From: Bacteroidetes bacterium GWF2_35_48
Lineage (GTDB): Bacteria; Bacteroidota; Bacteroidia; Bacteroidales; GWF2-35-48
NCBI GenBank assembly: GCA_001769125.1
Contig: MEOG01000039.1
Coordinates: forward strand, 1 to 64,000
Length of the DNA: 64,000 nt
Reading direction: 5' to 3'
Shown: positions 1 through 64,000 of the stretch, piece by piece
Layout: each line of letters begins with the position of its first letter
Position numbering within the stretch: position 1 is the first letter of the stretch
The notes under the pieces: model-generated
Told to the model about the DNA's origin: nothing
Database searches by the model: none
The model's input: only the letters and a program-made list of their open reading frames with translations
Made by a program: the position numbers and the translations under genes

Positions 1-109
1 ACTTGAAAATTCAAAAAAAAATTCTGATAAGAAAAAATTTTTACGCCAAATAAAAAATTTGGCTGACTGTATGGACAGACACTAATTAGTGTCAAAAACG
101 ACTTTAATC

Positions 110-340
110 TTATTTTTGCACATGTTTAGTTTTTCTGTAATCTTTCACTTCTTCGTGAATTTCGTTTTCCGAAAGATTCGTCTTTTTGATTTTCCGGTTA
201 TAGGAAACCAGAGATTTACGGGCTTGCATCCGGGTGTCATCTTCGCTCACAAGGCTTGCCTTGATGCCCATTCTCTCAAGTATGGCCATCAGCAACGAGA
301 GGTCGCTTTGACTTTCTATTGGAATTATAAGGCTTTGCAT
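110..340 (-). CDS. Small charged protein, antitoxin-like (hypothetical)
   Basis: A 76-residue protein that I cannot assign to a family with certainty. It opens with a short hydrophobic strand (LIIPI) and a helix-like stretch, then turns basic and charged, with many K, R and E and a KTKHVQK end. This layout is common for small Bacteroidota antitoxins or antitoxin-like proteins that precede a RelE or PIN toxin. No toxin can be seen because the downstream side runs off the left edge of the window after about 100 bases. The opposite strand is also open here, but that translation is rich in F, H and C and does not look like a soluble protein. Start is the ATG at 338-340. Family assignment is inference only. 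Confidence 0.5.
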   Translation of the reverse strand: MQSLIIPIESQSDLSLLMAILERMGIKASLVSEDDTRMQARKSLVSYNRKIKKTNLSENEIHEEVKDYRKTKHVQK

Positions 341-446
341 ATTACCTGAAAATATTGTTAATTAATTCAAAAATAATAAAAAATCACGAAATAATAAAAT
401 TAAACCATGATAGTTTCAATAGCATTTCGATTTACGCAACTCTTTG

Positions 447-514
447 CCTCCGCCACCGCAAGTCCGGTGGCTGAGGGTCTCCCCGGTGGCTGAGCGAAGT
501 CGAAGCCACCGTAT
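447..514. repeat. Intergenic palindromic repeat with ggtggct arms
   Basis: Inside the gap between the small protein and the large adhesin, ggtggct occurs twice and is answered by agccacc, so the stretch can fold into a hairpin. The core ctgagcgaagtcgaag reappears, reverse-complemented and slightly altered, at 18505-18525 and inside 25978-25998. It is therefore a dispersed repeat rather than a gene-specific terminator. The rest of 341-604 shows no gene. Confidence 0.6.
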
Positions 515-604
515 AAAAGCCATATTTAATTCCGAAATATCTAATCGTATAATTGTTTCCATAATTCTTATTTTTTACAAAAATACAAATTTAACACATA
601 ATTT

Positions 605-3600
605 ATGAAAAAGTTTTTTACGTTTTTTTCCGCCTTATGCGGACTGCTCGTCTTGTTTGGACTGAGCAATGGTTATGCACAAGTGAACCTCGAAAGTGGG
701 CTTGTTGCAAAGTATTATTTTAACGGCAATGCCAACGACGAAAGCGGAAATGGAAACGATGGAACAGTGAATGGTGCAACACTTACACAGGATCGGTTTG
801 GGAATGTGGGGAAGGCTTATAGTTTTGATGGGGTTAGCAATTGTATAGATATTAATAGTACATTTTTTAATAATGGTTGGCAAGATTACACAATTTCAGG
901 TTGGTTTTGTAGTGATAACCTGAGTAAAACATTGCAATCATTTTTTAATACCATACCACATAATGGTGTAAGTTTAGTTTTAAACCAAACTGGTTCAAAT
1001 AAAGTATATTATTATGTAAATTCAAATCCATCTACCCCGTGGTCGTGGGATGTACTTAACGATAGCAGCATCACTGACAATTTTCAAAATAATCAATGGT
1101 ATCATTTTACGTTTCAAAAAAATGGGGATTTATATAAATCGTATATTAATGGAAATATTGAAAATACTATCGTTGGCAATTTAACGCCAATTTCTTATGA
1201 TTGTGGTTTGAAATTTGGCGATATTTCAACTTGGTCTGGTTCTAATCAAACATTCAGTGGCAAATTAGACGATTACAGAATTTATGACCGCATTTTAAAC
1301 GAACAAGAAATCGAAGCCCTTTACCAAGAAGGTGGCTGGTCTTCATTAAACCAAGGACTCGTTGCCCACTACCCATTCAACGGCAATGCAAACGATGAAA
1401 GTGGAAATGGAAATAATGGAACGGTAAATGGGGCTACGCTTACTACTGATAGGTTTGGAAATGTGAATAGTGCATATAGCTTTGATGGGGTGGATGATTA
1501 TATTAGATGTATAAATGGTGGCCCAACAGGAAACCCAACAGTTACTGCAACTTTTTGGATTAAAACAAATACTACAACATCGGGTCACATTATTGGTTAT
1601 GGAAACGATGGTATTGGTGGTAATGATTTTCGTATTATTATTAATGCACATTGTGGACCAAATTCTATAGCTTTTGATACTTATTATGATAACATTGGAT
1701 TTACAACAAATCATAGTAACACATGGGATTTTTATACAGTTGTTTATGATGGGCTAATTGGTAATAATACAAGCGTGGCTAAAATCTACAAAAATGGTGT
1801 ACTTTTAGAGAATGTTTGCTTTACGTTTAGTGGTTATTCAACAAATATTTCGCCAGTTATTCCTATTACATTTGGTCGATATCATGGAACAGTTGAGACA
1901 GGTTATTTCAATGGTCTCATCGACGACATCCGCATCTACAACCGCGCCTTAACCGAAGCTGAAATCCAAGCTCTCTACCTCGAAGGACAAGGTATTCAAG
2001 CCACCATAACAATCCCCGACACCATCCAAAACATAACACAAACTCTCGAAATACCAGTAAACACAAGCACATTAAACACCTCCGACAACATTATTTCCTA
2101 TCAATTCAACCTCGCTTACGACAACACAAAACTGCAATACAGCAACTACAGTTTAACCGGAACCATTGCAAGTGGTGGCACAGCTACAGTAAATAATTCT
2201 ACACCCGGGCAACTACAAATTAGTTATATGACCTCAACCCCATTAAGCGGAGCAGGAGCTATTTTAAAACTGCTCTTTAATCCCTTGCAGGCAGGTGTTT
2301 CCGATTTGCTTATTACAGATTTTCTCTACAATACCGATACCATTAACAACATTGAAAATGGTACTGTTACCATCACCAATTGTGTGGCCGATACAGTTGA
2401 GGTAAATGCCACTATATGTCAGGGGCAATCTTATACACTGCCTGATAATGCGGTGGTTTCGCAGGCTGGCACTTACTATGTAACACTTCAAAACAGTGCG
2501 GGCTGCGATAGTGTTATTGCCACTCACATTCTACAAAATACAGGGAGCATACCTATTGTAACCTTTACAGCTCCGCCGGTTTGTGCATCCATTCCGCCGG
2601 GTGTTATAAATTATGCAAGCATTACCTTTAACGGTACTGCAGAGCCCAATGCTACCTATGAGTGGACAGTGCAAAACGCGATGCCACAAACTACTTTTAC
2701 CACACAAAATGTTTCAAATGTTTATTGGGCAGATGTTGTTTCTGCTACCTATTACGATATTACCCTTACCGTAACCAATCCTTCGGGTTGTACGGCTACA
2801 ACAACGCAACAAATTCAAGTTGTGCAGGCTGCAAGTCCAAGCTGTTGTGAGCCGCCTCCTGTAAATGCCGGAGCAGATGCTTCTGTTTGCGCCTTTTCGT
2901 ATTTATTGCAAGGTTCCGTTACAGGAGCAATAGCAAGTTGGGAGATGGTATCCGGTCCGGGCACTGCTATTTTTGCAAATACAAACAATGCCTCAACAAT
3001 GGTAACAGTATCATTGCCCGGAATATATACATTCCAGTTATCGGCTGTAGCAGGCACTTGCAATTCAAGTGATATAATAAATATTAGCTTTTTGTCAGAA
3101 CCTTCTGCCAATGCAGGATCTGATGATCAGGTCTGCGGACTGGTTTATACACTTCAGGCAAACAGCCCGGGAACAGGTACAAGCGGTAATTGGTCATGCG
3201 CTGATGCAGGTGTGATTTTTGCTAATCCACAATCAAATTCATCATCTGTTACTGTTTCTTCTGCCGGCGTGTATTCTTTTGTCTGGACGGTAAGCAATGG
3301 CACTTGCTCCGAAGCAGATACCGTACAAGTCCACTTTATAAACGTGCCTGTTCCAAACGCCGGTACTAATCAGACAGTTTGCGGTAATACGGTTAATCTT
3401 ACAGGAACGCCCAATGGCAGTGTATTTAACGGACATTGGATTGGTCCTAATGGAACGCTTTATCAACCAAATGATACTTCTAATGTTGTTACAGCTATTA
3501 TTCTTCCCGTTACAACACAGATAGATGTCAGTTTCTGGTGGCATCAGTACGAAGGTGTTTGCCATGATTCTGATGAAGTAGTAATTTCGTTTCAGCCTTT

Positions 3601-6037
3601 TGCAGGTCCGGGACAGGTTGTTGCAGGTTTTGATTTAGAATTATGCGATACAGTAGCAATATTAAATGGTACAAATTATATTGCAGGTACTACTACAACA
3701 TGGACAACATCTTCTTCTAATATTAGTATCAGTGATCCACTTTCAGAAGACCCAATGATAAGTCTCAATCCGGCGCTTACTGATTTTGGCGATTCATCAA
3801 AATACACGACCGCCATGTTGTTTACAGTTTCAAACGGTAGTGGCTGCACTGCTTCAGATATAGTAAATGTTACATTCTATCAAAGACCGATAGCAAATGC
3901 AGGAACAGATCAGAATACCTGTGGTTTAAGTACCGATATGAACGCACAACCCAGCCTTACTGCTTTTGCGGGGCAATGGTCGTTGTTCTCAGGCCCTTCT
4001 TCAAATCCTGTTTTTTCTGATATGACAAATCCTTCTACATCGGTTCAGATTAGTTCGTATGGTACTTATTATTTTATATGGAGAGAACGAAATATGTATT
4101 ACAATGCGTGTAGTTCTACAGATACTGTCGCTATTGATTTCAACCCTGTTTATTCAGCCACAAACAACCCTGTTATTTGCAACGGACAATCTTATTTTGC
4201 AGGGGGCGCATATCAAACAACAACGGGAACTTATTACGATAATTATGTGAATGTATTTGGCTGCGATAGCATTATCACCACCAACCTTACCGTAACAAAT
4301 TTAACGCTGAATATTAACATACAAGCGGCTACCTGCGGACAAGAAAACGGGAGCGCAACAGCAGTAGTAAGCGGTGGAGCAACGCCCTATGCTTACACTT
4401 GGACAAGCGGGCATACAACTGCGTTTGCAGACAGCCTGAGCGCAGGTATTTATTTACTTACCGTGAGTGATGCGAATGCTTGTGTAATTACGGGTATGGC
4501 AAGTATCAGCAATACAGGAGGACCCGAAATTACAGGGCACAGTATCACAAATGTAAATTGTTACGGAGCAGCAACAGGTGCTATACAAATTACAGTAAGT
4601 GGCGCAAGTTTGCAAACAACTTATCTTTGGAGCAACGGTGCCACAACCCAGAACATAAGCGGACTTACAGCAGGCGCCTATGAAGTGGAGGTTTCCGACG
4701 ATGCAGGTTGTATGGCAACAGCGAGTTATTTTGTATCGCAAGCCCCGGCATTTAACGCAACAGCAAACAGTACTTCTGCAACCTGCGGAACAGCCAATGG
4801 TAGCGCAACAATTACTGCTAATGGTGGAACTCCTCCCTACGCTTATAACTGGAGCAATGGCTTGCAGACAAATTTTGTTGACACATTATCTGCCGGAGTA
4901 TATATGATTACTGTTACAGATGCGAACGCATGTTCCTCTTCTCCTGTAATGGTTTCTATTAATTCTACCGGAGGCCCTGTAATTACATCCGACAGTGTTT
5001 TACAAACCGGCTGCGCGGGCAATGATGGCGCTGTGTATGTAAGCGTTTCAGGCGGTACACAACCCTATATGTACAATTGGTCGAATAATGAAACAAGCGA
5101 AGATATTACAGGTTTAAGCACCGGAAATTATCAGTTAACCGTTACCGATGCTTCAGGTTGTATAGGTGCGTTTAATGCAACAATTGAATATATGGAAATT
5201 AATACGCCGCAAATTTGCATTGTTACAGTTGACAGTTCCGAAGGAAAAAATTTGATTGTCTGGGAAAAAGAAATTACAAGCGACATTGACCACTACAACA
5301 TTTATCGTGAGGGAAGCTGGGCTGGCTATTACGCGCTTGCAGGGACAAAATTATACAGCGAGGTGAGTCAGTTTGTAGATATGAATTCTAATCCGGCTAT
5401 GCGCGCTTACAGATATAAAATAACGGCTGTTGACCATTGCGGAAATGAAAGCGAGGCAAGCACTCCTCACAAAACACTTCATCTTGCCATCAATGATGGT
5501 ATTGGTAGTTCATGGAATTTAATATGGACAGAATACGAAGGCTTTAATTTCCCTGGATATTATATTTATCGCTACATGAGCTCTACAGGCTGGCAGTTGA
5601 TTGATAGCATTGCTACAGGATATAATTCCTATACAGATTTGCCTCCGAATCAGGGACAATTGAATTATATGATAACGGTAAATTCTCCTTATGTATGTAA
5701 TCCGACAGGCAATAAAGAAATGGGTGGACCTTTCAGTCAATCCCTTTCAAATATTGAGGATAACGGCATTATTGATCCGGTTTCTTCACAACTGCTAAAA
5801 GCTACAGATGTTGAATTTACAGTATATCCCAACCCTGCTAAAAACGAGCTGATTATTGAAAGCGATTTGCAGCATGTTTCTAAATTTGAAATAACAAATA
5901 TTTTCGGTCAGAAAATTTTGTGCTCAGAATTTAATAAAAAAGCCACAGTAGATATATCTGCTTTGCCCGGCGCAGTTTATTTAATAAAGATTATTTCTAA
6001 TGAAAAAAGCTATTTGAGAAAGTTTATAAAAGAGTAG
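605..6037 (+). CDS. Giant secreted multidomain adhesin with T9SS type A tail
   Basis: A 1810-residue secreted protein, probably exposed on the cell surface. In order it shows a signal peptide (1-25, ending GYAQ); two LamG/concanavalin-like domains (about 28-243 and 249-460) that share near-identical starts (NGNANDESGNGN); a cohesin-like beta domain (about 463-592); short cysteine-containing modules and a run of Ig-like domains starting NAG (about 752-1170); three SprB-type repeats (about 1239-1532) with CG-NGSA and SNG motifs; a fibronectin-III-like region (about 1534-1700); and a Por secretion tail from about 1737 containing VYPNPAKNEL. The tail is known to direct export and anchoring through the type IX system. 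Substrate is unknown; LamG domains usually bind glycans. It stands alone, with a 264-base gap upstream and a hairpin downstream. The duplicated LamG starts are visible at DNA level (about 720-790 and 1377-1440), pointing to internal duplication. Confidence 0.9.
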   Translation: MKKFFTFFSALCGLLVLFGLSNGYAQVNLESGLVAKYYFNGNANDESGNGNDGTVNGATLTQDRFGNVGKAYSFDGVSNCIDINSTFFNNGWQDYTISGWFCSDNLSKTLQSFFNTIPHNGVSLVLNQTGSNKVYYYVNSNPSTPWSWDVLNDSSITDNFQNNQWYHFTFQKNGDLYKSYINGNIENTIVGNLTPISYDCGLKFGDISTWSGSNQTFSGKLDDYRIYDRILNEQEIEALYQEGGWSSLNQGLVAHYPFNGNANDESGNGNNGTVNGATLTTDRFGNVNSAYSFDGVDDYIRCINGGPTGNPTVTATFWIKTNTTTSGHIIGYGNDGIGGNDFRIIINAHCGPNSIAFDTYYDNIGFTTNHSNTWDFYTVVYDGLIGNNTSVAKIYKNGVLLENVCFTFSGYSTNISPVIPITFGRYHGTVETGYFNGLIDDIRIYNRALTEAEIQALYLEGQGIQATITIPDTIQNITQTLEIPVNTSTLNTSDNIISYQFNLAYDNTKLQYSNYSLTGTIASGGTATVNNSTPGQLQISYMTSTPLSGAGAILKLLFNPLQAGVSDLLITDFLYNTDTINNIENGTVTITNCVADTVEVNATICQGQSYTLPDNAVVSQAGTYYVTLQNSAGCDSVIATHILQNTGSIPIVTFTAPPVCASIPPGVINYASITFNGTAEPNATYEWTVQNAMPQTTFTTQNVSNVYWADVVSATYYDITLTVTNPSGCTATTTQQIQVVQAASPSCCEPPPVNAGADASVCAFSYLLQGSVTGAIASWEMVSGPGTAIFANTNNASTMVTVSLPGIYTFQLSAVAGTCNSSDIINISFLSEPSANAGSDDQVCGLVYTLQANSPGTGTSGNWSCADAGVIFANPQSNSSSVTVSSAGVYSFVWTVSNGTCSEADTVQVHFINVPVPNAGTNQTVCGNTVNLTGTPNGSVFNGHWIGPNGTLYQPNDTSNVVTAIILPVTTQIDVSFWWHQYEGVCHDSDEVVISFQPFAGPGQVVAGFDLELCDTVAILNGTNYIAGTTTTWTTSSSNISISDPLSEDPMISLNPALTDFGDSSKYTTAMLFTVSNGSGCTASDIVNVTFYQRPIANAGTDQNTCGLSTDMNAQPSLTAFAGQWSLFSGPSSNPVFSDMTNPSTSVQISSYGTYYFIWRERNMYYNACSSTDTVAIDFNPVYSATNNPVICNGQSYFAGGAYQTTTGTYYDNYVNVFGCDSIITTNLTVTNLTLNINIQAATCGQENGSATAVVSGGATPYAYTWTSGHTTAFADSLSAGIYLLTVSDANACVITGMASISNTGGPEITGHSITNVNCYGAATGAIQITVSGASLQTTYLWSNGATTQNISGLTAGAYEVEVSDDAGCMATASYFVSQAPAFNATANSTSATCGTANGSATITANGGTPPYAYNWSNGLQTNFVDTLSAGVYMITVTDANACSSSPVMVSINSTGGPVITSDSVLQTGCAGNDGAVYVSVSGGTQPYMYNWSNNETSEDITGLSTGNYQLTVTDASGCIGAFNATIEYMEINTPQICIVTVDSSEGKNLIVWEKEITSDIDHYNIYREGSWAGYYALAGTKLYSEVSQFVDMNSNPAMRAYRYKITAVDHCGNESEASTPHKTLHLAINDGIGSSWNLIWTEYEGFNFPGYYIYRYMSSTGWQLIDSIATGYNSYTDLPPNQGQLNYMITVNSPYVCNPTGNKEMGGPFSQSLSNIEDNGIIDPVSSQLLKATDVEFTVYPNPAKNELIIESDLQHVSKFEITNIFGQKILCSEFNKKATVDISALPGAVYLIKIISNEKSYLRKFIKE

Positions 6038-6054
6038 AAAAAACTTCCGGTAAC

Positions 6055-6082
6055 GTATGGACGATGCACGCATCGTCCGTAC
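6055..6082. terminator. Hairpin between convergent genes, probable bidirectional terminator
   Basis: The palindrome ggacgatgcacgcatcgtcc sits between two converging genes, 18 bases after one stop codon and just before the other. A strong stem in this position could stop transcription from both sides. It has no long T run, and its form matches dispersed hairpin repeats seen elsewhere in the window, so it may be a repeat that happens to serve as a terminator. Confidence 0.45.
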
Positions 6083-6086
6083 ATTA

Positions 6087-7766
6087 TCAATCTACCATAA
6101 GTTTTCTGTAACGGATGCGCTTCGGTTCTTCATCTCCCATTCGTTTTTTCCGGTTTTCTTCGTATTCAGAATAGGTTCCTTCAAAATACACGACCTGCGA
6201 GTCGCCTTCAAAAGCGAGGATATGTGTTGCAACACGATCGAGAAACCAGCGGTCGTGCGAAATAATTACAGCGCAACCCGCAAAACCTTCAAGACCTTCT
6301 TCAAGTGCGCGCAGGGTGTTGATATCAATATCGTTCGTTGGCTCATCGAGGAGGAGAACATTTGCTTCTTCTTTCAGTGTTAGGGCAAGGTGCAGACGAT
6401 TTTTTTCTCCTCCGGAAAGAATGCCGCATTTCTTTTCCTGATCTGCGCCGCTGAAATTAAACCGGGCAACGTAAGCGCGGGCATTCATTGTACGGTCGCC
6501 AACTTTCAGATGTTCGAGCCCACCAGAAATTACTTCAAAAACAGATTTTTCCGGATCAATGGCTGCATGTGTCTGATCAACATACCCTATTTTAACAGTG
6601 TCTCCAATATCAAATATTCCTTTATCTACTTTTTCATGTCCCATAATAAGACGGAAAAGTGTGGTTTTACCAGCACCGTTCGGACCAATAATCCCAACGA
6701 TACCTGCGGGAGGCAAAGAAAAATTCAGATTTTCGAAAAGTAATTTATCATCAAAAGCTTTTGAAATACCCTTGGATTCTATTACCATTTGACCAAGTCT
6801 GGGTCCATTGGGAATAAAAATTTCGAGGCGTTCTTCTTTTTCTTTTACGTCTTCATTCATCATTTTTTCATACGCAGAGAGACGGGCTTTTCCTTTTGCC
6901 TGCCTTGCTTTTGGCGACATTCGTACCCATTCCAGCTCTCGTTCCAAAGATTTCTGCCGTTTGCTCGCCTGTTTTTGTTCCTGCTCTAATCGTTTCGATT
7001 TCTGTTCAAGCCATGAAGTATAATTTCCTTTCCACGGAATGCCTTCCCCACGGTCGAGTTCAAGAATCCATCCTGCAACATTATCAAGAAAATAACGATC
7101 GTGCGTAATGGCAATAACCGTTCCTTTGTATTGCTGCAAGTGCATTTCGAGCCACTGTATTGATTCAGCATCCAGATGATTGGTAGGTTCATCAAGAAGC
7201 AACACATCGGGTTCCTTTAATAACAGACGACACAAAGCAACACGGCGTTTCTCGCCACCGGAGAGCGTTTCGATAATACGATCGCTATCAGGACAACGCA
7301 ATGCATCCATAGCTCTTTCCAGCTTATGATCGAGCTCCCAGCCACCTACATGATCAATTTTTTCAGTTACCACACCCTGCCGTTCAATGAGTTTATTCAT
7401 CGCTTCATCGCTCATGGGCTCTGAAAATTTCAGATTGATTTCTTCGTATTCTTTCATCAGATTTACGATATCCTGCACGCCTTCTTCGACAATTTCCTTA
7501 ACCGTTTTAGAGCCATCGAGAATCGGCTCCTGTTCGAGCATGCCCACCGAATATTCTTTATCTGAAACGACTTCGCCCTGAAATGATTTTTCTACGCCGG
7601 CAATAATTTTCAGCAAAGTAGATTTTCCGGAACCATTTAAACCAATAATTCCGATTTTAGCACCATAGTAAAAAGAAAGGTAAATGTCTTTTAGCACCTG
7701 TTTGTGGGGCGGAAAAATTTTGTTTACCCCAACCATTGAGAAAATTATTTTTTTATCGTCTGCCAT
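6087..7766 (-). CDS. ettA: EttA, energy-dependent translational throttle (ABC-F ATPase)
   Basis: A soluble ABC-F protein of 559 residues that binds the ribosomal E site and couples translation start to the ATP/ADP ratio. Two ABC cassettes are complete. The first has GLNGSGKST, LSGGEKRRVAL and LLLDEPTNHLD; the second has GPNGAGKTT, LSGGEKNRLHL and LLLDEPTNDID. A charged linker with many K, R and E lies between them. The open frame continues upstream, but the start chosen here (MADDKKIIFSM, ATG at 7764-7766) gives the usual family length of about 555-560 residues; the extra upstream residues look untranslated. It is transcribed divergently from the next gene and converges on the large adhesin. 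Nothing odd was seen. Identification is firm at family level; other ABC-F members are the only alternative. Confidence 0.95.
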   Translation of the reverse strand: MADDKKIIFSMVGVNKIFPPHKQVLKDIYLSFYYGAKIGIIGLNGSGKSTLLKIIAGVEKSFQGEVVSDKEYSVGMLEQEPILDGSKTVKEIVEEGVQDIVNLMKEYEEINLKFSEPMSDEAMNKLIERQGVVTEKIDHVGGWELDHKLERAMDALRCPDSDRIIETLSGGEKRRVALCRLLLKEPDVLLLDEPTNHLDAESIQWLEMHLQQYKGTVIAITHDRYFLDNVAGWILELDRGEGIPWKGNYTSWLEQKSKRLEQEQKQASKRQKSLERELEWVRMSPKARQAKGKARLSAYEKMMNEDVKEKEERLEIFIPNGPRLGQMVIESKGISKAFDDKLLFENLNFSLPPAGIVGIIGPNGAGKTTLFRLIMGHEKVDKGIFDIGDTVKIGYVDQTHAAIDPEKSVFEVISGGLEHLKVGDRTMNARAYVARFNFSGADQEKKCGILSGGEKNRLHLALTLKEEANVLLLDEPTNDIDINTLRALEEGLEGFAGCAVIISHDRWFLDRVATHILAFEGDSQVVYFEGTYSEYEENRKKRMGDEEPKRIRYRKLMVD

Positions 7767-7825
7767 ATTTTTATTTTTTAGAATTGTAAAAATAGCAACA
7801 AATTTCCATTTCAAAATGAAAAACT

Positions 7826-7833
7826 TAACTTTG
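7826..7833 (+). promoter_or_regulatory. Bacteroidota -7 box TAACTTTG
   Basis: TAACTTTG fits the Bacteroidota -7 consensus TAnnTTTG and ends 21 bases before the ATG at 7855. It lies upstream of that ATG but downstream of other in-frame candidates, which supports the start chosen for the next gene. No clear TTTG is seen at the -33 position. Confidence 0.4.
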
Positions 7834-7854
7834 CATGAAATATATATTATACTC

Positions 7855-8985
7855 ATGAAATTTATTTCAGCAATTTTGTTTGCATTTTCACCCTTATTTC
7901 TGTTAGCGCAGGACTTTAACGAGATGTTTCGCACAAGCTCTGAAATTCAAGCGGAGGATAGCAATAAAGTTTTTTTTCGCATTGAAAATGCAAATTTTTT
8001 CAAGAACAATGAATATTTCGGCGTGCTGGAAGATGGATACACTACGCTTGGCTCTCTTTTAAAACCAAGCTTTGTCTATTATCCTTCATCAAAATCAAAA
8101 CTACAGGCAGGTGTGCATTTGCTGAAATATTTTGGTACAGAAAAAATATCGCAAGTATATCCTGTTTTTTCATTTCAGGTAAATGTAGTCAAGGGACTGG
8201 ATGTTTTGCTCGGTTCTCTGTATAGCGGATATAATCACGGACTCATAGAGCCACTCTACAAACCGGAGCGGCACTTTGAAAACAATTGGGAAAACGGTGT
8301 TCAGATATTAACACGTTACGCCAGAATTAAATCAGATATATGGCTGAACTGGGAAAAATTTATTCTTCCCGGCGACCCTTTTAAAGAAGAGTTTACCGTA
8401 GGAACAAACACGCAAATTTTTCTGAATGATACGGCCTCTGATTTTGTTTTTTCCATTCCTGTACAGGGAATTGTTACGCACAAAGGCGGGCAGATTGATG
8501 CTGCAAAAGACGAACCTTTAGAATCGCTCACAAATCTTGCCGGAGGTATTTCTTTTCTGCATAAAATCAAATCAGACTTTATTAATTCATGGGGCGTTAA
8601 CGGCATGTATGTTGCATCCAATGATATTTCCCACACGAAGCTTCAGCCCTATATCAGCGGATACGGCATCTTTTCAGAAGCATGGATAAATACAAAATAT
8701 GTTAATCTTTTTGCAGCATACTGGGATGGAAATTATTTTATCGCACCGAGAGGAGAACCTTTGTACTCATCAGTTTCTGTTAAAGACAAGGGAATATTTG
8801 TTCCGCACAATCAATTGCTGACCGGCAAAATCGGATTAAAAAAGAAGGTTCATAAAGACATTACTATTGAAGTGCGTTTTGAAGGCTATTATGAATTGTA
8901 TGATAAAAATTTTGATTACTCTTATGGAATTCATATTACATTTAACAGAAACTTTTTCCTGAAAAAAATTAACTTAAATGATTAA
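7855..8985 (+). CDS. Putative outer-membrane beta-barrel protein
   Basis: A 376-residue protein with a signal peptide (MKFISAILFAFSPLFLLAQ) and then alternating aromatic and polar stretches typical of outer-membrane barrels, such as LQAGVHLLKYFG and VNLFAAYWDGNYF. It ends close to an aromatic residue (YGIHITFNRNFFLKK), as barrels often do. I do not recognise a specific family or substrate. The start is the ATG at 7855, preceded by a good promoter box and followed directly by the signal peptide; earlier in-frame starts overlap the divergent ettA gene. Its stop overlaps the start of the TPR phosphatase by 8 bases (ATGATTAA), so the two are almost certainly co-transcribed and translationally coupled. 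The barrel reading is inference. Confidence 0.65.
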   Translation: MKFISAILFAFSPLFLLAQDFNEMFRTSSEIQAEDSNKVFFRIENANFFKNNEYFGVLEDGYTTLGSLLKPSFVYYPSSKSKLQAGVHLLKYFGTEKISQVYPVFSFQVNVVKGLDVLLGSLYSGYNHGLIEPLYKPERHFENNWENGVQILTRYARIKSDIWLNWEKFILPGDPFKEEFTVGTNTQIFLNDTASDFVFSIPVQGIVTHKGGQIDAAKDEPLESLTNLAGGISFLHKIKSDFINSWGVNGMYVASNDISHTKLQPYISGYGIFSEAWINTKYVNLFAAYWDGNYFIAPRGEPLYSSVSVKDKGIFVPHNQLLTGKIGLKKKVHKDITIEVRFEGYYELYDKNFDYSYGIHITFNRNFFLKKINLND

Positions 8986-11095
8986 ACCCTGTTTGCTGAA
9001 AATATTTTTAATTTTTTCATTTTTTCTTTTACTTGGCATGGGTGTTAAAGCCGCTAATATAGCTATTCCTGATAGTATTCTTGTTTTATTGGACAATGCT
9101 TCAGGAAAAGAAAAAATAATTCTTTTAAATCGTATTGCAGATAAGTATTTAAATAAAAATCCTGAAAAAAGTCTTGAATTTATTAAAGATGCGATACAAA
9201 CAGCCAAAGATCTTGACGAGAAAATTCTTGGCGCAGAATCTATAGCACTTTTAGGAAAATTTTATCAGGCACAGGGAAAATACGACAAAGCAATAAATTC
9301 TTACATTATTGCCAACGAAGCATATCAGAATTGCGAGAATTTTGAAGGCCAGGCAAACATGTATAACATGATTGGAATATTGCAATACCATACCGGAGTT
9401 TACGATCAGGCGCTTGAATCTTACAGGCAATCGCTTAAAATAAGTGAAAAGAAAAACCTTAAAGAAATTTCTGTAAAAGCCCTTAATAATATAGGGGTGG
9501 TATATGACGAGCTACAAGAATACGATAAGGCAATGGAATATTACAACAAAGCACTCGATATAAATAAAATTTTAAAAGACAACAAGGGAATAGCCGCTTC
9601 TTATAATAATCTTGGAAATTGTTATTCTTACACCAAAGAATATGATAAGGCGATTGAGTATTTTCAGAAATCCATAGAATTAAAAATAATCACAAGCGAC
9701 ACCAAGGGACAGGCAAATTCTTTTTTCAACATTGCATGTATATATTTTGAAAATGAAAATTACACAAACGCGCTGGAGTTTTATAATATGTGCCGCGAAA
9801 TAGAAGAAAGCAATAAATTTAAAGAAGGGCTTGCCAACACGTATTTATATATTGGTTACACGTATTTTAAATCAGAAAAATACGACAAGGCAAAAGAATT
9901 TTTCAATAAAAGTCTATCTCTGGCAGATAGTCTTGAGCTGCTTCCCGCGCAGGCAAACAGTTTTGTAGCATTAAGCGAATTGTATTATTCCATGAAGCAA
10001 TTTGAGCAGGCTTTCGACTATTACAAGCAATATACAAGTCGCAAGCAGGAAATAATGAACGAAGAAAAGCATAAGCAAATTATGGAGCTGGAAACAAAAT
10101 ATCAGGTTGAAAAAAAAGAACAGGAAATAGAATTTTATGCTTCCGAAGTGAAAAGACAAAAGCTCATTATTACGCTTGCTTCCATAGGAATATTTCTTTT
10201 GATTGTGTTTCTTATAAACCTGTTTATTCAGATACGACAAAAGAAAAAAGTGAATAAAAAATTACAGGTATACAATGCAGAAATTGAAGCGCAGAAGAAA
10301 AAAGTAGAGCTGCACCGCGATTTAATAGAAGAGCAGAAAATAGAAATTACTTCAAGCATTGAATATGCGAAAAGAATACAGTCTGCCGTGCTGCCTTCGC
10401 AAGAATTAACACAAAAATTATTAAATGAATATTTTATAATTTATAAGCCGAAAGATATCGTGAGCGGCGATTTTTACTGGGTAGACGAGAGAGAAGGTAT
10501 TTTATATATTGCCGCGGTTGATTGTACAGGACATGGTGTGCCCGGCGCTTTCATGAGTATGATTGGAAATATTTTACTAAATGAAATTTTCAACCAGATA
10601 CGACTTACAAAGCCCTCCGACATTTTAAAGCGCTTGAATAAATTTGTGAAAATTTCTTTGCGACAGGAAGACGGGCAGATGGAAAACCTCGATGGGATGG
10701 ACATTGCTTTTTGCGCGATAGATAAAAGAAAAAACATATTAAGTTTTTCTGGAGCTAACAGAAATTTGTATCTGATGCGAAACGGAGAGCTTTCTATTTT
10801 CGACGGGGATCGCACATCTATAGCAGGAATTACGCCCCTTTCTTTTGAATTCAAAAACCACGAAGCGCCATTATTCGCGGGAGATGCATTATATCTTTTC
10901 TCGGACGGTTTTCCTGATCAATTCGGCGGTACTAAAGGGAAAAAATTTCTTAATAAAAATTTAAAAGCTAAAATAAGTTCAATACATCATTTACCCATGG
11001 AAGCACAGAAGGAAGAATTGCTGAAAACCCTTACAGAATGGAAGGGCGAGTATCCGCAGGTGGATGATATTCTTGTTATGGGTGTGAGAGTGTAA
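8978..11095 (+). CDS. TPR-repeat membrane protein with SpoIIE/PP2C phosphatase domain
   Basis: A 705-residue signalling protein. It has a signal sequence (1-25), about eight TPR repeats (about 40-370; units such as YDKAMEYYNKALDINK), one transmembrane helix (about 396-418), a coiled coil, and a C-terminal SpoIIE-type PP2C phosphatase (about 475-705). The metal-binding aspartates expected for the fold are present in VSGDFYW, AAVDCTGHGVPGAFMS, LFSDGFPDQFGG and the terminal DDILVMGVRV. The TPRs are predicted outside the inner membrane and the phosphatase in the cytoplasm, where related enzymes dephosphorylate STAS-type anti-sigma antagonists. No partner kinase or STAS protein is nearby. It overlaps the upstream barrel gene by 8 bases. 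A paralogue of the same plan lies at 30957-33185. Confidence 0.88.
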   Translation: MIKPCLLKIFLIFSFFLLLGMGVKAANIAIPDSILVLLDNASGKEKIILLNRIADKYLNKNPEKSLEFIKDAIQTAKDLDEKILGAESIALLGKFYQAQGKYDKAINSYIIANEAYQNCENFEGQANMYNMIGILQYHTGVYDQALESYRQSLKISEKKNLKEISVKALNNIGVVYDELQEYDKAMEYYNKALDINKILKDNKGIAASYNNLGNCYSYTKEYDKAIEYFQKSIELKIITSDTKGQANSFFNIACIYFENENYTNALEFYNMCREIEESNKFKEGLANTYLYIGYTYFKSEKYDKAKEFFNKSLSLADSLELLPAQANSFVALSELYYSMKQFEQAFDYYKQYTSRKQEIMNEEKHKQIMELETKYQVEKKEQEIEFYASEVKRQKLIITLASIGIFLLIVFLINLFIQIRQKKKVNKKLQVYNAEIEAQKKKVELHRDLIEEQKIEITSSIEYAKRIQSAVLPSQELTQKLLNEYFIIYKPKDIVSGDFYWVDEREGILYIAAVDCTGHGVPGAFMSMIGNILLNEIFNQIRLTKPSDILKRLNKFVKISLRQEDGQMENLDGMDIAFCAIDKRKNILSFSGANRNLYLMRNGELSIFDGDRTSIAGITPLSFEFKNHEAPLFAGDALYLFSDGFPDQFGGTKGKKFLNKNLKAKISSIHHLPMEAQKEELLKTLTEWKGEYPQVDDILVMGVRV

Positions 11096-11137
11096 AAGTT
11101 TATATTTTTCATACAAATTTAAATTTAAATTAAAATC

Positions 11138-12196
11138 ATGAAAATACTTTATGGCGTACCCGGAGAGGGCATGGGACATGCAACACGAAGCAAGGTTATC
11201 ATATCGCATTTGCTGAAAAAACATGATGTGAAAATTGTATCCAGCCGTAGGGCATTTGATTTTTTAAACAAAAATTTTCCGGAGAGGGCATATAAAATTG
11301 AAGGTTTTCATATAGCTTATGAAAATGGTGGCGTTTCTTTTTTGAAAACCCTGAATGAAACCCTGAAAAATGGACCGAAAAGCCTTATGGAAAACTTCTC
11401 AAAATATTTTGAAATTGTCAATGAATTCATGCCTGATCTTATTATTTCTGACTTTGAATCATTCTCTTATTATTTTGGAAAATATAACAAGATTCCTATT
11501 ATCAGTATTGACAACATGCAGGTAATAGACCGTTGCAAGCTTGAAATAAAAATTCCTTCTGAGGAAAAAATGAATTACAATGTTGCCAAAAATATTATCA
11601 AACTTAAAGTGCCTGATTGCAGGAATTACCTGATCACCTCCTTTTTTCATCCACCGATAATTAAAGAAAACACAGGTTTTATTCCACCTATTTTGCGGGA
11701 TGAAATTATTCAAACCCAAACAAGTTATAGCGATCATATTTTAGTATATCAGACCTCGACCAGTCAGGGAAATCTTATTAAAATGCTGCAGGAAATTCCA
11801 AAAGAAAAATTTCATGTGTATGGCTTTAATAAAGAAGAAAAGCATGGCAACGTGGAACTGAAACCATTTAGTGAAGATGCATTTATTAATGATCTTGCAT
11901 CAGCCAAAGCTGTCATTTCAAATGGAGGTTTTTCTTTGATAAGCGAAGCAGTTTATATGAAAAAACCTGTTTGTTCATACCCCATAAGCAAGCAGTTTGA
12001 ACAGTTTGTAAATGCCGCGTATATTGACTTTCTAAAATACGGAAAACACCTGAATGTATTCTCTTCAGAGGGTATAAAAGCTTTCCTTTATGATTTGGAT
12101 TTCTACAGAGAAAACATAAACAAATATTCACAAGATGGAAATAACGAAACGTTGAAGAAGCTTGAAGAAATTATAGAGGGAATTGAGAATAAATAG
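11138..12196 (+). CDS. MJ1255-type glycosyltransferase (MurG-like GT-B fold)
   Basis: A 352-residue cytoplasmic protein that looks like a GT-B glycosyltransferase of the Glyco_trans_1_3/MJ1255 group. The N-terminus (LYGVPGEGMGHATRS) carries the glycine-rich loop typical of MurG-like enzymes. The C-terminal half has the nucleotide-sugar-binding region VISNGGFSLISEAVYMKKP, in which a glycine-rich turn is followed by a conserved glutamate. Donor and acceptor cannot be read from the sequence. It starts 42 bases after the phosphatase and may be read through from it. It converges on kdsB with one base between the two stop codons. A role in a surface or lipid-linked glycan is inference from the family and the neighbouring kdsB. 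Confidence 0.75.
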   Translation: MKILYGVPGEGMGHATRSKVIISHLLKKHDVKIVSSRRAFDFLNKNFPERAYKIEGFHIAYENGGVSFLKTLNETLKNGPKSLMENFSKYFEIVNEFMPDLIISDFESFSYYFGKYNKIPIISIDNMQVIDRCKLEIKIPSEEKMNYNVAKNIIKLKVPDCRNYLITSFFHPPIIKENTGFIPPILRDEIIQTQTSYSDHILVYQTSTSQGNLIKMLQEIPKEKFHVYGFNKEEKHGNVELKPFSEDAFINDLASAKAVISNGGFSLISEAVYMKKPVCSYPISKQFEQFVNAAYIDFLKYGKHLNVFSSEGIKAFLYDLDFYRENINKYSQDGNNETLKKLEEIIEGIENK

Positions 12197-12197
12197 C

Positions 12198-12959
12198 TTA
12201 TTTCTTTTGCCGTGAATAATTTCTGATAATTTTCTCCAAATCCTCAGGAGTGTCAACTGCCAAAGTCTCCATATCAGTTACTTCAACATGAATAGGGATG
12301 CCATTTTCGAGCCAGCGCAATTGTTCAAGGCTTTCTGCTTTTTCGAGTGAAGATTGCGGAAGTTGTGTTATTTTTTTTAATGCGTCATAGGTGTATCCAT
12401 AAATGCCGATATGCTTATAAAATGTATGTGCGGTATGCCATTTGTCGTTTTCTTTTCCCCTGATAAAAGGTATGGGTGAGCGACTAAAATACAAAGCTGT
12501 TTTATTTTTTGCAAGTGTAACTTTTGGAATATTTGTATTGAATAAATCTTCTAAATTTGAAATGGGTTTAACTAAGGTTGCAATTTGTGTTCCTGTATTT
12601 AATTCAAAACTTTTCTGAAGCAATAATAATTGTTCCGGCTGAATAAAAGGCTCATCCCCCTGAATGTTTATTATCACATCAAAAGAACTGTTTTCGGATA
12701 TTATAATTTTTTCAATAGCTTCAGCAATACGGTCTGTGCCACTGTTGTGCGTATCGGCTGTCATTACAGCTTTTCCTCCAAAATTTTCCACTGCTGAAAA
12801 AATATTTATGTCATCTGTTGCAACATAAACAGTATCAAAGGCTTTTGACGCTTGCTCAAAGACATGCTGAATCATAGGTTTTCCAAAAATATCTGCAAGA
12901 GGTTTTCCGGGAAACCTTGTAGACGCAAAGCGCGCAGGGATTATTCCAATAATGTTCAT
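12198..12959 (-). CDS. kdsB: KdsB, 3-deoxy-manno-octulosonate cytidylyltransferase
   Basis: A cytoplasmic enzyme of 253 residues that activates Kdo with CTP to CMP-Kdo, the donor for the inner core of lipopolysaccharide. The signature start IIPARFASTRFPGKPL with the conserved R and K of the nucleotide-binding loop is intact, as are NIQGDEPFI and the later FYKHIGIYGY and LEQLRWLENG motifs. The ATG at 12957-12959 gives the family length (E. coli about 248). The longer frame upstream is a T/A-rich tract translated as repeated KKIKKIKKIK and is rejected. Upstream lies a T-rich run and two hairpin repeats, so its promoter is not obvious. Confidence 0.96.
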   Translation of the reverse strand: MNIIGIIPARFASTRFPGKPLADIFGKPMIQHVFEQASKAFDTVYVATDDINIFSAVENFGGKAVMTADTHNSGTDRIAEAIEKIIISENSSFDVIINIQGDEPFIQPEQLLLLQKSFELNTGTQIATLVKPISNLEDLFNTNIPKVTLAKNKTALYFSRSPIPFIRGKENDKWHTAHTFYKHIGIYGYTYDALKKITQLPQSSLEKAESLEQLRWLENGIPIHVEVTDMETLAVDTPEDLEKIIRNYSRQKK

Positions 12960-12997
12960 TTTTATTTTTTTTATTTTTTTTATTTTTTTTCCATGCA

Positions 12998-13050
12998 AAC
13001 CTGTGAGGATTGCAACGCACAAGCATGTGCGCAATACCTCACAGGGTTGC
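12998..13050. repeat. Dispersed ~50-bp hairpin repeat, copy 1
   Basis: Outer arms cctgtgagg and cctcacagg enclose an inner stem gcgcac/gtgcgc-like pair around aagcat. A second copy with the same outer arms and the altered loop aagcta lies at 44768-44820. The shared outer arms, variable middle and isolated placement mark a mobile or amplified hairpin repeat. Confidence 0.7.
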
Positions 13051-13062
13051 TAACTCCTACTT

Positions 13063-13115
13063 CTTAACCTGCCAGACCTGCTTGCATCAGGCAAGCTGCG
13101 TCAAGCAGGCAGGTC
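13063..13115. repeat. Palindromic cctgcctg-type repeat
   Basis: The stretch reads aacctgccagacctgcttgc, then returns as gcgtcaagcaggcaggtcc, giving a hairpin. A shortened relative occurs at 34013-34046, and small cctgcc palindromes occur at 28360-28395 and nested inside 29384-29453. No gene is seen between 12960 and 13152 beyond these two repeats and a T-rich tract at 12961-12990. Confidence 0.6.
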
Positions 13116-13152
13116 CTTAATCCATTAATAAGGTACGTTCCCACTAGCCCCA

Positions 13153-14676
13153 TCAATGTTTAAAATGCCTGTTTCCGGTAAACGCCATTGCCATTCTGTT
13201 TGCATTGCAATAGTCTATCGAATCTTTATCTTTGATAGAACCACCGGGTTGAATAACAGCTTTAATTCCTGCATTGTTAGCAATTTCCACACAGTCGGGA
13301 AAAGGGAAAAAAGCATCGGAAGCCATTACTGCGCCATCTAAATTAAATCCGAAATTTTTTGCTTTTTCTATTGCCTGTCTAAGCGCATCAACTCTCGATG
13401 TTTGTCCAACACCACTTGCTAAAAGCTGTTTGTTTTTTGCAAGAACAATGGTATTGGATTTTGTATGTTTCACAACTTTATTTGCAAATTCGAGGTCGCT
13501 ATATTCTTTTTCAGTGGGCGCAATAGATGTAACAATTTTCATGTCTGTCCGGCTTTCTGTTTTTAAATCTTTTTCCTGACCGATAACCCCATTCAATAAT
13601 GTACGGAATTGAAACTCCGGCAATGCTGCCTGTTTTTGCACCAAAATAATTCTGTTTTTTTTCTGTTTTAAAATTTCCAATGCTTCAATATCATATTCTG
13701 GAGCAATTATTACTTCAAAAAACAGTTTGTTTATTTCTTCGGAAGTTATTTTATCAACTTTAACATTCGTTATAAGAATACCGCCAAAAGCAGAAACAGG
13801 ATCAGCAGCCAGCGCTGCATTCCATACATCAAGAAGGACGGGTTTGCTGGCAATTCCACAGGCATTGTTGTGTTTTAAAATTGCAAAAGTTGTTTCTTGA
13901 AAATCCGATATCAGCGCAACAGCAGCATCTATATCAAGCAAGTTGTTATATGAAATTTCTTTACCTTGTAATTTATCAAAAAGCGCATCCAGATCGCCAT
14001 AGAAAACTCCCTTCTGGTGCGGATTTTCGCCGTATCGCAGTGTTTGAGATTTCAAAATGCTTTGTTTGAAAACATCTCTATTTCCATTGTTAAAATAATT
14101 GAAAATGGCAGTGTCGTAATGCGAGGAAACATTAAAAGCAGCGCATGCAAATTTTTTCCGGTCGTCAATCGTTGTTTCTCCATTTTTTTCATCAAGCAGC
14201 GTGTTAAGCTCCTGATACATTTCCTGTGAGGGCACTATCAAAACATCTTTAAAATTCTTTGCAGCAGCGCGAATCAGGGATATGCCACCAATATCAATTT
14301 TTTCGATTATCTCCTGTTCTCCTGCTCCGGATGCTACTGTTTGCTCAAAGGGATATAAATCTACAATCACAAGGTCAATTTCCGGGATTTCATATTGCTG
14401 CAATTGTTCTTTATCGCTCTGATTTTCTCTTCTGGCAAGAATACCACCAAAAACTTTCGGATGAAGCGTCTTTACACGACCTCCTAAAATGGATGGATAG
14501 GTGGTAATATTTTCAACAGCAGTAACAGGAACACCAAGCGACTCTACAAAATCTTTTGTTCCGCCAGTTGAAAAAATTTTAACATTTAACCTTGCAAGCT
14601 TTTTAACAATCTGATCTAAATTTTCTTTATGATAAACAGATATCAGGGCTGATTTAATTTTTCGGATTTCAGACAT
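13153..14676 (-). CDS. purH: PurH, bifunctional AICAR formyltransferase/IMP cyclohydrolase
   Basis: A 507-residue cytoplasmic enzyme for the last two steps of purine synthesis. The N-terminal cyclohydrolase part (about 1-195) includes STGGTKDF and KTLHPKVFGG. The C-terminal formyltransferase part includes RYGENPHQKG and KHNNACGIA, with the catalytic lysine-histidine pair, and ends in NRMAMAFTGNRHFKH as in the family. The start is the ATG at 14674-14676 (MSEIRKIKSAL); upstream in-frame residues are hydrophobic and AT-derived. It stands alone on the minus strand between a repeat block and kdsB. No adenine/guanine riboswitch is apparent upstream. Confidence 0.96.
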   Translation of the reverse strand: MSEIRKIKSALISVYHKENLDQIVKKLARLNVKIFSTGGTKDFVESLGVPVTAVENITTYPSILGGRVKTLHPKVFGGILARRENQSDKEQLQQYEIPEIDLVIVDLYPFEQTVASGAGEQEIIEKIDIGGISLIRAAAKNFKDVLIVPSQEMYQELNTLLDEKNGETTIDDRKKFACAAFNVSSHYDTAIFNYFNNGNRDVFKQSILKSQTLRYGENPHQKGVFYGDLDALFDKLQGKEISYNNLLDIDAAVALISDFQETTFAILKHNNACGIASKPVLLDVWNAALAADPVSAFGGILITNVKVDKITSEEINKLFFEVIIAPEYDIEALEILKQKKNRIILVQKQAALPEFQFRTLLNGVIGQEKDLKTESRTDMKIVTSIAPTEKEYSDLEFANKVVKHTKSNTIVLAKNKQLLASGVGQTSRVDALRQAIEKAKNFGFNLDGAVMASDAFFPFPDCVEIANNAGIKAVIQPGGSIKDKDSIDYCNANRMAMAFTGNRHFKH

Positions 14677-14797
14677 AATTGATTTTTTTTGTTTGTAAAA
14701 GTACGCTGCATAAGAAATAAAAAAAATGATTTTTAATGCTTTTATGAACAATCTTTCAGCAAGGGGATTGTTAAAATAACAAAAAAATTGTTTTGAT

Positions 14798-15000
14798 GCG
14801 TTTAGCTCCGTAGGAGCGTCCTGTGTATAGCAAATTTATTTGCGTTGATGTTAATAAGCTCCGTAGGAGCACCCTGTTTACCGAAGAAAAATTTATCAAC
14901 AAGCATTCGACCTGCCACAATTAATAGAGCGCACCGGAGCGTCAAAAGATTTCATGTGATAATTTTCCATAAACAGTATGCTCCAACGGAGCAATTCGCC
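14798..15000. repeat. Cluster of gctccgtaggagc palindromes
   Basis: Four related small palindromes follow one another: gctccgtaggagc at about 14805 and 14858, gcaccggagcg at about 14933 and gctccaacggagc at about 14981. They are separated by AT-rich spacers containing cctgt and aaattt. This fills most of the 476-base gap between purH and ruvB. No coding frame with protein-like content was seen in it. Confidence 0.65.
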
Positions 15001-15103
15001 AACAAATTTGCACGTTTCTGAATGAGCTCATGTTAGAAAACAAAAATTCACTTATAATGCCGCATAATAAAAAAGAATGTGTTTTCCCATACAATTCCTG
15101 TCT

Positions 15104-15135
15104 TTTGCGAATCTGCTAAATTTCTATTAGTTTTG
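15104..15135 (+). promoter_or_regulatory. ruvB promoter, TTTG-N20-TAGTTTTG
   Basis: TTTG at 15104-15107 and TAGTTTTG at 15128-15135 are separated by 20 bases, matching the Bacteroidota sigma-A promoter layout. Transcription would start around 15142, leaving a very short leader before the ATG at 15153. This argues against the alternative GTG start at 15138. Confidence 0.6.
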
Positions 15136-15152
15136 CAGTGCAAATAAAAAAC

Positions 15153-16178
15153 ATGAATGATAATTTAATATCGGATTCAGAAAATCTTTCTCCACAGGAA
15201 AAAGAATTTGAGCGCATTCTCAGACCTTCTGTTATTAGCGACTTTATGGGGCAAAAGCAGATTGTGGATAATCTCAGGGTTTTTATCTCTGCCGCTAAAA
15301 TGCGTAATGAATCCCTTGACCATGTTTTATTGCATGGACCTCCCGGATTAGGAAAAACGACACTTGCCAACATCATTTCAAACGAACTGGGCGTAGGACT
15401 TACCGTTTCATCGGGCCCGGTACTTGACAAGCCCGGCGACCTTGCCGGTTTGCTAACCAATCTTGAAAAAAACGATGTGCTTTTTATAGATGAGATTCAT
15501 CGCCTCAGTCCTGTTGTTGAAGAATATCTATATTCCGCTATGGAAGATTACCGGATTGACATCATGATTGATAAAGGCCCCGGAGCCCGCTCCATACAAT
15601 TAACGCTGAATCCTTTTACCCTTATTGGCGCAACAACACGTTCGGGTTTACTCACAAGCCCGCTGCGCGCACGTTTTGGCATTAGTTGCCATCTTGAATA
15701 TTACGATTCAACTATTTTAACACATATCGTTGAAAGGTCTTCAAGTATTTTAAATGTAGAAATAGAAAAAAAGGCCGCAGTAGAAATAGCAGGTCGCAGC
15801 AGAGGAACACCGAGAATTGCCAATGCATTATTGCGCCGTGTCAGAGATTTTGCGCAAGTAAAAGGTTCCGGAAAAATTGACTTTGCCATTACTGAATACG
15901 CTCTGGAAGCTTTGAATATTGATAAATTCGGGCTGGATGAAATGGATAATAAAATACTGATTGCAATAATTGATAAATTCAAAGGAGGTCCCGTGGGAAT
16001 TACGACCATTGCTACAGCAGTTGGAGAAGACGAGGGAACTATTGAAGAAGTTTATGAACCCTTTTTAATTAAAGAAGGATTTATAAAAAGAACACCTCGC
16101 GGAAGAGAAGCAACAGAGATAGCTTACAGGCATTTGAACCGAATACATTTGAGTGGCGGTCAGGCTAGTTTGTTTTGA
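15153..16178 (+). CDS. ruvB: RuvB, Holliday junction branch-migration ATPase
   Basis: A 341-residue AAA+ motor that, with RuvA and RuvC, drives branch migration of Holliday junctions. Walker A (GPPGLGKTT), Walker B (LFIDEIHRL), sensor 1 (GATTRSG), the arginine finger region (SPLRARFG) and the C-terminal winged-helix domain ([15 protein letters not shown]) are all present. The start is the ATG at 15153, which gives normal family length; an in-frame GTG lies five codons earlier but falls almost on the predicted transcription start. RuvA and RuvC are not in the window. A small membrane-protein gene converges from the right. Confidence 0.97.
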
Positions 16179-16186
16179 AAAATATA

Positions 16187-16393
16187 TTATTTCGAACTCA
16201 GCACCGAGCTGAAAAAGCCAAAGCCGCAAAGAATAAATTTTGCACCGACAATCCATGCAGAAACATGCAAAAGAATCAGTCCTGCTATGAGCAATGCTGT
16301 ATTGGGCATGCTTGCAACAATAATTAAAAACACAAAGCCGATTATCATCCCTGAATAAGGAAGCCACAGTGGAACTTTCATTAATTTGTTCAT
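16187..16393 (-). CDS. Small two-helix membrane protein (hypothetical)
   Basis: A 68-residue protein with two predicted transmembrane helices (about 15-29 and 33-57: GMIIGFVFLIIVA, then ALLIAGLILLHVSAWIVGA), preceded by a short basic N-terminus. I do not recognise a family. The alternative overlapping frame at 16065-16367 runs through ruvB and is rich in C and F, so it is a shadow. The gene is 33 bases downstream of the sugar transferase gene on the same strand and is probably in its transcript. Its stop lies eight bases from that of ruvB. Confidence 0.6.
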   Translation of the reverse strand: MNKLMKVPLWLPYSGMIIGFVFLIIVASMPNTALLIAGLILLHVSAWIVGAKFILCGFGFFSSVLSSK

Positions 16394-16426
16394 GGTATTT
16401 GAATTAATTTAGAATAAATAATTTCC

Positions 16427-17833
16427 TCACGCTCCACCTTTCCCAAACAAAATAACAGGAATGGTTTTTACAATAATTTCAAAATCGAGTCTGAAAGAAC
16501 GATTCTCAATATAATATAAATCAAGAGCGATCTGATCATTAAAACGTACATTGTTTCTCCCTTTTATTTGCCACAGACCTGTTATCCCCGGTTTAACAAG
16601 AAATCTTTTTCGATGCCAGCGATCCATAAGTTTGTATTCGTAGGGTAGGCAGGGGCGTGGTCCCACAATACTCATATTACCAATTAAAACATTAATAAAT
16701 TGTGGAAACTCATCAATGGAGGTTTTTCGTAATAGTTTGCCGATAGGAGTAATACGTGGATCGTTTTTAAGTTTTTCTGTAGGCTTGTTGTTTTTTATCA
16801 TTTCAGATACGAGTTCTTCATGTGTAGACGTACTGCTTCTATAAAACATTGAACGGAACTTGTACATGATAAACTGTTTTTCATGAGTTCCAACAACCGT
16901 TGCCTTATAAAAAACCGGACCTCGTGATGTAATAATAATTAAAAGCGTTAAAATAATCCAGAACGGAAAAAGTCCCACGATTACAATTAATGATAACACA
17001 ATGTCAATTGCGCGTTTTGCAGGCTCATACACACTGAAATTATTCCTTTTTAAACGAAAAGAAGAAATACCGCCGATTTCATCAATTTCCATTTTTTCTG
17101 TGATAATATCATACAATTCCGAAACAACGTGAATGGTTCTCCCTGATCGTTTGCAAAAATCTATGACACACTGTAATTTGTAATTACTGTACCCCTCAAG
17201 AGATATTAAAACATCTTTAATTTTATATTCCTTAATTATTCGTTTTAAATCTTTCATTTTTCCAAGTACCGGGTATCCCTCAATAGCAGTCCCTGTAATG
17301 GCATTATTGTCTACAAATCCGATAATATGATAATAACTTTTTTGGCTTTCATTCAAATATTTTATTTTTTCTCTGCTTAACGGACCTGTTCCTAAAATAA
17401 TCATATTTCGGGTAACGATTTTCTTTTTTACCAGCCAGTAATAAATTTCGGGGATGAGCATAACCCTGCTCATAAAAAAAAACAGGATAATGAAAAAGTA
17501 AATTGTACCGATATAAACCCTGTTTGATGTTATATCATGAGCTTTCAGAAAAAATGAAACAATAATTAAGAGAAACAAACTTATAAGAATAATTTTTATA
17601 AGTCCGATCGTATGTTTTGCTCTGTTTAAAACAAACTGGTATTTGTAAAAATTATCATTAAAAATAAGAACGGCAATCATTGAAACTGCAGCACCAATTT
17701 CACATATTAGCAATTGATCAAAACGACAATAATCACATGTTATATACGTGTATAAATGAGTTGCAAGCAATGATAGAATTACTACAATCAAATCGTGTAA
17801 CAGCAGTAATATTTTATGTGTGAAAAGTCTCAT
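16427..17833 (-). CDS. Undecaprenyl-phosphate sugar phosphotransferase (WcaJ/WbaP type)
   Basis: A 468-residue inner-membrane enzyme that starts a polysaccharide by moving a sugar-1-phosphate to undecaprenyl phosphate. Four N-terminal membrane helices (about residues 8-125) are followed by a Rossmann-like domain (about 140-255, with ILGTGPLS), a fifth helix (about 275-300) and the bacterial sugar transferase domain. The latter carries MYKFRSM, NDPRITPIG, the DEFPQ motif and VGPRPCLPYE, with a C-terminal LVKPGITGLWQIKGR. These are the hallmark motifs of the family. The sugar is not predictable. It is transcribed divergently from ribH, with a small membrane protein gene downstream. No other capsule genes lie alongside, though an O-antigen-ligase-like gene is present at 56746. 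Confidence 0.92.
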   Translation of the reverse strand: MRLFTHKILLLLHDLIVVILSLLATHLYTYITCDYCRFDQLLICEIGAAVSMIAVLIFNDNFYKYQFVLNRAKHTIGLIKIILISLFLLIIVSFFLKAHDITSNRVYIGTIYFFIILFFFMSRVMLIPEIYYWLVKKKIVTRNMIILGTGPLSREKIKYLNESQKSYYHIIGFVDNNAITGTAIEGYPVLGKMKDLKRIIKEYKIKDVLISLEGYSNYKLQCVIDFCKRSGRTIHVVSELYDIITEKMEIDEIGGISSFRLKRNNFSVYEPAKRAIDIVLSLIVIVGLFPFWIILTLLIIITSRGPVFYKATVVGTHEKQFIMYKFRSMFYRSSTSTHEELVSEMIKNNKPTEKLKNDPRITPIGKLLRKTSIDEFPQFINVLIGNMSIVGPRPCLPYEYKLMDRWHRKRFLVKPGITGLWQIKGRNNVRFNDQIALDLYYIENRSFRLDFEIIVKTIPVILFGKGGA

Positions 17834-17918
17834 TGCGTTATATATAATGCAGCAAATCTAATTTAAAGAATCGAATATAAAAATAACATTAAACACCCAA
17901 TATTTAATTCTTTCCAAT

Positions 17919-17926
17919 TATCTTTG
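17919..17926 (+). promoter_or_regulatory. Bacteroidota -7 box TATCTTTG upstream of ribH
   Basis: TATCTTTG matches TAnnTTTG and lies in the gap between the divergent sugar transferase and ribH genes. It would give a leader of about 70 bases that contains a heptamer repeat. No TTTG was seen at -33. Confidence 0.4.
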
Positions 17927-17946
17927 TGCGTTAGTTTAATTTTGTT

Positions 17947-17974
17947 GCAACCTGCAACCTGCAACCTGCAACCT
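17947..17974. repeat. Heptamer tandem repeat, four exact copies of gcaacct
   Basis: Four perfect copies of gcaacct sit in the predicted ribH leader. The reverse-complement unit, as ttgcagg, makes up similar arrays at 53103-53172 and 55058-55092. Confidence 0.8.
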
Positions 17975-18001
17975 ATTTTAACAATATTCAATTATTCAAC
18001 A

Positions 18002-18493
18002 ATGGCTACAAAATTAAAAAATCTATCGAAACATAATAGCAAAGAAATTCCTTCTGCAAAGAATATGCGGTTTGGAATTGTAGTGTCTGAATGGAACAGT
18101 GAGATAACAAATGCTATGGCAGATGCTGCTGAAAAAACATTGCTAGAATTCGGAGCAAGTAAAAAAAATATTTTTATTCATTATGTTCCCGGAAGTTTTG
18201 AATTAACGCTTGGCGCAAAATATCTTGCCGAATATACAAAAGCGGATGCAATAATTTGTATTGGCTGTGTTATTCAGGGTGAAACAAAACATTTTGATTT
18301 TATCTGTCAGGGTGTAGCTTATGGAATAACCGAACTTTCCATTCAATACGGGAAACCCTTTATTTTTGGTGTGCTAACAACCAACAATTTGCAACAGGCG
18401 AAAGACAGGTCAGGGGGCAAACATGGAAATAAAGGTATAGAAGCTGCCGTAACTGCAATAAAAATGCTGGGACTTAGAAATAAGCTTACGTAA
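18002..18493 (+). CDS. ribH: RibH, 6,7-dimethyl-8-ribityllumazine synthase
   Basis: A 163-residue enzyme that condenses the ribityl-aminouracil with dihydroxybutanone phosphate in riboflavin synthesis, usually as a 60-mer shell or smaller assembly. Family motifs are intact: VSEWNSEIT near the start, VPGSFELTLGAKY, IGCVIQGETKHFD with the catalytic histidine, FGVLTTNNLQQA and the RSGGKHGNKG loop. The ATG at 18002 gives the normal length; the open frame upstream is translated heptamer repeat. Other riboflavin genes are not adjacent, and I see no FMN riboswitch in the leader, which is occupied by the gcaacct array. Confidence 0.96.
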   Translation: MATKLKNLSKHNSKEIPSAKNMRFGIVVSEWNSEITNAMADAAEKTLLEFGASKKNIFIHYVPGSFELTLGAKYLAEYTKADAIICIGCVIQGETKHFDFICQGVAYGITELSIQYGKPFIFGVLTTNNLQQAKDRSGGKHGNKGIEAAVTAIKMLGLRNKLT

Positions 18494-18500
18494 TGTTAAT

Positions 18501-18530
18501 CGGTGGCTTCGACTCCGCTCAGCAACCGAT
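18501..18530. repeat. Repeat fragment cggtggcttcgactccgctc
   Basis: Matches the reverse complement of the repeat at 447-514 (ggtggctgagcgaagtcgaag with small changes). It lies in the 40-base gap between two converging genes and can form a ggttgct/ggtggc-type hairpin. Confidence 0.5.
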
Positions 18531-18533
18531 TAT

Positions 18534-19058
18534 TTATACAATTCTCAATTTAGATTCCGGATTAAGGGCTGCATCGAATGTATCAGCAATTATTTGTAAA
18601 GCCGCGAAAAAAGAACCTTCTTCTGAAATAGCTGCTTCTGAAAGGTTTTTTTCTTCTTCTTCATCTCTTTCATCCATAATCTGTGTAACAATAAAAGACA
18701 TGAGCGCAGGCTGATTGTTTGAATTAATTTCTTCAAGAGCTGCTGCTTCCATATCTTGCGAAGCTTCAATTTCTTCAAGCTTTGAATAATATGCTTCAAT
18801 TTTTTCTTCCAGCAGGTCTTCCGATATTTGAGGTATTTTACCTGCTTCTGCCTTAAAGGCTTCCCAAATTATTAATGTATAATAAAGTAAATCTTCTGAT
18901 AAATCGGGAGACAAATCTTGCCCTGAAGCCATTGCAAAACCAATAATATTGGGTTGTTCTTTGGCTGAATTATCAATGTAATTCTGCACTTCATCATCAT
19001 TCAGATCATTAATAATGTCAAATGCTTTGTCTATACTTTTTTCTGAAACTACTATCAT
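18534..19058 (-). CDS. Acidic protein of unknown function
   Basis: A 173-residue, strongly acidic, mostly helical protein; it has no signal peptide or membrane helix when started at MIVVSEKS (ATG at 19056-19058). A longer form with 12 extra residues (ATG at 19092) is possible, but those residues are AT-rich filler. Visible features are a helical middle (EDLLYYTLIIWEAFKAEAG), an acidic run DERDEEEEKN and a small-residue C-terminus. I do not recognise the family. It stands alone, converging on ribH and divergent from korA. Confidence 0.65.
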   Translation of the reverse strand: MIVVSEKSIDKAFDIINDLNDDEVQNYIDNSAKEQPNIIGFAMASGQDLSPDLSEDLLYYTLIIWEAFKAEAGKIPQISEDLLEEKIEAYYSKLEEIEASQDMEAAALEEINSNNQPALMSFIVTQIMDERDEEEEKNLSEAAISEEGSFFAALQIIADTFDAALNPESKLRIV

Positions 19059-19243
19059 AAAATATTTTTTTATAAAAATATATTTTTTCTTCAAATTTCT
19101 TAATCCTTTTTGATTTTTTCAATAATAAAATTATTAAAAAATTATATGTGTTTAATATAAAAGCCTTATTTAAAGTACTTTCCCTAAATTATTTATTTTT
19201 AAAATTATGTTTAATGTCATGTATAATGTAATAATAAAGTATA

Positions 19244-19251
19244 TAATTTTG
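19244..19251 (+). promoter_or_regulatory. Possible -7 box TAATTTTG upstream of korA
   Basis: TAATTTTG fits TAnnTTTG and lies 46 bases before the korA ATG in a gap of about 240 bases that otherwise shows only AT-rich sequence. The -33 element is not clear. Confidence 0.35.
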
Positions 19252-19297
19252 CCCTATATATTTTTTTTTAACACAAACGAAACAAAATACTTTTAAA

Positions 19298-21145
19298 ATG
19301 AGCAAAAAAAATAATGCAATTGAAATGGAAGATGTGGTCGTTAAGTTTGTAGGTGATTCCGGAGACGGGATGCAACTTGTCGGTACATTGTTTTCCGAAA
19401 CTGTTGGCATTGACGGTAATGACCTAGCCAATTTCCCGGACTACCCGGCAGAAATCAGAGCACCACACAACACGGTTGCCGGTGTTTCTGGTTTTCAGGT
19501 ACACTTTGGCAGTAAGGAAATCAATAATTTTGGTGACCTTTGCGATGTTATTGTTGCGATGAACCCTGCATCCCTGAAAGCTAATAAAAAATGGGCGAAA
19601 AAAGGGACAATTCTTATTATTGACAGCGACACCTTTGACCAAAAGGCTTTTGAGCGCGCAGGCTGTACAGCAAACCCTCTTGAAGATGGGAGTTTAAAGG
19701 ATTATATTATTGTTAAAGCACCTATCACTACGAAGGTAAAAGAAATTCTTGCTCCTCTTGGTCTTGATATTAAAACGATGGAGCGAACCAGAAACATGTT
19801 TACTTTAGGCATGGTCTTGTATATATTTAACCGTACTTTTAATACAACATTTGATTATTTGGATAAAAAATTTGCTAAAAAACCCCAGATGATTGAAGCC
19901 AATAAAATGGTTATTAAAGCTGGTTTTGATTATGCATCTTCTCATGAAAGTATTGATAAAACAATCACTGTAAAGCCTGCGTCTCTTGAAAAAGGCAAAT
20001 ACACGACTGTTACCGGGAATATAGCTACAGCATGGGGTTTGCTTGCTGCTTCAGAAAGATCTGGAAGACCCTTCTTTTTGGGTTCTTATCCTATTACTCC
20101 TGCTACGGAGATTTTAATGGAGCTTGCAAGACATAAATCTTTAGGGGCAAAAGTTTTTCAGGCAGAAGATGAAATTGCCGGAATTTGTTCTGCAATTGGT
20201 GCAAGTTATGCGGGTGCAATGGCTTGTACTACTACTTCCGGACCGGGTTTATCATTAAAATCTGAAGCCATCGGTCTTGCTGTTATTACTGAACTTCCTT
20301 TGATTATTGTAAATGTTATGAGAGGAGGTCCATCAACAGGTTTGCCAACAAAATCAGAACAAAGCGATTTATATCAGGCGCTTTTCGGAAGAAACGGCGA
20401 AGCTCCGTTAATTGTTATGGCTGCCACTTCATGTACAGACTGTTTTTATGCTTCTTATGAAATTGCAAAACTTTCTATGGAACACATGACTCCTGCTATT
20501 CTTTTAACTGATGGAAACATTGGTCAGGGTTCGCAATTATTCAAACTTCCGGATGTGAAAAAATTAGCTCCGATAAAACCTCCGATTGCTGAAGCAAATG
20601 ATCCAGATTATAAGCCATTCAACCGCGATCCGAAAACGCTGGTTCGCAAATGGGCTATTCCTGGAACCGAAGGCTTGCGCCACAGAGTAGGCGGTCTTGA
20701 AAAAGAAGATGGCATCGGAAATGTTTCCATGGATCCGCAAAACCATCAGAAAATGGTTGATTTAAGAGCTGCAAAAGTTGAAAAAATTGCAGATTTTATT
20801 CCCGAACAAACTGTTTTCGGAGACGAAGATGCCGATTTATTGGTTATCAGTTGGGGTGGCACGCTTGGAGCAGTGAGAACTGCTGTTCAAGAACTACAAA
20901 AACAAGGAAACAAAGTTGCTCATACGCATTTCAGATATATTATGCCTCTTCCAAAAAATACAGAAGCAATTCTGAAAAAATACAAAAAAATTGTTGTTGC
21001 TGAATTAAATTCAGGTCAATTTGTGAATTATCTCAGAATGAAATTCCCGCGATATCCAATGCTTCAGTGTAACAAAGTACAGGGATTGCCTTTCTTTGTA
21101 TCAGATTTATTGCCAACATTTACTAAAATTTTAAAGGAGAAATAA
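19298..21145 (+). CDS. korA: 2-oxoacid:ferredoxin oxidoreductase, fused gamma-alpha subunit
   Basis: A 615-residue cytoplasmic subunit of the oxygen-sensitive enzyme that oxidatively decarboxylates a 2-oxoacid to acyl-CoA and reduces ferredoxin. The N-terminal gamma domain (about 1-190) begins VVKFVGDSGDGMQLVGTLF. The alpha domain follows (about 225-610), with GNIATAWGLLAA, GSYPITPATEILMEL, the pyrimidine-binding TTTSGPGLSLKSEA and the MRGGPSTGLPTKSEQSDL segment. The domain order and length match 2-oxoglutarate-type KorA of Bacteroidota. Substrate (2-oxoglutarate or another oxoacid) is inferred from that resemblance. The beta subunit begins three bases downstream after a clear Shine-Dalgarno (aaaggag). 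Iron-sulfur carriers needed for electron exit must be encoded elsewhere. Confidence 0.93.
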   Translation: MSKKNNAIEMEDVVVKFVGDSGDGMQLVGTLFSETVGIDGNDLANFPDYPAEIRAPHNTVAGVSGFQVHFGSKEINNFGDLCDVIVAMNPASLKANKKWAKKGTILIIDSDTFDQKAFERAGCTANPLEDGSLKDYIIVKAPITTKVKEILAPLGLDIKTMERTRNMFTLGMVLYIFNRTFNTTFDYLDKKFAKKPQMIEANKMVIKAGFDYASSHESIDKTITVKPASLEKGKYTTVTGNIATAWGLLAASERSGRPFFLGSYPITPATEILMELARHKSLGAKVFQAEDEIAGICSAIGASYAGAMACTTTSGPGLSLKSEAIGLAVITELPLIIVNVMRGGPSTGLPTKSEQSDLYQALFGRNGEAPLIVMAATSCTDCFYASYEIAKLSMEHMTPAILLTDGNIGQGSQLFKLPDVKKLAPIKPPIAEANDPDYKPFNRDPKTLVRKWAIPGTEGLRHRVGGLEKEDGIGNVSMDPQNHQKMVDLRAAKVEKIADFIPEQTVFGDEDADLLVISWGGTLGAVRTAVQELQKQGNKVAHTHFRYIMPLPKNTEAILKKYKKIVVAELNSGQFVNYLRMKFPRYPMLQCNKVQGLPFFVSDLLPTFTKILKEK

Positions 21146-21148
21146 GCC

Positions 21149-22192
21149 ATGATAGAATACAATAATACTACAGTAGAAAGGTCACGAATACCTTTAACAA
21201 AACAAGATTTTGTAAGCGACCAGATGGTAAAATGGTGTCCCGGATGCGGAGATCATGCTATTTTATCAGCCGTTTCAAATGTCTTTCCTAAAATAGGCTA
21301 CAAAAAAGAAAATTTCATGTTTGTTTCCGGAATTGGATGTTCATCCCGTATTCCATATTATTTGAACACATACGGATTTCATGGAATTCACGGTCGCGCC
21401 GCAGCTATTTCAACAGGTATTAAAATTACCAATCCCCACCTCAGTGTGTGGATGGCAACCGGGGACGGCGACTCCATGGCTATCGGCGGAAACCATTTTA
21501 TTCATATCATCAGACGAAATATGGATATAAATATTATTCTTTTTAACAACCAAATTTATGGTTTGACAAAAGGACAATATTCCCCGACTACAAACATGGG
21601 GCAGATTACCAAAACATCTCCACAGGGAACGATTGAACACCCTTTCAATTGTGGCGAATTGGTACTTGGAGCCCAGGGAACATTTTTCGCACGCGGTGTT
21701 GATACCAACCCGAAAATGATGACTGAAATTATGTTTGAAGCTGCCCGTCATGATGGTACTTCAATCGTTGAAATATTACAGAATTGTATTATTTATAACG
21801 ATAAAGTTCATGCGCTTATCACAGCTAAAGAAACAAAAGATAATTACCAGCTTCATTTAAAAAATGGCGAACCTATGAAGTTTGGAGCTAATATGGAAAA
21901 AGGCATCCGACTGAATAAAAGACGCCTTGAAGTTGTGGAAATAGGGAAAAACGATATTACAGAAAATGATTTGCTTGTACACGACCAGTATGCCGGCGAC
22001 CCAGGGATCCACCTGATGATTGCAAAAATGGCACCTCCTGTATACCCTGTAGCCCTTGGTGTTATTCGCTCGGCAATGTATCCAACGTATGATGACCTTG
22101 TTGAAGAGCAAATTAAACAAGCAAAAGAAAACTCAAAGATTAAATGCGTGAACGACGTAATGGCAGCGAGTGGCGTATTTGAAATAAAATAA
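21149..22192 (+). CDS. korB: 2-oxoacid:ferredoxin oxidoreductase, beta subunit
   Basis: A 347-residue thiamine-diphosphate subunit that completes the enzyme begun by korA. It carries KWCPGCGDHAIL near the N-terminus, the cluster-ligand cysteines (CPGC and GIGCSSR), and the TPP/Mg motif ATGDGDSMAIGGNH through FNNQIYGLTKGQYSPT. A further cysteine lies in EILQNC. It lies directly after korA with an aaaggag ribosome site and is followed by a strong hairpin terminator, so the pair forms a two-gene operon. Confidence 0.95.
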   Translation: MIEYNNTTVERSRIPLTKQDFVSDQMVKWCPGCGDHAILSAVSNVFPKIGYKKENFMFVSGIGCSSRIPYYLNTYGFHGIHGRAAAISTGIKITNPHLSVWMATGDGDSMAIGGNHFIHIIRRNMDINIILFNNQIYGLTKGQYSPTTNMGQITKTSPQGTIEHPFNCGELVLGAQGTFFARGVDTNPKMMTEIMFEAARHDGTSIVEILQNCIIYNDKVHALITAKETKDNYQLHLKNGEPMKFGANMEKGIRLNKRRLEVVEIGKNDITENDLLVHDQYAGDPGIHLMIAKMAPPVYPVALGVIRSAMYPTYDDLVEEQIKQAKENSKIKCVNDVMAASGVFEIK

Positions 22193-22211
22193 ATTTGATT
22201 TTCCTGAAAAT

Positions 22212-22240
22212 AAAAAAGCCTTCGTGTGAAGGCTTTTTTA
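22212..22240. terminator. Bidirectional rho-independent terminator
   Basis: The stem aaaaaagccttc / gaaggctttttt with loop gtgt has a T run on both strands. It lies between the converging korB and clpX stop codons and would terminate both operons. Confidence 0.85.
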
Positions 22241-22259
22241 TTTTTTACAAACATAACAT

Positions 22260-23477
22260 TTATGCGATATTGCGAAGTTTTTTCAAAGTTGTTTTTTCCA
22301 TTTTCTGTCTGACTTCATCTAGCGTAACAACATATTTTTTTTGTTTGCCGGATGGAAGTTCATACATTGAATCTATCATTACTGCTTCACAAATTGCGCG
22401 CAAGCCTCTTGCTCCGACTTTGAATTCGACAGCTTTTTCAACAATATAATCAAGCGCTTCCTCGTCAAAAGAAAGATCAATTTTATCCATTGAAAACAAA
22501 TGAGCGTATTGCTTTGTGAGCGCATTTTTGGGTTCGGTAAGAATTCTGCGAAGTGCTTCTTTATCAAGAGGCAGTAGGTACGATAACACAGGGAGTCTTC
22601 CTATTATTTCAGGAATTAATCCGAAGGAGCGAAGGTCTTGTGGTGCAATATACTGCAACATATTTTTTTTATCAATATGTTCTGTGTCCATGCTGGCAGA
22701 GTATCCTACGATTTTTGTATTAAGCCGCTGCGCAATTTTTTTATCAATACCATCAAAAGCACCTCCGCAGATAAACAAAATATCTGTCGTATCAACGGCA
22801 ATCATGCGCTGTTCGGGGTGTTTTCTACCGCCCTGCGGTGGAACATTTACTACAGAGCCTTCCAGTAATTTTAATAGACCTTGTTGTACTCCTTCTCCTG
22901 AAACATCGCGTGTAATGGATGGATTGTCTCCTTTTCGTGCAATTTTATCCAATTCATCAATAAACACAATTCCTTTTTCTGCCGCTTTAACATTGTAATC
23001 TGCTACCTGCAAAAGGCGGGTTAAAATACTTTCAACATCTTCGCCAACATAGCCGGCCTCTGTTAAAACCGTAGCGTCAACAATTGTAAAAGGGACTTTG
23101 AGCATTTTAGCGATTGTGCGTGCTATAAGAGTTTTTCCGGTTCCGGTTTCACCCACAAGAACAATATTTGATTTTTCAATTTCAACATCTTTGCCTTTCC
23201 CTTTTTGCGCAAGACGCTTGTAATGATTATAAACTGCTACCGAAATTACTTTTTTTGCATCATCCTGTCCAATTACATATTCATCCAGAAAATTTTTCAT
23301 TTCCAGTGGCTTTGGTAGTGCTTTGTTCTCGAAATCAAATGCACCCTTTGCCGTAATCTCAGATTTCATGATGTCGGTTGCCTGCTCAACACAGCGGTCG
23401 CAAATATGACCAGACATTCCGGCAATTAGGATATTCGATTCTTTTTTAGTTCTTCCGCAAAATGAACAACGATCCAT
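22260..23477 (-). CDS. clpX: ClpX, ATP-dependent protease unfoldase subunit
   Basis: A 405-residue AAA+ unfoldase that recognises tagged proteins and threads them into ClpP. It begins with the C4 zinc-binding domain (CSFCGRTK, then HICDRC), followed by Walker A (GETGTGKT), Walker B (IVFIDELDKIA), the pore loop region (YVGEDVESI) and the RGLRAICE sensor 2 segment. The IGF-type ClpP-docking loop appears as EIIGRLPVLSYL nearby in the large domain. The order tig-clpP-clpX on one strand is the classic bacterial arrangement, although 123 bases of repeats separate clpP and clpX. Confidence 0.97.
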   Translation of the reverse strand: MDRCSFCGRTKKESNILIAGMSGHICDRCVEQATDIMKSEITAKGAFDFENKALPKPLEMKNFLDEYVIGQDDAKKVISVAVYNHYKRLAQKGKGKDVEIEKSNIVLVGETGTGKTLIARTIAKMLKVPFTIVDATVLTEAGYVGEDVESILTRLLQVADYNVKAAEKGIVFIDELDKIARKGDNPSITRDVSGEGVQQGLLKLLEGSVVNVPPQGGRKHPEQRMIAVDTTDILFICGGAFDGIDKKIAQRLNTKIVGYSASMDTEHIDKKNMLQYIAPQDLRSFGLIPEIIGRLPVLSYLLPLDKEALRRILTEPKNALTKQYAHLFSMDKIDLSFDEEALDYIVEKAVEFKVGARGLRAICEAVMIDSMYELPSGKQKKYVVTLDEVRQKMEKTTLKKLRNIA

Positions 23478-23486
23478 GGTTTTTTT

Positions 23487-23577
23487 GATTAAGGATTAAG
23501 GATGAGGATTAAGGATTAAGGAAGGGTACAGAGTTTTTTTCATTTCTACTCCTACTCCTACTCCTACTCCTAAATCC
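23487..23577. repeat. Short tandem repeats between clpP and clpX
   Basis: From 23487 to 23521 the unit gattaag repeats four times, with one 6-base unit in the middle. From 23546 to 23577 the unit ctactc repeats about four times. Both are in the gap inside the clp operon. A similar pairing of aggatta and ctactcc units occurs at 33951-34018. Confidence 0.75.
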
Positions 23578-23600
23578 ATTTTATATTTATTTCTCTTTAT

Positions 23601-24296
23601 TTATTTTTTAAATACATCTAATTTTTCAGGGCGGAATAAAATCTCATCAATCATTCCGTATTCTTTAGCTTCAGAGGAGGTCATCCAGTAGTCGCGATCA
23701 GAATCTTTTTCTACTCGTGCATAATCATTATTGGAATGAAGCGCAATAATATCGTAGAGTTCTTTTTTTAGTTTCTGTATTTCGCGCGCTGTTATTTCAA
23801 TATCGGAAGCCTGACCTTCTGCGCCACCCATTGGCTGATGAATCATCACGCGGGAATGTTTCAGAGCAGAGCGTTTTCCTTTTGCTCCTGCAACCAGCAA
23901 CACAGCTCCCATTGAAGCAGCCATTCCTGTACAAATAGTAGCCACGTCGCAATGAATAAACTGCATGGTGTCATAAATTCCAAGACCTGCATAAACAGAG
24001 CCTCCGGGCGTATTCAGGTAAATCTGAATGTCTTTTGAAGAGTCGGCTGATTCCAGAAATAAAAGCTGCGCCTGAATAATGTTTGCAACATAATCATCAA
24101 TAGGCACTCCAAGGAAAATAATCCTGTCCATCATAAGACGGGAAAATACGTCCATGCTGGCAACATTTAACTGCCTTTCTTCGATAATTGTTGGCGAAAT
24201 ATAATTGTTATAAACTGAAGTATATTTATCAAAAGTTGTACTATTAATTCCCGCATGTTTTACAGCGTATTTTCGGAATTCGTCTTTATAATTCAT
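23601..24296 (-). CDS. clpP: ClpP, ATP-dependent Clp protease proteolytic subunit
   Basis: A 231-residue serine protease subunit that forms the chamber for ClpX. The catalytic serine lies in GMAASMGAVLL, the histidine in VMIHQPMGGAEGQ and the aspartate in DSDRDYWM. The N-terminal extension before the conserved YNNYISPTIIEERQLN is somewhat longer than in E. coli but usual for Bacteroidota. It lies between tig and clpX on the minus strand. The upstream 212-base gap holds a heptamer-repeat array, so a separate promoter is possible but was not identified. Confidence 0.96.
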   Translation of the reverse strand: MNYKDEFRKYAVKHAGINSTTFDKYTSVYNNYISPTIIEERQLNVASMDVFSRLMMDRIIFLGVPIDDYVANIIQAQLLFLESADSSKDIQIYLNTPGGSVYAGLGIYDTMQFIHCDVATICTGMAASMGAVLLVAGAKGKRSALKHSRVMIHQPMGGAEGQASDIEITAREIQKLKKELYDIIALHSNNDYARVEKDSDRDYWMTSSEAKEYGMIDEILFRPEKLDVFKK

Positions 24297-24388
24297 AATT
24301 TTTTAATATTAGTTAAGGGTTTAAAGATAGAAATTAAAAATGAATGAAGAATGGTACAATGCAAAAATTTTCTGTTTTGAAATGAGTC

Positions 24389-24452
24389 GGAAGCCGGAAG
24401 TCAGAAGCTGGAAGTTGAAGCAGCTTCGTGCTTCGGTCTTCCAACTTCAACA
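24389..24452. repeat. Heptamer repeat plus inverted copy between tig and clpP
   Basis: Units ggaagcc, ggaagtc, agaagct, ggaagtt follow at 7-base steps from 24389 to 24420. The sequence then returns as cttccaacttcaac, giving a hairpin with the loop around cagcttcgtgcttcgg. It fills part of the gap between tig and clpP. Confidence 0.7.
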
Positions 24453-24508
24453 TCAATTTCCATAATTTTTGTAACTTCAGGAACTAACAATCTTTAAAAA
24501 CCGCACTA

Positions 24509-25915
24509 TTATTTTTCTTCTTCATGATTATGATCTTGGTCGTGGTCATGATCGTGATCGTGTTCCTTTTCAAACATTTTGTTGAAATCTTCCGGACTTA
24601 TTTCCTTAATGTCAAGTGATGCATTGTTCTTTATGTGGATGAGAATTGTGTCTTCAAGCGTTCTCTCAAACATTTGCCTTCTGTAATCTTCTTTTTTCAA
24701 TTGCTCTTTTGCATAGTTCGTGAGCTGTTCTTCGGGAATCGTTGTGAGTCCGTACTGCCTGAATTGAATAAGTATGGCTTCTTTAGCTGATTTAAGCAAA
24801 TCTTCATCGTTAATTTTTATTTCATTATCTTTTGTGATTTTATTTTTTATAAGCTGCCACCTCAGGTCTTTTTCAAATAAAGAGAATTCTTTTTCTACTC
24901 TTTCTTCTGTAAGCTCTTTTTGTGTCATGAGAAGCCATCTTTTCAGAAATTCTTCTGGGAGTTTACATTGTACCTTGTCTTGCAGGTTTTGTTTCGTATC
25001 AATTAAAAATTTATAATCACTTTCTTTGATATAAAAATCTGCTATTTCGCTTTTAATTTTTGTTTTGAACTCATCAATACCGGTTACAGTACCTTCTCCA
25101 AAAACCTGATCAATAAGCTCCTGATTTAGTTCATGGGGGACAAATTCAGTAATATTTTTAATGGTAAGTCTGAAATTACAATCGAGAGCGGCAGCTTCTT
25201 CTTTAGAAATAGAAAGCATAGATGAAATTTCAGTATCATTCGGAAATGCTTTTTTAATAGAAAAATCAATGATATCGTCAACCTTGGCTCCGATAAACAA
25301 TTTCTTTATTTCTTCATCCCTGATAACACTTGCAGAAAGTGAAATATTTTCTTTTGCAATTCCTCCTTCAAGTATACTACCCGAAGCATCGAGCTGCTCA
25401 ATATTGCCCTTTACCATTCCTTTTTCAACTACTTCGCTAATTTCGGCAGAGGTGCTAAAACGTGTCTGGTAACTGCTTATCTGATCGTCTATTACTTTAT
25501 CTTCTACAATTAAATTAAAATAAGGAAGCTTCATTGATTTATCAATAGTCAGGTCAATTTCGGGGCTTAGTCCGAGGTCGAAAGCAAAATCAAACTCGGT
25601 TTGTGTGTCGAGGTCAATTGTTTGCTGCTCATCTTTTGACGGAATCGGATCGCCGAGAATATCTAATTTTTCATCTATAATATATTTCGAAAGATTTTCA
25701 GAAACTATTTTATTGAGCTCTTCAAGGAGCACATGTTTTCCATACATTTTTTTCACCATTCCCATTGGAACCATTCCGGGTCTGAAACCATCGAATTTCG
25801 CTTTTCTTCTGTAATCTTTCAGGAGGTCGTCTACTCTTTTCTCGTAATCCTGTTTTTCTATTTTCAAACGCAATACTGCATTTAACTCATCTTTTTTTTC
25901 TAATGAAATATTCAT
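24509..25915 (-). CDS. tig: Trigger factor with histidine-rich tail
   Basis: A 468-residue ribosome-bound chaperone that meets nascent chains at the exit tunnel. The N-terminal ribosome-binding domain has GFRPGMVPMGMVKKMYG, which aligns with the GFRxGxVP signature. The FKBP-like middle domain is degenerate, as usual in Bacteroidota, and the helical C-terminal part follows. The last about 20 residues alternate H and D (HDHDHDHDQDHNH), a tail that could bind metal ions; such tails occur in trigger factors and metal chaperones, but the function here is inferred. It is the first gene of the tig-clpP-clpX block. Confidence 0.93.
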   Translation of the reverse strand: MNISLEKKDELNAVLRLKIEKQDYEKRVDDLLKDYRRKAKFDGFRPGMVPMGMVKKMYGKHVLLEELNKIVSENLSKYIIDEKLDILGDPIPSKDEQQTIDLDTQTEFDFAFDLGLSPEIDLTIDKSMKLPYFNLIVEDKVIDDQISSYQTRFSTSAEISEVVEKGMVKGNIEQLDASGSILEGGIAKENISLSASVIRDEEIKKLFIGAKVDDIIDFSIKKAFPNDTEISSMLSISKEEAAALDCNFRLTIKNITEFVPHELNQELIDQVFGEGTVTGIDEFKTKIKSEIADFYIKESDYKFLIDTKQNLQDKVQCKLPEEFLKRWLLMTQKELTEERVEKEFSLFEKDLRWQLIKNKITKDNEIKINDEDLLKSAKEAILIQFRQYGLTTIPEEQLTNYAKEQLKKEDYRRQMFERTLEDTILIHIKNNASLDIKEISPEDFNKMFEKEHDHDHDHDQDHNHEEEK

Positions 25916-25960
25916 GGGATATAATTTAATTATTTGTTTTATTCAAAACCGATTGTTGAA

Positions 25961-26017
25961 TTGTAATAATCGCTCCATGCTTCGACTTGGCTCAGCACAA
26001 GTGGAGCGATTGTACAA
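25961..26017. repeat. Palindromic repeat in the tig leader
   Basis: Arms aatcgctcca (25968-25977) and tggagcgatt (26002-26011) are perfect complements, extended outward imperfectly by ttgta/tacaa. The loop contains cttcgacttggctcag, the core found at 447-514 and 18501-18530. It lies between the predicted promoter and the start of tig. Confidence 0.7.
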
Positions 26018-26046
26018 TTTAGCCAAAGGGTTTTGAAAAAGAGTGC

Positions 26047-26054
26047 CAAAAATA
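26047..26054 (-). promoter_or_regulatory. Possible tig -7 box TATTTTTG
   Basis: On the minus strand this reads TATTTTTG, matching TAnnTTTG. It would give tig a leader of about 125 bases that includes the palindrome at 25961-26017. The -33 element is not evident. Confidence 0.35.
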
Positions 26055-26079
26055 GTTAAAAATACCTAAAAGTGAAATT

Positions 26080-27219
26080 TTATTTCGTCTTTTTCTTTTC
26101 AGGAAAAGGAAATGCTTCAATTAATTCGCCGGAATAGTAGAATTCGTATGCAAGAGCGCCAAAAGTATAAACCACGCCGTTTACATTTATGTTTGCGCCT
26201 CCGACAGAGGGATTTGGCTTCGGCTTAGATGCATGAAATCCGAGATTAAAGAGTGTCGCAATAATTTCAGGACGATCGGAAATATCATGACCTGCTTTTT
26301 GCCACTGCGCAATATGTTGCTTTAGAATAATGCCGGCATACAAATAGGAATAATAATGATTTCTGTAATTCACGAGTCTGTTGAAGCGCTCTCCCTCCCT
26401 ATCTCCTGTCTGAAAATCGAGCAAATGCACAAATTCTTCTCCAAGATAAAATTCTGAATTTTTATTTTTAAGATTATCTTCAACTTTCATTGCTGTTTCT
26501 TGCTTAACACCGGTTACACCATAAGAAAATTTATTTTCTACAGATAATATTTTTAATGGCGCAATAACATTTTTATAGGTTTCTCTTATAGATGTAAAAA
26601 GCCGTATCTGCTCTCCTACAAGCACAGAAACAATAAGCCGAGAATCCAGTCCTAATACCTGCGCTGCGGAGTCTATCTGCTGCTTATCTTTCACAACGGC
26701 TTCTTTGAAAACATCCCATTCTTCAAAATTCATCCATTCAAAAGCATTTCTGTTAACTTGTTCTTTTGGAGGTTGTCGTTCTAATATTTTTACTGCAAAC
26801 TGAAATTTTTTTTTCAAGCCTTCCAGAGTGTCTATACGAAGCATTAATGCATCAAACATTTGTTCCACCCGTTCGGGATCTTTTGTTTTTTCAAAAGCAT
26901 TCAGCAAAAGTGAGGCATTCAGAGGGTAATATTCATTCAATGCCATTATTTTATAATAAATGTACGCTTTTTCACGGGTGGTAACATAGGCTGAATCTGT
27001 TGCATTTTTCAAGCGTAAAGAGTCCTGTTTATATTTTTTATTTGCAAGTTCCTGAAAAATGCGGTCGTTATAATCTACTGCTCCGGGGTCATTGGTAAGA
27101 TGTAATTTAACAGCAAGAAAAGCACCTGTAAGAACAAAGCCTATGGTAGCAAATACTGCTATGGCTCCTAAAATAAAGTACCTGAATTTTCTATTGGCAG
27201 GCATGAATCTCATACTCAA
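26080..27219 (-). CDS. Membrane-anchored lysozyme-fold-like protein (putative)
   Basis: A 379-residue protein with an N-terminal membrane helix (about 13-36) and an extracytoplasmic remainder. The middle region resembles the core of lytic transglycosylase or lysozyme-fold proteins: LDSRLIVSVLVGEQIRLF holds a glutamate at the place of a catalytic acid, and NKFSYGVTGVKQETA resembles the SxGxxGVK motif after it. The C-terminus (ATLFNLGFHASKPKPNPS, then YTFGALAYEFYYSG) also recalls that fold, including a typical NLGxHAS turn. I infer peptidoglycan interaction; activity is not shown. It lies upstream of tig on the same strand but has its own promoter-like box. Confidence 0.6.
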   Translation of the reverse strand: MSMRFMPANRKFRYFILGAIAVFATIGFVLTGAFLAVKLHLTNDPGAVDYNDRIFQELANKKYKQDSLRLKNATDSAYVTTREKAYIYYKIMALNEYYPLNASLLLNAFEKTKDPERVEQMFDALMLRIDTLEGLKKKFQFAVKILERQPPKEQVNRNAFEWMNFEEWDVFKEAVVKDKQQIDSAAQVLGLDSRLIVSVLVGEQIRLFTSIRETYKNVIAPLKILSVENKFSYGVTGVKQETAMKVEDNLKNKNSEFYLGEEFVHLLDFQTGDREGERFNRLVNYRNHYYSYLYAGIILKQHIAQWQKAGHDISDRPEIIATLFNLGFHASKPKPNPSVGGANINVNGVVYTFGALAYEFYYSGELIEAFPFPEKKKTK

Positions 27220-27239
27220 AATATCTTTAAAACAGGTCG

Positions 27240-27247
27240 CAAAAGTA
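27240..27247 (-). promoter_or_regulatory. -7 box TACTTTTG for the lysozyme-fold-like gene
   Basis: On the minus strand the sequence is TACTTTTGCGAC, matching TAnnTTTG and resembling the boxes at 44648-44655 and 53036-53043. It ends 20 bases before the start codon. Confidence 0.45.
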
Positions 27248-27319
27248 AAAATTTTCTTTCTTTATAATCAGAGTTTTATAATATTTTTTAATTTTATTTT
27301 AATCTATGTTAATTTTATC

Positions 27320-27327
27320 TATTTTTG
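27320..27327 (+). promoter_or_regulatory. -7 box TATTTTTG for the coiled-coil lipoprotein
   Basis: TATTTTTGCAGG fits TAnnTTTG and lies 44 bases before the chosen ATG at 27372. The -33 region is only T-rich. Confidence 0.4.
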
Positions 27328-27371
27328 CAGGCATTAAATAATTGAATATTATAATTAATCTAAATATGTTT

Positions 27372-28232
27372 ATGAAAAAGTTTTTAATTTTTGCAATGGG
27401 TCTGGCTGTAATATTTACCAGTTGCAACCCTAAAGAAAGTGAAGAGTATAAAGTGTTGCAGGCAAAGGCAGATAGTCTTGAGGGCATGACGCATGCTAAA
27501 GATAATTCTGTTACAGATTTTATCGTTGCGTTTAACCAAATTCAGAACAATCTCAACAAGATTAAGGAGAAAGAGAATATTATCTCAATCAACACAAAAA
27601 ACAATCCTGAGAACAAAGAAGAAATGGCGCAGAAAATAAATGAGGACATTCAGTCTATTTATGATCTCATCGCTCAAAATAAAAAGAAAGTTTTTCAATT
27701 GAACAAGAAATTGAAAAAAGCAAATACAAAAGTCGGGGAGCTTGAAAAAATGATTGCCCATCTTAATAAAATGATTGCTGAAAAAGACGCACAAATTGAA
27801 GAAATGAAAGCTGATCTTGAAAAAATGCATGTTAAAGTTACCGCAATGGAGGCAAAAATTGATACGCTTGTTGCAGATATTGAAGAAAAAGATAAAGTAA
27901 TTGACCAGAAAACCGATGAACTGAATACTGCATATTATGCTTTTGGAAAACAAAAAGAACTTATAGAAAATAATGTACTTGCTAAAGGAGCTTTGGGTGG
28001 ACTTGCAAAAAGTCAGAAACTTGCAGATAATTTTAACAAAGAGTATTTTACAAAAATTGATATTAGAAATCTCAAAGCCATACCATTATTTTCAAAGAAA
28101 GCGAGATTGATTACCGTGCATCCGCAAAATTCTTTTAAATTTACAGGCGAAAATAAAACAGACAGCCTTGTGATTGTTAATCCGGAAGAATTCTGGAATG
28201 CAAGCAAATATTGTGTGATCGTTGTTGAATAA
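27372..28232 (+). CDS. Coiled-coil lipoprotein of unknown function
   Basis: A 286-residue protein with a lipoprotein signal (MKKFLIFAMGLAVIFTSCNP; lipobox cysteine in FTSC), so it is predicted to be lipid-anchored in the envelope. Residues about 45-210 form a long coiled coil with heptads of L, I, M and abundant K and E (for example LEKMIAHLNKMIAEKDAQIE). The C-terminal 70 residues form a compact domain with GKQKELIENNVLAKGALGG and end VNPEEFWNASKYCVIVVE. I do not know a named family. Start could also be the ATG six bases earlier. A hairpin with T run follows. Confidence 0.75.
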   Translation: MKKFLIFAMGLAVIFTSCNPKESEEYKVLQAKADSLEGMTHAKDNSVTDFIVAFNQIQNNLNKIKEKENIISINTKNNPENKEEMAQKINEDIQSIYDLIAQNKKKVFQLNKKLKKANTKVGELEKMIAHLNKMIAEKDAQIEEMKADLEKMHVKVTAMEAKIDTLVADIEEKDKVIDQKTDELNTAYYAFGKQKELIENNVLAKGALGGLAKSQKLADNFNKEYFTKIDIRNLKAIPLFSKKARLITVHPQNSFKFTGENKTDSLVIVNPEEFWNASKYCVIVVE

Positions 28233-28252
28233 CACAAAATAAGATTTTTATC

Positions 28253-28284
28253 AAAGGCTGATTCGAAAGGATTGGCCTTTTTTT
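28253..28284 (+). terminator. Probable terminator after the coiled-coil lipoprotein
   Basis: The stem aaaggc / gccttt is followed by a run of T (28277-28284). It lies about 20 bases after the stop codon. Directly after it is a short sequence that resembles an end of the inverted-repeat element. Confidence 0.55.
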
Positions 28285-28359
28285 ATATAGTGTCAGCAAG
28301 AAGACATAAATTTCACAAATTACCACGAAAGATTAAATAGCTCATTTTATGTAACCTGC

Positions 28360-28395
28360 CTGCCAACCGTGGTTGGTAAGCCGGCAAGCAAGTTC
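28360..28395. repeat. Palindromic cctgcctgcc repeat
   Basis: The sequence aacctgcctgccaaccgtgg returns as ttggtaagccggcaagc, giving imperfect arms. It belongs with the cctgcc-type repeats at 13063-13115 and inside 29384-29453. It lies in the gap before the methyltransferase gene. Confidence 0.5.
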
Positions 28396-28430
28396 GTGTC
28401 ATAAATTGTATTTCGCAACATTAGGTATTA

Positions 28431-29192
28431 ATGAAAAAATTTCTAAAATTTATAGTAAGAACCATACCGCGCCCAATGCTGATAAGACTTGGTTCTGCAT
28501 TCAGTTTTATATTTGTTTGGTTTTATAAAGGCGATAAATATGAATGCCCTATTTGTGGCGGAAAATTCAGAAAAATGTTCCCATGGGGAAACAAGGGATG
28601 GGACAACCGCCTTTGCCCGAAATGCCTTTCTTTAGAGCGTCACAGATTAATATGGCTGTACTTTAAAAACAAAACTGATTTTTTTTCTGCGCCATTAAAA
28701 ATGCTGCACGTTGCGCCCGAACAACCCTTTATTAAAAGATTTAAAGCGTTAAAAAATCTTGATTATACCACTGCAGATTTGGTTTCACCGATTGCTGATG
28801 TAAAAATGGATATTCAAGATATTCCTTTTGCAGAAAACACTTTTGATGTGGTAATGTGCAATCATGTGATGGAACACATTCCCGATGAAAACAAAGCCTT
28901 GCGTGAAGTATACCGTATTTTAAAAAAAGGTGGATGGGCCATTCTACAAGTTCCTGTAAATTATATGAACAAAGAAACCTACGAAGACGATTCTATTACA
29001 GACCCGAAAGAACGCGAGAAACATTTCGGACAATACGACCATTTGCGCTATCACGGATTAGATTATACGCAGCGATTAGAAGGTGGCGGATTTACGGTTA
29101 TTGAAGATAATTTCCTGATGAGCTTTGATGAGGCAACAAGAGATAAATACCGCCTGCCTGAAAAAGAAATAATATACCTGTGTAAAAAATAA
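28431..29192 (+). CDS. SAM-dependent methyltransferase with N-terminal zinc-ribbon-like segment
   Basis: A 253-residue protein. The N-terminus is basic and hydrophobic (about 1-34), followed by a CPICGG...CPKC pair (about 40-66) that looks like a small zinc ribbon. The class I methyltransferase fold begins at about residue 95 (MLHVAPEQPFIKRF), with the acidic TTADL turn, DVVMCNHVMEHIPDE and the LKKGGWAILQVP strand. Target is unknown; the layout resembles methyltransferases of carbohydrate or lipid modification clusters, but no such cluster surrounds it. Downstream lies a mobile inverted-repeat element. Confidence 0.85.
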   Translation: MKKFLKFIVRTIPRPMLIRLGSAFSFIFVWFYKGDKYECPICGGKFRKMFPWGNKGWDNRLCPKCLSLERHRLIWLYFKNKTDFFSAPLKMLHVAPEQPFIKRFKALKNLDYTTADLVSPIADVKMDIQDIPFAENTFDVVMCNHVMEHIPDENKALREVYRILKKGGWAILQVPVNYMNKETYEDDSITDPKEREKHFGQYDHLRYHGLDYTQRLEGGGFTVIEDNFLMSFDEATRDKYRLPEKEIIYLCKK

Positions 29193-29314
29193 GTGTGAGT
29201 TAGTGGCTGTTTCCGGCTTTTTTTGACGACAATTTATAATTTGTCAAGTAATAATTCATCAGTCACATCTGTTGTTTTATCATGTCGAAATTTTCTTGAG
29301 ACCTTAGTCTAACT

Positions 29315-29521
29315 AGTGCCAGCAAGAAAACTCATGTTTTTTGCTCACAATGTATGTGCCTGATAAGAAAACATCAAGTTCAAGCCTGCCTGTCCGGTAG
29401 GCAGGGCTTGCGAAGACCTGAAAATTAGGAGCCTGCCTTGTCGGCAGACAGGTGTACTAATGTACATGACTACTTTTCAGGTCAAGCGTAACGATGAAAT
29501 TGATGTTTTCTTGCAGGCACT
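29315..29521. mobile_element. Small inverted-repeat element, copy A (207 bp), with nested palindromes
   Basis: Ends are agtgccagcaagaaaac at the left and gttttcttgcaggcact at the right, which are inverted repeats with one mismatch in 17. The element is bracketed by a direct repeat aact (29311-29314 and 29522-29525), as expected for a 4-bp target duplication. Inner complementary pairs are gaaaacatcaa/ttgatgttttc (29367-29377 and 29500-29510) and gacctgaaaa/ttttcaggtc (29415-29424 and 29474-29483). Compared with copy B at 55899-56043 it has two added small palindromes (29384-29404 and about 29431-29453) and a longer left side. It has no coding capacity, so it would be a MITE-like, non-autonomous element or a transposing structured RNA gene. 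Confidence 0.8.
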
Positions 29522-29568
29522 AACTATATATTCAGGAAGGGAAGACATATCTATACAAACAATAAAAT

Positions 29569-30762
29569 TTATTCCTGAAATTCCATTTTCCCGGAAATCA
29601 TATTGTAAACAAGAAGATAAGTGCCACCGGCTTCAATTCCATGTATAATAGCGCGGTTTCCCACTTTTGTTAGCATAACGCGATTGTAATACTGAGAATG
29701 TCCAACAACTAAAACGGGAGTATGGGCTGTCCATAATAATTTTCCGCTTGAATATTCGAATGCGTAAATATCGGCAAGCATGGCAATGGGAGAATGATTC
29801 ACGAGTAAAAGCGTATCTCCGAATAAAAGGGTTTCGCTTTTGTCTTTTAAAACTCCCGGTTGTTCCACGTGTACCCACATATTTACTTCGCTATTGGGCA
29901 GTAAAACAGAAAGAGAATCGTTTCCTGAAGAAACTCTTGCAATACCTGTAAGTTCTTTTTTATCATTTAAAACAATTCCTGAAGCGCAATAATTGGCACT
30001 GGTCATTTTTCCGTTTTTCAGATTTATTATGCGGCTTACTTTATTTTTTTTTTCTGTTTTAAAGCTTGTAAAAACCATGAAATTATTTTTTCTTTCAAGG
30101 AAATCTAAAAAAGGCTGATAATAATATTCATTTCCTTTTATTTCAACACGGGTGTGCTCTATTTGCTTTGAGAAAAGCAGTTCTCCCTTTTCATTATATT
30201 TTAAAATCAGGAAATCTTTTGAAAATTTTTTCATATAAATAACACCATCATCTATGCTGAAGAGCTTGTTGTAATGCCACAAGCCATCAGGGCTCAAATC
30301 GCCGGAAGCCTTTTTTGTTGTTATTATTGTTTCTTCCTGAGTTTTTAAATTAATAATTTTAACATCGTGACTATTTGGAATAGCCACAAACAAATTCTCA
30401 TTAAAAACAGTTTGTTTTTCATTTTCAAAAAAATCTTTTTTATACGGAAGCACCCAGTCGGAATCTACTCTGAAAACGCCATATTTTGCATAATAAACAC
30501 CGACTTTTATTTTTCCTGTTTCTTTAGAAAAAATAGTAGCATTAAATAAAGAATCCTCAAAAGCAAAAACATATTTTTCATTTTCTAAAAAAAATAAATG
30601 TGCGGGTTTTATCTCATTTTTTTTCAGACTGTCTGCATCCAGTAAAAAATTTCTGAAAAAATATAAATTGCCTTTTCTATTAGTATCTGTGCGGCTTTGA
30701 TTACTGCAAAATAAAAATGGAATTAAAAGAAAAAATAATATACTTTTTTGTATGATATACAT
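29569..30762 (-). CDS. Lipoprotein with beta-propeller-like repeats (hypothetical)
   Basis: A 397-residue protein with a probable lipoprotein signal (residues 1-19, ILFFLLIPFLFCSN; cysteine 19). The mature part is made of short beta-strand repeats in the style of a propeller, such as VKIINLKTQEETIITTKK, ILKYNEKGELLFSKQ and DIYAFEYSSGKLLWTAHTP; the last resembles PQQ-like blades. I do not recognise a named family. Its stop is about 45 bases from the inverted-repeat element, which lies downstream. The upstream gap of about 190 bases holds heptamer repeats. Confidence 0.7.
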   Translation of the reverse strand: MYIIQKSILFFLLIPFLFCSNQSRTDTNRKGNLYFFRNFLLDADSLKKNEIKPAHLFFLENEKYVFAFEDSLFNATIFSKETGKIKVGVYYAKYGVFRVDSDWVLPYKKDFFENEKQTVFNENLFVAIPNSHDVKIINLKTQEETIITTKKASGDLSPDGLWHYNKLFSIDDGVIYMKKFSKDFLILKYNEKGELLFSKQIEHTRVEIKGNEYYYQPFLDFLERKNNFMVFTSFKTEKKNKVSRIINLKNGKMTSANYCASGIVLNDKKELTGIARVSSGNDSLSVLLPNSEVNMWVHVEQPGVLKDKSETLLFGDTLLLVNHSPIAMLADIYAFEYSSGKLLWTAHTPVLVVGHSQYYNRVMLTKVGNRAIIHGIEAGGTYLLVYNMISGKMEFQE

Positions 30763-30801
30763 TTTTTGAAAAAAATATTACTAAACCTCACGCTATTATT
30801 T

Positions 30802-30944
30802 TTCGTAATTCCTAATTCATCAATTGTACACCTATCGAATTTCTATCGTAGCACAATTGAACAATTATCGAATAAACAATTGTACATCTACTGAATTTCT
30901 TATATCTCAATTTTTCCTAATTCCTAATTCGTAATTCATAATTC
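30802..30944. repeat. Heptamer repeats and caattgtaca motifs
   Basis: Units ttcgtaa, ttcctaa occur at 7-base steps at 30802-30822, and ttcctaa, ttcctaa, ttcgtaa, ttcataa at 30914-30944. Between them caattgtaca/caattgaaca motifs and ctgaatttct/cgaatttct are repeated. The gap between the two minus-strand genes is filled with these. Confidence 0.65.
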
Positions 30945-30956
30945 TCCCCATTCCCC

Positions 30957-33185
30957 TCACACTCTGACACCAATTACAAGCACATCATCAATTTGAGAAT
31001 GCGCTCCTCTCCAGTTGTCGAAATATTCTTCCACGAGTTTTTGCTGTTGTTCCATCGGCAAATCTTTAATCTGAATAAGATAATCGTGGAAACGTTTTTT
31101 CAGCATTTTTTTTCCGCAGGATCCTCCAAACTGATCTGCATAACCATCAGAAAAAATATAAAAAGAATCGCCTTTTTGCAGTTGAATTACATGGTTTGTA
31201 AAAGGAGTCATTTTTTCAAAAATTGCAATGGGTTGTTTGTCGGCTTTGATTTCCCTTAATGGTATCATCGCCCCATGGGGCGCTGATGCCATTCCATGGG
31301 GCGATGCTACCATTAAAGGATTATTCGCTCCTGCATATTGCAATTTTAACGTATCAACATCCAGTGCGCAAAATGCCATATCCATGCCGTCTTTTTGCTC
31401 TCCCAGAACACCTTTTTGTTGCAGTGATTCTATCACTAATTTTCGCAATTCGTCAAGTACTTGCGAGGATGTTGTTATATCTTCCCTGGGGACAATTTCA
31501 TTTAAAAACGACATTCCAAGCATGCTCATAAATGCTCCCGGAACACCATGTCCTGTACAATCGGCAGCTGCAATGAGCAAATGATTTTTTCGTCTTGCAG
31601 CCCAATAAAAATCGCCGCTTACAATATCTTTGGGTCTGAAAAAAATAAAAAATTCAGCAACAGAAGATTCTATAACATCACGAGTAGGTAAAACCGCTTG
31701 CTGAATTCGTTTCGCGTAATGAATACTGTCCATTACCTCACGGTTTTTTTCTTCGATTATTGATTTTTGCTGCTCAATCTCATCGCGCTGTGTGCATATT
31801 TCCTCATTATGCTTGTTCAACTCATCGTTTTTAAATTCAATCTCCATTTTCTGACCAATGATTTCAGCATTTAATATTTGCAACTGCCGGTTTGCTTTTT
31901 GTTTTGTACGAAAGGCTGCAATCATTGCTATAACAACTAACAGAACCAAAGCAACAACGCCATACAAATAATTTCGTACAGTTTTTTGTTTGTTAAGCTC
32001 AAGGCCCTGCATGGAGATTTGCAGCTCTTTTTTTTCAGTTTCGTATTTTGCGCTTATTTCATCGGCTTTTTTCCGGTTTTCATAATTAAAAATACTATCC
32101 TGCATTTTCATATATAAAGAATCGTAAAACGAAAATCTATCAAAATTTCCAGCTTTTGCATAAGCAGAAGAAATTCCTTTGTAAATTTTTTCCATAGAAT
32201 ACAAACTGCCCAATTCTTTTGCCAATTCCAACCCTTTGTGTAAAGCCGAAATTGCTTCCTGAGTATGCCCTGTTTTATAATACAAATCACCAATATTACT
32301 ATATAAAACAGCCAATCTGTTTTTATCACCCATTTCTTCAAATAATGAAAGGGATTTGCTATAATATTCCAGCGCTTTAGTATATTGATTATTTTTGTAA
32401 TATAAAATTCCTAAACTCATTATAGATTCTGCAATACCAGCTTGATCTTCGTTTTTTTCACGAATAGTAAGGGCTTGTGTAGCATAAACCAAAGCACTAT
32501 CGTTTTTTTTCATGTCCATAAACTGAACCGATATATTATTAAGACAATCCGAAATTCCTTTTTCGTCTCCAAGATCTTCGAATAATTTCAATGATTTTTT
32601 ATAATATTTCAGCGCTTCCAGATAATTTTTCTGATCTCCGTAAATATTTCCAAGATTATTCAGGCAGATGGAAACCCCGTTTTTGTCGCTGATTCCTTCT
32701 TTTATTTTTAATGCTTTTTGCATGCACTCTGTACTGTTCGTATAATCCGACTGATACCAGTACAACAGACCCAAATCTATCCAACTGTCTGCGATTCCAT
32801 TTTTATCATTAATACTTTCGTAAATTTCTTTTGCCCGTTTCGAGTAATCAAGACATTTCTGATAATCGCCTTTTGATTGGTAATAAATATTATGATATCG
32901 TAGAAATTTTGCTACTCCTTTTTTAAAGTCTGCTTCCTCCGAAATTTTTAATCCCTGTTCTGCAAAACGCAGTGCCTTATCTGGATTTGAATAAATATTC
33001 TCTTTAAATAATTCTATAAGGAGATTGGCTTTGACCGTATCCGTTTGAGTGCGATTAAACACATTAAGCAATGAATCTGATTTGTCTGCAACCAAATGAA
33101 AACAAATACAAAATATTAAAGATATCGAAAAAATAAATCGCACGTTTGATATTATTATATATGAAATAAGATTGTAAATATACAA
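30957..33185 (-). CDS. TPR-repeat membrane protein with SpoIIE/PP2C phosphatase domain (paralogue)
   Basis: A 742-residue signalling protein of the same plan as 8978-11095: N-terminal membrane or signal helix (about 15-32), eight or nine TPRs (about 60-360, e.g. YLEALKYYKKSLKLFEDLGD), a transmembrane helix (about 401-421), a coiled coil (about 422-500) and a SpoIIE-type PP2C domain (about 515-742). Metal-binding motifs VSGDFYW, AAADCTGHGVPGAFMS, IFSDGYADQFGG and DDVLVIGVRV are intact. In the phosphatase domain a stretch (VASPHGMASAPHGAMIPL) is encoded by a 57-base palindrome and replaces the usual short loop after NNPL. The long first start is AT-rich; translation may begin at one of several downstream codons, but the signal helix is needed. 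Confidence 0.86.
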   Translation of the reverse strand: MYIYNLISYIIISNVRFIFSISLIFCICFHLVADKSDSLLNVFNRTQTDTVKANLLIELFKENIYSNPDKALRFAEQGLKISEEADFKKGVAKFLRYHNIYYQSKGDYQKCLDYSKRAKEIYESINDKNGIADSWIDLGLLYWYQSDYTNSTECMQKALKIKEGISDKNGVSICLNNLGNIYGDQKNYLEALKYYKKSLKLFEDLGDEKGISDCLNNISVQFMDMKKNDSALVYATQALTIREKNEDQAGIAESIMSLGILYYKNNQYTKALEYYSKSLSLFEEMGDKNRLAVLYSNIGDLYYKTGHTQEAISALHKGLELAKELGSLYSMEKIYKGISSAYAKAGNFDRFSFYDSLYMKMQDSIFNYENRKKADEISAKYETEKKELQISMQGLELNKQKTVRNYLYGVVALVLLVVIAMIAAFRTKQKANRQLQILNAEIIGQKMEIEFKNDELNKHNEEICTQRDEIEQQKSIIEEKNREVMDSIHYAKRIQQAVLPTRDVIESSVAEFFIFFRPKDIVSGDFYWAARRKNHLLIAAADCTGHGVPGAFMSMLGMSFLNEIVPREDITTSSQVLDELRKLVIESLQQKGVLGEQKDGMDMAFCALDVDTLKLQYAGANNPLMVASPHGMASAPHGAMIPLREIKADKQPIAIFEKMTPFTNHVIQLQKGDSFYIFSDGYADQFGGSCGKKMLKKRFHDYLIQIKDLPMEQQQKLVEEYFDNWRGAHSQIDDVLVIGVRV
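31258..31314. repeat. In-frame palindrome inside the PP2C gene
   Basis: Arms 31258-31278 and 31294-31314 are complementary at 20 of 21 positions and share the core catcgccccatgg. The spacer is 15 bases. Total 57 bases equals 19 codons, so the reading frame is kept. The core resembles the cgctccatg/agcgatg hairpins at 25968-26011 and 50819-50837. Confidence 0.8.
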
Positions 33186-33534
33186 ATTACAAGGCAGAAA
33201 ACAAATTTACGATTCCACTTTAAAACAGAGCGATTTGACGATATCTTCCATTAAATCAGATTCGACAAAATACGTTTTTTATCCGGCTAAACAGATGTAT
33301 TTTTCTTTATTCGACTTGATACCTACAAACAAGCCTTCAGCATATCTTTTATACTGTTTGACAGATTTGATTTGTGTTGTGAAATCTTATGAAGGATATT
33401 TGTATTGAAAATGAAATAGCAGGGATGTAAGTTAAGAAAAAGTTAAATATCAAACATCACTGTAACAAAAGAATGACAAAAACGTCCTACAATAGATTTT
33501 TTCAGAATTATTAATTTAAAAAATAAACACAATT
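33186..33534. other. Gene-free stretch upstream of two divergent genes
   Basis: 349 AT-rich bases between the TPR phosphatase and the small T9SS protein. No coding frame with protein-like composition and no strong hairpin was seen. It must hold the promoters of both neighbours, but no good TAnnTTTG box with partner was found. Confidence 0.5.
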
Positions 33535-33924
33535 ATGAAAACACAAGTATTAAAGGCAGCATTAATGATAATTATAACTGCCACAACATTAACCAGTTTT
33601 TCGCAGAGTTTTTCAGGCACTGAAAGTCAAAACAGTAACACTTCTTTAACATCAAATCCGGGTTACAAAAGCATGGTAAAACCCAATGCAACATTACCCT
33701 ACCCAAATCCCGCAAAAGATGCTATTTTTCTTCCACCGGGTTCGAATCCCTACCTTGTGTATATTTATGATGAAAATGGAAATCTTATAAAAATTATAGA
33801 TATCCGAATGTCAGATAATTTAGGAGAAATTGATTTAAAAGAATTAACAAACGGAATATATTTTATGAAAATAGTTCCTGAAAAAGGTGATGTTGCAGTG
33901 CATAGATTTACCGTACTTAAATAA
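33535..33924 (+). CDS. Small secreted protein consisting mainly of a T9SS sorting tail
   Basis: A 129-residue protein with a signal peptide (about 1-23, ending SFSQ), a short serine/asparagine-rich linker (about 24-52) and then a Por secretion-type tail: LPYPNPAKDAIFL, VYIYDENGNLI, LKELTNGIYFMKI and HRFTVLK. The passenger domain is therefore essentially missing, which is unusual because such tails normally follow a large exported domain. It may be a short surface peptide, a decoy for the export machinery or a remnant. It is preceded by 349 bases without genes and followed by repeats. Confidence 0.75.
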   Translation: MKTQVLKAALMIIITATTLTSFSQSFSGTESQNSNTSLTSNPGYKSMVKPNATLPYPNPAKDAIFLPPGSNPYLVYIYDENGNLIKIIDIRMSDNLGEIDLKELTNGIYFMKIVPEKGDVAVHRFTVLK

Positions 33925-33950
33925 GGGGCAAAAAGTTTTTAAATAAATTT

Positions 33951-34047
33951 GAGGATTTAGGAGTAGGATTAAGGTCTGCCATGCAGATTTCCTACTCCTA
34001 CTCCTTAATCCTTAACCTGCCAGACTGCGTCAAGCAGGCAGATCCAT
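33951..34047. repeat. Composite repeat with aggatta/ctactcc units and cctgcc palindrome
   Basis: aggatttaggagtaggatta is answered by the inverted tcctactcctactccttaat after a short agcagat-type centre, making a hairpin. It continues into aacctgccagactgcgtcaa/gcaggcag, a shorter version of the repeat at 13063-13115. It lies between the convergent ends of the small T9SS gene and wtpC. Confidence 0.65.
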
Positions 34048-34064
34048 AACCCTATATTTATCTT

Positions 34065-35123
34065 TTACCGAATAAACCTCACCGCCGAAGCCTTAAAGCT
34101 GATAAAAACCTCCGACCCTTCTCGAAGCTCCAGTTTTTCTAAAGAAGAAGATGAAACAATTACTGCAATCTCAACCCCAATATTTACTATTACTTCAACA
34201 CCGAGTGGAGCATTTAAAATGTGTTTTACTTTTCCATTAAATGTGTTTCTCAAACTCGAATCAACAGGAGCAACAGAAATAGAAATACTTTCTTCGGGAA
34301 TTAAAATATTTCCTGCGCTTTCCGTTTCTTCTGTTAGAATCTGAATTTCAAGACCGGCTGTTTTGAAAATGCGTAATTGAATATCTTTGCCCGAGGCTGC
34401 TTCAAGAATCCCTTTGTAAAAATTTTTCTGACCTGAAAATTCAGCAATAAACTGTGAGCGAGGATTCATAAAAACTTCCGAGGGTGTTCCTGTTTGTAAA
34501 ATAAGACCCTTCTCTATTACTGCCATTTGAGTTCCTAATTGCAATGCTTCTGTGTAATCGTGCGTAACATGTAAAATGGTTTGTCCGTTGCTGTTTATTT
34601 TTTTTAAAAGCTGCATCATACCTTTGCGAAGCTGTACATCTAAAAAAGAAAGTGGTTCATCCAGCAAAAGAATATCAGGTTTGAAAATCAATGTACGTGC
34701 TAATGTTACACGCTGTGCTTCTCCTCCTGATAAAGTCTGAATTTTTCTTTGCAATAAATTTGAGATGCCAAGATCTTCAGAAATAGTAAGAACTTCTTTT
34801 TGTATTTCAGTTTTTGATATTTTTTTACTACGAAGTGGATATGCAATATTATCAAAAACGCTCATGTGTGGAAACAGAGATCGGGTCTGATAAACAAGAC
34901 CAATATTTCTTTTCTGAATTGGAAATTTTGTAATATCCTTACCTCTTATAAAAACCTTTCCTTCGCTCAAATTGCACAATCCGGCAATTATTTCGAGCAG
35001 CATTGTTTTTCCCGAGCCAGAAGCGCCTACCAGCACAAAATAGCTACCTGTCTCAATTTTCAATGAAATATTTATTAAAGAAAAATCTTCAACCTTATAT
35101 TGTATATTATCGAGTTCGAGCAT
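34065..35123 (-). CDS. wtpC: Tungstate/molybdate ABC transporter ATPase
   Basis: A 352-residue ATPase that powers uptake of tungstate or molybdate. Walker A is GASGSGKTM, the Q-loop region YQTRSLFP, the signature LSGGEAQRVTLAR, Walker B ILLLDEPLSFLD, followed by HVTHDYTEA. The C-terminal part has the oxyanion-transporter regulatory TOBE-type fold, ending EGSEVFISFKASAVRFIR, found in ModC/WtpC. It overlaps the 3' end of the permease gene by 17 bases, which shows tight coupling. Choice of W over Mo is inferred from the binding protein. Confidence 0.9.
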   Translation of the reverse strand: MLELDNIQYKVEDFSLINISLKIETGSYFVLVGASGSGKTMLLEIIAGLCNLSEGKVFIRGKDITKFPIQKRNIGLVYQTRSLFPHMSVFDNIAYPLRSKKISKTEIQKEVLTISEDLGISNLLQRKIQTLSGGEAQRVTLARTLIFKPDILLLDEPLSFLDVQLRKGMMQLLKKINSNGQTILHVTHDYTEALQLGTQMAVIEKGLILQTGTPSEVFMNPRSQFIAEFSGQKNFYKGILEAASGKDIQLRIFKTAGLEIQILTEETESAGNILIPEESISISVAPVDSSLRNTFNGKVKHILNAPLGVEVIVNIGVEIAVIVSSSSLEKLELREGSEVFISFKASAVRFIR

Positions 35124-35898
35124 TCTTTTTTCTTGAAATTATATTCATGGCAACAAAAATCACTAAACAGATACAAATGAATAGTACTGTAACAGGCTTT
35201 GCATACGAAAGTCCAAAAGAATTGAAACGTTCAAAAATCATTACGGGTGTAATCATGGGATGATATGCAATGATAACCACAGCACCGAATTCGCTCAAGC
35301 CTCTTCCCCACATCATAATCAGACCTGTAAAAATTTGTCTGGCAGCTAAGGGTAATGAAATTGTAAAAAACACACGTGCTCTGGATGCTCCAAGAGTAAG
35401 TGCTGCTTTTTCGAGATGCTCAGGAACGCTTGTAAAGCCATCAATAGCTGAATTCAGCAGGTAGGGTATACTGACAAAAGCCATAGCAATAATGATTCCG
35501 GCAGGAGAATTCACAAAATTAAATCCGGCATGTTCTGCTAACCCTCCTACCATTGTATTGCGGGAAACCAATCCCAACAATGCGATACCGGCTGCTGAAT
35601 GTGGAATGATAACAGGAATATTTATTAAGCCAAGTAGCAAACGTTTCATGAAAAATTTTTTTCGTGCAAAAATCCATGCAAGGGGAATAGCACCTAATCC
35701 AAAAATTATTACTCCAGCCATTGATGTCCATAATGTAAGCCAAATACTGCTCTGTACCTCTTTGTCTGCTGCTGTTTGGAAAACCTCAATCGGTGATGTG
35801 GAAATCAGCATCCCAGCAATTGGTGCTATTATGAAAAGCAACAAAAGTCCTCCTAGAAAGATAAAAATTAATTGTAATATGTCGGGCTTTTTAAACAT
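35107..35898 (-). CDS. wtpB: Tungstate/molybdate ABC transporter permease
   Basis: A 263-residue inner-membrane permease with about six transmembrane helices. The characteristic EAA-type loop is seen in ALTLGASRARVFFTISLPLAARQIFTG, split here for length, and is the site that docks the ATPase. The start MFKKPDILQ (ATG at 35896-35898) removes an upstream extension that is encoded by the palindromic repeat. The gene is downstream of wtpA with a 97-base gap that contains this repeat, and overlaps wtpC by 17 bases. Confidence 0.9.
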   Translation of the reverse strand: MFKKPDILQLIFIFLGGLLLLFIIAPIAGMLISTSPIEVFQTAADKEVQSSIWLTLWTSMAGVIIFGLGAIPLAWIFARKKFFMKRLLLGLINIPVIIPHSAAGIALLGLVSRNTMVGGLAEHAGFNFVNSPAGIIIAMAFVSIPYLLNSAIDGFTSVPEHLEKAALTLGASRARVFFTISLPLAARQIFTGLIMMWGRGLSEFGAVVIIAYHPMITPVMIFERFNSFGLSYAKPVTVLFICICLVIFVAMNIISRKKNARTR

Positions 35899-35938
35899 TG
35901 CTTTTTTTTGTTTATACGTTGCATTCTTGTCATGTTGA

Positions 35939-35956
35939 GACGTTGCATGCAACGTC
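35939..35956. repeat. Perfect 18-bp palindrome gacgttgcatgcaacgtc
   Basis: A perfect inverted repeat with further gcaacgta copies directly after it (about 35971-35982). It lies between wtpA and wtpB, inside the operon, and could act as an attenuator or mRNA stabiliser. The form matches dispersed gcaacgt repeats known from many Bacteroidota. Confidence 0.7.
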
Positions 35957-35995
35957 TTTACATGCCAATAATGCAACGTATTTACACGCCAATTA

Positions 35996-36976
35996 TCACT
36001 TGCCAAATGCAAACATTTTTAATTCATCTGGAATTTTATCATAACTATTTGTTGATGCTGGAATAACAGAGGGTTGTCCCATTTTCTCCATGATTGCCAT
36101 TCCTTTTTCTTTTGTAAGAAGAAATTTAATAAATGCAAGCGCAGCTTTTTTGTTGGGCGCATTTTTTATCTGCGTAATGCCATAAACCATAGACTCTCCT
36201 TTTTGTATAATTTTTTCACCTGGTTTTTTCCCGTTAATTTCAACCGAAACCTGTGCGTAATGTTCAGCAAGTTCTGGACTCTTCAAATTTATTTCGTCAG
36301 GCAATGTAAAAAATTTTAATTTATGCTGTTCTGCAACGGAACGATACAAAAAAATGTAATCAACCGCTCCTGACTCTAGAAGTGCTATTAAATCTACTTC
36401 TTTCGGACGTATGTTGTTTTTATCTTTTTCCAACAATTGTAAATCTAATCCGGGAATCTTATAAAAATTTGCTGCGAGTTTTAAAACAAGAACTGTTCTG
36501 TAGCCACAGGGGTCTGAATTCGGGTCTGCACGTCCAATTTGAATAGTATTATCAAGCAAAATTTCATACCAGTTATTGACATTAATTTCATTGCTCTTTC
36601 TTGATTTTTCTGTATAAACAATCGCCATTTCATTGGAAGCAAATTTTATATTCCAATCTGCATAAGTCGGGATGAGCAATTTGTCAATAACCGTATAATC
36701 TGCCGAAGCCATAATGTCGCAGGGCTTTTTTATTTCAGTTATTTTACGCGCACATTCTACGCTGCCTGCTGCTTCAATTATAATATTCACATCTGGATTT
36801 TCTTTTTTAAATGCGTTTGCTATTTCTTTCATGGGAACACTCAGGCTGCCGGCGTGAAAAATAATGAGATCACCTGAAATATCTTTATCACTGCGCTGAT
36901 TCTTTTGCTCTGAAGAAGAACATGCGCAAAATAGAATAGCAGTAAAGAAAATAAAGGCATTAATTATTGAATTCAT
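35996..36976 (-). CDS. wtpA: Tungstate/molybdate-binding lipoprotein
   Basis: A 326-residue substrate-binding lipoprotein. The signal ends at a lipobox (ILFCACSSS), which would anchor it in the envelope. The WtpA family pattern is clear: IFHAGSLSVPMKEIANAF, AAGSVECARKITEI, the IMASADYTVIDKLLIP stretch, FASNEMAIVYTEKS and GRADPNSDPCGYRTVLV. In characterised WtpA proteins this fold holds the oxyanion in a six-coordinate site; here the family match is from memory. The start is the ATG at 36974-36976, placing the signal peptide at the N-terminus. An upstream palindromic or repeat-rich leader precedes it. I see no Moco/tuco-type riboswitch. Confidence 0.92.
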   Translation of the reverse strand: MNSIINAFIFFTAILFCACSSSEQKNQRSDKDISGDLIIFHAGSLSVPMKEIANAFKKENPDVNIIIEAAGSVECARKITEIKKPCDIMASADYTVIDKLLIPTYADWNIKFASNEMAIVYTEKSRKSNEINVNNWYEILLDNTIQIGRADPNSDPCGYRTVLVLKLAANFYKIPGLDLQLLEKDKNNIRPKEVDLIALLESGAVDYIFLYRSVAEQHKLKFFTLPDEINLKSPELAEHYAQVSVEINGKKPGEKIIQKGESMVYGITQIKNAPNKKAALAFIKFLLTKEKGMAIMEKMGQPSVIPASTNSYDKIPDELKMFAFGK

Positions 36977-36989
36977 TCTGGAAGTTTTT

Positions 36990-37075
36990 ATGCCACAGAA
37001 TTCACAGATTTTCACAAATTTTTTATTGTGAAATGTAATCAAACTAATCTGTGCTAATCTATGTGATCTGTTGCA
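36990..37075. repeat. cacagatt-type inverted repeat upstream of wtpA
   Basis: ccacagaattcacagatttt and cacaaattttt units are answered downstream by aatctgtgctaatctatgtg, giving imperfect inverted arms. Similar cgcagat/atctgcg arms occur at 39763-39846 inside the hyd operon. Confidence 0.5.
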
Positions 37076-37182
37076 GCTTATATTTAAATTTTCTTTATTA
37101 AGGAATTTCAAAATTTGTTTCATAAAGGCGACATGATTAATTATACATATCCTGCGAAATTATCAAAATTATCTAAAATCCT

Positions 37183-37190
37183 TACCTTTG
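37183..37190 (+). promoter_or_regulatory. -7 box TACCTTTG
   Basis: TACCTTTG matches TAnnTTTG and ends 21 bases before the ATG at 37212, supporting that start. No clear -33 TTTG. Confidence 0.45.
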
Positions 37191-37211
37191 CAATTCTTTT
37201 TAACAAAAAAA

Positions 37212-37844
37212 ATGTTCGAATACATCACAACAGCAATTGGTTATATTGCAGCAGCATTTCTTGCAGCAGCGCTTCTCATTAATGGTACACTACGGTTTCG
37301 CTGGATAAGCGCAATTGGGAATGTTGTTTTTATCATATACGGAATTCTTCTTAATGCAAGCCCTGTTATAGCGACGAATCTGATATTGCTTTTCATAAAT
37401 ATTTACAAGCTTTATAAAATATACAATCTGAAAGAATATTTTGAAATTATGGAATTCAGGAAAGGTCATGAAATTGCCGACCGATTCATAAGTTTCCATA
37501 AAGAGGATATTAAAAAATATTTCCCCGAATTTGAATTTATGGAAGATAGTAACCGGATTTGTTTTATGGTTTTGCGCGATATGAACATTGCAAATATTTT
37601 TGTTGGCAAACGCATTGGGGATAGCCGCATAGAAGTTGAAATAAATTTCACCATACAAAAATACAAGGATTTTCAGGTGGGAAAATTTATTTTTGAAAAG
37701 AAAAAAGATTTTCTAATAACCAAAGGAATAACCACCATTGTTTATCCGAAAATTCACAACCCCAGTCATGAATTTTTTCTGAAAAAAATGGGATTTATCA
37801 AAAGTTTGGGAAATTCACGGGAGGTATTGATAAAGGTTCTATAA
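37212..37844 (+). CDS. Membrane protein with C-terminal GNAT-like domain
   Basis: A 210-residue protein with about three N-terminal membrane helices (about 3-75: TTAIGYIAAAFLAAALLING, WISAIGNVVFIIYGILL and VIATNLILLFINIYKLYKI), similar in layout to YgjV-like proteins. A cytoplasmic domain follows, with MVLRDMNIANIFVGKRI, IEVEINFTIQKYKDFQVGKF and a C-terminal NPSHEFFLKKMGFIKS that resembles the end of a GNAT acetyltransferase fold. The key acetyl-CoA loop (Q/RxxGxG/A) is not convincing, so activity is uncertain. It is divergent from wtpA and converges on hydA. Confidence 0.65.
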   Translation: MFEYITTAIGYIAAAFLAAALLINGTLRFRWISAIGNVVFIIYGILLNASPVIATNLILLFINIYKLYKIYNLKEYFEIMEFRKGHEIADRFISFHKEDIKKYFPEFEFMEDSNRICFMVLRDMNIANIFVGKRIGDSRIEVEINFTIQKYKDFQVGKFIFEKKKDFLITKGITTIVYPKIHNPSHEFFLKKMGFIKSLGNSREVLIKVL

Positions 37845-37850
37845 CAAACC

Positions 37851-37873
37851 TCGGCGGTTTTAAAGCCGCCGGT
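37851..37873. repeat. Hairpin ggcggttttaaagccgcc
   Basis: A compact palindrome between converging genes. The same hairpin (ggcggttttaaagccgc) recurs at about 42543-42560. It could act as a terminator; it lacks a long T run. Confidence 0.6.
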
Positions 37874-37921
37874 TGATAGATTGTAAAAAATGATATTTAT
37901 ACTTCATTCGTAAAATTAGAA

Positions 37922-39712
37922 CTATTTTTCGCTTCTGTCAATATAGTTCGTATGTAATAACTCATGAGACTTTTGCCCAAGAGGTTTTTCTATGAATTCA
38001 TTATAAATTTGTACTATTTCTGGATTTTCATGAGATTTTCTAATAGGCATTCCTGTATCTTCCATATAAATTGCTTCACTCCTTTTCATAAGAATTTCAG
38101 CATTAGTAGGAATAGGCTGACCTCCACCACCAATACATCCACCTGGGCAAGCCATAATTTCAATAAAATGATAATTCGCCTTTCCGCTTGCAACATTTTG
38201 CATTACTTTTTTTGCATTAGCCAAACCATGAGCAATTGCTGTATTAAGAGTTACACCTTCAAGAAAACGCCACTCGGGTAAAGTCCTTTCTATTTTTACA
38301 GAAGTTTCTTTCACGCCTTCCATTCCTCTGACAGGTTTAATTTCTAAATTTGTAAATGGAACTTCCCTTCCGGTAATAAACTCGTAAGCTGTACGTAATG
38401 CAGCTTCCATTACACCGCCTGAAACGCCAAAAATTACAGCAGCCCCTGTTGATTGCCCCATAAAGCTGTCATATTTTTCTTCTGGTAATGATCTAAAATC
38501 AAGACCTGCCTGTTTAATCATCACTGCGAGTTCTCTTGTTGTAAGGACATAATCAACATCTTTATAACCACTGGAGCGCATTTCTGGTCTATCTGCTTCA
38601 AATTTTTTAGCAGTGCAGGGCATAATAGAAACTGATACTATTTGCGCCGGATCAAGATTTCTTTTCTTTGCATAATATGTTTTAGTAAGCACTCCAAACA
38701 TCTGCTGCGGAGATTTGCATGTTGATACATTTGAAAGAAATTGTGGAAATTCGTGTTCAATAAATTTTATCCAACCAGGTGAACAGGATGTAATCATCGG
38801 TAAAGCCACGGTTTTATCATTTTCAACCAAAGCTTTTTTAAGTCTGGTTAAAAGCTCTGTCCCCTCTTCCATAATTGTAAGGTCGGCCGCAAAATCGGTA
38901 TCAAGAACAGAGTCAAAACCTATTTTTTTTAGGGCAGAAACCATTTTACCTGTTACAATTTCGCCATGCCTCATATCCAAATCTTCCCCCAGAGCCACTC
39001 GTACCGCAGGAGCTGTTTGAACAACAACATGTTTATTCGGATCATAAATAGCATTCCAAACTTCTTCTATATAATTTTTTTCAATTAAAGCACCAACCGG
39101 ACACCTGATAATACATTGACCGCAATTTGTACAAACCACATCAAACAAAGATTTTTCCAGAAAAGTAGAAATTTTCATGTGTTCACCTTTATGTGCAACA
39201 ACTAAAGCGCTTACTGACTGAAGTTGTTCGCAGGTTCTTACGCATCTTTGACAACGAATACATTTACTGTTATTTTTAATTATGGAAGGTGAAAAATTAT
39301 CAATCGTGTAATTATGCAGAGGAACAAGATCTATAAAATTTTCATTTGTGATTTTATATTCTGCAGCAAGAGATTGAAGCTCACAATTACCATTTTTATA
39401 ACATTTGGTGCATTCCGAATTATGTTCTGATAATAACAATTCAATAATATGTTTTCTTGCGGTTCTGACTTTAACCGTATTTGTATTAATAACCATCCCC
39501 TCAGAAACAGGGGTCGCACATGAAGCCGTTAATGTTCTGGCGCCTTCCTGTTCAACAACGCATACTCTGCAATTTCCGGCTACACATAAATCAGGGTGGT
39601 AGCAAAGAGTTGGTATTTTAATATTCACATTTTTGGCGGCATTTAAAATGCTTGTTCCTTCTACAACGCTGACAACTATACCATCTATTTTTAATTTTAT
39701 AATATTTCCCAT
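37922..39712 (-). CDS. hydA: [FeFe]-hydrogenase catalytic subunit (NAD-linked, HydA/HndD type)
   Basis: A 596-residue hydrogenase that reduces protons or oxidises H2. Modules in order: [2Fe-2S] domain with C37, C48, C51 and C65; His-Cys [4Fe-4S] with H97, C101, C104 and C110; two ferredoxin clusters (C151, C154, C157, C161 and C194, C197, C200, C204); then the H-cluster domain. L1 reads TSCSPGW (308-314), L2 MPCTAKKFEA and L3 EIMACPGGCIGGGGQP. In the well-studied CpI enzyme L1 is TSCCPGW, so the second cysteine, an H-cluster ligand there, is serine here (S311); an extra cysteine lies at C332 in STCKSPQQ. I believe this variant may occur in related trimeric hydrogenases but cannot confirm it. 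The last gene of the hydCBA block, separated from hydB by a 166-base repeat-containing gap. Confidence 0.93.
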   Translation of the reverse strand: MGNIIKLKIDGIVVSVVEGTSILNAAKNVNIKIPTLCYHPDLCVAGNCRVCVVEQEGARTLTASCATPVSEGMVINTNTVKVRTARKHIIELLLSEHNSECTKCYKNGNCELQSLAAEYKITNENFIDLVPLHNYTIDNFSPSIIKNNSKCIRCQRCVRTCEQLQSVSALVVAHKGEHMKISTFLEKSLFDVVCTNCGQCIIRCPVGALIEKNYIEEVWNAIYDPNKHVVVQTAPAVRVALGEDLDMRHGEIVTGKMVSALKKIGFDSVLDTDFAADLTIMEEGTELLTRLKKALVENDKTVALPMITSCSPGWIKFIEHEFPQFLSNVSTCKSPQQMFGVLTKTYYAKKRNLDPAQIVSVSIMPCTAKKFEADRPEMRSSGYKDVDYVLTTRELAVMIKQAGLDFRSLPEEKYDSFMGQSTGAAVIFGVSGGVMEAALRTAYEFITGREVPFTNLEIKPVRGMEGVKETSVKIERTLPEWRFLEGVTLNTAIAHGLANAKKVMQNVASGKANYHFIEIMACPGGCIGGGGQPIPTNAEILMKRSEAIYMEDTGMPIRKSHENPEIVQIYNEFIEKPLGQKSHELLHTNYIDRSEK

Positions 39713-39736
39713 TTGTTTAAATTTATTAGGTTGTGT

Positions 39737-39861
39737 CTCCTCCGAAAAGCCTTATTTAATTATTTTCCCGCAGATATCGCTGATTTTCGCTGATGAAATT
39801 TACTGATCTACAATATACAATTTATCTGCGTAATCAGCGGGAAATACTTATCGGATAGGAC
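39737..39861. repeat. Nested inverted repeat inside the hyd operon
   Basis: Outer arms tcctccgaaaag and cttatcggatagga are imperfectly complementary. Inside, ttttcccgcagatatcgctg and tctgcgtaatcagcgggaaa form a second pair. The structure fills the gap between hydB and hydA, so it is transcribed if the three genes share a message. It may set the ratio of HydA to HydBC or may simply be an inserted repeat. Confidence 0.65.
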
Positions 39862-39878
39862 TTAATGTTAAAATTATT

Positions 39879-41054
39879 TTAATAAATCATTTCTTCTTTA
39901 AAATTAGTAACTATTGAAGAAAAAGAATTTGCGACAGATTGTCCAAGTCCGCATTTCGCGGTAAGTTTCATTGATTCTGTAAGCTTAAGTAATTTTTTAA
40001 GATAATCTTCGTCTTTCGCTCCGTTTTTCACAGCTTTAATGCCCTGAACTAATTGCTGGCAGCCAACTCTGCATGGAGTACACTGACCACAGGATTCCTC
40101 TGCAAAAAAGTGAATAAAATTTGACAAAACATTGTACATTGAACGGGAACTATTAAACAACATCATAGAGCCACCTGTTGGAACACCTTCAAATCCTATA
40201 ATTGTTTCATTGAATTTTTTTCTTGGCACACAAAAACCAGAAGCTCCACCAACCTGAACAGCTTTAGTATCTCCATCTCCATATTCATCTACAAAATCAG
40301 ATAATTTCATTCCTAATTCCAGTTCATAAACTCCGGGTTTTGAGGTATCACCAGAAATTGAAAAGACTTTCGTTCCTCTTGAATCATGAGTTCCTAATTT
40401 TTTAAACTCTGCAACACCGTATCTTTGAATCATCGCAACATTCACGAATGTTTCAACATTATTAATAACAGTGGGTTTATTATTGAACCCTTCGATTACA
40501 GGAAACGGTGGTTTGTTTCTGGGTTCTCCTCTCCTGCCCTCCATAGATTCCATTAAAGCTGTTTCTTCACCGCATACATAAGCGCCACTTCCCATCAAAA
40601 TCTGTATAGAAAAATCATATCCCATTTTTTGGATTGTGGTATGAAATTCATTTAAAAATTTTGTTAATTCCGGTACCATGAATTTATATTCACCACGTAA
40701 ATAAATATATCCTTTTTTCGCATTAATGCAATAACCACAAATAGCCATACCTGCAAATACCTTTCCTGGTACTTTTAATAAAATTTCCCTGTCTTTAAAT
40801 GTACCCGGTTCTCCTTCATCGGCATTGCAGATAACATATTTTTCAGCTTGTTCCTGAGCGGCTGCAAATTTCCATTTTAATCCTGTAGGAAAACCTGCGC
40901 CACCACGACCTTTAAGCCCTGAGTCTATAATTTCATTTATTATGTCTTGTGGTTTTTTCTTTAGTACGCTCTCAAGTATGGGATATTTTTGACCGTCGGT
41001 ATGTTGACAATCACTAAAAATAACATCGGTTTTTTTAAAATTATTTGACCTCAT
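39879..41054 (-). CDS. hydB: NADH-binding flavoprotein subunit of [FeFe]-hydrogenase (HydB/NuoF type, short form)
   Basis: A 391-residue NuoF-like subunit that accepts electrons from NADH via FMN. The NADH/FMN motifs are clear: GRGGAGFPTGLKW (49-61), CNADEGEPGTFKDREI, GAYVCGEETALMESMEGRRG and the C-terminal [4Fe-4S] site ESCGQCTPCRVGC with a later cysteine in AKCGLGQS. The protein stops soon after this core. HydB of well-known bifurcating hydrogenases is about 600 residues, with an N-terminal thioredoxin-like [2Fe-2S] domain and C-terminal ferredoxin domain; both are absent here. This suggests a simpler NADH-linked enzyme. Its start is five bases downstream of hydC. Confidence 0.93.
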   Translation of the reverse strand: MRSNNFKKTDVIFSDCQHTDGQKYPILESVLKKKPQDIINEIIDSGLKGRGGAGFPTGLKWKFAAAQEQAEKYVICNADEGEPGTFKDREILLKVPGKVFAGMAICGYCINAKKGYIYLRGEYKFMVPELTKFLNEFHTTIQKMGYDFSIQILMGSGAYVCGEETALMESMEGRRGEPRNKPPFPVIEGFNNKPTVINNVETFVNVAMIQRYGVAEFKKLGTHDSRGTKVFSISGDTSKPGVYELELGMKLSDFVDEYGDGDTKAVQVGGASGFCVPRKKFNETIIGFEGVPTGGSMMLFNSSRSMYNVLSNFIHFFAEESCGQCTPCRVGCQQLVQGIKAVKNGAKDEDYLKKLLKLTESMKLTAKCGLGQSVANSFSSIVTNFKEEMIY

Positions 41055-41059
41055 ATTGA

Positions 41060-41527
41060 TTAATTTTTAGAACGGTATTCATGAATAATATTAATAATTT
41101 TTTCAGATGTAAGATTGGTGTAAGGAGTTTCGTTAATAAGCAAAGACGGTTCCTGGTCGCTCCAACCAATGTCGTTTGTTTCAAGAAGAGAAAACATTCT
41201 ATCTGGAGTTGTTTGTCCCACTTTAATTTTTAAACTGTTTTCAAGAGTTTTCAATATTTCTTTTTTACCTTTCATTTCAGCAATAATAGATTTGCATACC
41301 CGAATTACATATTTACCCCGGGGTTTAATGTCGAGGAAAGAATAAAACGATGCAGTGCCGTAAACTTGTGCAGCAGAAATATCAAGTTGGCGAGCAATTT
41401 CAGTCATTGCTTCTTCCGATAAGAAATTTTGTTTTTCTACTACAGCCTGTAAAATAGGCATTAGAGCACCTCTTTCTCGTCCATGTTTCTCTGCTAAAAT
41501 TTTTACCATTTCTTTAATTTCTGTCAT
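41060..41527 (-). CDS. hydC: HydC/NuoE-like subunit with missing cluster cysteines
   Basis: A 155-residue subunit of the thioredoxin-like [2Fe-2S] ferredoxin family (NuoE, HydC). The helical N-terminus and the fold landmarks (YGTASFYSFLDIKPRGKYVIRVC, GQTTPDRMFSLLETNDIGW, SLLINETPYTNLT, each quoted in part) match NuoE. However the four ligand cysteines should be in CxxxxC and CxxxC: only C78 remains; position 83 is Ala, 119 is Asp and 123 is Ser. A [2Fe-2S] cluster of the normal type cannot be held. The subunit may be structural only. It is the first gene of the hydrogenase block, with hydB five bases downstream. Confidence 0.88.
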   Translation of the reverse strand: MTEIKEMVKILAEKHGRERGALMPILQAVVEKQNFLSEEAMTEIARQLDISAAQVYGTASFYSFLDIKPRGKYVIRVCKSIIAEMKGKKEILKTLENSLKIKVGQTTPDRMFSLLETNDIGWSDQEPSLLINETPYTNLTSEKIINIIHEYRSKN

Positions 41528-41640
41528 TGTATTTTATTTAATGAATATTTGTATGAATACCTAAAATCTTTTATCACTCCGTCGCAGCTATGGCGATCAT
41601 TTATCTATTTTTTTTTATTATATGAAATAGGAGTAAGAAA

Positions 41641-42335
41641 ACCTGTAATCGAAAAAAAGGGAATTCTTTTATCTGCAACAAAATTATCTTCCAATACAGA
41701 TGATTTGGCAATAATCAAATTGAAAATTCTTTCCAGAAGATTGTTTTTCTTTTGTACTCCGGCAATGATATTATGTGTTGCGGCGTATAATGGAGTTTTT
41801 GAGCTGGGCATCCAAACAACAACATTACCACACACGGCAGTCAACATTGCATTCCAAGCCCATACAGCCACAGGAAAATTAAAAGAAGTTATAGCCCAAC
41901 AATTCCTAGCGGATGATACTGATCTGTACATCCTGTGGTCTTCCCTTTACGAATGCATTGTAAAACCATTCAGCAAATAGAACTAACCAACGTCAAAATC
42001 ACAAATATCAATCATTTCCTGAACTTCTCCAAGTCCTTCCTGATATATTTTGCACAATTCCAAAGAAACCAGATAGCCCAAATCTTCTTGCGTATCTCCT
42101 AGCGCAAGACCTATTTGCCTCACAATTTCACCTCTTTTTGGAGCCGTCATTCTTCTCCAGAAAACAAAAGCATCCTGCGATTTACTCATTACTTTTCCAT
42201 TATCATCCAGTTTTGCATTCTTTCCTTTCGCAATGATATTACCATCAATTGGAGATTCAGAAACTGTAAGATCACCTTGTGTGTCAAAGCAGATTGTTAA
42301 GGTTGTTGCTCCTGAGCCTACTTCTTTAAGTCTCC
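41641..42335 (-). pseudogene. Remnant of ALDH7-type aldehyde dehydrogenase gene
   Basis: Reading the minus strand from about 42335 gives successive pieces of an ALDH7-type (semialdehyde) dehydrogenase: SESPIDGNIIAKGKN, FWRRMTAPKRGEIVRQIG, YQEGLGEVQEMIDICDF, then in-frame stop TAG, GFTMHS, stop TAA, HRMY, a frameshift into DQYHPLGIVG, and a shift back into ITSFNFPVAVWAWNAML and PFFSITG. Similarity ends at 41641, so only about the first 240 of roughly 510 residues are represented; the catalytic cysteine half is gone. No ATG starts the frame. Two stops, two frameshifts and loss of the 3' half make this a decayed gene. It sits immediately upstream of hydC on the same strand. The open frame on the other strand (41549-41980) is its shadow. 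Confidence 0.85.
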
Positions 42336-42621
42336 TCCGAAAATTTTTCTTTTTACAGTTTAATTCTTTCTATGCTTTTTCTCTAAATCAAATTAGAAAA
42401 TGATTATAATACCGGATATTAAAATGAGTTTAAAAAGTACAAACATTCATGTGCGAACAAAATATCTATCATATATGAATTCAGGTTCAGTACCTGTCTG
42501 GACAAATGTCTGTCTTATACCTGACAGACTAAAAGAAAAAAGCCGGCGGTTTTAAAGCCGCAAGCAGATGACGTAAAATTAATTCTTCCATAAACAGGAT
42601 TATTAATTTATAAATAATTTC
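42336..42621. other. Gene-free stretch with a hairpin
   Basis: About 286 bases between the aldehyde dehydrogenase remnant and the next gene. It contains acctgtctggacaaatgtct and tacctgacagact motifs at about 42492-42530 and the hairpin ggcggttttaaagccgc at about 42543-42560 (relative of 37851-37873). No protein-like frame was seen. Confidence 0.5.
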
Positions 42622-43644
42622 CTACTTCACATTCATAAAATAAATTTCATTTATTGCTTTAATAGCTCTATCGCTGAAAAAATCGCCGGCAGGAAAGCAT
42701 TTGAAGCACCCACCGTTATCATTTCGACCTAAATCAATAAGAAGAAGTTCAGACTGATCATTACGGTTAAATATTTCGCTATAGGTATAAACAGCTCTGA
42801 ATCCATCGGGTGCAGATATTAAAAGAACAGCATTTTTAATGTTATTTACATTTTCAGGAAAATACCGCACAAGAAAATCTTTAACCTTTATTCCCTTAAA
42901 TTTATCTATTCCATGAATTCCTCTTCCTCTACCGTAAAAAACACAGGGATATATTTCAAAATCTGCTTTCGGATAATCTTTTATAACTGCAATTTCTTTA
43001 TCGTTGTCGAAAATTTTAAAGCTTTCTGAATACAATGGTTTTAAACCTTTTTTATCGGGTATATTTTTAGGATACGAACGAATTATAATTTTTGTTGGAG
43101 AGGAAATATTTCTTTCTGTTACAATATCTCCTGCAACAACCAATTTTGGTTCTGTTGGTAAAGTCCATAGTTCCTTTGTCTTGCTTGGTATTATACGCAT
43201 CACATCTGTTGCAACAAGTATCTCGTGGCGATGGTTCGGATAATAAATTTCGCCCCAGCTTACAACTGTTTTTTCTCCTTTTGCATTTTCAATTTCAAGA
43301 AAATAATTTATTACTGAATTAAATTCATTGGGTTTGTCTTTAATAGCATAAAGGTTCATTATGTCGTATAGTGAATACCCATCATACCTGTAGGCACCAA
43401 CAAACGTATCTTTGTTGTTTTTTAAAATGGCTTCCTTAACAATAACAGAATGTTTCTGAAGTTTAGAAAAATCGACTTTGCCCGGATTTTTTATTTCACC
43501 CAATATTTCTAAAGAAACTTTCCCAAGTGCTATGGTTTCTTCGTTGTCGAAAAAATCATTGGTTTTATCTGTCTTATCCTGCGCATTAAGCTGAAATCCG
43601 CTGCAAGCGATAAAAAATAAAAATAAATACAATTTTGCTTTCAT
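42622..43644 (-). CDS. Secreted protein with sulfite-oxidase-fold-like (molybdopterin-binding-type) domain, putative
   Basis: A 340-residue protein with a signal peptide (about 1-21, ending LNAQ). The sequence SLEILGEIKNPGKVDFSKL, then FVGAYRYDGYSLYDIMNL and EPKLVVAGDIVTERNISSPT (each quoted in part) follows the pattern of the sulfite-oxidase-type molybdopterin-binding fold, where a GxVxxP strand, a YxGxxLxDLL helix and an LVVPGD strand occur in this order. No cysteine lies at the place of the Mo ligand, so cofactor binding is doubtful. A second half (about 215-335) has VKDFLVRYFP, which may be a repeat of the same fold, and a CFKC motif. Function unknown; the fold reading is weak. Confidence 0.5.
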   Translation of the reverse strand: MKAKLYLFLFFIACSGFQLNAQDKTDKTNDFFDNEETIALGKVSLEILGEIKNPGKVDFSKLQKHSVIVKEAILKNNKDTFVGAYRYDGYSLYDIMNLYAIKDKPNEFNSVINYFLEIENAKGEKTVVSWGEIYYPNHRHEILVATDVMRIIPSKTKELWTLPTEPKLVVAGDIVTERNISSPTKIIIRSYPKNIPDKKGLKPLYSESFKIFDNDKEIAVIKDYPKADFEIYPCVFYGRGRGIHGIDKFKGIKVKDFLVRYFPENVNNIKNAVLLISAPDGFRAVYTYSEIFNRNDQSELLLIDLGRNDNGGCFKCFPAGDFFSDRAIKAINEIYFMNVK

Positions 43645-43664
43645 GATTTTTAGATATAAAAAAA

Positions 43665-43682
43665 GCGGGCAAAAAAGCCCGC
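43665..43682 (-). terminator. Rho-independent terminator for the T9SS protein
   Basis: Perfect stem gcgggc/gcccgc with a loop of six A/T, followed on the minus strand by a run of seven T. It lies between 43703 (stop of the upstream gene) and 43644 (start of the next), so it separates the two genes. Confidence 0.85.
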
Positions 43683-43702
43683 CAGATTAGAAAATATAAT
43701 AA

Positions 43703-44593
43703 TTAGTTAATTGTTATTTTTTGCGTTTCTATTGTTTCATCACCAATAAAGCGAAGAAAATAAATTCCCTTATTGAATGTTGAAATATCTAATTTTTTCA
43801 AAACACTTGAATTTAAATTTTCTTTGTGTACTAATTTGCCAGTAATGTCATATATTTCCATTAAAGCAGCGTTGAAACCAGAATTGTTAAGGTCAACAAA
43901 TAATACGTCTTTTGCAGGATTTGGATATACTTCAATGTTGTTACCCATCTGGTTTATTTCAATTCCGGATAATGCTGTTCCTGTAATAAGAATATCATCT
44001 AATTTAGATATACCTGTTGAAAGTAATGTTGCACCATTCAAGTCTAAATTTGAAGTAATGATCCAGCGCAGAGAAACGTTTGAACTTTGGTTGTTGTATT
44101 CTACAGGAAGATCAACATTGGTGATAGCTCCTGTTGTCCAGTCGTTCGCACAAACAATTGTTCCTCCGGTAAGATCTAACCATGTGGAAGTTCCTGGTAA
44201 TTTATACTGAACTTTAAAATCACGAGGACCGGGGTTGTTGCCGCCAGCCTGCATTTTAGAAGTAAGCTTCAGACTTCCGTATCCTGTAGTTTTAAATTTC
44301 ACCATGTAAAATGCAGAATCCGTTGCATTGTCCCATCCAATGGTTTTAGCACATTTGTCCGGGGAGCCCAATACGCCGTTTGTTGTGTAGTCTATTGCAA
44401 TTGCATGCCAGGTAGGAGTGTTATAGATTCCAAATTCAGCACTAATGTAACGGCTTGAATTAATGCTTAGACCTCCGTCAATTAACGAATCAGGAGAGGT
44501 TGAGGGAAAGTTCCACAAAGCAATCGTATCCTGTGCATTCGCAAGGTTTAAAGAAACCATAGCAACAAATAAAAAAGTAAAAAAATTTCTCAT
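43703..44593 (-). CDS. Secreted protein with T9SS type A sorting tail
   Basis: A 296-residue exported protein: signal peptide (1-20, ending ANAQ), a beta-rich domain (about 22-205) and a C-terminal Por secretion tail (about 215-296) with IEVYPNPAKDVLFVDL, IYDITGKLVHKENL and NKGIYFLRF. The beta domain (LWNFPSTSPDSLIDGG, DFKVQYKLPGTSTWLDLTGG) resembles domains found in Bacteroidota nuclease and surface proteins, but I do not name it. It has a good promoter upstream and a terminator downstream, so it is a single-gene unit. Confidence 0.85.
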   Translation of the reverse strand: MRNFFTFLFVAMVSLNLANAQDTIALWNFPSTSPDSLIDGGLSINSSRYISAEFGIYNTPTWHAIAIDYTTNGVLGSPDKCAKTIGWDNATDSAFYMVKFKTTGYGSLKLTSKMQAGGNNPGPRDFKVQYKLPGTSTWLDLTGGTIVCANDWTTGAITNVDLPVEYNNQSSNVSLRWIITSNLDLNGATLLSTGISKLDDILITGTALSGIEINQMGNNIEVYPNPAKDVLFVDLNNSGFNAALMEIYDITGKLVHKENLNSSVLKKLDISTFNKGIYFLRFIGDETIETQKITIN

Positions 44594-44647
44594 AATAATA
44601 AATTTTAATTAAACATTTATACACGACATGAAACTTATTTCATATCG

Positions 44648-44677
44648 CAAAAGTAATTTATAAAATGAATTTTCAAA
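44648..44677 (-). promoter_or_regulatory. Promoter TTTG-N18-TACTTTTG for the T9SS protein
   Basis: On the minus strand TTTG (44677-44674) and TACTTTTG (44655-44648) are 18 bases apart, close to the Bacteroidota optimum. The start codon follows 54 bases after the box. The downstream stretch TACTTTTGCGATATGA is identical to that at 53032-53043. Confidence 0.55.
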
Positions 44678-44767
44678 AATTATATTTCAAATGGGTTGGA
44701 TTAATCACGTTTTTTGGAATAAAAGTGTAATAATTCTTAATTTTTAATTCATTTACTCCATCTCTGC

Positions 44768-44820
44768 AAACCTGTGAGGAGCTTTCGCACAAGCTAGTGC
44801 GCAAAACCTCACAGGATTGC
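44768..44820. repeat. Dispersed ~50-bp hairpin repeat, copy 2
   Basis: Same outer arms (cctgtgagg/cctcacagg) and inner stem (cgcac/gtgcg) as copy 1 at 12998-13050, with loop aagcta in place of aagcat. It lies between the TonB receptor and the T9SS protein gene. Confidence 0.7.
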
Positions 44821-44889
44821 AATTTTTAATACCTAATTACTAAATCATTTTAAGGTAACATAAATTCATAAAAACGATAATCAAACAAT

Positions 44890-47268
44890 TTAAAACAAAT
44901 AGCGCAAAGAACCCGAAATAAACCTCCCCGGGCTTTGCTGTACATCGCTTGTAATAAATTTTTTATCAAAAATATTTTCGATCATTGCAGATACAAAAAG
45001 GTTTTTAATAACTTTTTTATCTGCACGAATGTTTACAGTTACATACCCAGGATATTTATCTGTTTTCAAATACTCTTCTTCAATTGCATTTAATTCATTA
45101 ATCCATGTTGAACTCAGGTATTTCAAAGATAAAGAAAGATTAAGCCATTTGTTTTTCCATGAAATTCCTGCACTGATTTTATGACTGGGAATATCGGTCA
45201 GATATTTCCCAGTGAGGCTGGAATCCACAAGACTGTTACGTATAACATGTTCTTTGATTTGCGCATGTGTGTATGTATAATTCAGGAATGGAGTAAGGCT
45301 GTCTTTCATTGAATATTTAAGTTCAGCCTCTGCTCCGTAAATTTCTACTTTACCAATATTTTGTTTTTGAAAAACGGGAGCAATCATATAGCCCATGTTC
45401 ACTGAATCTCCGTTGCTGACATAATACATGAAGTCTTTTCCTATGCTATAGAATATTGAAACATCTGCCATTATTTTTTTCAAAATATTAAAATCGCTAC
45501 CACATTCAAAAGTTGTAATCAACTCTGGTTTTAAATCAGGGTTCGCAATTTTAAGACCTCCTTTCTTTTTCCCGGTGCGGCTCATATCATCGAGTATGGG
45601 CGCTCTGAAGCCTCTTGCAACAGACGCATAAATACGACACGAATCTGAAAATAAATATTGTGCAGAAAAGCGGGGACATAATGCATTCCAGTTTTTTTCT
45701 TCCAGCGAATTGCTTTCAAAATTTTTATAAAACTCCAAAGAATAAGACGGATACTGAATATTAAAAAAACCATCAAAATATCTTGCAACGTCGTAACGCA
45801 AACCCGCATTGATTCTCATTTTTTCATTAAAGAATGTCATTTCATCCTGAATGAAAAATGCAGATGTTTCCATTTTTGCCGCATTTGAAATAATATCTGT
45901 TGATGTATAATATGTGTCCTTCCCATCTACACTTCCCTGCTTGTAATTTAAGCCAGTTGTTATTTCATGATTTAAAAACCGCTGTAAAATACACTCTGCA
46001 TCTCCGCCGGCATCCTGTCTTTTGGAATCTGCTCCATAAAGCATGTATTCTCCATCTTTCATATATTCGTATATCCTGAAATAATTTTCTCTTGTCTGAA
46101 AAATTCGCGCGCTCCATTTTAATAATCCCGTCCTTCCGTGATATGCCGCAGATCCCATATAGGTTCCATGTTTTGAATAAGCACCATAATTATCAAATAC
46201 CTTTATTCCGTTTCCGCGTAAATCATCAAAATACGAAAATCTGACATCTACGCTATGGCGCTTGTTAAAAGAATATCCGGCCCGGATTCCCGTATTGAAT
46301 TCTTTTAAAAATACAGGAACAACAATACTGTCAGCTTCTGTTCTGTATTGATCGGGCAGGGTAATATATCCATCGCTCATGCGACCAAAGCCATTCCACC
46401 TCCAATAAAATTCCCTGTCAGAAAGACTGTCTTTTTTGCAACCTGCTACGCCGATATTGGTGCTTAAAGTATTATAAGAGCCATAATCCAGAGACACATC
46501 AGCCTCCAGCTTTTTTTCAGGACGCTTTGATTTCAGCTCAATCACGCCTCCCATAGCGCCACTTCCGAATTTTGCAGGTCCCGGTCCTTTCGTTACTTTG
46601 ATATTTTCAATCGTATTTTTATTTAATAAATTCCAGTTTACACTGCCTTCGTCTGATTTGTTTAAAGGTATTCCATCCAGCAGAACAAGCGTTCGCGACT
46701 GATCGTTAGAAGGAAGTCCTCTCAAGGTAACAACTGCTTTGCTTGAAAAAATCCCCATGGTATTACTCATGCTGACGCCGGGAGAATAATCAATCATATC
46801 AGGAATTCCCTGCACAGGTGCAAGCTGTATTTTATCAGCCGTAATCATGCTGATACGTGAAGTCTGTTCCATCAAGGATTTTTCTTTTTCAGCAATAATT
46901 ACTATTTCTTTTCCTGAAAAAGAAGAGTCTTTCAAGTGAATTTCGACCACAAGGTTTTGATCGGCAACAATTTCAATTTTTTTTCTGAATGTTTTATAAC
47001 CTAGAAAACTTGCTTGCAGCGAATACTTTCCAGGAGAAATATTTTTCATAGAAAAAGTTCCGTTGCGATCTGCAGTGGTACCCGATTTTGATGGAATAAG
47101 AATAATATTTGCATTGGGAAGCAGTGCTCCGGTTGCCGCATCAATAATAGTTCCTGACATACTTCCTGTTTTAACATTCTGAGCACAAAGTAGTATGGGC
47201 GAAAAAAGCATTATGAAAAGAAACCGATACATGAAAATCATAAATTGAAATGGAAGCAGGTTTTTCAT
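44890..47268 (-). CDS. TonB-dependent outer-membrane receptor (pair 2)
   Basis: A 792-residue receptor, or about 780 if it starts at the methionine of MYRFLFIMLFSPILL (47232). Order: signal peptide, carboxypeptidase-regulatory-like beta domain (GTIIDAATGALLPNANIIL to about residue 110), plug domain (about 120-245, with DYSPGVSMSNTMG, VTLRGLPSND and GPAKFGSGAMGGVIEL), and a 22-strand-type barrel to the aromatic C-terminus SGSLRYLF. It moves a bulky ligand across the outer membrane using TonB energy. The start codon lies directly after the stop of the lipoprotein gene, so the two are coupled. Ligand unknown. Confidence 0.92.
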   Translation of the reverse strand: MKNLLPFQFMIFMYRFLFIMLFSPILLCAQNVKTGSMSGTIIDAATGALLPNANIILIPSKSGTTADRNGTFSMKNISPGKYSLQASFLGYKTFRKKIEIVADQNLVVEIHLKDSSFSGKEIVIIAEKEKSLMEQTSRISMITADKIQLAPVQGIPDMIDYSPGVSMSNTMGIFSSKAVVTLRGLPSNDQSRTLVLLDGIPLNKSDEGSVNWNLLNKNTIENIKVTKGPGPAKFGSGAMGGVIELKSKRPEKKLEADVSLDYGSYNTLSTNIGVAGCKKDSLSDREFYWRWNGFGRMSDGYITLPDQYRTEADSIVVPVFLKEFNTGIRAGYSFNKRHSVDVRFSYFDDLRGNGIKVFDNYGAYSKHGTYMGSAAYHGRTGLLKWSARIFQTRENYFRIYEYMKDGEYMLYGADSKRQDAGGDAECILQRFLNHEITTGLNYKQGSVDGKDTYYTSTDIISNAAKMETSAFFIQDEMTFFNEKMRINAGLRYDVARYFDGFFNIQYPSYSLEFYKNFESNSLEEKNWNALCPRFSAQYLFSDSCRIYASVARGFRAPILDDMSRTGKKKGGLKIANPDLKPELITTFECGSDFNILKKIMADVSIFYSIGKDFMYYVSNGDSVNMGYMIAPVFQKQNIGKVEIYGAEAELKYSMKDSLTPFLNYTYTHAQIKEHVIRNSLVDSSLTGKYLTDIPSHKISAGISWKNKWLNLSLSLKYLSSTWINELNAIEEEYLKTDKYPGYVTVNIRADKKVIKNLFVSAMIENIFDKKFITSDVQQSPGRFISGSLRYLF

Positions 47269-48186
47269 TTATTGTTGAATTTTTACCGCTATTTCCATTA
47301 TTCCTGTATCAAAAGTTTCTGCATTTACCACATGGATTAAACCCTTTTTACCCGAAGCTGTTATAAAAGGAATAATTTTCCCGCTGGTAGCCCATCTGAA
47401 TTTCTTTTTTCCCCAGACATCATGATAAGCAACAATGAGCAGACTATCATTCTGAGCCGCATTAAAATCAGATGTGCTTACAGGAGTATCATCAACGCTG
47501 ATGTCCCACAATGTATATCTACGTGTGCTCCAGCTTGCAATATAGGGATAAAACGTTTGCGCTTCAGTACTGGAGTTATCCATTTCTCCCGGAGATGAAA
47601 GTACGGGAGACGGTGTTCCATCACTTAAAATGTAGTAACATAAAATATCTATTTCGCTAAAAAACTGATTAGCTGAATCAGTAGGATACACAATGCCTGT
47701 ATATGGATTTAGAAAATGTGGATACGTGGTATTGTTTTGATATCCCAATTTTATTGAGGGATAATAATTGATGCCACCAAATTGAGAATTTAGATCTTTA
47801 TACACAACCCTTCTGATTTCAGAACTCATTCGGTTTCTGTCCATCACGGTAAAAACCCAGGTTGCTTTGCTTTCAACATTTTGATAAAAAACTTTATTTA
47901 AGTCAAGGCTTTCAGCATACATACCGGTATCAAACATTGTAACAACTGTACCGTTTTCAAGAATTTTTTTTATAGAAAGATTGGTTATTTTTTCACTGGT
48001 ACCCCGCGCCTGAATGCCGAAAGAGAGGCGATAGCCTACCATCACGGTATCATTGTCTTTTGTGTAAGTTTCTCCACTTTTAAAATTTATGGCAGGAGGT
48101 AATTTTTCGTCTTCTTTTTTCTTGCAGGATACTAAAATAATTATTGAAAAAAAAAGAACGGGCAAAATGGTCGAAAATCGTTTCAT
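47269..48186 (-). CDS. Surface lipoprotein partner of TonB receptor (pair 2)
   Basis: A 305-residue lipoprotein (signal ending IILVSCKKKED; ATG at 48184-48186). The mature protein is beta-rich and not clearly assignable. It is a paralogue of the lipoprotein at 50853-51752: both have an acidic PPAI/PPEI start, the shared TW(V/I)FTVMDRNR motif, a late LLIVA/LLFAV segment and a (K/V)G-LI-V end with VKIQ(Q/E) at the C-terminus. It probably sits on the cell surface and helps the adjacent receptor bind its ligand. The gene is directly followed by its receptor gene. Confidence 0.82.
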   Translation of the reverse strand: MKRFSTILPVLFFSIIILVSCKKKEDEKLPPAINFKSGETYTKDNDTVMVGYRLSFGIQARGTSEKITNLSIKKILENGTVVTMFDTGMYAESLDLNKVFYQNVESKATWVFTVMDRNRMSSEIRRVVYKDLNSQFGGINYYPSIKLGYQNNTTYPHFLNPYTGIVYPTDSANQFFSEIDILCYYILSDGTPSPVLSSPGEMDNSSTEAQTFYPYIASWSTRRYTLWDISVDDTPVSTSDFNAAQNDSLLIVAYHDVWGKKKFRWATSGKIIPFITASGKKGLIHVVNAETFDTGIMEIAVKIQQ

Positions 48187-48293
48187 ATTTATATTTATTA
48201 ATGTTTTGATACTTTTTATTGTTCGAGCATTCATAATTAAAGTGGGTTTATATTATTATATGAGTAAATTAATATGGTATATGGTATAGTAAA

Positions 48294-48452
48294 AATATTT
48301 CGGTGTGCTGCACCTTAAAGTTTTATGACCATTTATATTTTACAAATATTAAGCGGCTCTGTCGCTTAATCAAAAGAGCAGCAGAGCTGCGGTAACCTTA
48401 TTAGTAAAATTATATTGTGTTGTTTTATAAAGGTGCAGAGCACCGAAATATT
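48294..48452. repeat. 159-bp inverted-repeat element between the two receptor pairs
   Basis: The ends 48294-48316 and 48430-48452 are 23-base inverted repeats with two mismatches (core atttcggtg..ctgcacctt). The middle has ctctgtcgcttaatcaaaag and a second small inverted pair (gagcagcagagctgc). It fills half of the gap downstream of the first receptor gene. No coding content. It looks like a small mobile or amplified hairpin. Confidence 0.7.
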
Positions 48453-48495
48453 AATTTTTTGATAATTTTTACCCATAGGATTTCATATAGAACCA

Positions 48496-50784
48496 TTAAA
48501 GTTTATAAGAAAAGCTCAGCATAAAAAATCTTCCCGGAGAAAGGTTTCCTTTATTGTCAAAATGCTTTTCGTTAAATATATTTTGTATTGTTAAAGCTGC
48601 CTGATATTTTTCTTTCAGTGTTTTCACAAATTTAATATCTGTGGAATAATAGGCAGGGATTAATTGTATATTATTATCGTCATACCATTGTTTCCCAGTG
48701 TAGAAAAACGTAAACCCTAAATCCACAATTTTATTTTTCCAGAAAACACCTGTATTAAAAAGATGTTCGGGAGTCTGGGAGATAAACTTCCCTGTAATAT
48801 CTACAGCTCCGGGAGAAATTGCTGTGTCGAATTCTGCAATCAGGGAACGGCAATAAGAATATCCTGCAATAAAATAAAGATTTTTGTTGTAATTATATTT
48901 TACAGAGGTTTCTGTTCCGATAATTTCAGCCCGAGCCACATTTTGTCGTTTCAGCAAGGGTTTTAGGTTATCTCCGCCCGTATATACACTGTCGCCTGTT
49001 CCTACAAAATACTGAAAACCCCTTCCGATAGAATAAAAAACAGTTGCTTCTGCTGTAAACTTTCTTGATAAAGAATAATTTACACCTAATTCAAAATTGT
49101 CGAGCAATTCAGGCTTTAACTGCGGATTTGCAACTTTAAAACCGCGGGTAATATTTCCATTTTTACACATGTCGTCAAGCATGGGCGCTCTGAAACCACG
49201 AGCAGCAGAAGCATACACGTTCCATGCAGAATCAATAAAATATTTCAAAGCAAGTTTTGGAGTGAATGCATTCCACGATTCATTGGTAAAGGGAGTTGGA
49301 TAATTTTCCATGAAAGCAGATAAGGTAGAAGGATCTTCAACGATAAAAGCGCCGTTGTGAAAACTTACATAGTCGAAGCGAAGACCAGCATTAATTCTTA
49401 GTTTTTTTTTAAATAAAACTTGTTCATAGTTGGCAAAAAGCGCATAAAAATCCATGATTCCTTTATTCGTTAAAATATCGCTGGAAGTGTAATAAATATC
49501 AGAAGCATTTGCTGCGCCTCTTCTCACATCTGTTCCAAATGACAAATTTATAGTTTCATTCAGGGGTTTTACAATGTTGCACCAGAGCCCCTGATCAAAG
49601 CGGTCGGCATCTGTGTTGTAGAGGGTATATTTATTATTTTTTTTCTTTGCAACAGTTTCTGCCTGACGTTGATAATTTTCATACTGAAAAAAAGTATTCA
49701 CAAAAACTTTATATTTTTCAGCTTCATAATTTAGGGAAATTCTTGCTGAATGGGTTGTATATTTATTAAATCCACCGTCAGGTTCTGCAACCTTTGTCCC
49801 ATCGCCGCGCTTGTCATCATAATAAGTGTATTCTGCTTCAATGTATGATTTTTCACTGATCTGATAACCGGCTCGCAGTGCGCTGTTCATTTCCCATAAA
49901 TAGGTTTTATCGTCAAAAATACTTCGGGTGCTATCTGGAGTAATTATATATCCATCGCCCTGTTTGTAGTAATTGTAGGCGCTCCAATAAAAATTATTTT
50001 TCATTTTTCCGGAAAGATTCGCATTTGCACCCATAGTGTTAAAAGACCCATAAAAAGCTTTGATGTCGCCTTCGAGTTCTTTAACCGGTCTTCTTGTTAT
50101 AATGTTTACAGCGCCTCCCATAGCGTTACCGCCATACAAGGCAGAAACAGGTCCTTTTACAATTTCAACTTTTTCAACATTTTCAGGAATGATGCGATTC
50201 CAGTTTACGCCGCCACCATCTGCTTTCACTATCGGTATATTATCAAGCATAATAAGAGAGCGCAACGAACCGGTAAGTCCGCGCATGGTAATGCTTGAGT
50301 TTTTAGAAAAAATTCCCTGATTTCTGTCAATACTGATTCCAGGAATAAGCATAAAAAGATCATCTGCATTGAGTACCGGAAATGCCTCAATTTGCTCTTT
50401 TTTAATTATAGCAATACGCGCCGGTATAATTTCCGGATCCTGATCGTTGCGATTAGCCGTTACAAATACAGTAGGGGTTTCAGTAACCTTTAACACAAGA
50501 TAGCAGAGTATGGGTTCAGAATTCTCTTTAATAGTAATATTGAGTACTGTATCACGAAACCCAACATGTGAAAAATGCAGCTTTAATTTATCAGTCTGAG
50601 GAATCTGCAATTGAAAACTTCCATCCTGATTTGTTGCAGTACCAGTCTCAGAATTCATGTTTTTTATTGAAACTCCATGCAGCGGTTTTTTTGTAGCTTG
50701 CTCAAATACAAAGCCAGTAATTTTCTGCTGTGCAAAAACCTGAAATATTATTATTTGAAATACTATTAAAAAAAATATTCGCAT
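48496..50784 (-). CDS. TonB-dependent outer-membrane receptor (pair 1)
   Basis: A 762-residue receptor starting at MRIFFLIVFQIIIFQV (ATG at 50782-50784). It shows a signal peptide ending VFAQ, a carboxypeptidase-regulatory-like domain (GFVFEQATKKPLHGVSI to about residue 115), a plug domain (about 125-245, with VLNADDLFMLIPGIS, ITMRGLTGSLRSL and GPVSALYGGNAMGGAVNIIT) and a barrel ending GRFFMLSFSYKL. It is a paralogue of the receptor at 44890-47268 (shared FRAPxLDDM, ANPxLKPEL and SAARGFRAP motifs). Energy comes from TonB. Ligand unknown. Confidence 0.92.
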   Translation of the reverse strand: MRIFFLIVFQIIIFQVFAQQKITGFVFEQATKKPLHGVSIKNMNSETGTATNQDGSFQLQIPQTDKLKLHFSHVGFRDTVLNITIKENSEPILCYLVLKVTETPTVFVTANRNDQDPEIIPARIAIIKKEQIEAFPVLNADDLFMLIPGISIDRNQGIFSKNSSITMRGLTGSLRSLIMLDNIPIVKADGGGVNWNRIIPENVEKVEIVKGPVSALYGGNAMGGAVNIITRRPVKELEGDIKAFYGSFNTMGANANLSGKMKNNFYWSAYNYYKQGDGYIITPDSTRSIFDDKTYLWEMNSALRAGYQISEKSYIEAEYTYYDDKRGDGTKVAEPDGGFNKYTTHSARISLNYEAEKYKVFVNTFFQYENYQRQAETVAKKKNNKYTLYNTDADRFDQGLWCNIVKPLNETINLSFGTDVRRGAANASDIYYTSSDILTNKGIMDFYALFANYEQVLFKKKLRINAGLRFDYVSFHNGAFIVEDPSTLSAFMENYPTPFTNESWNAFTPKLALKYFIDSAWNVYASAARGFRAPMLDDMCKNGNITRGFKVANPQLKPELLDNFELGVNYSLSRKFTAEATVFYSIGRGFQYFVGTGDSVYTGGDNLKPLLKRQNVARAEIIGTETSVKYNYNKNLYFIAGYSYCRSLIAEFDTAISPGAVDITGKFISQTPEHLFNTGVFWKNKIVDLGFTFFYTGKQWYDDNNIQLIPAYYSTDIKFVKTLKEKYQAALTIQNIFNEKHFDNKGNLSPGRFFMLSFSYKL

Positions 50785-50852
50785 TTTTTTATAATAATAG
50801 AAACAGGGTATGGTACACATCGCTCCATGAAGCGATGCAACAATACCCTGTT

Positions 50853-51752
50853 TTATTCCTGAATTTTTATTGTTATATTTATAAATCCGTTTGTTCCCGG
50901 GCTTACAGAATTTATCTTTATAAGACCCACTTTGCCTTCATGATTGCTGAAAGAAACGACCATGCCCGGCTGCATATCTTTTCCTTTTCTTTTCCCATCT
51001 ATTGCATTGAATACAGCAAATAAAAGGCTGTCGTTATTACTTTGATCGAATTGCTGAGCCGTAACATTTGTAGTATCATAACGGGTTTCATTTTTGGGTA
51101 TCCAATCCGCAAGTCCTGGAAATACAGCAGGGGCGTCGCTTTCATTGGGCGAGGAAAGTGTGGCATCATAAATATCGTAATAATAAATAATATCAATTAT
51201 GTTTTTATTTTGTTCTGCTTCCTGATAAAAGTACCGAAGCCCATTATTTAATGAAAAAAAGCCTCCATGGCTGCTATTGTTTTGCGCTCCCAGTGTAAAA
51301 TTTGAATAAGTAATAATTGAGCCATAAATTGATGTTGAGGCTTTTTTCAATGTCAGAGAAATACTTTTTTTATTGCGATTTCTGTCCATTACAGTAAAAA
51401 TCCATGTTTCATTTTCGGCATTTGATTTCACAATATTTTTTTTATACAAAACATTGTTTGTATTTAATCCACTGTCAAGTGCTGTGCGTACAGTTCCATC
51501 ATCAACAGCTACATTTAAAAATGTAATATTGTTATCGGATCCATTAGCCCAAATGCCAATTTTTATTACCGTTCCAAGCTGCACCGATGTATCTGAAAAA
51601 ACAAAACCTGAATCATTTATAAATGATATTTCCGGGGGAATATTGCTTCGCTCTTTTTTACATGATAAAATAAATATGATAAAAAACGATATGATAAAAA
51701 AAACATATCGCAAGCAATAATAAAAGTTAAATTCTTTCAGCTTAATATTCAT
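50853..51752 (-). CDS. Surface lipoprotein partner of TonB receptor (pair 1)
   Basis: A 299-residue lipoprotein (signal ending FIIFILSCKKER), upstream of and co-directional with its receptor gene, separated by 68 bases that contain a cgctccatgaagcgatg hairpin. It is a paralogue of 47269-48186, sharing TWIFTVMDRNR and the C-terminal KIQE. The beta-rich mature part has no family I can name. Likely a surface ligand-binding or receptor-capping partner. The stop of the preceding membrane-protein gene lies four bases away, so it belongs to the same transcript. Confidence 0.82.
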   Translation of the reverse strand: MNIKLKEFNFYYCLRYVFFIISFFIIFILSCKKERSNIPPEISFINDSGFVFSDTSVQLGTVIKIGIWANGSDNNITFLNVAVDDGTVRTALDSGLNTNNVLYKKNIVKSNAENETWIFTVMDRNRNKKSISLTLKKASTSIYGSIITYSNFTLGAQNNSSHGGFFSLNNGLRYFYQEAEQNKNIIDIIYYYDIYDATLSSPNESDAPAVFPGLADWIPKNETRYDTTNVTAQQFDQSNNDSLLFAVFNAIDGKRKGKDMQPGMVVSFSNHEGKVGLIKINSVSPGTNGFINITIKIQE

Positions 51753-51756
51753 TTAT

Positions 51757-52329
51757 TTATTTATTCTTTGAAACAGCTTTAATAATAAGTATTCCGATCA
51801 GAGTTCCGGTAAGTCCAAAAAAGAAATGCGTTGCAAGGGGATACACGAATCCAACCAGCAGGGAGGCATAAGGAAATCCCGAAACCATTGAAATCAGAAT
51901 TCGTAATACGGGAATCATCATCCAGCCAATACCACCGGCAAGAGCGATAAGCCACCATTTGGAACCGAGGCGGTTTGTAAAACCGAAAAGCATATCAAGA
52001 ATTACACCCAATGTAATATAAACAACTGGCATAAAGGGATCATGAAATCCAAGTACATTAACATAAAGCAATAGGGAAGCTCCCAGACAACTCAGGCTTG
52101 TTGCAAAAGGTAAGCGTGAAATATATCGTGAAGAAACCATCAGCAACATAAACACCAAACCGTGTTTTCCGGGAAGTTTCATAGGAATGCGTAGTTTGGC
52201 ATGCAAAGCTACGGCAAGCATTCCAAGTAAGAGAAGAAATAAAATTTCTAAGGCAAGAGCCAGCTTTGCATTATTCGGTAATACTTTTGATATGCTCTTT
52301 GGGAGCAACCTTCCATTTACATTTTCCAT
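51757..52329 (-). CDS. Polytopic membrane protein (possible transporter S-component type)
   Basis: A 190-residue protein with about five or six transmembrane helices (ALALEILFLLLLGMLAVAL, GLVFMLLMVSSRYISRL, LGASLLLYVNVLGF, MPVVYITLGVILDMLFGF, WWLIALAGGIGWMMIPVLRI, FFFGLTGTLIGILIIKA). The size and the alternating small-residue helices recall substrate-specific components of ECF-type importers, but I see no characteristic motif, and no ECF ATPase is nearby, so this is a guess. Its start overlaps the end of the upstream IGIDDTD gene by 59 bases, so the two are translated together. It is followed four bases later by the lipoprotein gene. Confidence 0.7.
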   Translation of the reverse strand: MENVNGRLLPKSISKVLPNNAKLALALEILFLLLLGMLAVALHAKLRIPMKLPGKHGLVFMLLMVSSRYISRLPFATSLSCLGASLLLYVNVLGFHDPFMPVVYITLGVILDMLFGFTNRLGSKWWLIALAGGIGWMMIPVLRILISMVSGFPYASLLVGFVYPLATHFFFGLTGTLIGILIIKAVSKNK

Positions 52330-53008
52330 TATTTGTATCCTCCTGTGTAATTAAAGTTATTTTATTATTTTTCATCATGGGTCTGCACCATTCACCCAGA
52401 TCAATATTCTCGTGATCCTCAACCGGAGTACCCTCCATGCTGATTATTGATTCAATTCTGGTTATTTTTTTTAATTCTCCCGCCAGATGCACTCCTCTGA
52501 GTTCCCTCAATTGATTAAGCCATAAAACACGACCATCGTTTCCTTCTTTACGTAATCCGACAGCTGCAAGAGAGCCAATCACGCCTATTTTCTTCCCGGT
52601 AAGCCCTTCCAGATGAATCCCTTCGCTGGTGGCAAGGCTATGCGCCTGCTCTTTAGTGAGAATGATTTTTTTTGCATCATTCCCCCATTTTACAACATTT
52701 TCGTGCACTTTTTCATATTCAGCAACACAGAGTCCCACATCAGAAAAAAAGGCACCAGCTCTTTTCAGGTATTTACGGCAAAAAATAATAATTTCCTCTT
52801 TGTCTGCTTTTGCATTCACAAGAAGGCATGCAGAGCTGTTGTGCGACGTGAAAGGAATCCTTTTATCAACCAAAAGCTGATGGCGGGTAATGCAAAAAAG
52901 ATCAGCAAGACCTGCATTCATAAGCTTTAAGCCCATCTGGCGTGCCCGATGCCCAGTACCTTTGCTCCAGCGGTTATCTGTATCATCTATTCCTATCAAT
53001 AATGTCAT
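52271..53008 (-). CDS. IGIDDTD-domain protein (TiaS N-terminal-like)
   Basis: A 245-residue cytoplasmic protein. Its start (TLLIGIDDTDNRWSKGTG) is the signature of the N-terminal domain of TiaS, the archaeal tRNA-Ile2 agmatidine synthetase, and of related proteins. It continues with ITRHQLLVDKRIPFTSHNSS, where the HN-SS segment fits the TiaS-like loop. The zinc-ribbon and OB domains of TiaS are absent. It is unlikely to modify tRNA, because bacteria use TilS lysidine chemistry; I infer a related nucleotide or phosphate chemistry linked to the uptake genes. The start is the ATG at 53006-53008, just downstream of a TACTTTTG box. It overlaps the following membrane-protein gene by 59 bases. Confidence 0.72.
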   Translation of the reverse strand: MTLLIGIDDTDNRWSKGTGHRARQMGLKLMNAGLADLFCITRHQLLVDKRIPFTSHNSSACLLVNAKADKEEIIIFCRKYLKRAGAFFSDVGLCVAEYEKVHENVVKWGNDAKKIILTKEQAHSLATSEGIHLEGLTGKKIGVIGSLAAVGLRKEGNDGRVLWLNQLRELRGVHLAGELKKITRIESIISMEGTPVEDHENIDLGEWCRPMMKNNKITLITQEDTNNGKCKWKVAPKEHIKSITE

Positions 53009-53035
53009 TGCCGAATAGTATTTTTCTTCATATCG

Positions 53036-53043
53036 CAAAAGTA
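53036..53043 (-). promoter_or_regulatory. -7 box TACTTTTG at the head of the receptor block
   Basis: On the minus strand TACTTTTGCGATATGAAG precedes the IGIDDTD gene by 28 bases. The TTACTTTTGCGATATGA stretch is the same as at 44641-44656. The -33 element is unclear. This would drive the whole IGIDDTD-membrane-lipoprotein-receptor block. Confidence 0.45.
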
Positions 53044-53102
53044 AAAACATATTTGAAAAATAAAAATATTATATGTCGGAATTTGTGAATTGGGGTTTAA
53101 AG

Positions 53103-53172
53103 TTGCAGGTTGCAGGTTGCAGGTTACAGGTTACAGGTTACAGGTTACAGGTTACAGGTTACAGGTTGCAGC
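53103..53172. repeat. Heptamer tandem repeat ttgcagg/ttacagg
   Basis: Three ttgcagg units are followed by six ttacagg units and a final ttgcag, all at exact 7-base steps. The gap around it (53009-53389, 381 bases) otherwise holds a cctgccctgcc palindrome fragment at about 53186-53210 and a promoter-like box at 53359. The unit is the reverse complement of the one at 17947-17974. Confidence 0.85.
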
Positions 53173-53358
53173 CATAGGTTGAGACTGCCTGCCCTGCCAT
53201 AGCAGTGGTCGAAATTCTATTTGCAGGTTGCTTTGCTAAGAGCATCTTATCCGAATAAAAATTTTCAGCATGAATTTTGTATAGTTAAATTTTCAATTTT
53301 TCACACTTCTCCTTTTTATAAAATTTACATCAAAGATTTTCAATTAAAATGAAATAAT

Positions 53359-53366
53359 TACATTTG
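53359..53366 (+). promoter_or_regulatory. -7 box TACATTTG for the YfaP-like gene
   Basis: TACATTTG fits TAnnTTTG and lies 23 bases before the ATG at 53390. No clear -33 element. Confidence 0.45.
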
Positions 53367-53389
53367 TAAAAATTTAAACCTAATAAAAC

Positions 53390-54214
53390 ATGAGAACAAC
53401 CGTATTTTTTATAGCCCTGATTCTGGTAACATGCATGTCGTTTGCACAGAGAAACAAAAAGAAAAATCAGAAAATCAGTGAAGAGAAGAAATCAGAAATA
53501 AACAGAGAAAGCAAAATGCAGCATGAAGAGTTTGAAGATACTTTCCGTGAAGACGAAGAAAAACAGATGACCCTTCGTTTTATTGATGCAAAGACAGGAA
53601 ACGGTGTTCAGAATGCAACGATAACCATACAAGATTTTGGCGATTTCACAACAGATATGGAAGGAAAAATTGTTTTCCCGAATATAGAAAAAGATCAGAT
53701 TATTTTATGTCAGTTCAATTGCAGCGGTTATATTACAGCAACGTTTAAAACAGAAGTTATTGCCGGATCATTATTTTATAACCGGTTTACTGTTTCACCT
53801 GTTTTAAAACTTGGTTCTATAAGAATTGTTCTTGATTGGGATTCCAAACCCGGAGATTTAGATTCACATCTGGAAAAGAAAAATGTGTATCATATTTCAT
53901 ACAGAAACGCAAAAATCGCAGCAGACGGACAGGCCATGCTCGACAGAGACGATATGGACGGATACGGTCCTGAAACAATTACAGCTATGGAGATTTCAAG
54001 CGAAATGGATTATGACTATTTTGTTCATGATTACACCAATCAATACAAAGGCAATTCAGATCAACTTTCAAAATCAAGGGCGCATGTTATGGTTTACGGA
54101 AATAACAAACTGATGAATGAATTTCACGTACCCGCTGGTCAAAGTGGGACAAAATGGAATGTTTTCAAAATTTCAGGCGGACAAGTTGTACCAGTGAATA
54201 GTATTGGGAATTAA
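53390..54214 (+). CDS. Secreted YfaP-like (DUF2135-type) protein
   Basis: A 274-residue exported protein: signal peptide (about 1-20, ending SFAQ), a charged linker (about 21-58, rich in K and E), a carboxypeptidase-regulatory-like beta domain ([19 protein letters not shown], about 60-115) and a YfaP-like domain (about 140-270) with [32 protein letters not shown] and HVMVYGNNK. In the family the D and H residues of this region are thought to form a metal or peptide site; here that is inferred from resemblance. It converges on zupT, with which it overlaps by four bases. Confidence 0.75.
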
Positions 54215-55023
54215 GCGAAAAGTAGCAGGCTGACAGCCATCAAAGCCATTCCTGCAATAAGCCCATAAATAATAACATGGTGTTTACCGAATTTTTCTGC
54301 TGTTGGTAATAATTCATCCAACGAAATGTATATCATTATTCCTGCTACTCCTGCAAACAGGCATCCGAATATAGCCGGGCTGAAAAAATTCAACAAAATA
54401 AAATAGCCCAATACAGCTCCTATTGGCTCTGCCAGACCCGATAAAAAAGAAAATAAAAAAGCTTTTTTTCTGCTTCCTGTTGCGTAGTAAATAGGAACAG
54501 AAACTGCAATTCCCTCAGGAATGTTATGAATGGCTATTGCAACCGCAATGCTGATACCCATAGCCGGTGCTTCAAGTGCTCCGACAAAGGTGGCAAGACC
54601 TTCCGGGAAATTATGAATTGTAATTGCAAGCGCAGAGAACAAGCCCATTCGTAAAAGTTTTTTTTTTGATGCAGAAGATGGCGCAGAGCCAAGTTTGCTC
54701 AGGTCTTTGTATTCATGCGGATTATCGGGAGATGGTACTAGTTTATCTATTAAAGCAATAAGAGCTATTCCGGCAAAAAATGACACGATTGTTATGATAT
54801 TACCTTCCTTTGCTCCATACACCGCTTCAAGAGAATCTTTCGCTTTTGCAAAAATTTCAACAAGAGAAACGTAAATCATAACACCGGCAGAAAAACCCAA
54901 GGACCCTGCCAGAAATTGAGGATTATAGCGTTTTGAGACAAATGCTATCGTACTCCCGATGCCTGTGGATAAACCGGCAAAAAGTGTAAGTCCGAATGCA
55001 AAAAGAATGTTTTCCGTGGTCAT
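54211..55023 (-). CDS. zupT: ZupT, ZIP-family zinc transporter
   Basis: A 270-residue inner-membrane transporter of divalent metals, mainly zinc, with about eight helices. The two metal-coordinating motifs are present: [12 protein letters not shown] and [13 protein letters not shown] histidine-poor cytoplasmic loop ([12 protein letters not shown]) separates the halves. The length and motifs match ZupT. It overlaps the end of the converging YfaP-like gene by four bases. Upstream lies a heptamer repeat; no Zur-type box was recognised. Confidence 0.95.
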
Positions 55024-55057
55024 TGTTTTAACCGATTATTATATTGATATAAATTTG

Positions 55058-55092
55058 TTGCAGGTTGCAGGTTGCAAATTTCAGGTTTCAGG
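55058..55092. repeat. Heptamer tandem repeat ttgcagg/tttcagg
   Basis: Units ttgcagg, ttgcagg, ttgcaaa, tttcagg, tttcagg follow at 7-base steps, then a degenerate ttaaccgcaggttg. It lies upstream of zupT. Confidence 0.75.
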
Positions 55093-55179
55093 TTAACCGC
55101 AGGTTGAACTGCCCGTGGTGCTTTGCGACATCGAAACCCAGATTGCAAGTTTGTTATTAGTATCATAAGTCAATACTAA

Positions 55180-55395
55180 TTATTTCTTTAAAGGTTCCAG
55201 CAAACTTTCCAAACCATTTGTTTTAATTTCAAAAAGAGTTTGCAGCAGCATGCCAAGTCTGCCAGTTGGAAAGCCCTTTGCAGAAAACCATTCAAGATAA
55301 TATGCCGGCAGATCGCACAATATACGATCTTTGTATTTTCCAAAGGGCATTTTCATGCTTACAAGGTCGAGAAGTATTGTTTTGTCGAAATCCAT
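55180..55395 (-). CDS. DUF3820-family small protein
   Basis: A 71-residue protein with the family pattern of DUF3820: MPFGKYKDRILCDLPAYYLEW followed by GRLGMLLQTLFEIKTNG (each quoted in part). The KMPFGKYKG-like start and the YLxWF helix are diagnostic. Function is not established. It is four bases downstream of the next gene on the same strand, so the two are probably co-transcribed. Confidence 0.85.
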   Translation of the reverse strand: MDFDKTILLDLVSMKMPFGKYKDRILCDLPAYYLEWFSAKGFPTGRLGMLLQTLFEIKTNGLESLLEPLKK

Positions 55396-55398
55396 AAC

Positions 55399-55884
55399 TT
55401 ATTTTATTTTTCCTAAAATTACCACATAATTTTTTCCGTATTTTTTCGCGCATTTAGGGCAGGTTGTATACCACATAAACATTTTTTCTGAACAATATCC
55501 CTTGGTTTTTATTGTGCTTTCAAAATCTTTACACCATTTACCTGTATCTTTAAAATTTCCCTCATAAACTTTGCAGTAATAAGAACCGCTGAAAACTATA
55601 GTTTCTGAATCAGGAATTTTTTTATCAACAGCAAGATACAGATTTATGTTCCATGCAGAAGTATGCTCAGAAAGGCAAAGATATTCAGGAACAGATGCAC
55701 TTGCCTCTCTCACTTTTTTATCAAGCCGTCTCATTACATTTCCAAAATTTAGAGGCATATAAAGAAAAGTACATACTTTATCTTTGATGAATGTTTTTTT
55801 ATTCCAATCAATGATTTTGTCATCCCATTGCGATGGCTCGAATTCAGGACAGCAAATTGCTTCAGATGGTTTTTGATTTGTCAT
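55399..55884 (-). CDS. Conserved protein of unknown function with C-terminal CxxC
   Basis: A 161-residue cytoplasmic protein, sometimes labelled hydrolase in databases, but I cannot assign a reaction. It begins with a conserved-looking CCPEFEPSQWDDKII segment, has LYMPLNFGNVMRRLDKKV in the middle, and ends with TTCPKCAKKYGKNYVVILGKI, a CxxC pair that may bind metal. Five other cysteines are spread through the sequence. It is followed by the DUF3820 gene. Its upstream edge lies 14 bases from the inverted-repeat element at 55899. Confidence 0.7.
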   Translation of the reverse strand: MTNQKPSEAICCPEFEPSQWDDKIIDWNKKTFIKDKVCTFLYMPLNFGNVMRRLDKKVREASASVPEYLCLSEHTSAWNINLYLAVDKKIPDSETIVFSGSYYCKVYEGNFKDTGKWCKDFESTIKTKGYCSEKMFMWYTTCPKCAKKYGKNYVVILGKIK

Positions 55885-55898
55885 GTTTTACTGTAGTT

Positions 55899-56043
55899 AG
55901 TGTCCGCAAGAAAACTATGTGTTTGATAAAGAAAACGTCAAATACAAGGCTTTCGAAGTCATGAAAACCAAGGAGTTTACTTTTGTAAATGACTGTTTTC
56001 ATGACGAGAGTAACGCAGTAGTTGGCGTTTTCTTGCAAACACT
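55899..56043. mobile_element. Small inverted-repeat element, copy B (145 bp)
   Basis: Ends are agtgtccgcaagaaaac and gttttcttgcaaacact, inverted repeats with two mismatches. The direct repeat agtt brackets it (55895-55898 and 56044-56047), a 4-bp target duplication. Inner pairs are gaaaacgtcaa/ttggcgttttc (55931-55941 and 56022-56032) and gtcatgaaaac/gttttcatgac (55958-55968 and 55995-56005). The loop segments ggcttNcgaag and (g/c)agtaacg are shared with copy A. It is non-coding and lies between two minus-strand genes, three bases after the stop of the DUF3788 gene. Confidence 0.85.
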
Positions 56044-56048
56044 AGTTA

Positions 56049-56465
56049 TTAATTTGAATTTTTTATCTCTATCAGTTTAAATAAATCGTTTAATAAAACT
56101 TTGTCTTTAATGTCAATTCTTATTCCTCTGCCTTCTGCATAAACTTTAGCGTTGAGGAGTTCTTGTTTTAAAATTTCTGCGATGTTGCTTTCAATTATTT
56201 TATTCGTTGCTTTTTGTCCGAATACAAAAGCAATTTTGAAAAATTTATCACGGGGCAGCAAATAAATCAGTACTCTTTTTTTATCACTAATCCTGAAACT
56301 CCATCCATATTTATTACCAGAAAAATGCCAGGAATCTTTTGCTGTAGGTTTAATTTTGAACGTAAAATCTGAGATTATTTTCCAAATATCAAATGTATCT
56401 CCAATAGCCGCTTTCAGGTCTTCTGCTCCAGGTGTTTTTTTCTTATCAGTAAAAATGCTTTGCAT
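56049..56465 (-). CDS. DUF3788-family protein
   Basis: A 138-residue cytoplasmic protein. The DUF3788 pattern is clear: MQSIFTDKKKTPGAEDLKAA, then WHFSGNKYGWSFRI, KKRVLIYLLPRDKFFKIAF and FGQKATNKI (some quoted in part). Function unknown. The start is the ATG at 56463-56465; the upstream open frame is AT-derived. It stands upstream of the inverted-repeat element, with which its stop codon almost abuts. Confidence 0.82.
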   Translation of the reverse strand: MQSIFTDKKKTPGAEDLKAAIGDTFDIWKIISDFTFKIKPTAKDSWHFSGNKYGWSFRISDKKRVLIYLLPRDKFFKIAFVFGQKATNKIIESNIAEILKQELLNAKVYAEGRGIRIDIKDKVLLNDLFKLIEIKNSN

Positions 56466-56550
56466 AATAATAAAGAATATTGATGTTTTTTTATTTTTTT
56501 GGTAATTCGACAAAAATAGTGGAATTGTTAAATTAGGTAGATTGAAAATA

Positions 56551-56606
56551 GTTTCATGTTTCATGTTTCTGATGAAACGAACCTTAAACTTGAAACTTTA
56601 AACCTG
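56551..56606. repeat. Heptamer repeat gtttcat and aaacttg
   Basis: gtttcat occurs twice and then gtttctg, at 7-base steps (56551-56571). The complementary aaacttg, aaacttt, aaacctg follow at the same spacing (56586-56606). It is another 7-base-period array in a gap of 280 bases between two divergent genes. Confidence 0.6.
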
Positions 56607-56720
56607 TAACTAAATAAAGCATTCACTAAAAATGTCGAATAACCATTTTTTTCCTATCATGTAAATATAATATTTGTAATTATATATCTGAATTTTTACA
56701 TAAAAAATAATTTGTTTTTT

Positions 56721-56728
56721 TACTTTTG
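56721..56728 (+). promoter_or_regulatory. -7 box TACTTTTG for the O-antigen-ligase-like gene
   Basis: TACTTTTG fits TAnnTTTG and lies 17 bases before the ATG at 56746. It is preceded by AT-rich sequence without a clear -33 element. Confidence 0.4.
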
Positions 56729-56745
56729 AAAAAATATTATTTGCA

Positions 56746-58815
56746 ATGAGCAAGCAATTAAAAAGTGTTTTTTTTAATCTAATCTATCTGCTTCCCATTG
56801 GCATTATTCCCCTTGTTTTTTCTTTTTCAACCATTGACCCTGTTCTGCATCCACGCTTTACGGTTCTTGCGGCATTTGTTCTTTTATTTTCTTTCATGAC
56901 TTTATATGCGCATAGAAAAAAGAATTTGTTTTTTGTCCAAGAAAAATTTTTCACAATCTATCTTTTGTATTTTATTATTTCAAGCCTTAGTCTCTTTTAT
57001 TATTCCATAAATTTTGCGGATGGTCTCTTTGAATGGATGAAAATTTTTCTTGCCGGAGGTTTTCTTTTTCTATTGGTGCAAAACATGAAAAACGATGACG
57101 CGCTTATTGAAAAAATATCTAAAATTATTGTCATAGTTTCAGGAATAGCATTATTTACGGGTTTATTTCAGCTTTATGATATTTTAGTCCATGAAGGGCT
57201 TACGCATCAGTCTGCCTACAAGATGAGTTCTTTGTATGCCAATAAAAATATTTTTGCGGAAATAATGTTCGTGTCTCTGCCCTTCACTATTTACTGTGGT
57301 TTTACGTATCGGGGCTTATGGAAAATTTCTGGATTTCTTTTTAGTTTTTTTTCTGTGGTTTTAATAATAATTTCCCTAACAAGAGCTGTGTGGGTAGCTG
57401 CTATTCTAAGTTTTGTAATGAGCTTACCTCTGTTGTACTTTTTTTATTTTAGAAAATTTAAAACTATAAAAACAGGTGTTAAAAAAATTATAATTCTTTC
57501 AGCTATTTTTATTGCAGCATGCTCCATTGTTCTGTTTGTTTTTGCAAAATTTGGTTCTCTTGAAACTATTGTAAAACAATCGAAAAGCATTACGGGTTTT
57601 ACTTATGGCTCCACAAAAGACAGGATTGAGCTATGGAAAAAAACCTTTGAATTTTTTTATGAAAATCCGGTCGTCGGAACAGGTCTCGGTAGTTGGAAAA
57701 TCAATATTTTGAAATATGGAAATCAGGAATTAAAATCTGAAAATAATAGCACTTTTTACCAGCGTCCCCATAACGATTTCCTCTGGATTCTTACAGAACA
57801 AGGCATTTTTGGGCTTTCTGCATATCTGCTTTTATTATTCTTTTTTTACAAATATCTTTTTTCAATTTTTAAAAAATCTGAAGATCAAAAAACAAATTTA
57901 TTTTTCATCCTTATTTTTTTTGGGTTTACAGGATATTTGATTTTTTCATTGTTGAGTTTCCCGAAAGAAAGAATAGAGCACATTGTTTTTATTACCGCCA
58001 TGTTTGCTCCGGTTTTGATATACCGGTGGAAACTTTATCCTCCACGAAATCTTAAAAAAACTGGTACGTTAATTATTGTTATTTTATTAATTATTGTTTC
58101 AGGAATTGCTTTATATATCGGGATAAAACGAACAAGGGCTGAAATAAATACGATGTATGCATACAATGCGCGTGCAAATAGCAATTGGGCGGAAGTTGTC
58201 AGTAAAACGGATATTGCCCTTGATTATTTTTATCAGATAGACCCTGTGAGTACGCCTCTTTATTGGTATCGCGGGCTTGCAAATTATAATATGAATAAAA
58301 TGCAGGAAGCCTTTTCAGATTTTAAAAAGGCATATAAAATTAATCCTTATCATATTCATGTTATTAATAATCTTGGAACTTGTTATGCTTTGCAGCAAAA
58401 TACCAAAGAAGCGACAAGGCTTTTTAAAGAATCGCTGAAAATAGCTCCTAATTTTTCAGATGCTTCGCTAAACCTTTGCGCCGTATATTTTAATGATAAA
58501 AAATTTACCGATGCATATACGGTTTTTGAAAAGATTAATCCGGATACTATGAATCAAAAATACATACAGTTTTTAAAAATTATTGCAGGGGCACAACTCG
58601 AAGAAAAAATTGAAAAAGAAAAAAACAATCATTTGAAAGAATGGTATTCTAAATTAATTTCCAACGAAAAACTTTTTACAGAAATTTATCTTAAATCAAT
58701 AAAAAATCGTATTTCTTTTTCAAAGCAACTTCTTCTTGATTATATCTGGTGTTTAGAAAATAACAAAAAAAATAGTATTTTAGCAACCGAAATCAAACAA
58801 CAATTTTTCTTATGA
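56746..58815 (+). CDS. O-antigen-ligase-like (Wzy_C) membrane protein with TPR domain
   Basis: A 689-residue inner-membrane protein with about eleven helices. The Wzy_C/WaaL-type region lies in the middle: the SLTRAVWVAAILSF segment, the large periplasmic loop GTGLGSWKINILKYG to YQRPHNDFLWILTEQGIFG (about 300-350, each quoted in part), where RPHN is the typical catalytic-loop motif. The C-terminal part (about 475-600) has TPRs such as YNMNKMQEAFSDFKKAYKIN and a helical tail. It would ligate or polymerise a lipid-linked glycan at the periplasmic face, but the substrate is unknown. Its stop overlaps the next gene's start by four bases (ATGA). Confidence 0.88.
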   Translation: MSKQLKSVFFNLIYLLPIGIIPLVFSFSTIDPVLHPRFTVLAAFVLLFSFMTLYAHRKKNLFFVQEKFFTIYLLYFIISSLSLFYYSINFADGLFEWMKIFLAGGFLFLLVQNMKNDDALIEKISKIIVIVSGIALFTGLFQLYDILVHEGLTHQSAYKMSSLYANKNIFAEIMFVSLPFTIYCGFTYRGLWKISGFLFSFFSVVLIIISLTRAVWVAAILSFVMSLPLLYFFYFRKFKTIKTGVKKIIILSAIFIAACSIVLFVFAKFGSLETIVKQSKSITGFTYGSTKDRIELWKKTFEFFYENPVVGTGLGSWKINILKYGNQELKSENNSTFYQRPHNDFLWILTEQGIFGLSAYLLLLFFFYKYLFSIFKKSEDQKTNLFFILIFFGFTGYLIFSLLSFPKERIEHIVFITAMFAPVLIYRWKLYPPRNLKKTGTLIIVILLIIVSGIALYIGIKRTRAEINTMYAYNARANSNWAEVVSKTDIALDYFYQIDPVSTPLYWYRGLANYNMNKMQEAFSDFKKAYKINPYHIHVINNLGTCYALQQNTKEATRLFKESLKIAPNFSDASLNLCAVYFNDKKFTDAYTVFEKINPDTMNQKYIQFLKIIAGAQLEEKIEKEKNNHLKEWYSKLISNEKLFTEIYLKSIKNRISFSKQLLLDYIWCLENNKKNSILATEIKQQFFL

Positions 58816-61016
58816 AAACAATTATTTTTTTTATAACCACGTTTTTTTTCCTTTCATATAATAATGCTTTTGCGCAGACAATAACAACAGTAAATCCAAA
58901 CTCAGGTTACAGAGGTCAATTGCTCGACATTTCAATCAGTGGGCAAAGCACACACTTCACTCAGGCTACTTCCGTTTACAATGTATGGTTTAATCAGGGC
59001 AGTACAACGGTTTATCCGAATTACACCAATGCAACGAGTGAGACAGTGCTCTCTGCGCAATTTTCGTTCAGCAACAATCTGCCTTTAGGTTATTACGATG
59101 CAAATGTATATACTCCCTCTGACGGCTTAGTTACTAAATATTCGGGATTTTTGTTGAACCCGAATCCTAATCCACCCGAAATTATTACTGTAAATCCTTC
59201 TTCCGGATACAGAGGGCAAACACTAAATGTTTCGTTTAGTGGTCAAAATACGCACTTCACACAGGCTACATCGGTTTACAATGTTTGGTTTAATCAGGGC
59301 AGTACAACGATTTATCCGAATTACACCAATGCAACGAGCGAGACAACTCTCTCCACGCAATTTTCGTTCAGCAACAATCTGCCTTTAGGTTATTACGATG
59401 CAAACGTATATACACCTTCTGACGGCGTTGTAACTAAATATTCTGGATTTTTGCTAAACCCGAATCCAAACCCTCCGGAAATTATTACTGTTAATCCATC
59501 AACGGGCTACAGAAATCAATCTCTTTCTGTTTCTATAAGTGGTCAGAATACGCACTTCGATCAGGTTTTATACGGTTATAACGTTTGGTTCAGTCAGGGC
59601 AGCACAACAATATATCCGCAAAATATTAGCCCTTCTTCAACTACCCTGATAAACACTAATTTTTATTTCAATAGCTATTATCCGCTTGGTTATTATGACG
59701 TGAATGTATTTAACAATATAGATGGTGTTGTTACAAAAACAGCAGGATTTTTATTGGAAGATTGCCCGGCACCTGCTACGCCTTCGTATTCGGGAACAAT
59801 TTGTCAGGGTGCTTCTGTTACATTAACAATCCCACCTGTTCCAGATGCTACATCTTATTACTGGTATATCTCCCCTTCTTATGCTGGAAATATATCAGGG
59901 GGAACAAGCGCATCTCTCATACTTGATCCTTCATTTACGGGGAATGTTGAGGTTTATGTAATAGCAAATAATTCTTGCGGAGGAAGCGTATCTTGGCCTG
60001 CTGAAATTGTTGTTCATCCACTACCCGGTATCCCACTGAATATAACAGGAACAACAGAATTTTGTATGGGACAAACCACGGCAGTATATTCGGTATCTGC
60101 CATTTCCAATGCTGATTCGTATTCATGGCAAATAACACCAGGAAGTGCCGGAACTATTGCTGCAAATGGTATTTCTGCCAATGTAACATGGAATTCTTCT
60201 TTTATCGGAAATGCAACAATCAGTGTGCATGGCGTTAATTCATGCGGATCAGGTCTGGATGTGGCATTATTCGTGTCCATTAACAGTCAATTACCGGGAA
60301 GCGCAGGAACAATAACTGGTGCTACAACTGTTTGTCAGGGAGAAAATAATGTTATGTATACTGTTCCGGCTATTAGCGATGCCGCTTCGTATATATGGAC
60401 AATTCCTGATGGCAGCACTCTTATTACGCTTTCGAATTCTATAATTATTGATTATAGTTTTTCTGCTGCAACTGGCTTGCTTTCTGTTTATGGGAACAAT
60501 GGCTGCGGAACAGGAACATCTTCATCTGTTGTAATAACAGTAGAAACAGCACCTGATGCCCCGATTATAAGCTTAATTAATGATACATTGTTTTCAGATG
60601 TACCTTATGGTAATCAGTGGTATTATTTTGGTTCACCTATAGCAGGAGCAACAAATTCATTTTATCCGGTCATAAGCCATGGTGAATATTATGCGATTGT
60701 TAACGCCGGAAATTGTAACTCTGATACCTCTAATATTATTTATATCACGGTTGGAATAAACGAATCTGAAATCAATAAAGGTATCCTCATTTTCCCAAAT
60801 CCTGTTACCGGAGAATCTTTTGTCACGGTCAAAGGAGAAAATCTTTTAAATTGTAAAACGATTATTTATAATTCGCTTGGTCAAATTGTTAAAATAATAA
60901 ACAACACATCGAGCAATGATGCTATTATTATTCGTAAAGAAAACCTGAAACCGGGAATTTATTTTATTGAAATATCAGGCAGTAAAAAATATCAGGCTCG
61001 CTTTATAGTTGAATAA
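58812..61016 (+). CDS. Repeat-rich secreted protein with T9SS type A tail
   Basis: A 734-residue exported protein: signal peptide (about 1-22, ending AFAQ), three tandem repeats of 100 residues (about 24-123, 124-223 and 224-320) starting ITTVNP or IITVNP, with GYRGQ or GYRNQ and GYYDVNV or GYYDANV; then three or four PKD-like/Ig-like modules (about 325-640); and a Por secretion tail (about 650-734) with ILIFPNPVTGESFV and KPGIYFIEI. The first two repeats are almost identical at DNA level (58881-59180 and 59181-59480), implying recent duplication. It shares its start with the end of the O-antigen-ligase-like gene, so it may be a surface partner of the same glycan system. Confidence 0.88.
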   Translation: MKTIIFFITTFFFLSYNNAFAQTITTVNPNSGYRGQLLDISISGQSTHFTQATSVYNVWFNQGSTTVYPNYTNATSETVLSAQFSFSNNLPLGYYDANVYTPSDGLVTKYSGFLLNPNPNPPEIITVNPSSGYRGQTLNVSFSGQNTHFTQATSVYNVWFNQGSTTIYPNYTNATSETTLSTQFSFSNNLPLGYYDANVYTPSDGVVTKYSGFLLNPNPNPPEIITVNPSTGYRNQSLSVSISGQNTHFDQVLYGYNVWFSQGSTTIYPQNISPSSTTLINTNFYFNSYYPLGYYDVNVFNNIDGVVTKTAGFLLEDCPAPATPSYSGTICQGASVTLTIPPVPDATSYYWYISPSYAGNISGGTSASLILDPSFTGNVEVYVIANNSCGGSVSWPAEIVVHPLPGIPLNITGTTEFCMGQTTAVYSVSAISNADSYSWQITPGSAGTIAANGISANVTWNSSFIGNATISVHGVNSCGSGLDVALFVSINSQLPGSAGTITGATTVCQGENNVMYTVPAISDAASYIWTIPDGSTLITLSNSIIIDYSFSAATGLLSVYGNNGCGTGTSSSVVITVETAPDAPIISLINDTLFSDVPYGNQWYYFGSPIAGATNSFYPVISHGEYYAIVNAGNCNSDTSNIIYITVGINESEINKGILIFPNPVTGESFVTVKGENLLNCKTIIYNSLGQIVKIINNTSSNDAIIIRKENLKPGIYFIEISGSKKYQARFIVE

Positions 61017-61036
61017 AAACAAGGTTTGTCCGAAAA

Positions 61037-62638
61037 ATGTTCAAGAAATTAAAATTTCCACACACTTATGTAATTGTTTTTTACATCATCATCTTTGCTG
61101 CTGTATTAACATGGATAATGCCCGGTGGCGCATTCCAGCGTGAAAAGATTTATGTAAACGGAATACAGCGAAGCGTTGTTGTCAATAATTCGTTTGAGTA
61201 CACACAAAGCGAACCACAGACCTGGCAAGTGTTTTCTGCATTGTTTGACGGCTTTGTAGATAAGGCAGATATTATTATCTTCATTCTTATTATTGGTGGT
61301 GCTTTCTGGATAATGAACAGCAGCAAAGCTATTGATGTCGGTATTCTTTCTTTCCTGAAAAAAACACACAAACTCGAAAAATTTTTTCTGTTTAGGCGGC
61401 TGGGTGTAAACAACATCATTCTTGTACTCGTAATGCTTATGTTCAGCTTGTTTGGCGCTATCTTCGGAATGAGTGAAGAAACCATTGCCTTTGTAATTAT
61501 TTTTGTTCCCATGGCAATCTCAATGGGCTATGACTCTATTGTGGGAGTGTGTATGTGTTTTGTTGCTGCCGGATTAGGTTTTGCTGGGGCATTGCTTAAC
61601 CCGTTTACAATAGGAATCGCGCAAGGCATATCAGGGCTGCCACTGTTTTCAGGAATTGAATACCGCTTTGTATGCTGGATAGTACTCAATCTGATTGGAT
61701 TTATTTTCATTATCAGGTATGCGAAAAAAATTAAAAGAAACCCCAAAGCTTCGCCTGTTTATGAAGACGATCAATACTGGAGAGATAAAAAAAGTGATGA
61801 TACTGAAACTATAAAATTTCATACTCCTGTTTCTGCCTGGGTCGCTTATTTTATTTTACTTGCAGCAATGATTGTTTTTGCAATAAAATATTCAACTACA
61901 ACAATCACAATCGGCAATTCCACTTTCACTGCCCCAATGATGGCTGTAATTGCGGGTTTGTTTGCATTGTCAGGTCTTTTTACACTTCGCAAATCGGTTC
62001 ATTTTTTTATATTGAATATTTTATTGTTTACAATAATTTTTTTGATTATCGGCGTGATGGGCTATGGATGGTATGTAAAAGAAATTGCAACCCTGTTTTT
62101 TGTAATGGGAATATTTTCGGGCATTGCTATGAATTACTCACCCAACAGTATAACAAAATTATTTTTAGAGGGAGTGAAGGACATTCTCTCTGCCGCAGTA
62201 ATAGTAGGACTTGCAGGTGGAATCATTTATATCCTCAATGAAGGAAAAGTAGTAGATACGATTCTCTTTAAAATATCATCAGCCATGGAGGGGTTTGATA
62301 AGTTTGGCTCTGTAAGCATCATGTACGGTATTCAGACCTTCATAAATTTATTTATGCCCTCTGGCTCTGCCAAAGCAGCACTTACCATGCCGATGATGTC
62401 GCAATTCTCTGACCTGATAGGAATTTCACGACAGGCAACTGTTATGGCTTTTCAGTTTGGAGATGGTTTTACGAATATGATTACCCCCACATCGGGTGTG
62501 CTGCTCGGCGTTTTAAGCATAGCAAAAATCCCCTATGGTAAATGGGTAAAATGGATACTTCCTTTTATGATAATTTTAATTATTCTTGGATTATTACTGC
62601 TTATTCCGACTGTTTATTTGCAGTTGAATGGGTTTTGA
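61037..62638 (+). CDS. YfcC-family membrane carrier
   Basis: A 533-residue inner-membrane protein with about 12 helices. The N-terminal start FPHTYVIVFYIIIFAAVLTWIMPGGAF, the periplasmic loop after it, GAIFGMSEETIAFVIIFVPMA and the C-terminal MPSGSAKAALTMPMMSQFSDL and GFTNMITPTSGVLLGVL blocks (each quoted in part) are the pattern of the YfcC/arginine-ornithine-dicarboxylate carrier group. The substrate is probably an organic acid or amino acid, but the family is diverse. It begins 21 bases after the upstream T9SS gene and has a terminator directly after it. Confidence 0.9.
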   Translation: MFKKLKFPHTYVIVFYIIIFAAVLTWIMPGGAFQREKIYVNGIQRSVVVNNSFEYTQSEPQTWQVFSALFDGFVDKADIIIFILIIGGAFWIMNSSKAIDVGILSFLKKTHKLEKFFLFRRLGVNNIILVLVMLMFSLFGAIFGMSEETIAFVIIFVPMAISMGYDSIVGVCMCFVAAGLGFAGALLNPFTIGIAQGISGLPLFSGIEYRFVCWIVLNLIGFIFIIRYAKKIKRNPKASPVYEDDQYWRDKKSDDTETIKFHTPVSAWVAYFILLAAMIVFAIKYSTTTITIGNSTFTAPMMAVIAGLFALSGLFTLRKSVHFFILNILLFTIIFLIIGVMGYGWYVKEIATLFFVMGIFSGIAMNYSPNSITKLFLEGVKDILSAAVIVGLAGGIIYILNEGKVVDTILFKISSAMEGFDKFGSVSIMYGIQTFINLFMPSGSAKAALTMPMMSQFSDLIGISRQATVMAFQFGDGFTNMITPTSGVLLGVLSIAKIPYGKWVKWILPFMIILIILGLLLLIPTVYLQLNGF

Positions 62639-62645
62639 GAAAAAA

Positions 62646-62682
62646 GAAAGCCTCTTAATACAAGTACTGAAAGGCTTTCTTT
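62646..62682 (+). terminator. Rho-independent terminator after the YfcC carrier
   Basis: Stem gaaagcct/aggctttc with a loop of about 18 bases, followed by ttt. It lies eight bases after the stop codon and just before the tRNA gene. Confidence 0.6.
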
Positions 62683-62684
62683 AG

Positions 62685-62757
62685 TCGGCCCCGAGGGAGT
62701 CGAACCCTCGACCCCATGATTAAGAGTCACGTGCTCTACCAACTGAGCTAGGGGCCG
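62685..62757 (-). tRNA. tRNA-Lys (anticodon CUU)
   Basis: 73 bases on the minus strand fold as a complete cloverleaf: acceptor CGGCCCC/GGGGCCG with discriminator A, D-arm AGCTCAGTTGGTAGAGC, anticodon stem CGTGA/TCATG with loop CTCTTAA (anticodon CTT), and T-arm GAGGGTTCGACTCCCTC. CCA is not encoded. It stands alone between the YfcC carrier terminator and the CHU_C protein gene. The anticodon CUU would read AAG. Confidence 0.97.
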
Positions 62758-62884
62758 AATGTATTTTGGGATTGCAAATATATACTTTTACAGGAATTTT
62801 TTAAGAAAAAGATAAAAATATTCCTCCGGATAAATAATTTATACTTTTATTACGTATAAATAAAACAAGGTAGCGTTATGCAAC

Positions 62885-64000
62885 TTATCTTACAACAGTA
62901 ACTTTTCCTGACACGGTTTTTTGATTTCCCATAAAATCTTTATACACTGCAAGCCATGCATAAGTTCCTGCTTTAACGATTTCTCCTCCGCTTAATTTTC
63001 CATCCCATCCTTTTAATATATCCTCCGATTCAAATATCATTTCACCCCACCTGTTATATATAAATAGATGGAATGAGCCTTGCAGTATGCCGGAACCATA
63101 TAAATAAAACATATCATTAATATTATCTCCATCGGGAGAAAATGCTGTTGGAGCATAAAGAGTGTGGTAATCCTGCACTATCAATAGTTGTGATGTTGTT
63201 GCGGTGCATCCTTTATCTGTTGTTACCATAAGTGAAGCAATATATGTTCCAATTGAAGAGTATAAATGGTCTGGATTCTCAGCCAAAGAAGAACTGCCAT
63301 CCCCAAAAGACCAGTAATTTGTAATATTAAAATTTGACAAATTTGTAAATTCAACACGAGGGGTTATAATATTAGGAACTGTCGGAGTATACGTAAACCT
63401 TGCATCTGGTAAAGGGTACACAATTATAAAATCAACAAAAGTAGTATCAGCCTTGCACCCAGCAGCAGATGTAACTTGTAAAGAAACATTGTAACTGCCG
63501 GGAATATTGAAAACATGAACAGGATTTTGAGAAAGTGATAAATTATTTTCATCCTCATCGTCAAAATTCCATACATACGATTGTCCTGTATTTGGCGATG
63601 TTTCATGGAAATTTACAATAAGCGGATTACAACCGGAATAATTATCTGCCGAAACATTCAATTGGGGCGCAGGATACACATTGATATAAATAGAATCGGA
63701 ACTCGTTAAATCACATTGATCTCTTACTGTTAAAGAAACCCATTCCGATTGCGTTAAATGGGAATAATACGGTGAAGAAATAATTGAACCATCCTCTAAG
63801 GACAAGGTGTATGGGGGAACTCCGCTTCCAGGTGTTAAATAAATCTGAGTTGAATCTCCCGGACAAATAGAATTTTGAGGACATACAGCATCCAGTGTAA
63901 CTGATGGATATAATGATACTGTTATAAACTCATTGCTTCCGTTGCAATTATTACTGTCTGTAATATAGCACGAATATGAGCTTGTTGTATCGGGAGTAAC
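62885..64000 (-). CDS. Large surface protein with PKD domains and T9SS type B (CHU_C) tail, partial
   Basis: The C-terminal end of a large exported protein; the frame stays open to the right edge of the window, so the start lies outside. About 370 residues are visible. They include PKD-type domains (LNVSADNYSGCNPLIVNFHE, YVWNFDDEDENN, NYWSFGDGSSSLAENPDHLY) and a C-terminal gliding-motility-associated domain with YAPTAFSPDGDNINDMFYL, FIYNRWGEMIFES, GWDGKLSGGEIVKAGTYAW and KTVSGKVTVVR (each quoted in part). The last is the T9SS type B sorting domain. Upstream in the same frame are further Ig-like segments such as CPGDSTQIYLTPGSGVPPY. It is probably a surface adhesin or motility-related filament protein. 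Confidence 0.92.
   Translation of the reverse strand, partial: VTPDTTSSYSCYITDSNNCNGSNEFITVSLYPSVTLDAVCPQNSICPGDSTQIYLTPGSGVPPYTLSLEDGSIISSPYYSHLTQSEWVSLTVRDQCDLTSSDSIYINVYPAPQLNVSADNYSGCNPLIVNFHETSPNTGQSYVWNFDDEDENNLSLSQNPVHVFNIPGSYNVSLQVTSAAGCKADTTFVDFIIVYPLPDARFTYTPTVPNIITPRVEFTNLSNFNITNYWSFGDGSSSLAENPDHLYSSIGTYIASLMVTTDKGCTATTSQLLIVQDYHTLYAPTAFSPDGDNINDMFYLYGSGILQGSFHLFIYNRWGEMIFESEDILKGWDGKLSGGEIVKAGTYAWLAVYKDFMGNQKTVSGKVTVVR

Follow-up and report, generated by a model that had tools for sequence, protein, structure and literature searches.

The off-path cluster of NADH-linked enzymes is called N1a in complex I and C1 in HydABC, and its role is a long-standing question. Removal of its ligands from complex I tends to destroy the enzyme: mutations at the equivalent cluster destabilise it or block its assembly (PMC3898324). 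In complex I of A. aeolicus and E. coli, a peptide flip and the release of NAD+ are under the control of the N1a redox state (PMC6560083). Among [FeFe]-hydrogenases, the NADH-dependent, ferredoxin-independent Hyd1ABC of Syntrophomonas wolfei has three subunits and a short HydB (407 aa) without the N-terminal [2Fe-2S] and the C-terminal [4Fe-4S] domains, and its measured 29 Fe fit a cluster set that includes the HydC-type [2Fe-2S] (PMC5626996). Non-bifurcating [FeFe]-hydrogenases with a short HydB are already known (PMC5626996, PMC7311640). The bifurcating HydABC/Bfu family has a homologous HydA, HydB core and HydC fold, but its core holds six conserved clusters in subunits B and C (PMC9499530, PMC9304861), which all bifurcating enzymes retain (PMC9304861). 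A cluster-free NuoE-type domain as such is already known from HoxF, a subunit of the soluble [NiFe]-hydrogenase by which Ralstonia eutropha reduces NAD+: its NuoE-like domain lacks most cluster cysteines and carries no cluster at this site, yet the enzyme is NAD-linked and active (PMC3189943). A ligand is also missing from the 24-kDa NuoE-like module of the fused, NADH-linked [FeFe]-hydrogenase of Nyctotherus ovalis, but there a single cysteine of the four has been replaced, by Trp, and a ferredoxin-like function could remain according to the authors (PMC2216082).

The operon described here lies in the genome of the uncultured Bacteroidetes bacterium GWF2_35_48, within a stretch of 64,000 nucleotides (contig MEOG01000039.1) that is called the window throughout. 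Like S. wolfei Hyd1ABC it encodes three subunits with a short HydB that likewise has none of the additional domains, but its HydC lacks three of the four cluster ligands; against the six clusters of the bifurcating core stand one in HydB and probably none in HydC. The closest precedent is HoxF, which did not figure in the reasoning of the earlier note on this DNA. HoxF unites NuoE and NuoF parts in one protein and belongs to a [NiFe]-enzyme, whereas the window has a separate HydC in an [FeFe]-enzyme and, unlike HoxF, a fixed set of replacements and living relatives with all four cysteines. A literature search, which was incomplete, returned no paper on cysteine-lacking HydC in Bacteroidales; among the cases found, this is the first free-standing HydC from an [FeFe]-hydrogenase that has a fixed set of residues in place of three ligands, although priority is uncertain.

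The hydCBA operon and its cluster ligands

The three genes are arranged in the order hydC, hydB, hydA, with a spacing of 5 bp between hydC and hydB. The features are:

41060–41527, minus strand: hydC, NuoE/HydC-type subunit of 155 aa with ATG start; C78 is kept, A83, D119 and S123 stand at the other ligand positions
41276–41296, minus strand: first cluster loop of HydC, residues 78–84 (CKSIIAE), with C83 replaced by Ala
41144–41176, minus strand: second cluster loop of HydC, residues 118–128 (NDIGWSDQEPS), with C119 replaced by Asp and C123 by Ser; E126 and S128 are likewise fixed in the cysteine-less set
39879–41054, minus strand: hydB, short NuoF-like subunit of 391 aa with an FMN/NADH domain and one [4Fe-4S] cluster
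37922–39712, minus strand: hydA, catalytic subunit of an [FeFe]-hydrogenase, 596 aa, NCBIfam NF040763 (group A6, NADH-dependent)

The gap between hydB and hydA (39713–39878, 166 bp) contains an inverted repeat of 21 nt (39764–39784 and 39824–39844, 81% complementary). Directly upstream of hydC, an aldehyde dehydrogenase fragment (41605–41931, minus strand; Pfam 1.7e-13) is apparently a broken gene.

The Pfam domain 2Fe-2S_thioredx covers the entire HydC (E 2.9e-41), and an AF2 model built from 15 sequences (pLDDT 92) matched NuoE and HydC chains, among them E. coli NuoE and T. maritima HydC, in Foldseek with TM values of about 0.77–0.85. The predicted fold is intact despite the missing ligands, and the NuoE/HydC fold named by the earlier note is borne out by both searches. 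That note had also read three of the four ligands as gone and had given codon strings for VCKSIIA and DIGWSD; residues, coordinates and both strings proved correct. Only one of four ligand cysteines (C78) is left, no further cysteine occurs in the whole 155-aa sequence, and in most cysteine-less members there is no replacement cysteine elsewhere in HydC. E84 was considered as a substitute ligand and ruled out, as it is Val in one cysteine-less member. Since three ligands are lost and replacement cysteines are missing, we infer that HydC carries no [2Fe-2S] cluster; judged by its sequence, it is homologous by fold to the thioredoxin-like [2Fe-2S] subunit NuoE/HydC, but is not a cluster protein of that kind.

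In HydB, only Complex1_51K and NADH_4Fe-4S were found by a domain search of the 391 aa, and neither the N-terminal [2Fe-2S] nor the C-terminal 2x[4Fe-4S] domain. Its [4Fe-4S] ligands (C322, C325, C328 and C368) are present and invariant among relatives, and the HydA ligands for a [2Fe-2S], a His-ligated [4Fe-4S] and two [4Fe-4S] clusters are, together with the H-cluster cysteines, present and conserved in relatives as well. The clusters of both subunits had been described as complete; this holds for the ligands that are present, all of them conserved, but HydB is without the further cluster domains that a bifurcating HydB carries at its two ends.

HydA scored 878 bits against NF040763 (curated cut-off 765) and HydB has about 400 aa without extra cluster domains, as in group A6 (S. 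wolfei type); the short HydB as a mark of the non-bifurcating class was taken from the S. wolfei study (PMC5626996). Bifurcating HydABC/Bfu enzymes are defined by six conserved clusters in the BC core (PMC9304861), from which the window enzyme departs in both subunits, as the HydB domains and three HydC ligands are absent. The claim that loss of the HydC cluster would bar it from a role in bifurcation is moot: the extra HydB domains are missing here and in the four-cysteine relatives alike, and since the HydB architecture for bifurcation is absent in either HydC state, the ligand loss is irrelevant to it. A short HydB of about 390 aa is common to cysteine-less loci and four-cysteine relatives, which suggests that the short HydB most likely preceded the cysteine loss.

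Distribution and conservation of the cysteine-less HydC

A scan of contigs revealed 11 relatives of hydC in Bacteroidales, of which nine share the loss and two have all four cysteines. In a search of 393 Bacteroidales genomes, in which most of the better matches were retrieved and a few loci were seen twice, 136 related loci were found, 123 with four cysteines and 13 with Cys, Ala, Asp and Ser at the ligand positions (C-A-D-S); intermediates between the two states did not occur among the 136. The C-A-D-S state is present in 12 distinct genomes, that of the window and 11 others, the 13 loci including two genomes twice. Outside Bacteroidales, an exact-pattern search for NDIGWSD, which other forms could escape, found the motif in none of the sampled genomes. 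The only other genome of the same genus (G001, rated 90% complete) yielded nothing HydC-like at an E-value of 1e-15 or below; within the genus the operon was lost, missed in G001 or recently gained.

The cysteine loss is genuine: since C-A-D-S recurs in 11 further genomes, a sequencing error is excluded, and the frameshift or assembly error that the earlier note had set as its refuting check was not found, the frame being open. That hydC is decaying, or that the missing cysteines stem from an assembly error, could be suspected from the loss of the ligands of the sole expected cofactor, but is extremely improbable in view of the same state in 11 other assemblies, the open frame and the distance of only 5 bp to hydB. 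The pattern of substitution also speaks against decay. Values of dN/dS were 0.02–0.07, far below 1, in those pairs for which dS could be estimated, most pairs being saturated, and the loops are more conserved than the rest of HydC: the four most divergent cysteine-less members are 84–99% identical to other cysteine-less HydC in the loops and 41–79% in the remaining segments. The loop codons have diverged synonymously (70–91% nucleotide identity), and S123 is encoded by TCT in one cysteine-less member and by AGY in the others. The replaced pocket is maintained by purifying selection and does not drift, as indicated by the conserved loops, their synonymously diverged codons and the low dN/dS.

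A comparison of 12 cysteine-less with 36 four-cysteine sequences identified five HydC positions that differ without exception (83, 119, 123, 126 and 128), all of them within the two cluster loops. Fully fixed compensating changes in HydB or HydA were not found between these 12 and 36 sequences.

A probable cluster-free scaffold in an NADH-dependent hydrogenase

With a probability of roughly three in four, as judged from the sequences, HydC is a cluster-free scaffold within a non-bifurcating, NADH-dependent [FeFe]-hydrogenase, whose loop set most likely had one origin and then spread. By homology, electrons would move between NADH, FMN, the [4Fe-4S] cluster of HydB, the cluster chain of HydA and the H-cluster, and HydC would be retained to support HydB structurally, with the fixed set A83, D119, S123, E126 and S128 filling what was once the cluster pocket. 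Without the side cluster, a one-electron store beside the flavin would be gone, and so would a redox brake on NAD+ release like that exerted by N1a in complex I. The earlier note had argued that the enzyme could work since the cluster lies off the main path; a working enzyme is indeed likely, but the argument was too easy in view of the unstable or unassembled ligand mutants of complex I (PMC3898324). Because such mutants are unstable and the natural loss is stable, the analogy suggests compensating changes, of which E126 and S128 may be part.

Against a mere scaffold stands the invariance of C78, for which there is no obvious need there. Indeed, all 12 cysteine-less HydC share C78, D119, S123, D124 and E126 without variation, which exceeds the apparent need of packing and could point to a different metal site, with a mononuclear metal or a non-canonical cluster on C78 together with D119, S123 and/or D124. 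We consider this unlikely: A83 is unable to act as ligand, residue 84 varies, and D124 is also common among four-cysteine relatives and hence no new feature. We know of no metal site of such kind in the NuoE/HydC fold. Equally unlikely is the more general idea of a pocket rebuilt as another functional site, be it a non-canonical metal or a redox-active C78, that would act on the flavin of the hydrogenase instead of the [2Fe-2S] cluster.

With HydC as a cluster-free scaffold, this uncultured Bacteroidales group would be a natural experiment, in which the cluster cysteines of one subunit are stably replaced in an otherwise ordinary NADH-linked hydrogenase. Since close relatives with and without the ligands share the same short HydB and are small soluble enzymes, direct measurements could show what the cluster does for stability, for the release of NAD+, for the direction of catalysis and for the formation of radicals.

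History of the loops and other modules of the genome

In a HydC tree that included the loop columns, the cysteine-less sequences formed one clade (100/99). Without these columns three changes were needed, and the AU value for one clade was 0.053; the N-terminal part without loops was borderline against one clade (0.058; few columns), and the C-terminal domain without loops favoured one clade, again with few columns. In the HydB tree one cysteine-less clade was not rejected (AU 0.42), whereas the HydA tree rejected it strongly (7e-42) and required four changes. Both HydC states are present within two families.

The cysteine-less HydC is paired with four HydA lineages, so that its loops either spread by recombination or, less likely, originated repeatedly. 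For the hydCBA operons of loci L007–L017, L057–L074, L176–L193 and L223, the HydA tree is in strong conflict with the HydB and HydC trees, which suggests that hydA has often been exchanged between them. Convergence, by which the identical loop replacements arose several times, is doubtful, though somewhat less so than a new metal site, and it concerns the history and is compatible with a cluster-free scaffold. It would account for the three changes in the HydC tree without loop columns, in which L177 joins the four-cysteine sequences of its own family (96/91), for the four changes forced by HydA and for the two families with both states. However, several positions carry identical residues, and Cys to Ala and Cys to Asp each need two base changes; one clade is favoured by the loop-free part of the C-terminal domain and is compatible with HydB, and hydA was exchanged among these operons anyway. 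From the phylogenies, the loop-bearing HydC domain most likely had one origin, followed by recombination among Bacteroidales operons with different HydA lineages; the single origin is weakened by the three-change tree (AU 0.053) and is not secured.

The genome of the window also encodes HydG and a second HydABC of bifurcating build (L155, contig C122), whose HydC has four cysteines and whose HydB has 648 aa. Together with L156 on C86 and L157 on C41, L155 makes up a set of three more HydB/HydC-type modules built like bifurcating ones, which comprise a HydABC, a module with a 1197-aa partner beside a glutamate dehydrogenase gene and a HydC-HydB fusion of 785 aa. Another locus (L158, contig C88, 7018–11478) contains a gene for a formate dehydrogenase alpha subunit with an in-frame TGA after DHCARL; it adjoins genes that resemble selA and selB, an arrangement like that for a selenoprotein. 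In its fused NuoE-NuoF partner the first cysteine pair is lost (VDTNIPA), likewise in three other genomes; as read from the sequence, the genome of the window thus has two domains of this kind with cysteine losses that differ from each other.

Follow-up and report, generated by a model that had tools for sequence, protein, structure and literature searches.

ERIC (IRU) elements are palindromic repeats of 127 bp that end in TATACCC..GGGTATA, and they have been used in genotyping for decades. REP/REPIN repeats, which carry GTAG or CGTC repeats and are associated with RAYT tyrosine transposases, also belong to the short palindromic repeats found near gene ends. In Yersinia, ERIC destabilizes upstream transcripts in an orientation-dependent manner (De Gregorio 2005, as reviewed in PMC2229807). 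According to that 2007 review, with the exception of RUP, matching insertion sequence (IS) ends have been neither sought nor found for such bacterial repeats (PMC2229807). The elements described here are a new and widespread Bacteroidota variant of ERIC-like elements.

The window analyzed, a 64,000-nucleotide stretch of Bacteroidetes bacterium GWF2_35_48 (contig MEOG01000039.1), contains two copies, A and B, of a non-autonomous multicopy transposable element (MITE). On the window + strand, the element consists, from 5′ to 3′, of a 5′ end, an internal pseudo-end, a core, and a 3′ end. Element B (147 bp; positions 55898 to 56044, +, which is the structured-strand orientation) is delimited by its terminal inverted repeat (TIR) pair and the duplicated TAGTTA. 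The end-motif scan places its 5′ terminal repeat, TAGTGTCCGCAAGAAAAC, at 55898 to 55915 (+) and its 3′ terminal repeat, TAGTGTTTGCAAGAAAAC in the minus-strand reading, at 56027 to 56044 (−). The pseudo-end, GTGTTTGATAAAGAAAACGTCAA (55919 to 55941, +), pairs with the 3′ end via a conserved bulge. The ERIC-like core hairpin (55938 to 56024, +) is matched by the core-only covariance model R1 with an E value of 1.3e-23, and the apical hairpin CAAGGAGTTTACTTTTGTAAATGACTG (55969 to 55995, +) bears a tandem G.A motif that is common to ERIC. Of the hexamers flanking B, the left TAGTTA (55894 to 55899), with AGTT within it, fits the family target TANNTA, and the right TAGTTA (56043 to 56048) has a two-base overlap with the element end and adjoins the stop codon of a minus-strand DUF3788 ORF. 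Element A (209 bp; 29314 to 29522, +) is a long form with an additional 5′ hairpin and two nested GC-rich palindromes; its core lies at 29397 to 29502 (+; R1 E value, 3.1e-9) between TAACTA hexamers at 29310 to 29315 and 29521 to 29526. The long forms have an extra short arm after the 5′ end, which forms a 41-bp hairpin, and in the predicted DNA fold of A, the outer 5′ end makes a small hairpin of its own. The pseudo-end pairs with the 3′ end yet retains a bulge where the true end has GC. A solo end motif, TAGTGTCAGCAAGAAGAC (28288 to 28305, +), is probably a remnant, and the window holds five end motifs (≤3 mismatches), compared with 0.06 expected in shuffled sequences.

A first-pass annotation had read A and B as insertions with shared ends, each with its own direct repeat, and all of this is present in the sequence; the shared ends are of the type TAGTGYCNGCAAGAAAAC and its reverse complement. 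The 4-bp repeats that it named (AACT and AGTT) exist but lie inside the duplicated hexamers, such that the duplication may be anywhere from 2 to 6 bp. The ends are inverted repeats, as it stated, but the 3′ end pairs mainly with the internal end copy and not with the 5′ end. The GC-rich palindromes of A (CCTGCC..GGCAGG type) occupy 29380 to 29405 and 29432 to 29452, and other copies (L057, L058, and L078) harbor these as well as different small palindromes, nested in the corresponding loops. Several copies (L018, L019, L020, L062, and L074) carry another repeat, of the GGGCAAACACCCTGTGGGTGTTTGAGCCAGCTAGTGCGGATG type, within the 3′ internal loop, where its insertion replaces conserved core bases.

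The source genome (5.98 Mb in 142 contigs, 98% complete) contains 174 end motifs (≤3 mismatches), compared with 4 for a reversed-motif control, and 131 matches to R1, whereas BLAST with B alone recovers about 45 places. Because the TIR scan details only part of the 174 places, the element counts rest on the core model. The elements are short and multicopy, possess terminal inverted repeats, and lack a transposase gene, as required of a MITE; copies of 40 to 58 bp with little beyond the two ends also occur. Within the order, 42 of 393 genomes contain the end motif; these belong to scattered families, and the motif was not found in the single other sampled genome of the genus. A scan of named genomes gave at least 91 stretches, nearly all of those listed being labeled Bacteroidota, and the cultured bacteria among the matches listed include Labilibacter marinus Y11, Marinilabilia salmonicolor, and Natronoflexus pectinivorans DSM 24179, as well as Anaerophaga and Brumimicrobium. 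Over the phylum, R1 matches were found in 24 of 345 sampled genomes, mostly in one family outside this class (f136), and GC-rich core forms in another class of the phylum reach E values of 2e-10. Two candidate interpretations were rejected. The end motif occurs in 13 stretches of viral contigs without any paired element, and most of these resemble chance matches in phage coding DNA. The GGAG motif is followed by a small ORF (ATGACT..) that is not preserved, its start being lost in one locus (L161).

The same core is found between different ends. A second end, TAGTGTTTGTCCATAATGT, occurs at about 61 sites in the source genome, most of those read hold the same core, and in these elements the pseudo-end is altered to match. 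In family f136, the core is flanked by ends of the GGGCACCTCTA type. The presence of the core between several different ends indicates that it is a module. One f136 core copy is adjoined by a cobalamin riboswitch (L339, 172 to 449).

The flanks of the elements support transposition, as the first-pass annotation had inferred from its two copies, and the further copies with duplications in related genomes, whose absence would have refuted it, exist. Of 100 elements with an end on each side, 81 have identical bases at the two variable positions of the flanking repeat, compared with 15 (at most 26) when the flanks are reshuffled, and in a larger set, matching flanking duplications were found in 188 of 255 elements, nearly every site being TANNTA. 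The true duplication length may be 2, 4, or 6 bp, an ambiguity that arises because the outer T and A of the site are almost fixed. A 6-bp duplication and a strict TANNTA target could not be told apart, since flank bases that deviate were the same on the two sides in only about 3 of 20 instances.

The compensatory changes that the first-pass annotation had noted between the stems of A and B also hold in a large alignment, and its proposal of a structured RNA or folded end under selection agrees with strong covariation across diverse genomes; a lack of such covariation, which it had named as a refutation, is not seen. In 54 nonredundant hairpins, with no structure assumed, the best covarying column pairs are nested Watson-Crick pairs with scores of up to 75, compared with at most 22 in column shuffles. 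RNAalifold predicted 38 pairs from 46 copies, 32 of them with double changes. In the core alone, 93.8% of cells are paired, and 138 cells show double changes, compared with 35.8 in shuffled alignments and at most 41 in slid controls. Relatedness is not controlled for by the shuffles, and these numbers are therefore not probabilities. Because the palindrome matches itself, an iterative profile drawn from both strands was set aside, and strands were then assigned by best score. In 50 of 53 cores, the window + strand is predicted to form a more stable fold than the complementary strand (p = 7e-10), with mean energies of −24.1 and −18.4 kcal/mol, respectively. Among non-Watson-Crick cells, G.T is more frequent than A.C (142 versus 26), also without the four heaviest pairs (52 versus 26; p = 0.004); counted by pair, the latter difference (16 versus 9) falls short of significance, and some excess of G.T is also present in slid control pairs. 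Taken alone, the G.T/A.C test is thus of moderate weight. The G.T excess together with the better folding identifies the + strand as the structured one. Two conserved tandem G.A motifs exist solely on this strand, and the unpaired bases (the G.A motifs, GGCTT, and TAACG) are conserved while the stems vary.

Two DNA-level explanations rival an RNA role of this fold. Template switching can create and maintain stems and can mimic compensatory change (PMC8794818), and the halves of the element, a long imperfect palindrome, could be copied from each other, such that the hairpin would be kept by DNA processes only and the fold would be functionless. It is not obvious why such correction should prefer one strand, yet G.T cells outnumber A.C cells and the fold of the + strand is the better one, and the unpaired motifs are retained beside variable stems; the strand asymmetry and the G.A motifs argue against a purely DNA-level origin of the covariation, and we regard this explanation as improbable. 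The fold could instead act as single-stranded DNA during transposition or replication, read by a transposase or a host factor. The strand asymmetry would be expected in that case, too, the 3′ end lies within the hairpin, and the bulge kept in the pseudo-end distinguishes it from the true end. DDE transposases normally act on double-stranded ends, however, core-less minimal copies of 40 bp have flanking duplications as well, and the core is common to elements with different ends, which makes a single-stranded DNA role unlikely but somewhat harder to dismiss than template switching. We prefer the reading that the + strand fold is selected; the strand asymmetry is observed, and action at the RNA level is inferred, without transcript evidence.

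The resemblance of the core to ERIC is clear, and common descent with ERIC is inferred. When R1, which was built without ERIC, was run over a 4.8-Mb Escherichia coli chromosome, four matches were obtained at E ≤ 1 (0.003, 0.13, 0.45, and 0.53), and all are ERIC, carrying 35 to 44 of the 44 bases of what we take to be the ERIC consensus. Matches to this presumed consensus also exist in 283 plasmid records, and all 86 R1 positions are covered when a Salmonella ERIC is aligned. Convergence between hairpins might account for such a likeness, given the moderate E values, the different ends, the different phylum, and the shortness of the conserved stretches. Against it, only ERIC copies reach E ≤ 1 among all hairpins of the chromosome, the loop, the tandem G.A motif, CAAGGC, and AACGAAG all fall within the match, with order and strand preserved, and the GC-rich forms are known from another class of the phylum. 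Convergence therefore seems to us the less plausible origin, while retaining slightly more credit than the single-stranded DNA reading, and common descent is preferred.

The first-pass annotation had placed a helper transposase elsewhere, and ISNCY transposases whose ISs have almost identical ends and target type are indeed present in relatives. In one related genome (G125), a transposase adjoins a solo end, and a protein search gave matches in 11 of 393 genomes. Intact IS copies are about 1.85 kb long, with the ends TAGTGTCTGAAAGAAAAC, TAGTGTCTCTAAGAAAAC, and TAGTGCCACTAAGAAAAC. Two copies have identical flanks of the ANNT type (ATAT/ATAT and ATTT/ATTT), and matching flanks are absent in two of the four copies with both flanks readable. 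Two full-length transposases exceed the cutoff of the NCBIfam ISNCY family NF033593 (383.6 and 376.5 versus 325 bits), and both match a Pfam DDE domain. Two or three internal bases often distinguish the IS ends from those of the MITEs; in genome G067, the end beside an ISNCY fragment is identical in every letter to a MITE 5′ end. No ISNCY gene was found in the source assembly by protein search. Two source contigs stop shortly behind a perfect end in the same sequence (L058, 7567 to 7653, and L066, 2010 to 2104), which could reflect an IS collapsed in or lost from the assembly, a possibility that is unproven; when the contig-end sequence was used to search the source genome for an IS body, only the two contig ends matched. 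Mobilization of the elements by ISNCY is likely, as inferred without binding or excision data, and the probable helper offers a clue to how ERIC, whose mobility is unexplained, may move. The G125 transposase (L119, 1652 to 2948) is split into two overlapping frames at a run of A, possibly through frameshifting or mutation, and related intact copies read through. In genome G359, two contigs (L171, 2713 to 2831, and L173, 2881 to 2999) end in the same 119-bp sequence behind TAGTGCTGGCAAGAAAAC, which is probably another IS end.

Nearly all copies are intergenic, with only 2 of 106 located inside an ORF. In 27 of the 106, a neighboring ORF of at least 100 codons enters the 3′ end in frame with the TAG of that end, compared with one and two elements for the other two frames; the equivalent arrangement at the 5′ end was seen in six. 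The original stop codon lies on the far side of the element in all 22 cases with an intact duplication, indicating that the insertion split the stop codon and rebuilt it. Stop-codon elements thus make up 33 of 106, compared with about 4.8% expected from the intergenic and stop TANNTA sites (p = 2e-18), and they are biased 27:6 toward having the 3′ end face the gene (p = 0.0003). Both p values are approximate, because genes were called simply as ORFs and common descent may link some of the copies. The bias places the better-folding strand antisense to the adjacent gene, and an insertion in the opposite orientation may, on one reading, be harmful to the upstream mRNA. Element B fits the pattern, its 3′ end abutting the stop of the DUF3788 ORF. 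A literature search on the insertion of such elements into stop codons found nothing. On insertion exactly in a stop codon, as in many copies, the TAG of the end regenerates the stop and leaves the protein unchanged, which shows how elements can multiply to more than 100 copies with little harm.

The interpretation given in the first-pass annotation is supported as a whole; the relationship to ERIC, the modularity of the ends, the asymmetry between strands, and the insertion into stop codons escaped it. The explanation that best joins these observations, which we hold with fairly good confidence, is a MITE mobilized by ISNCY with an ERIC-like, selected RNA hairpin core. In this model, an ISNCY-family DDE transposase acting in trans would recognize the terminal repeats and insert the element into TANNTA sites, and the internal pseudo-end would pair with the 3′ end and close the hairpin around the core. 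The core would most likely act as RNA in read-through transcripts, affecting their processing or stability as reported for Yersinia ERIC; its transcription and RNA effect are inferred, without transcript evidence. A core conserved on one strand, with covarying stems and exchanged ends, argues for a selected RNA domain in some MITEs, which would then be more than decayed ISs. A broader proposal, which we put forward only tentatively, regards the ERIC-like core as a mobile RNA domain in its own right that has spread across phyla, repeatedly acquiring different IS ends and traveling with many transposases. ERIC, sX9-type repeats, and this Bacteroidota family would then form a single superfamily with several branches, under selection for an RNA-level effect by which insertions at gene ends become tolerable.

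Among known systems, no Rfam family was matched above its gathering score. In the Bacteroidales copies, only chance matches to Rfam were found, with no sX9 match among the elements tested. For a Comamonas repeat and for the majority of the f136 copies scanned, the best Rfam family is sX9 (RF02228), but these matches lie on the opposite strand, and all are below the gathering score. Weak sX9 matches are also given by a hairpin that has GGAGCGTACNNNNGTACGTGAGGA as its apical motif and is enclosed by CTATCCCA..TGGGATAG repeats; it occurs in E. coli beside qseG (L326, 601 to 657) and in Aeromonas (L328, 601 to 657). The betaproteobacterial repeat BRE may be related, in the absence of a sequence comparison (PMC3110155). 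The folded ends of IS200/IS605-type elements, which have neither terminal inverted repeats nor duplications, are ruled out, as the elements have both. Like REP/REPIN, the elements are short palindromic repeats near gene ends, but they have true terminal repeats, target duplications, and ends shared with a DDE-type IS, and the target duplications and the shared ends point away from REP/REPIN. With the MITEs of ISNCY-family ISs (NF033593), they share terminal repeats and ANNT/TANNTA flanks, but, as far as tested, their interior did not arise by deletion from an IS, and no core match was found inside the ISNCY IS copies. They agree with ERIC in being palindromic, intergenic MITEs of many copies and in the core, where CAGGAG-YTTAC-N4-GTAAR-TGACTG, CAAGGC, and AACG(A/C)AG lie on the same strand; the ERIC core sequence and fold are thus met with modest E values (0.003 to 0.5), and the ERIC terminal sequence and 127-bp consensus are not. 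The Bacteroidota element instead ends in TAGTG..GCAAGAAAAC, is mostly 145 to 168 bp long, targets TANNTA, resides in Bacteroidota, and has a likely helper IS identified in relatives. Because its ends, length, and target differ, it is classified as ERIC-like and not as ERIC, and an ERIC-like element with identifiable IS ends makes the question of the ERIC helper testable.
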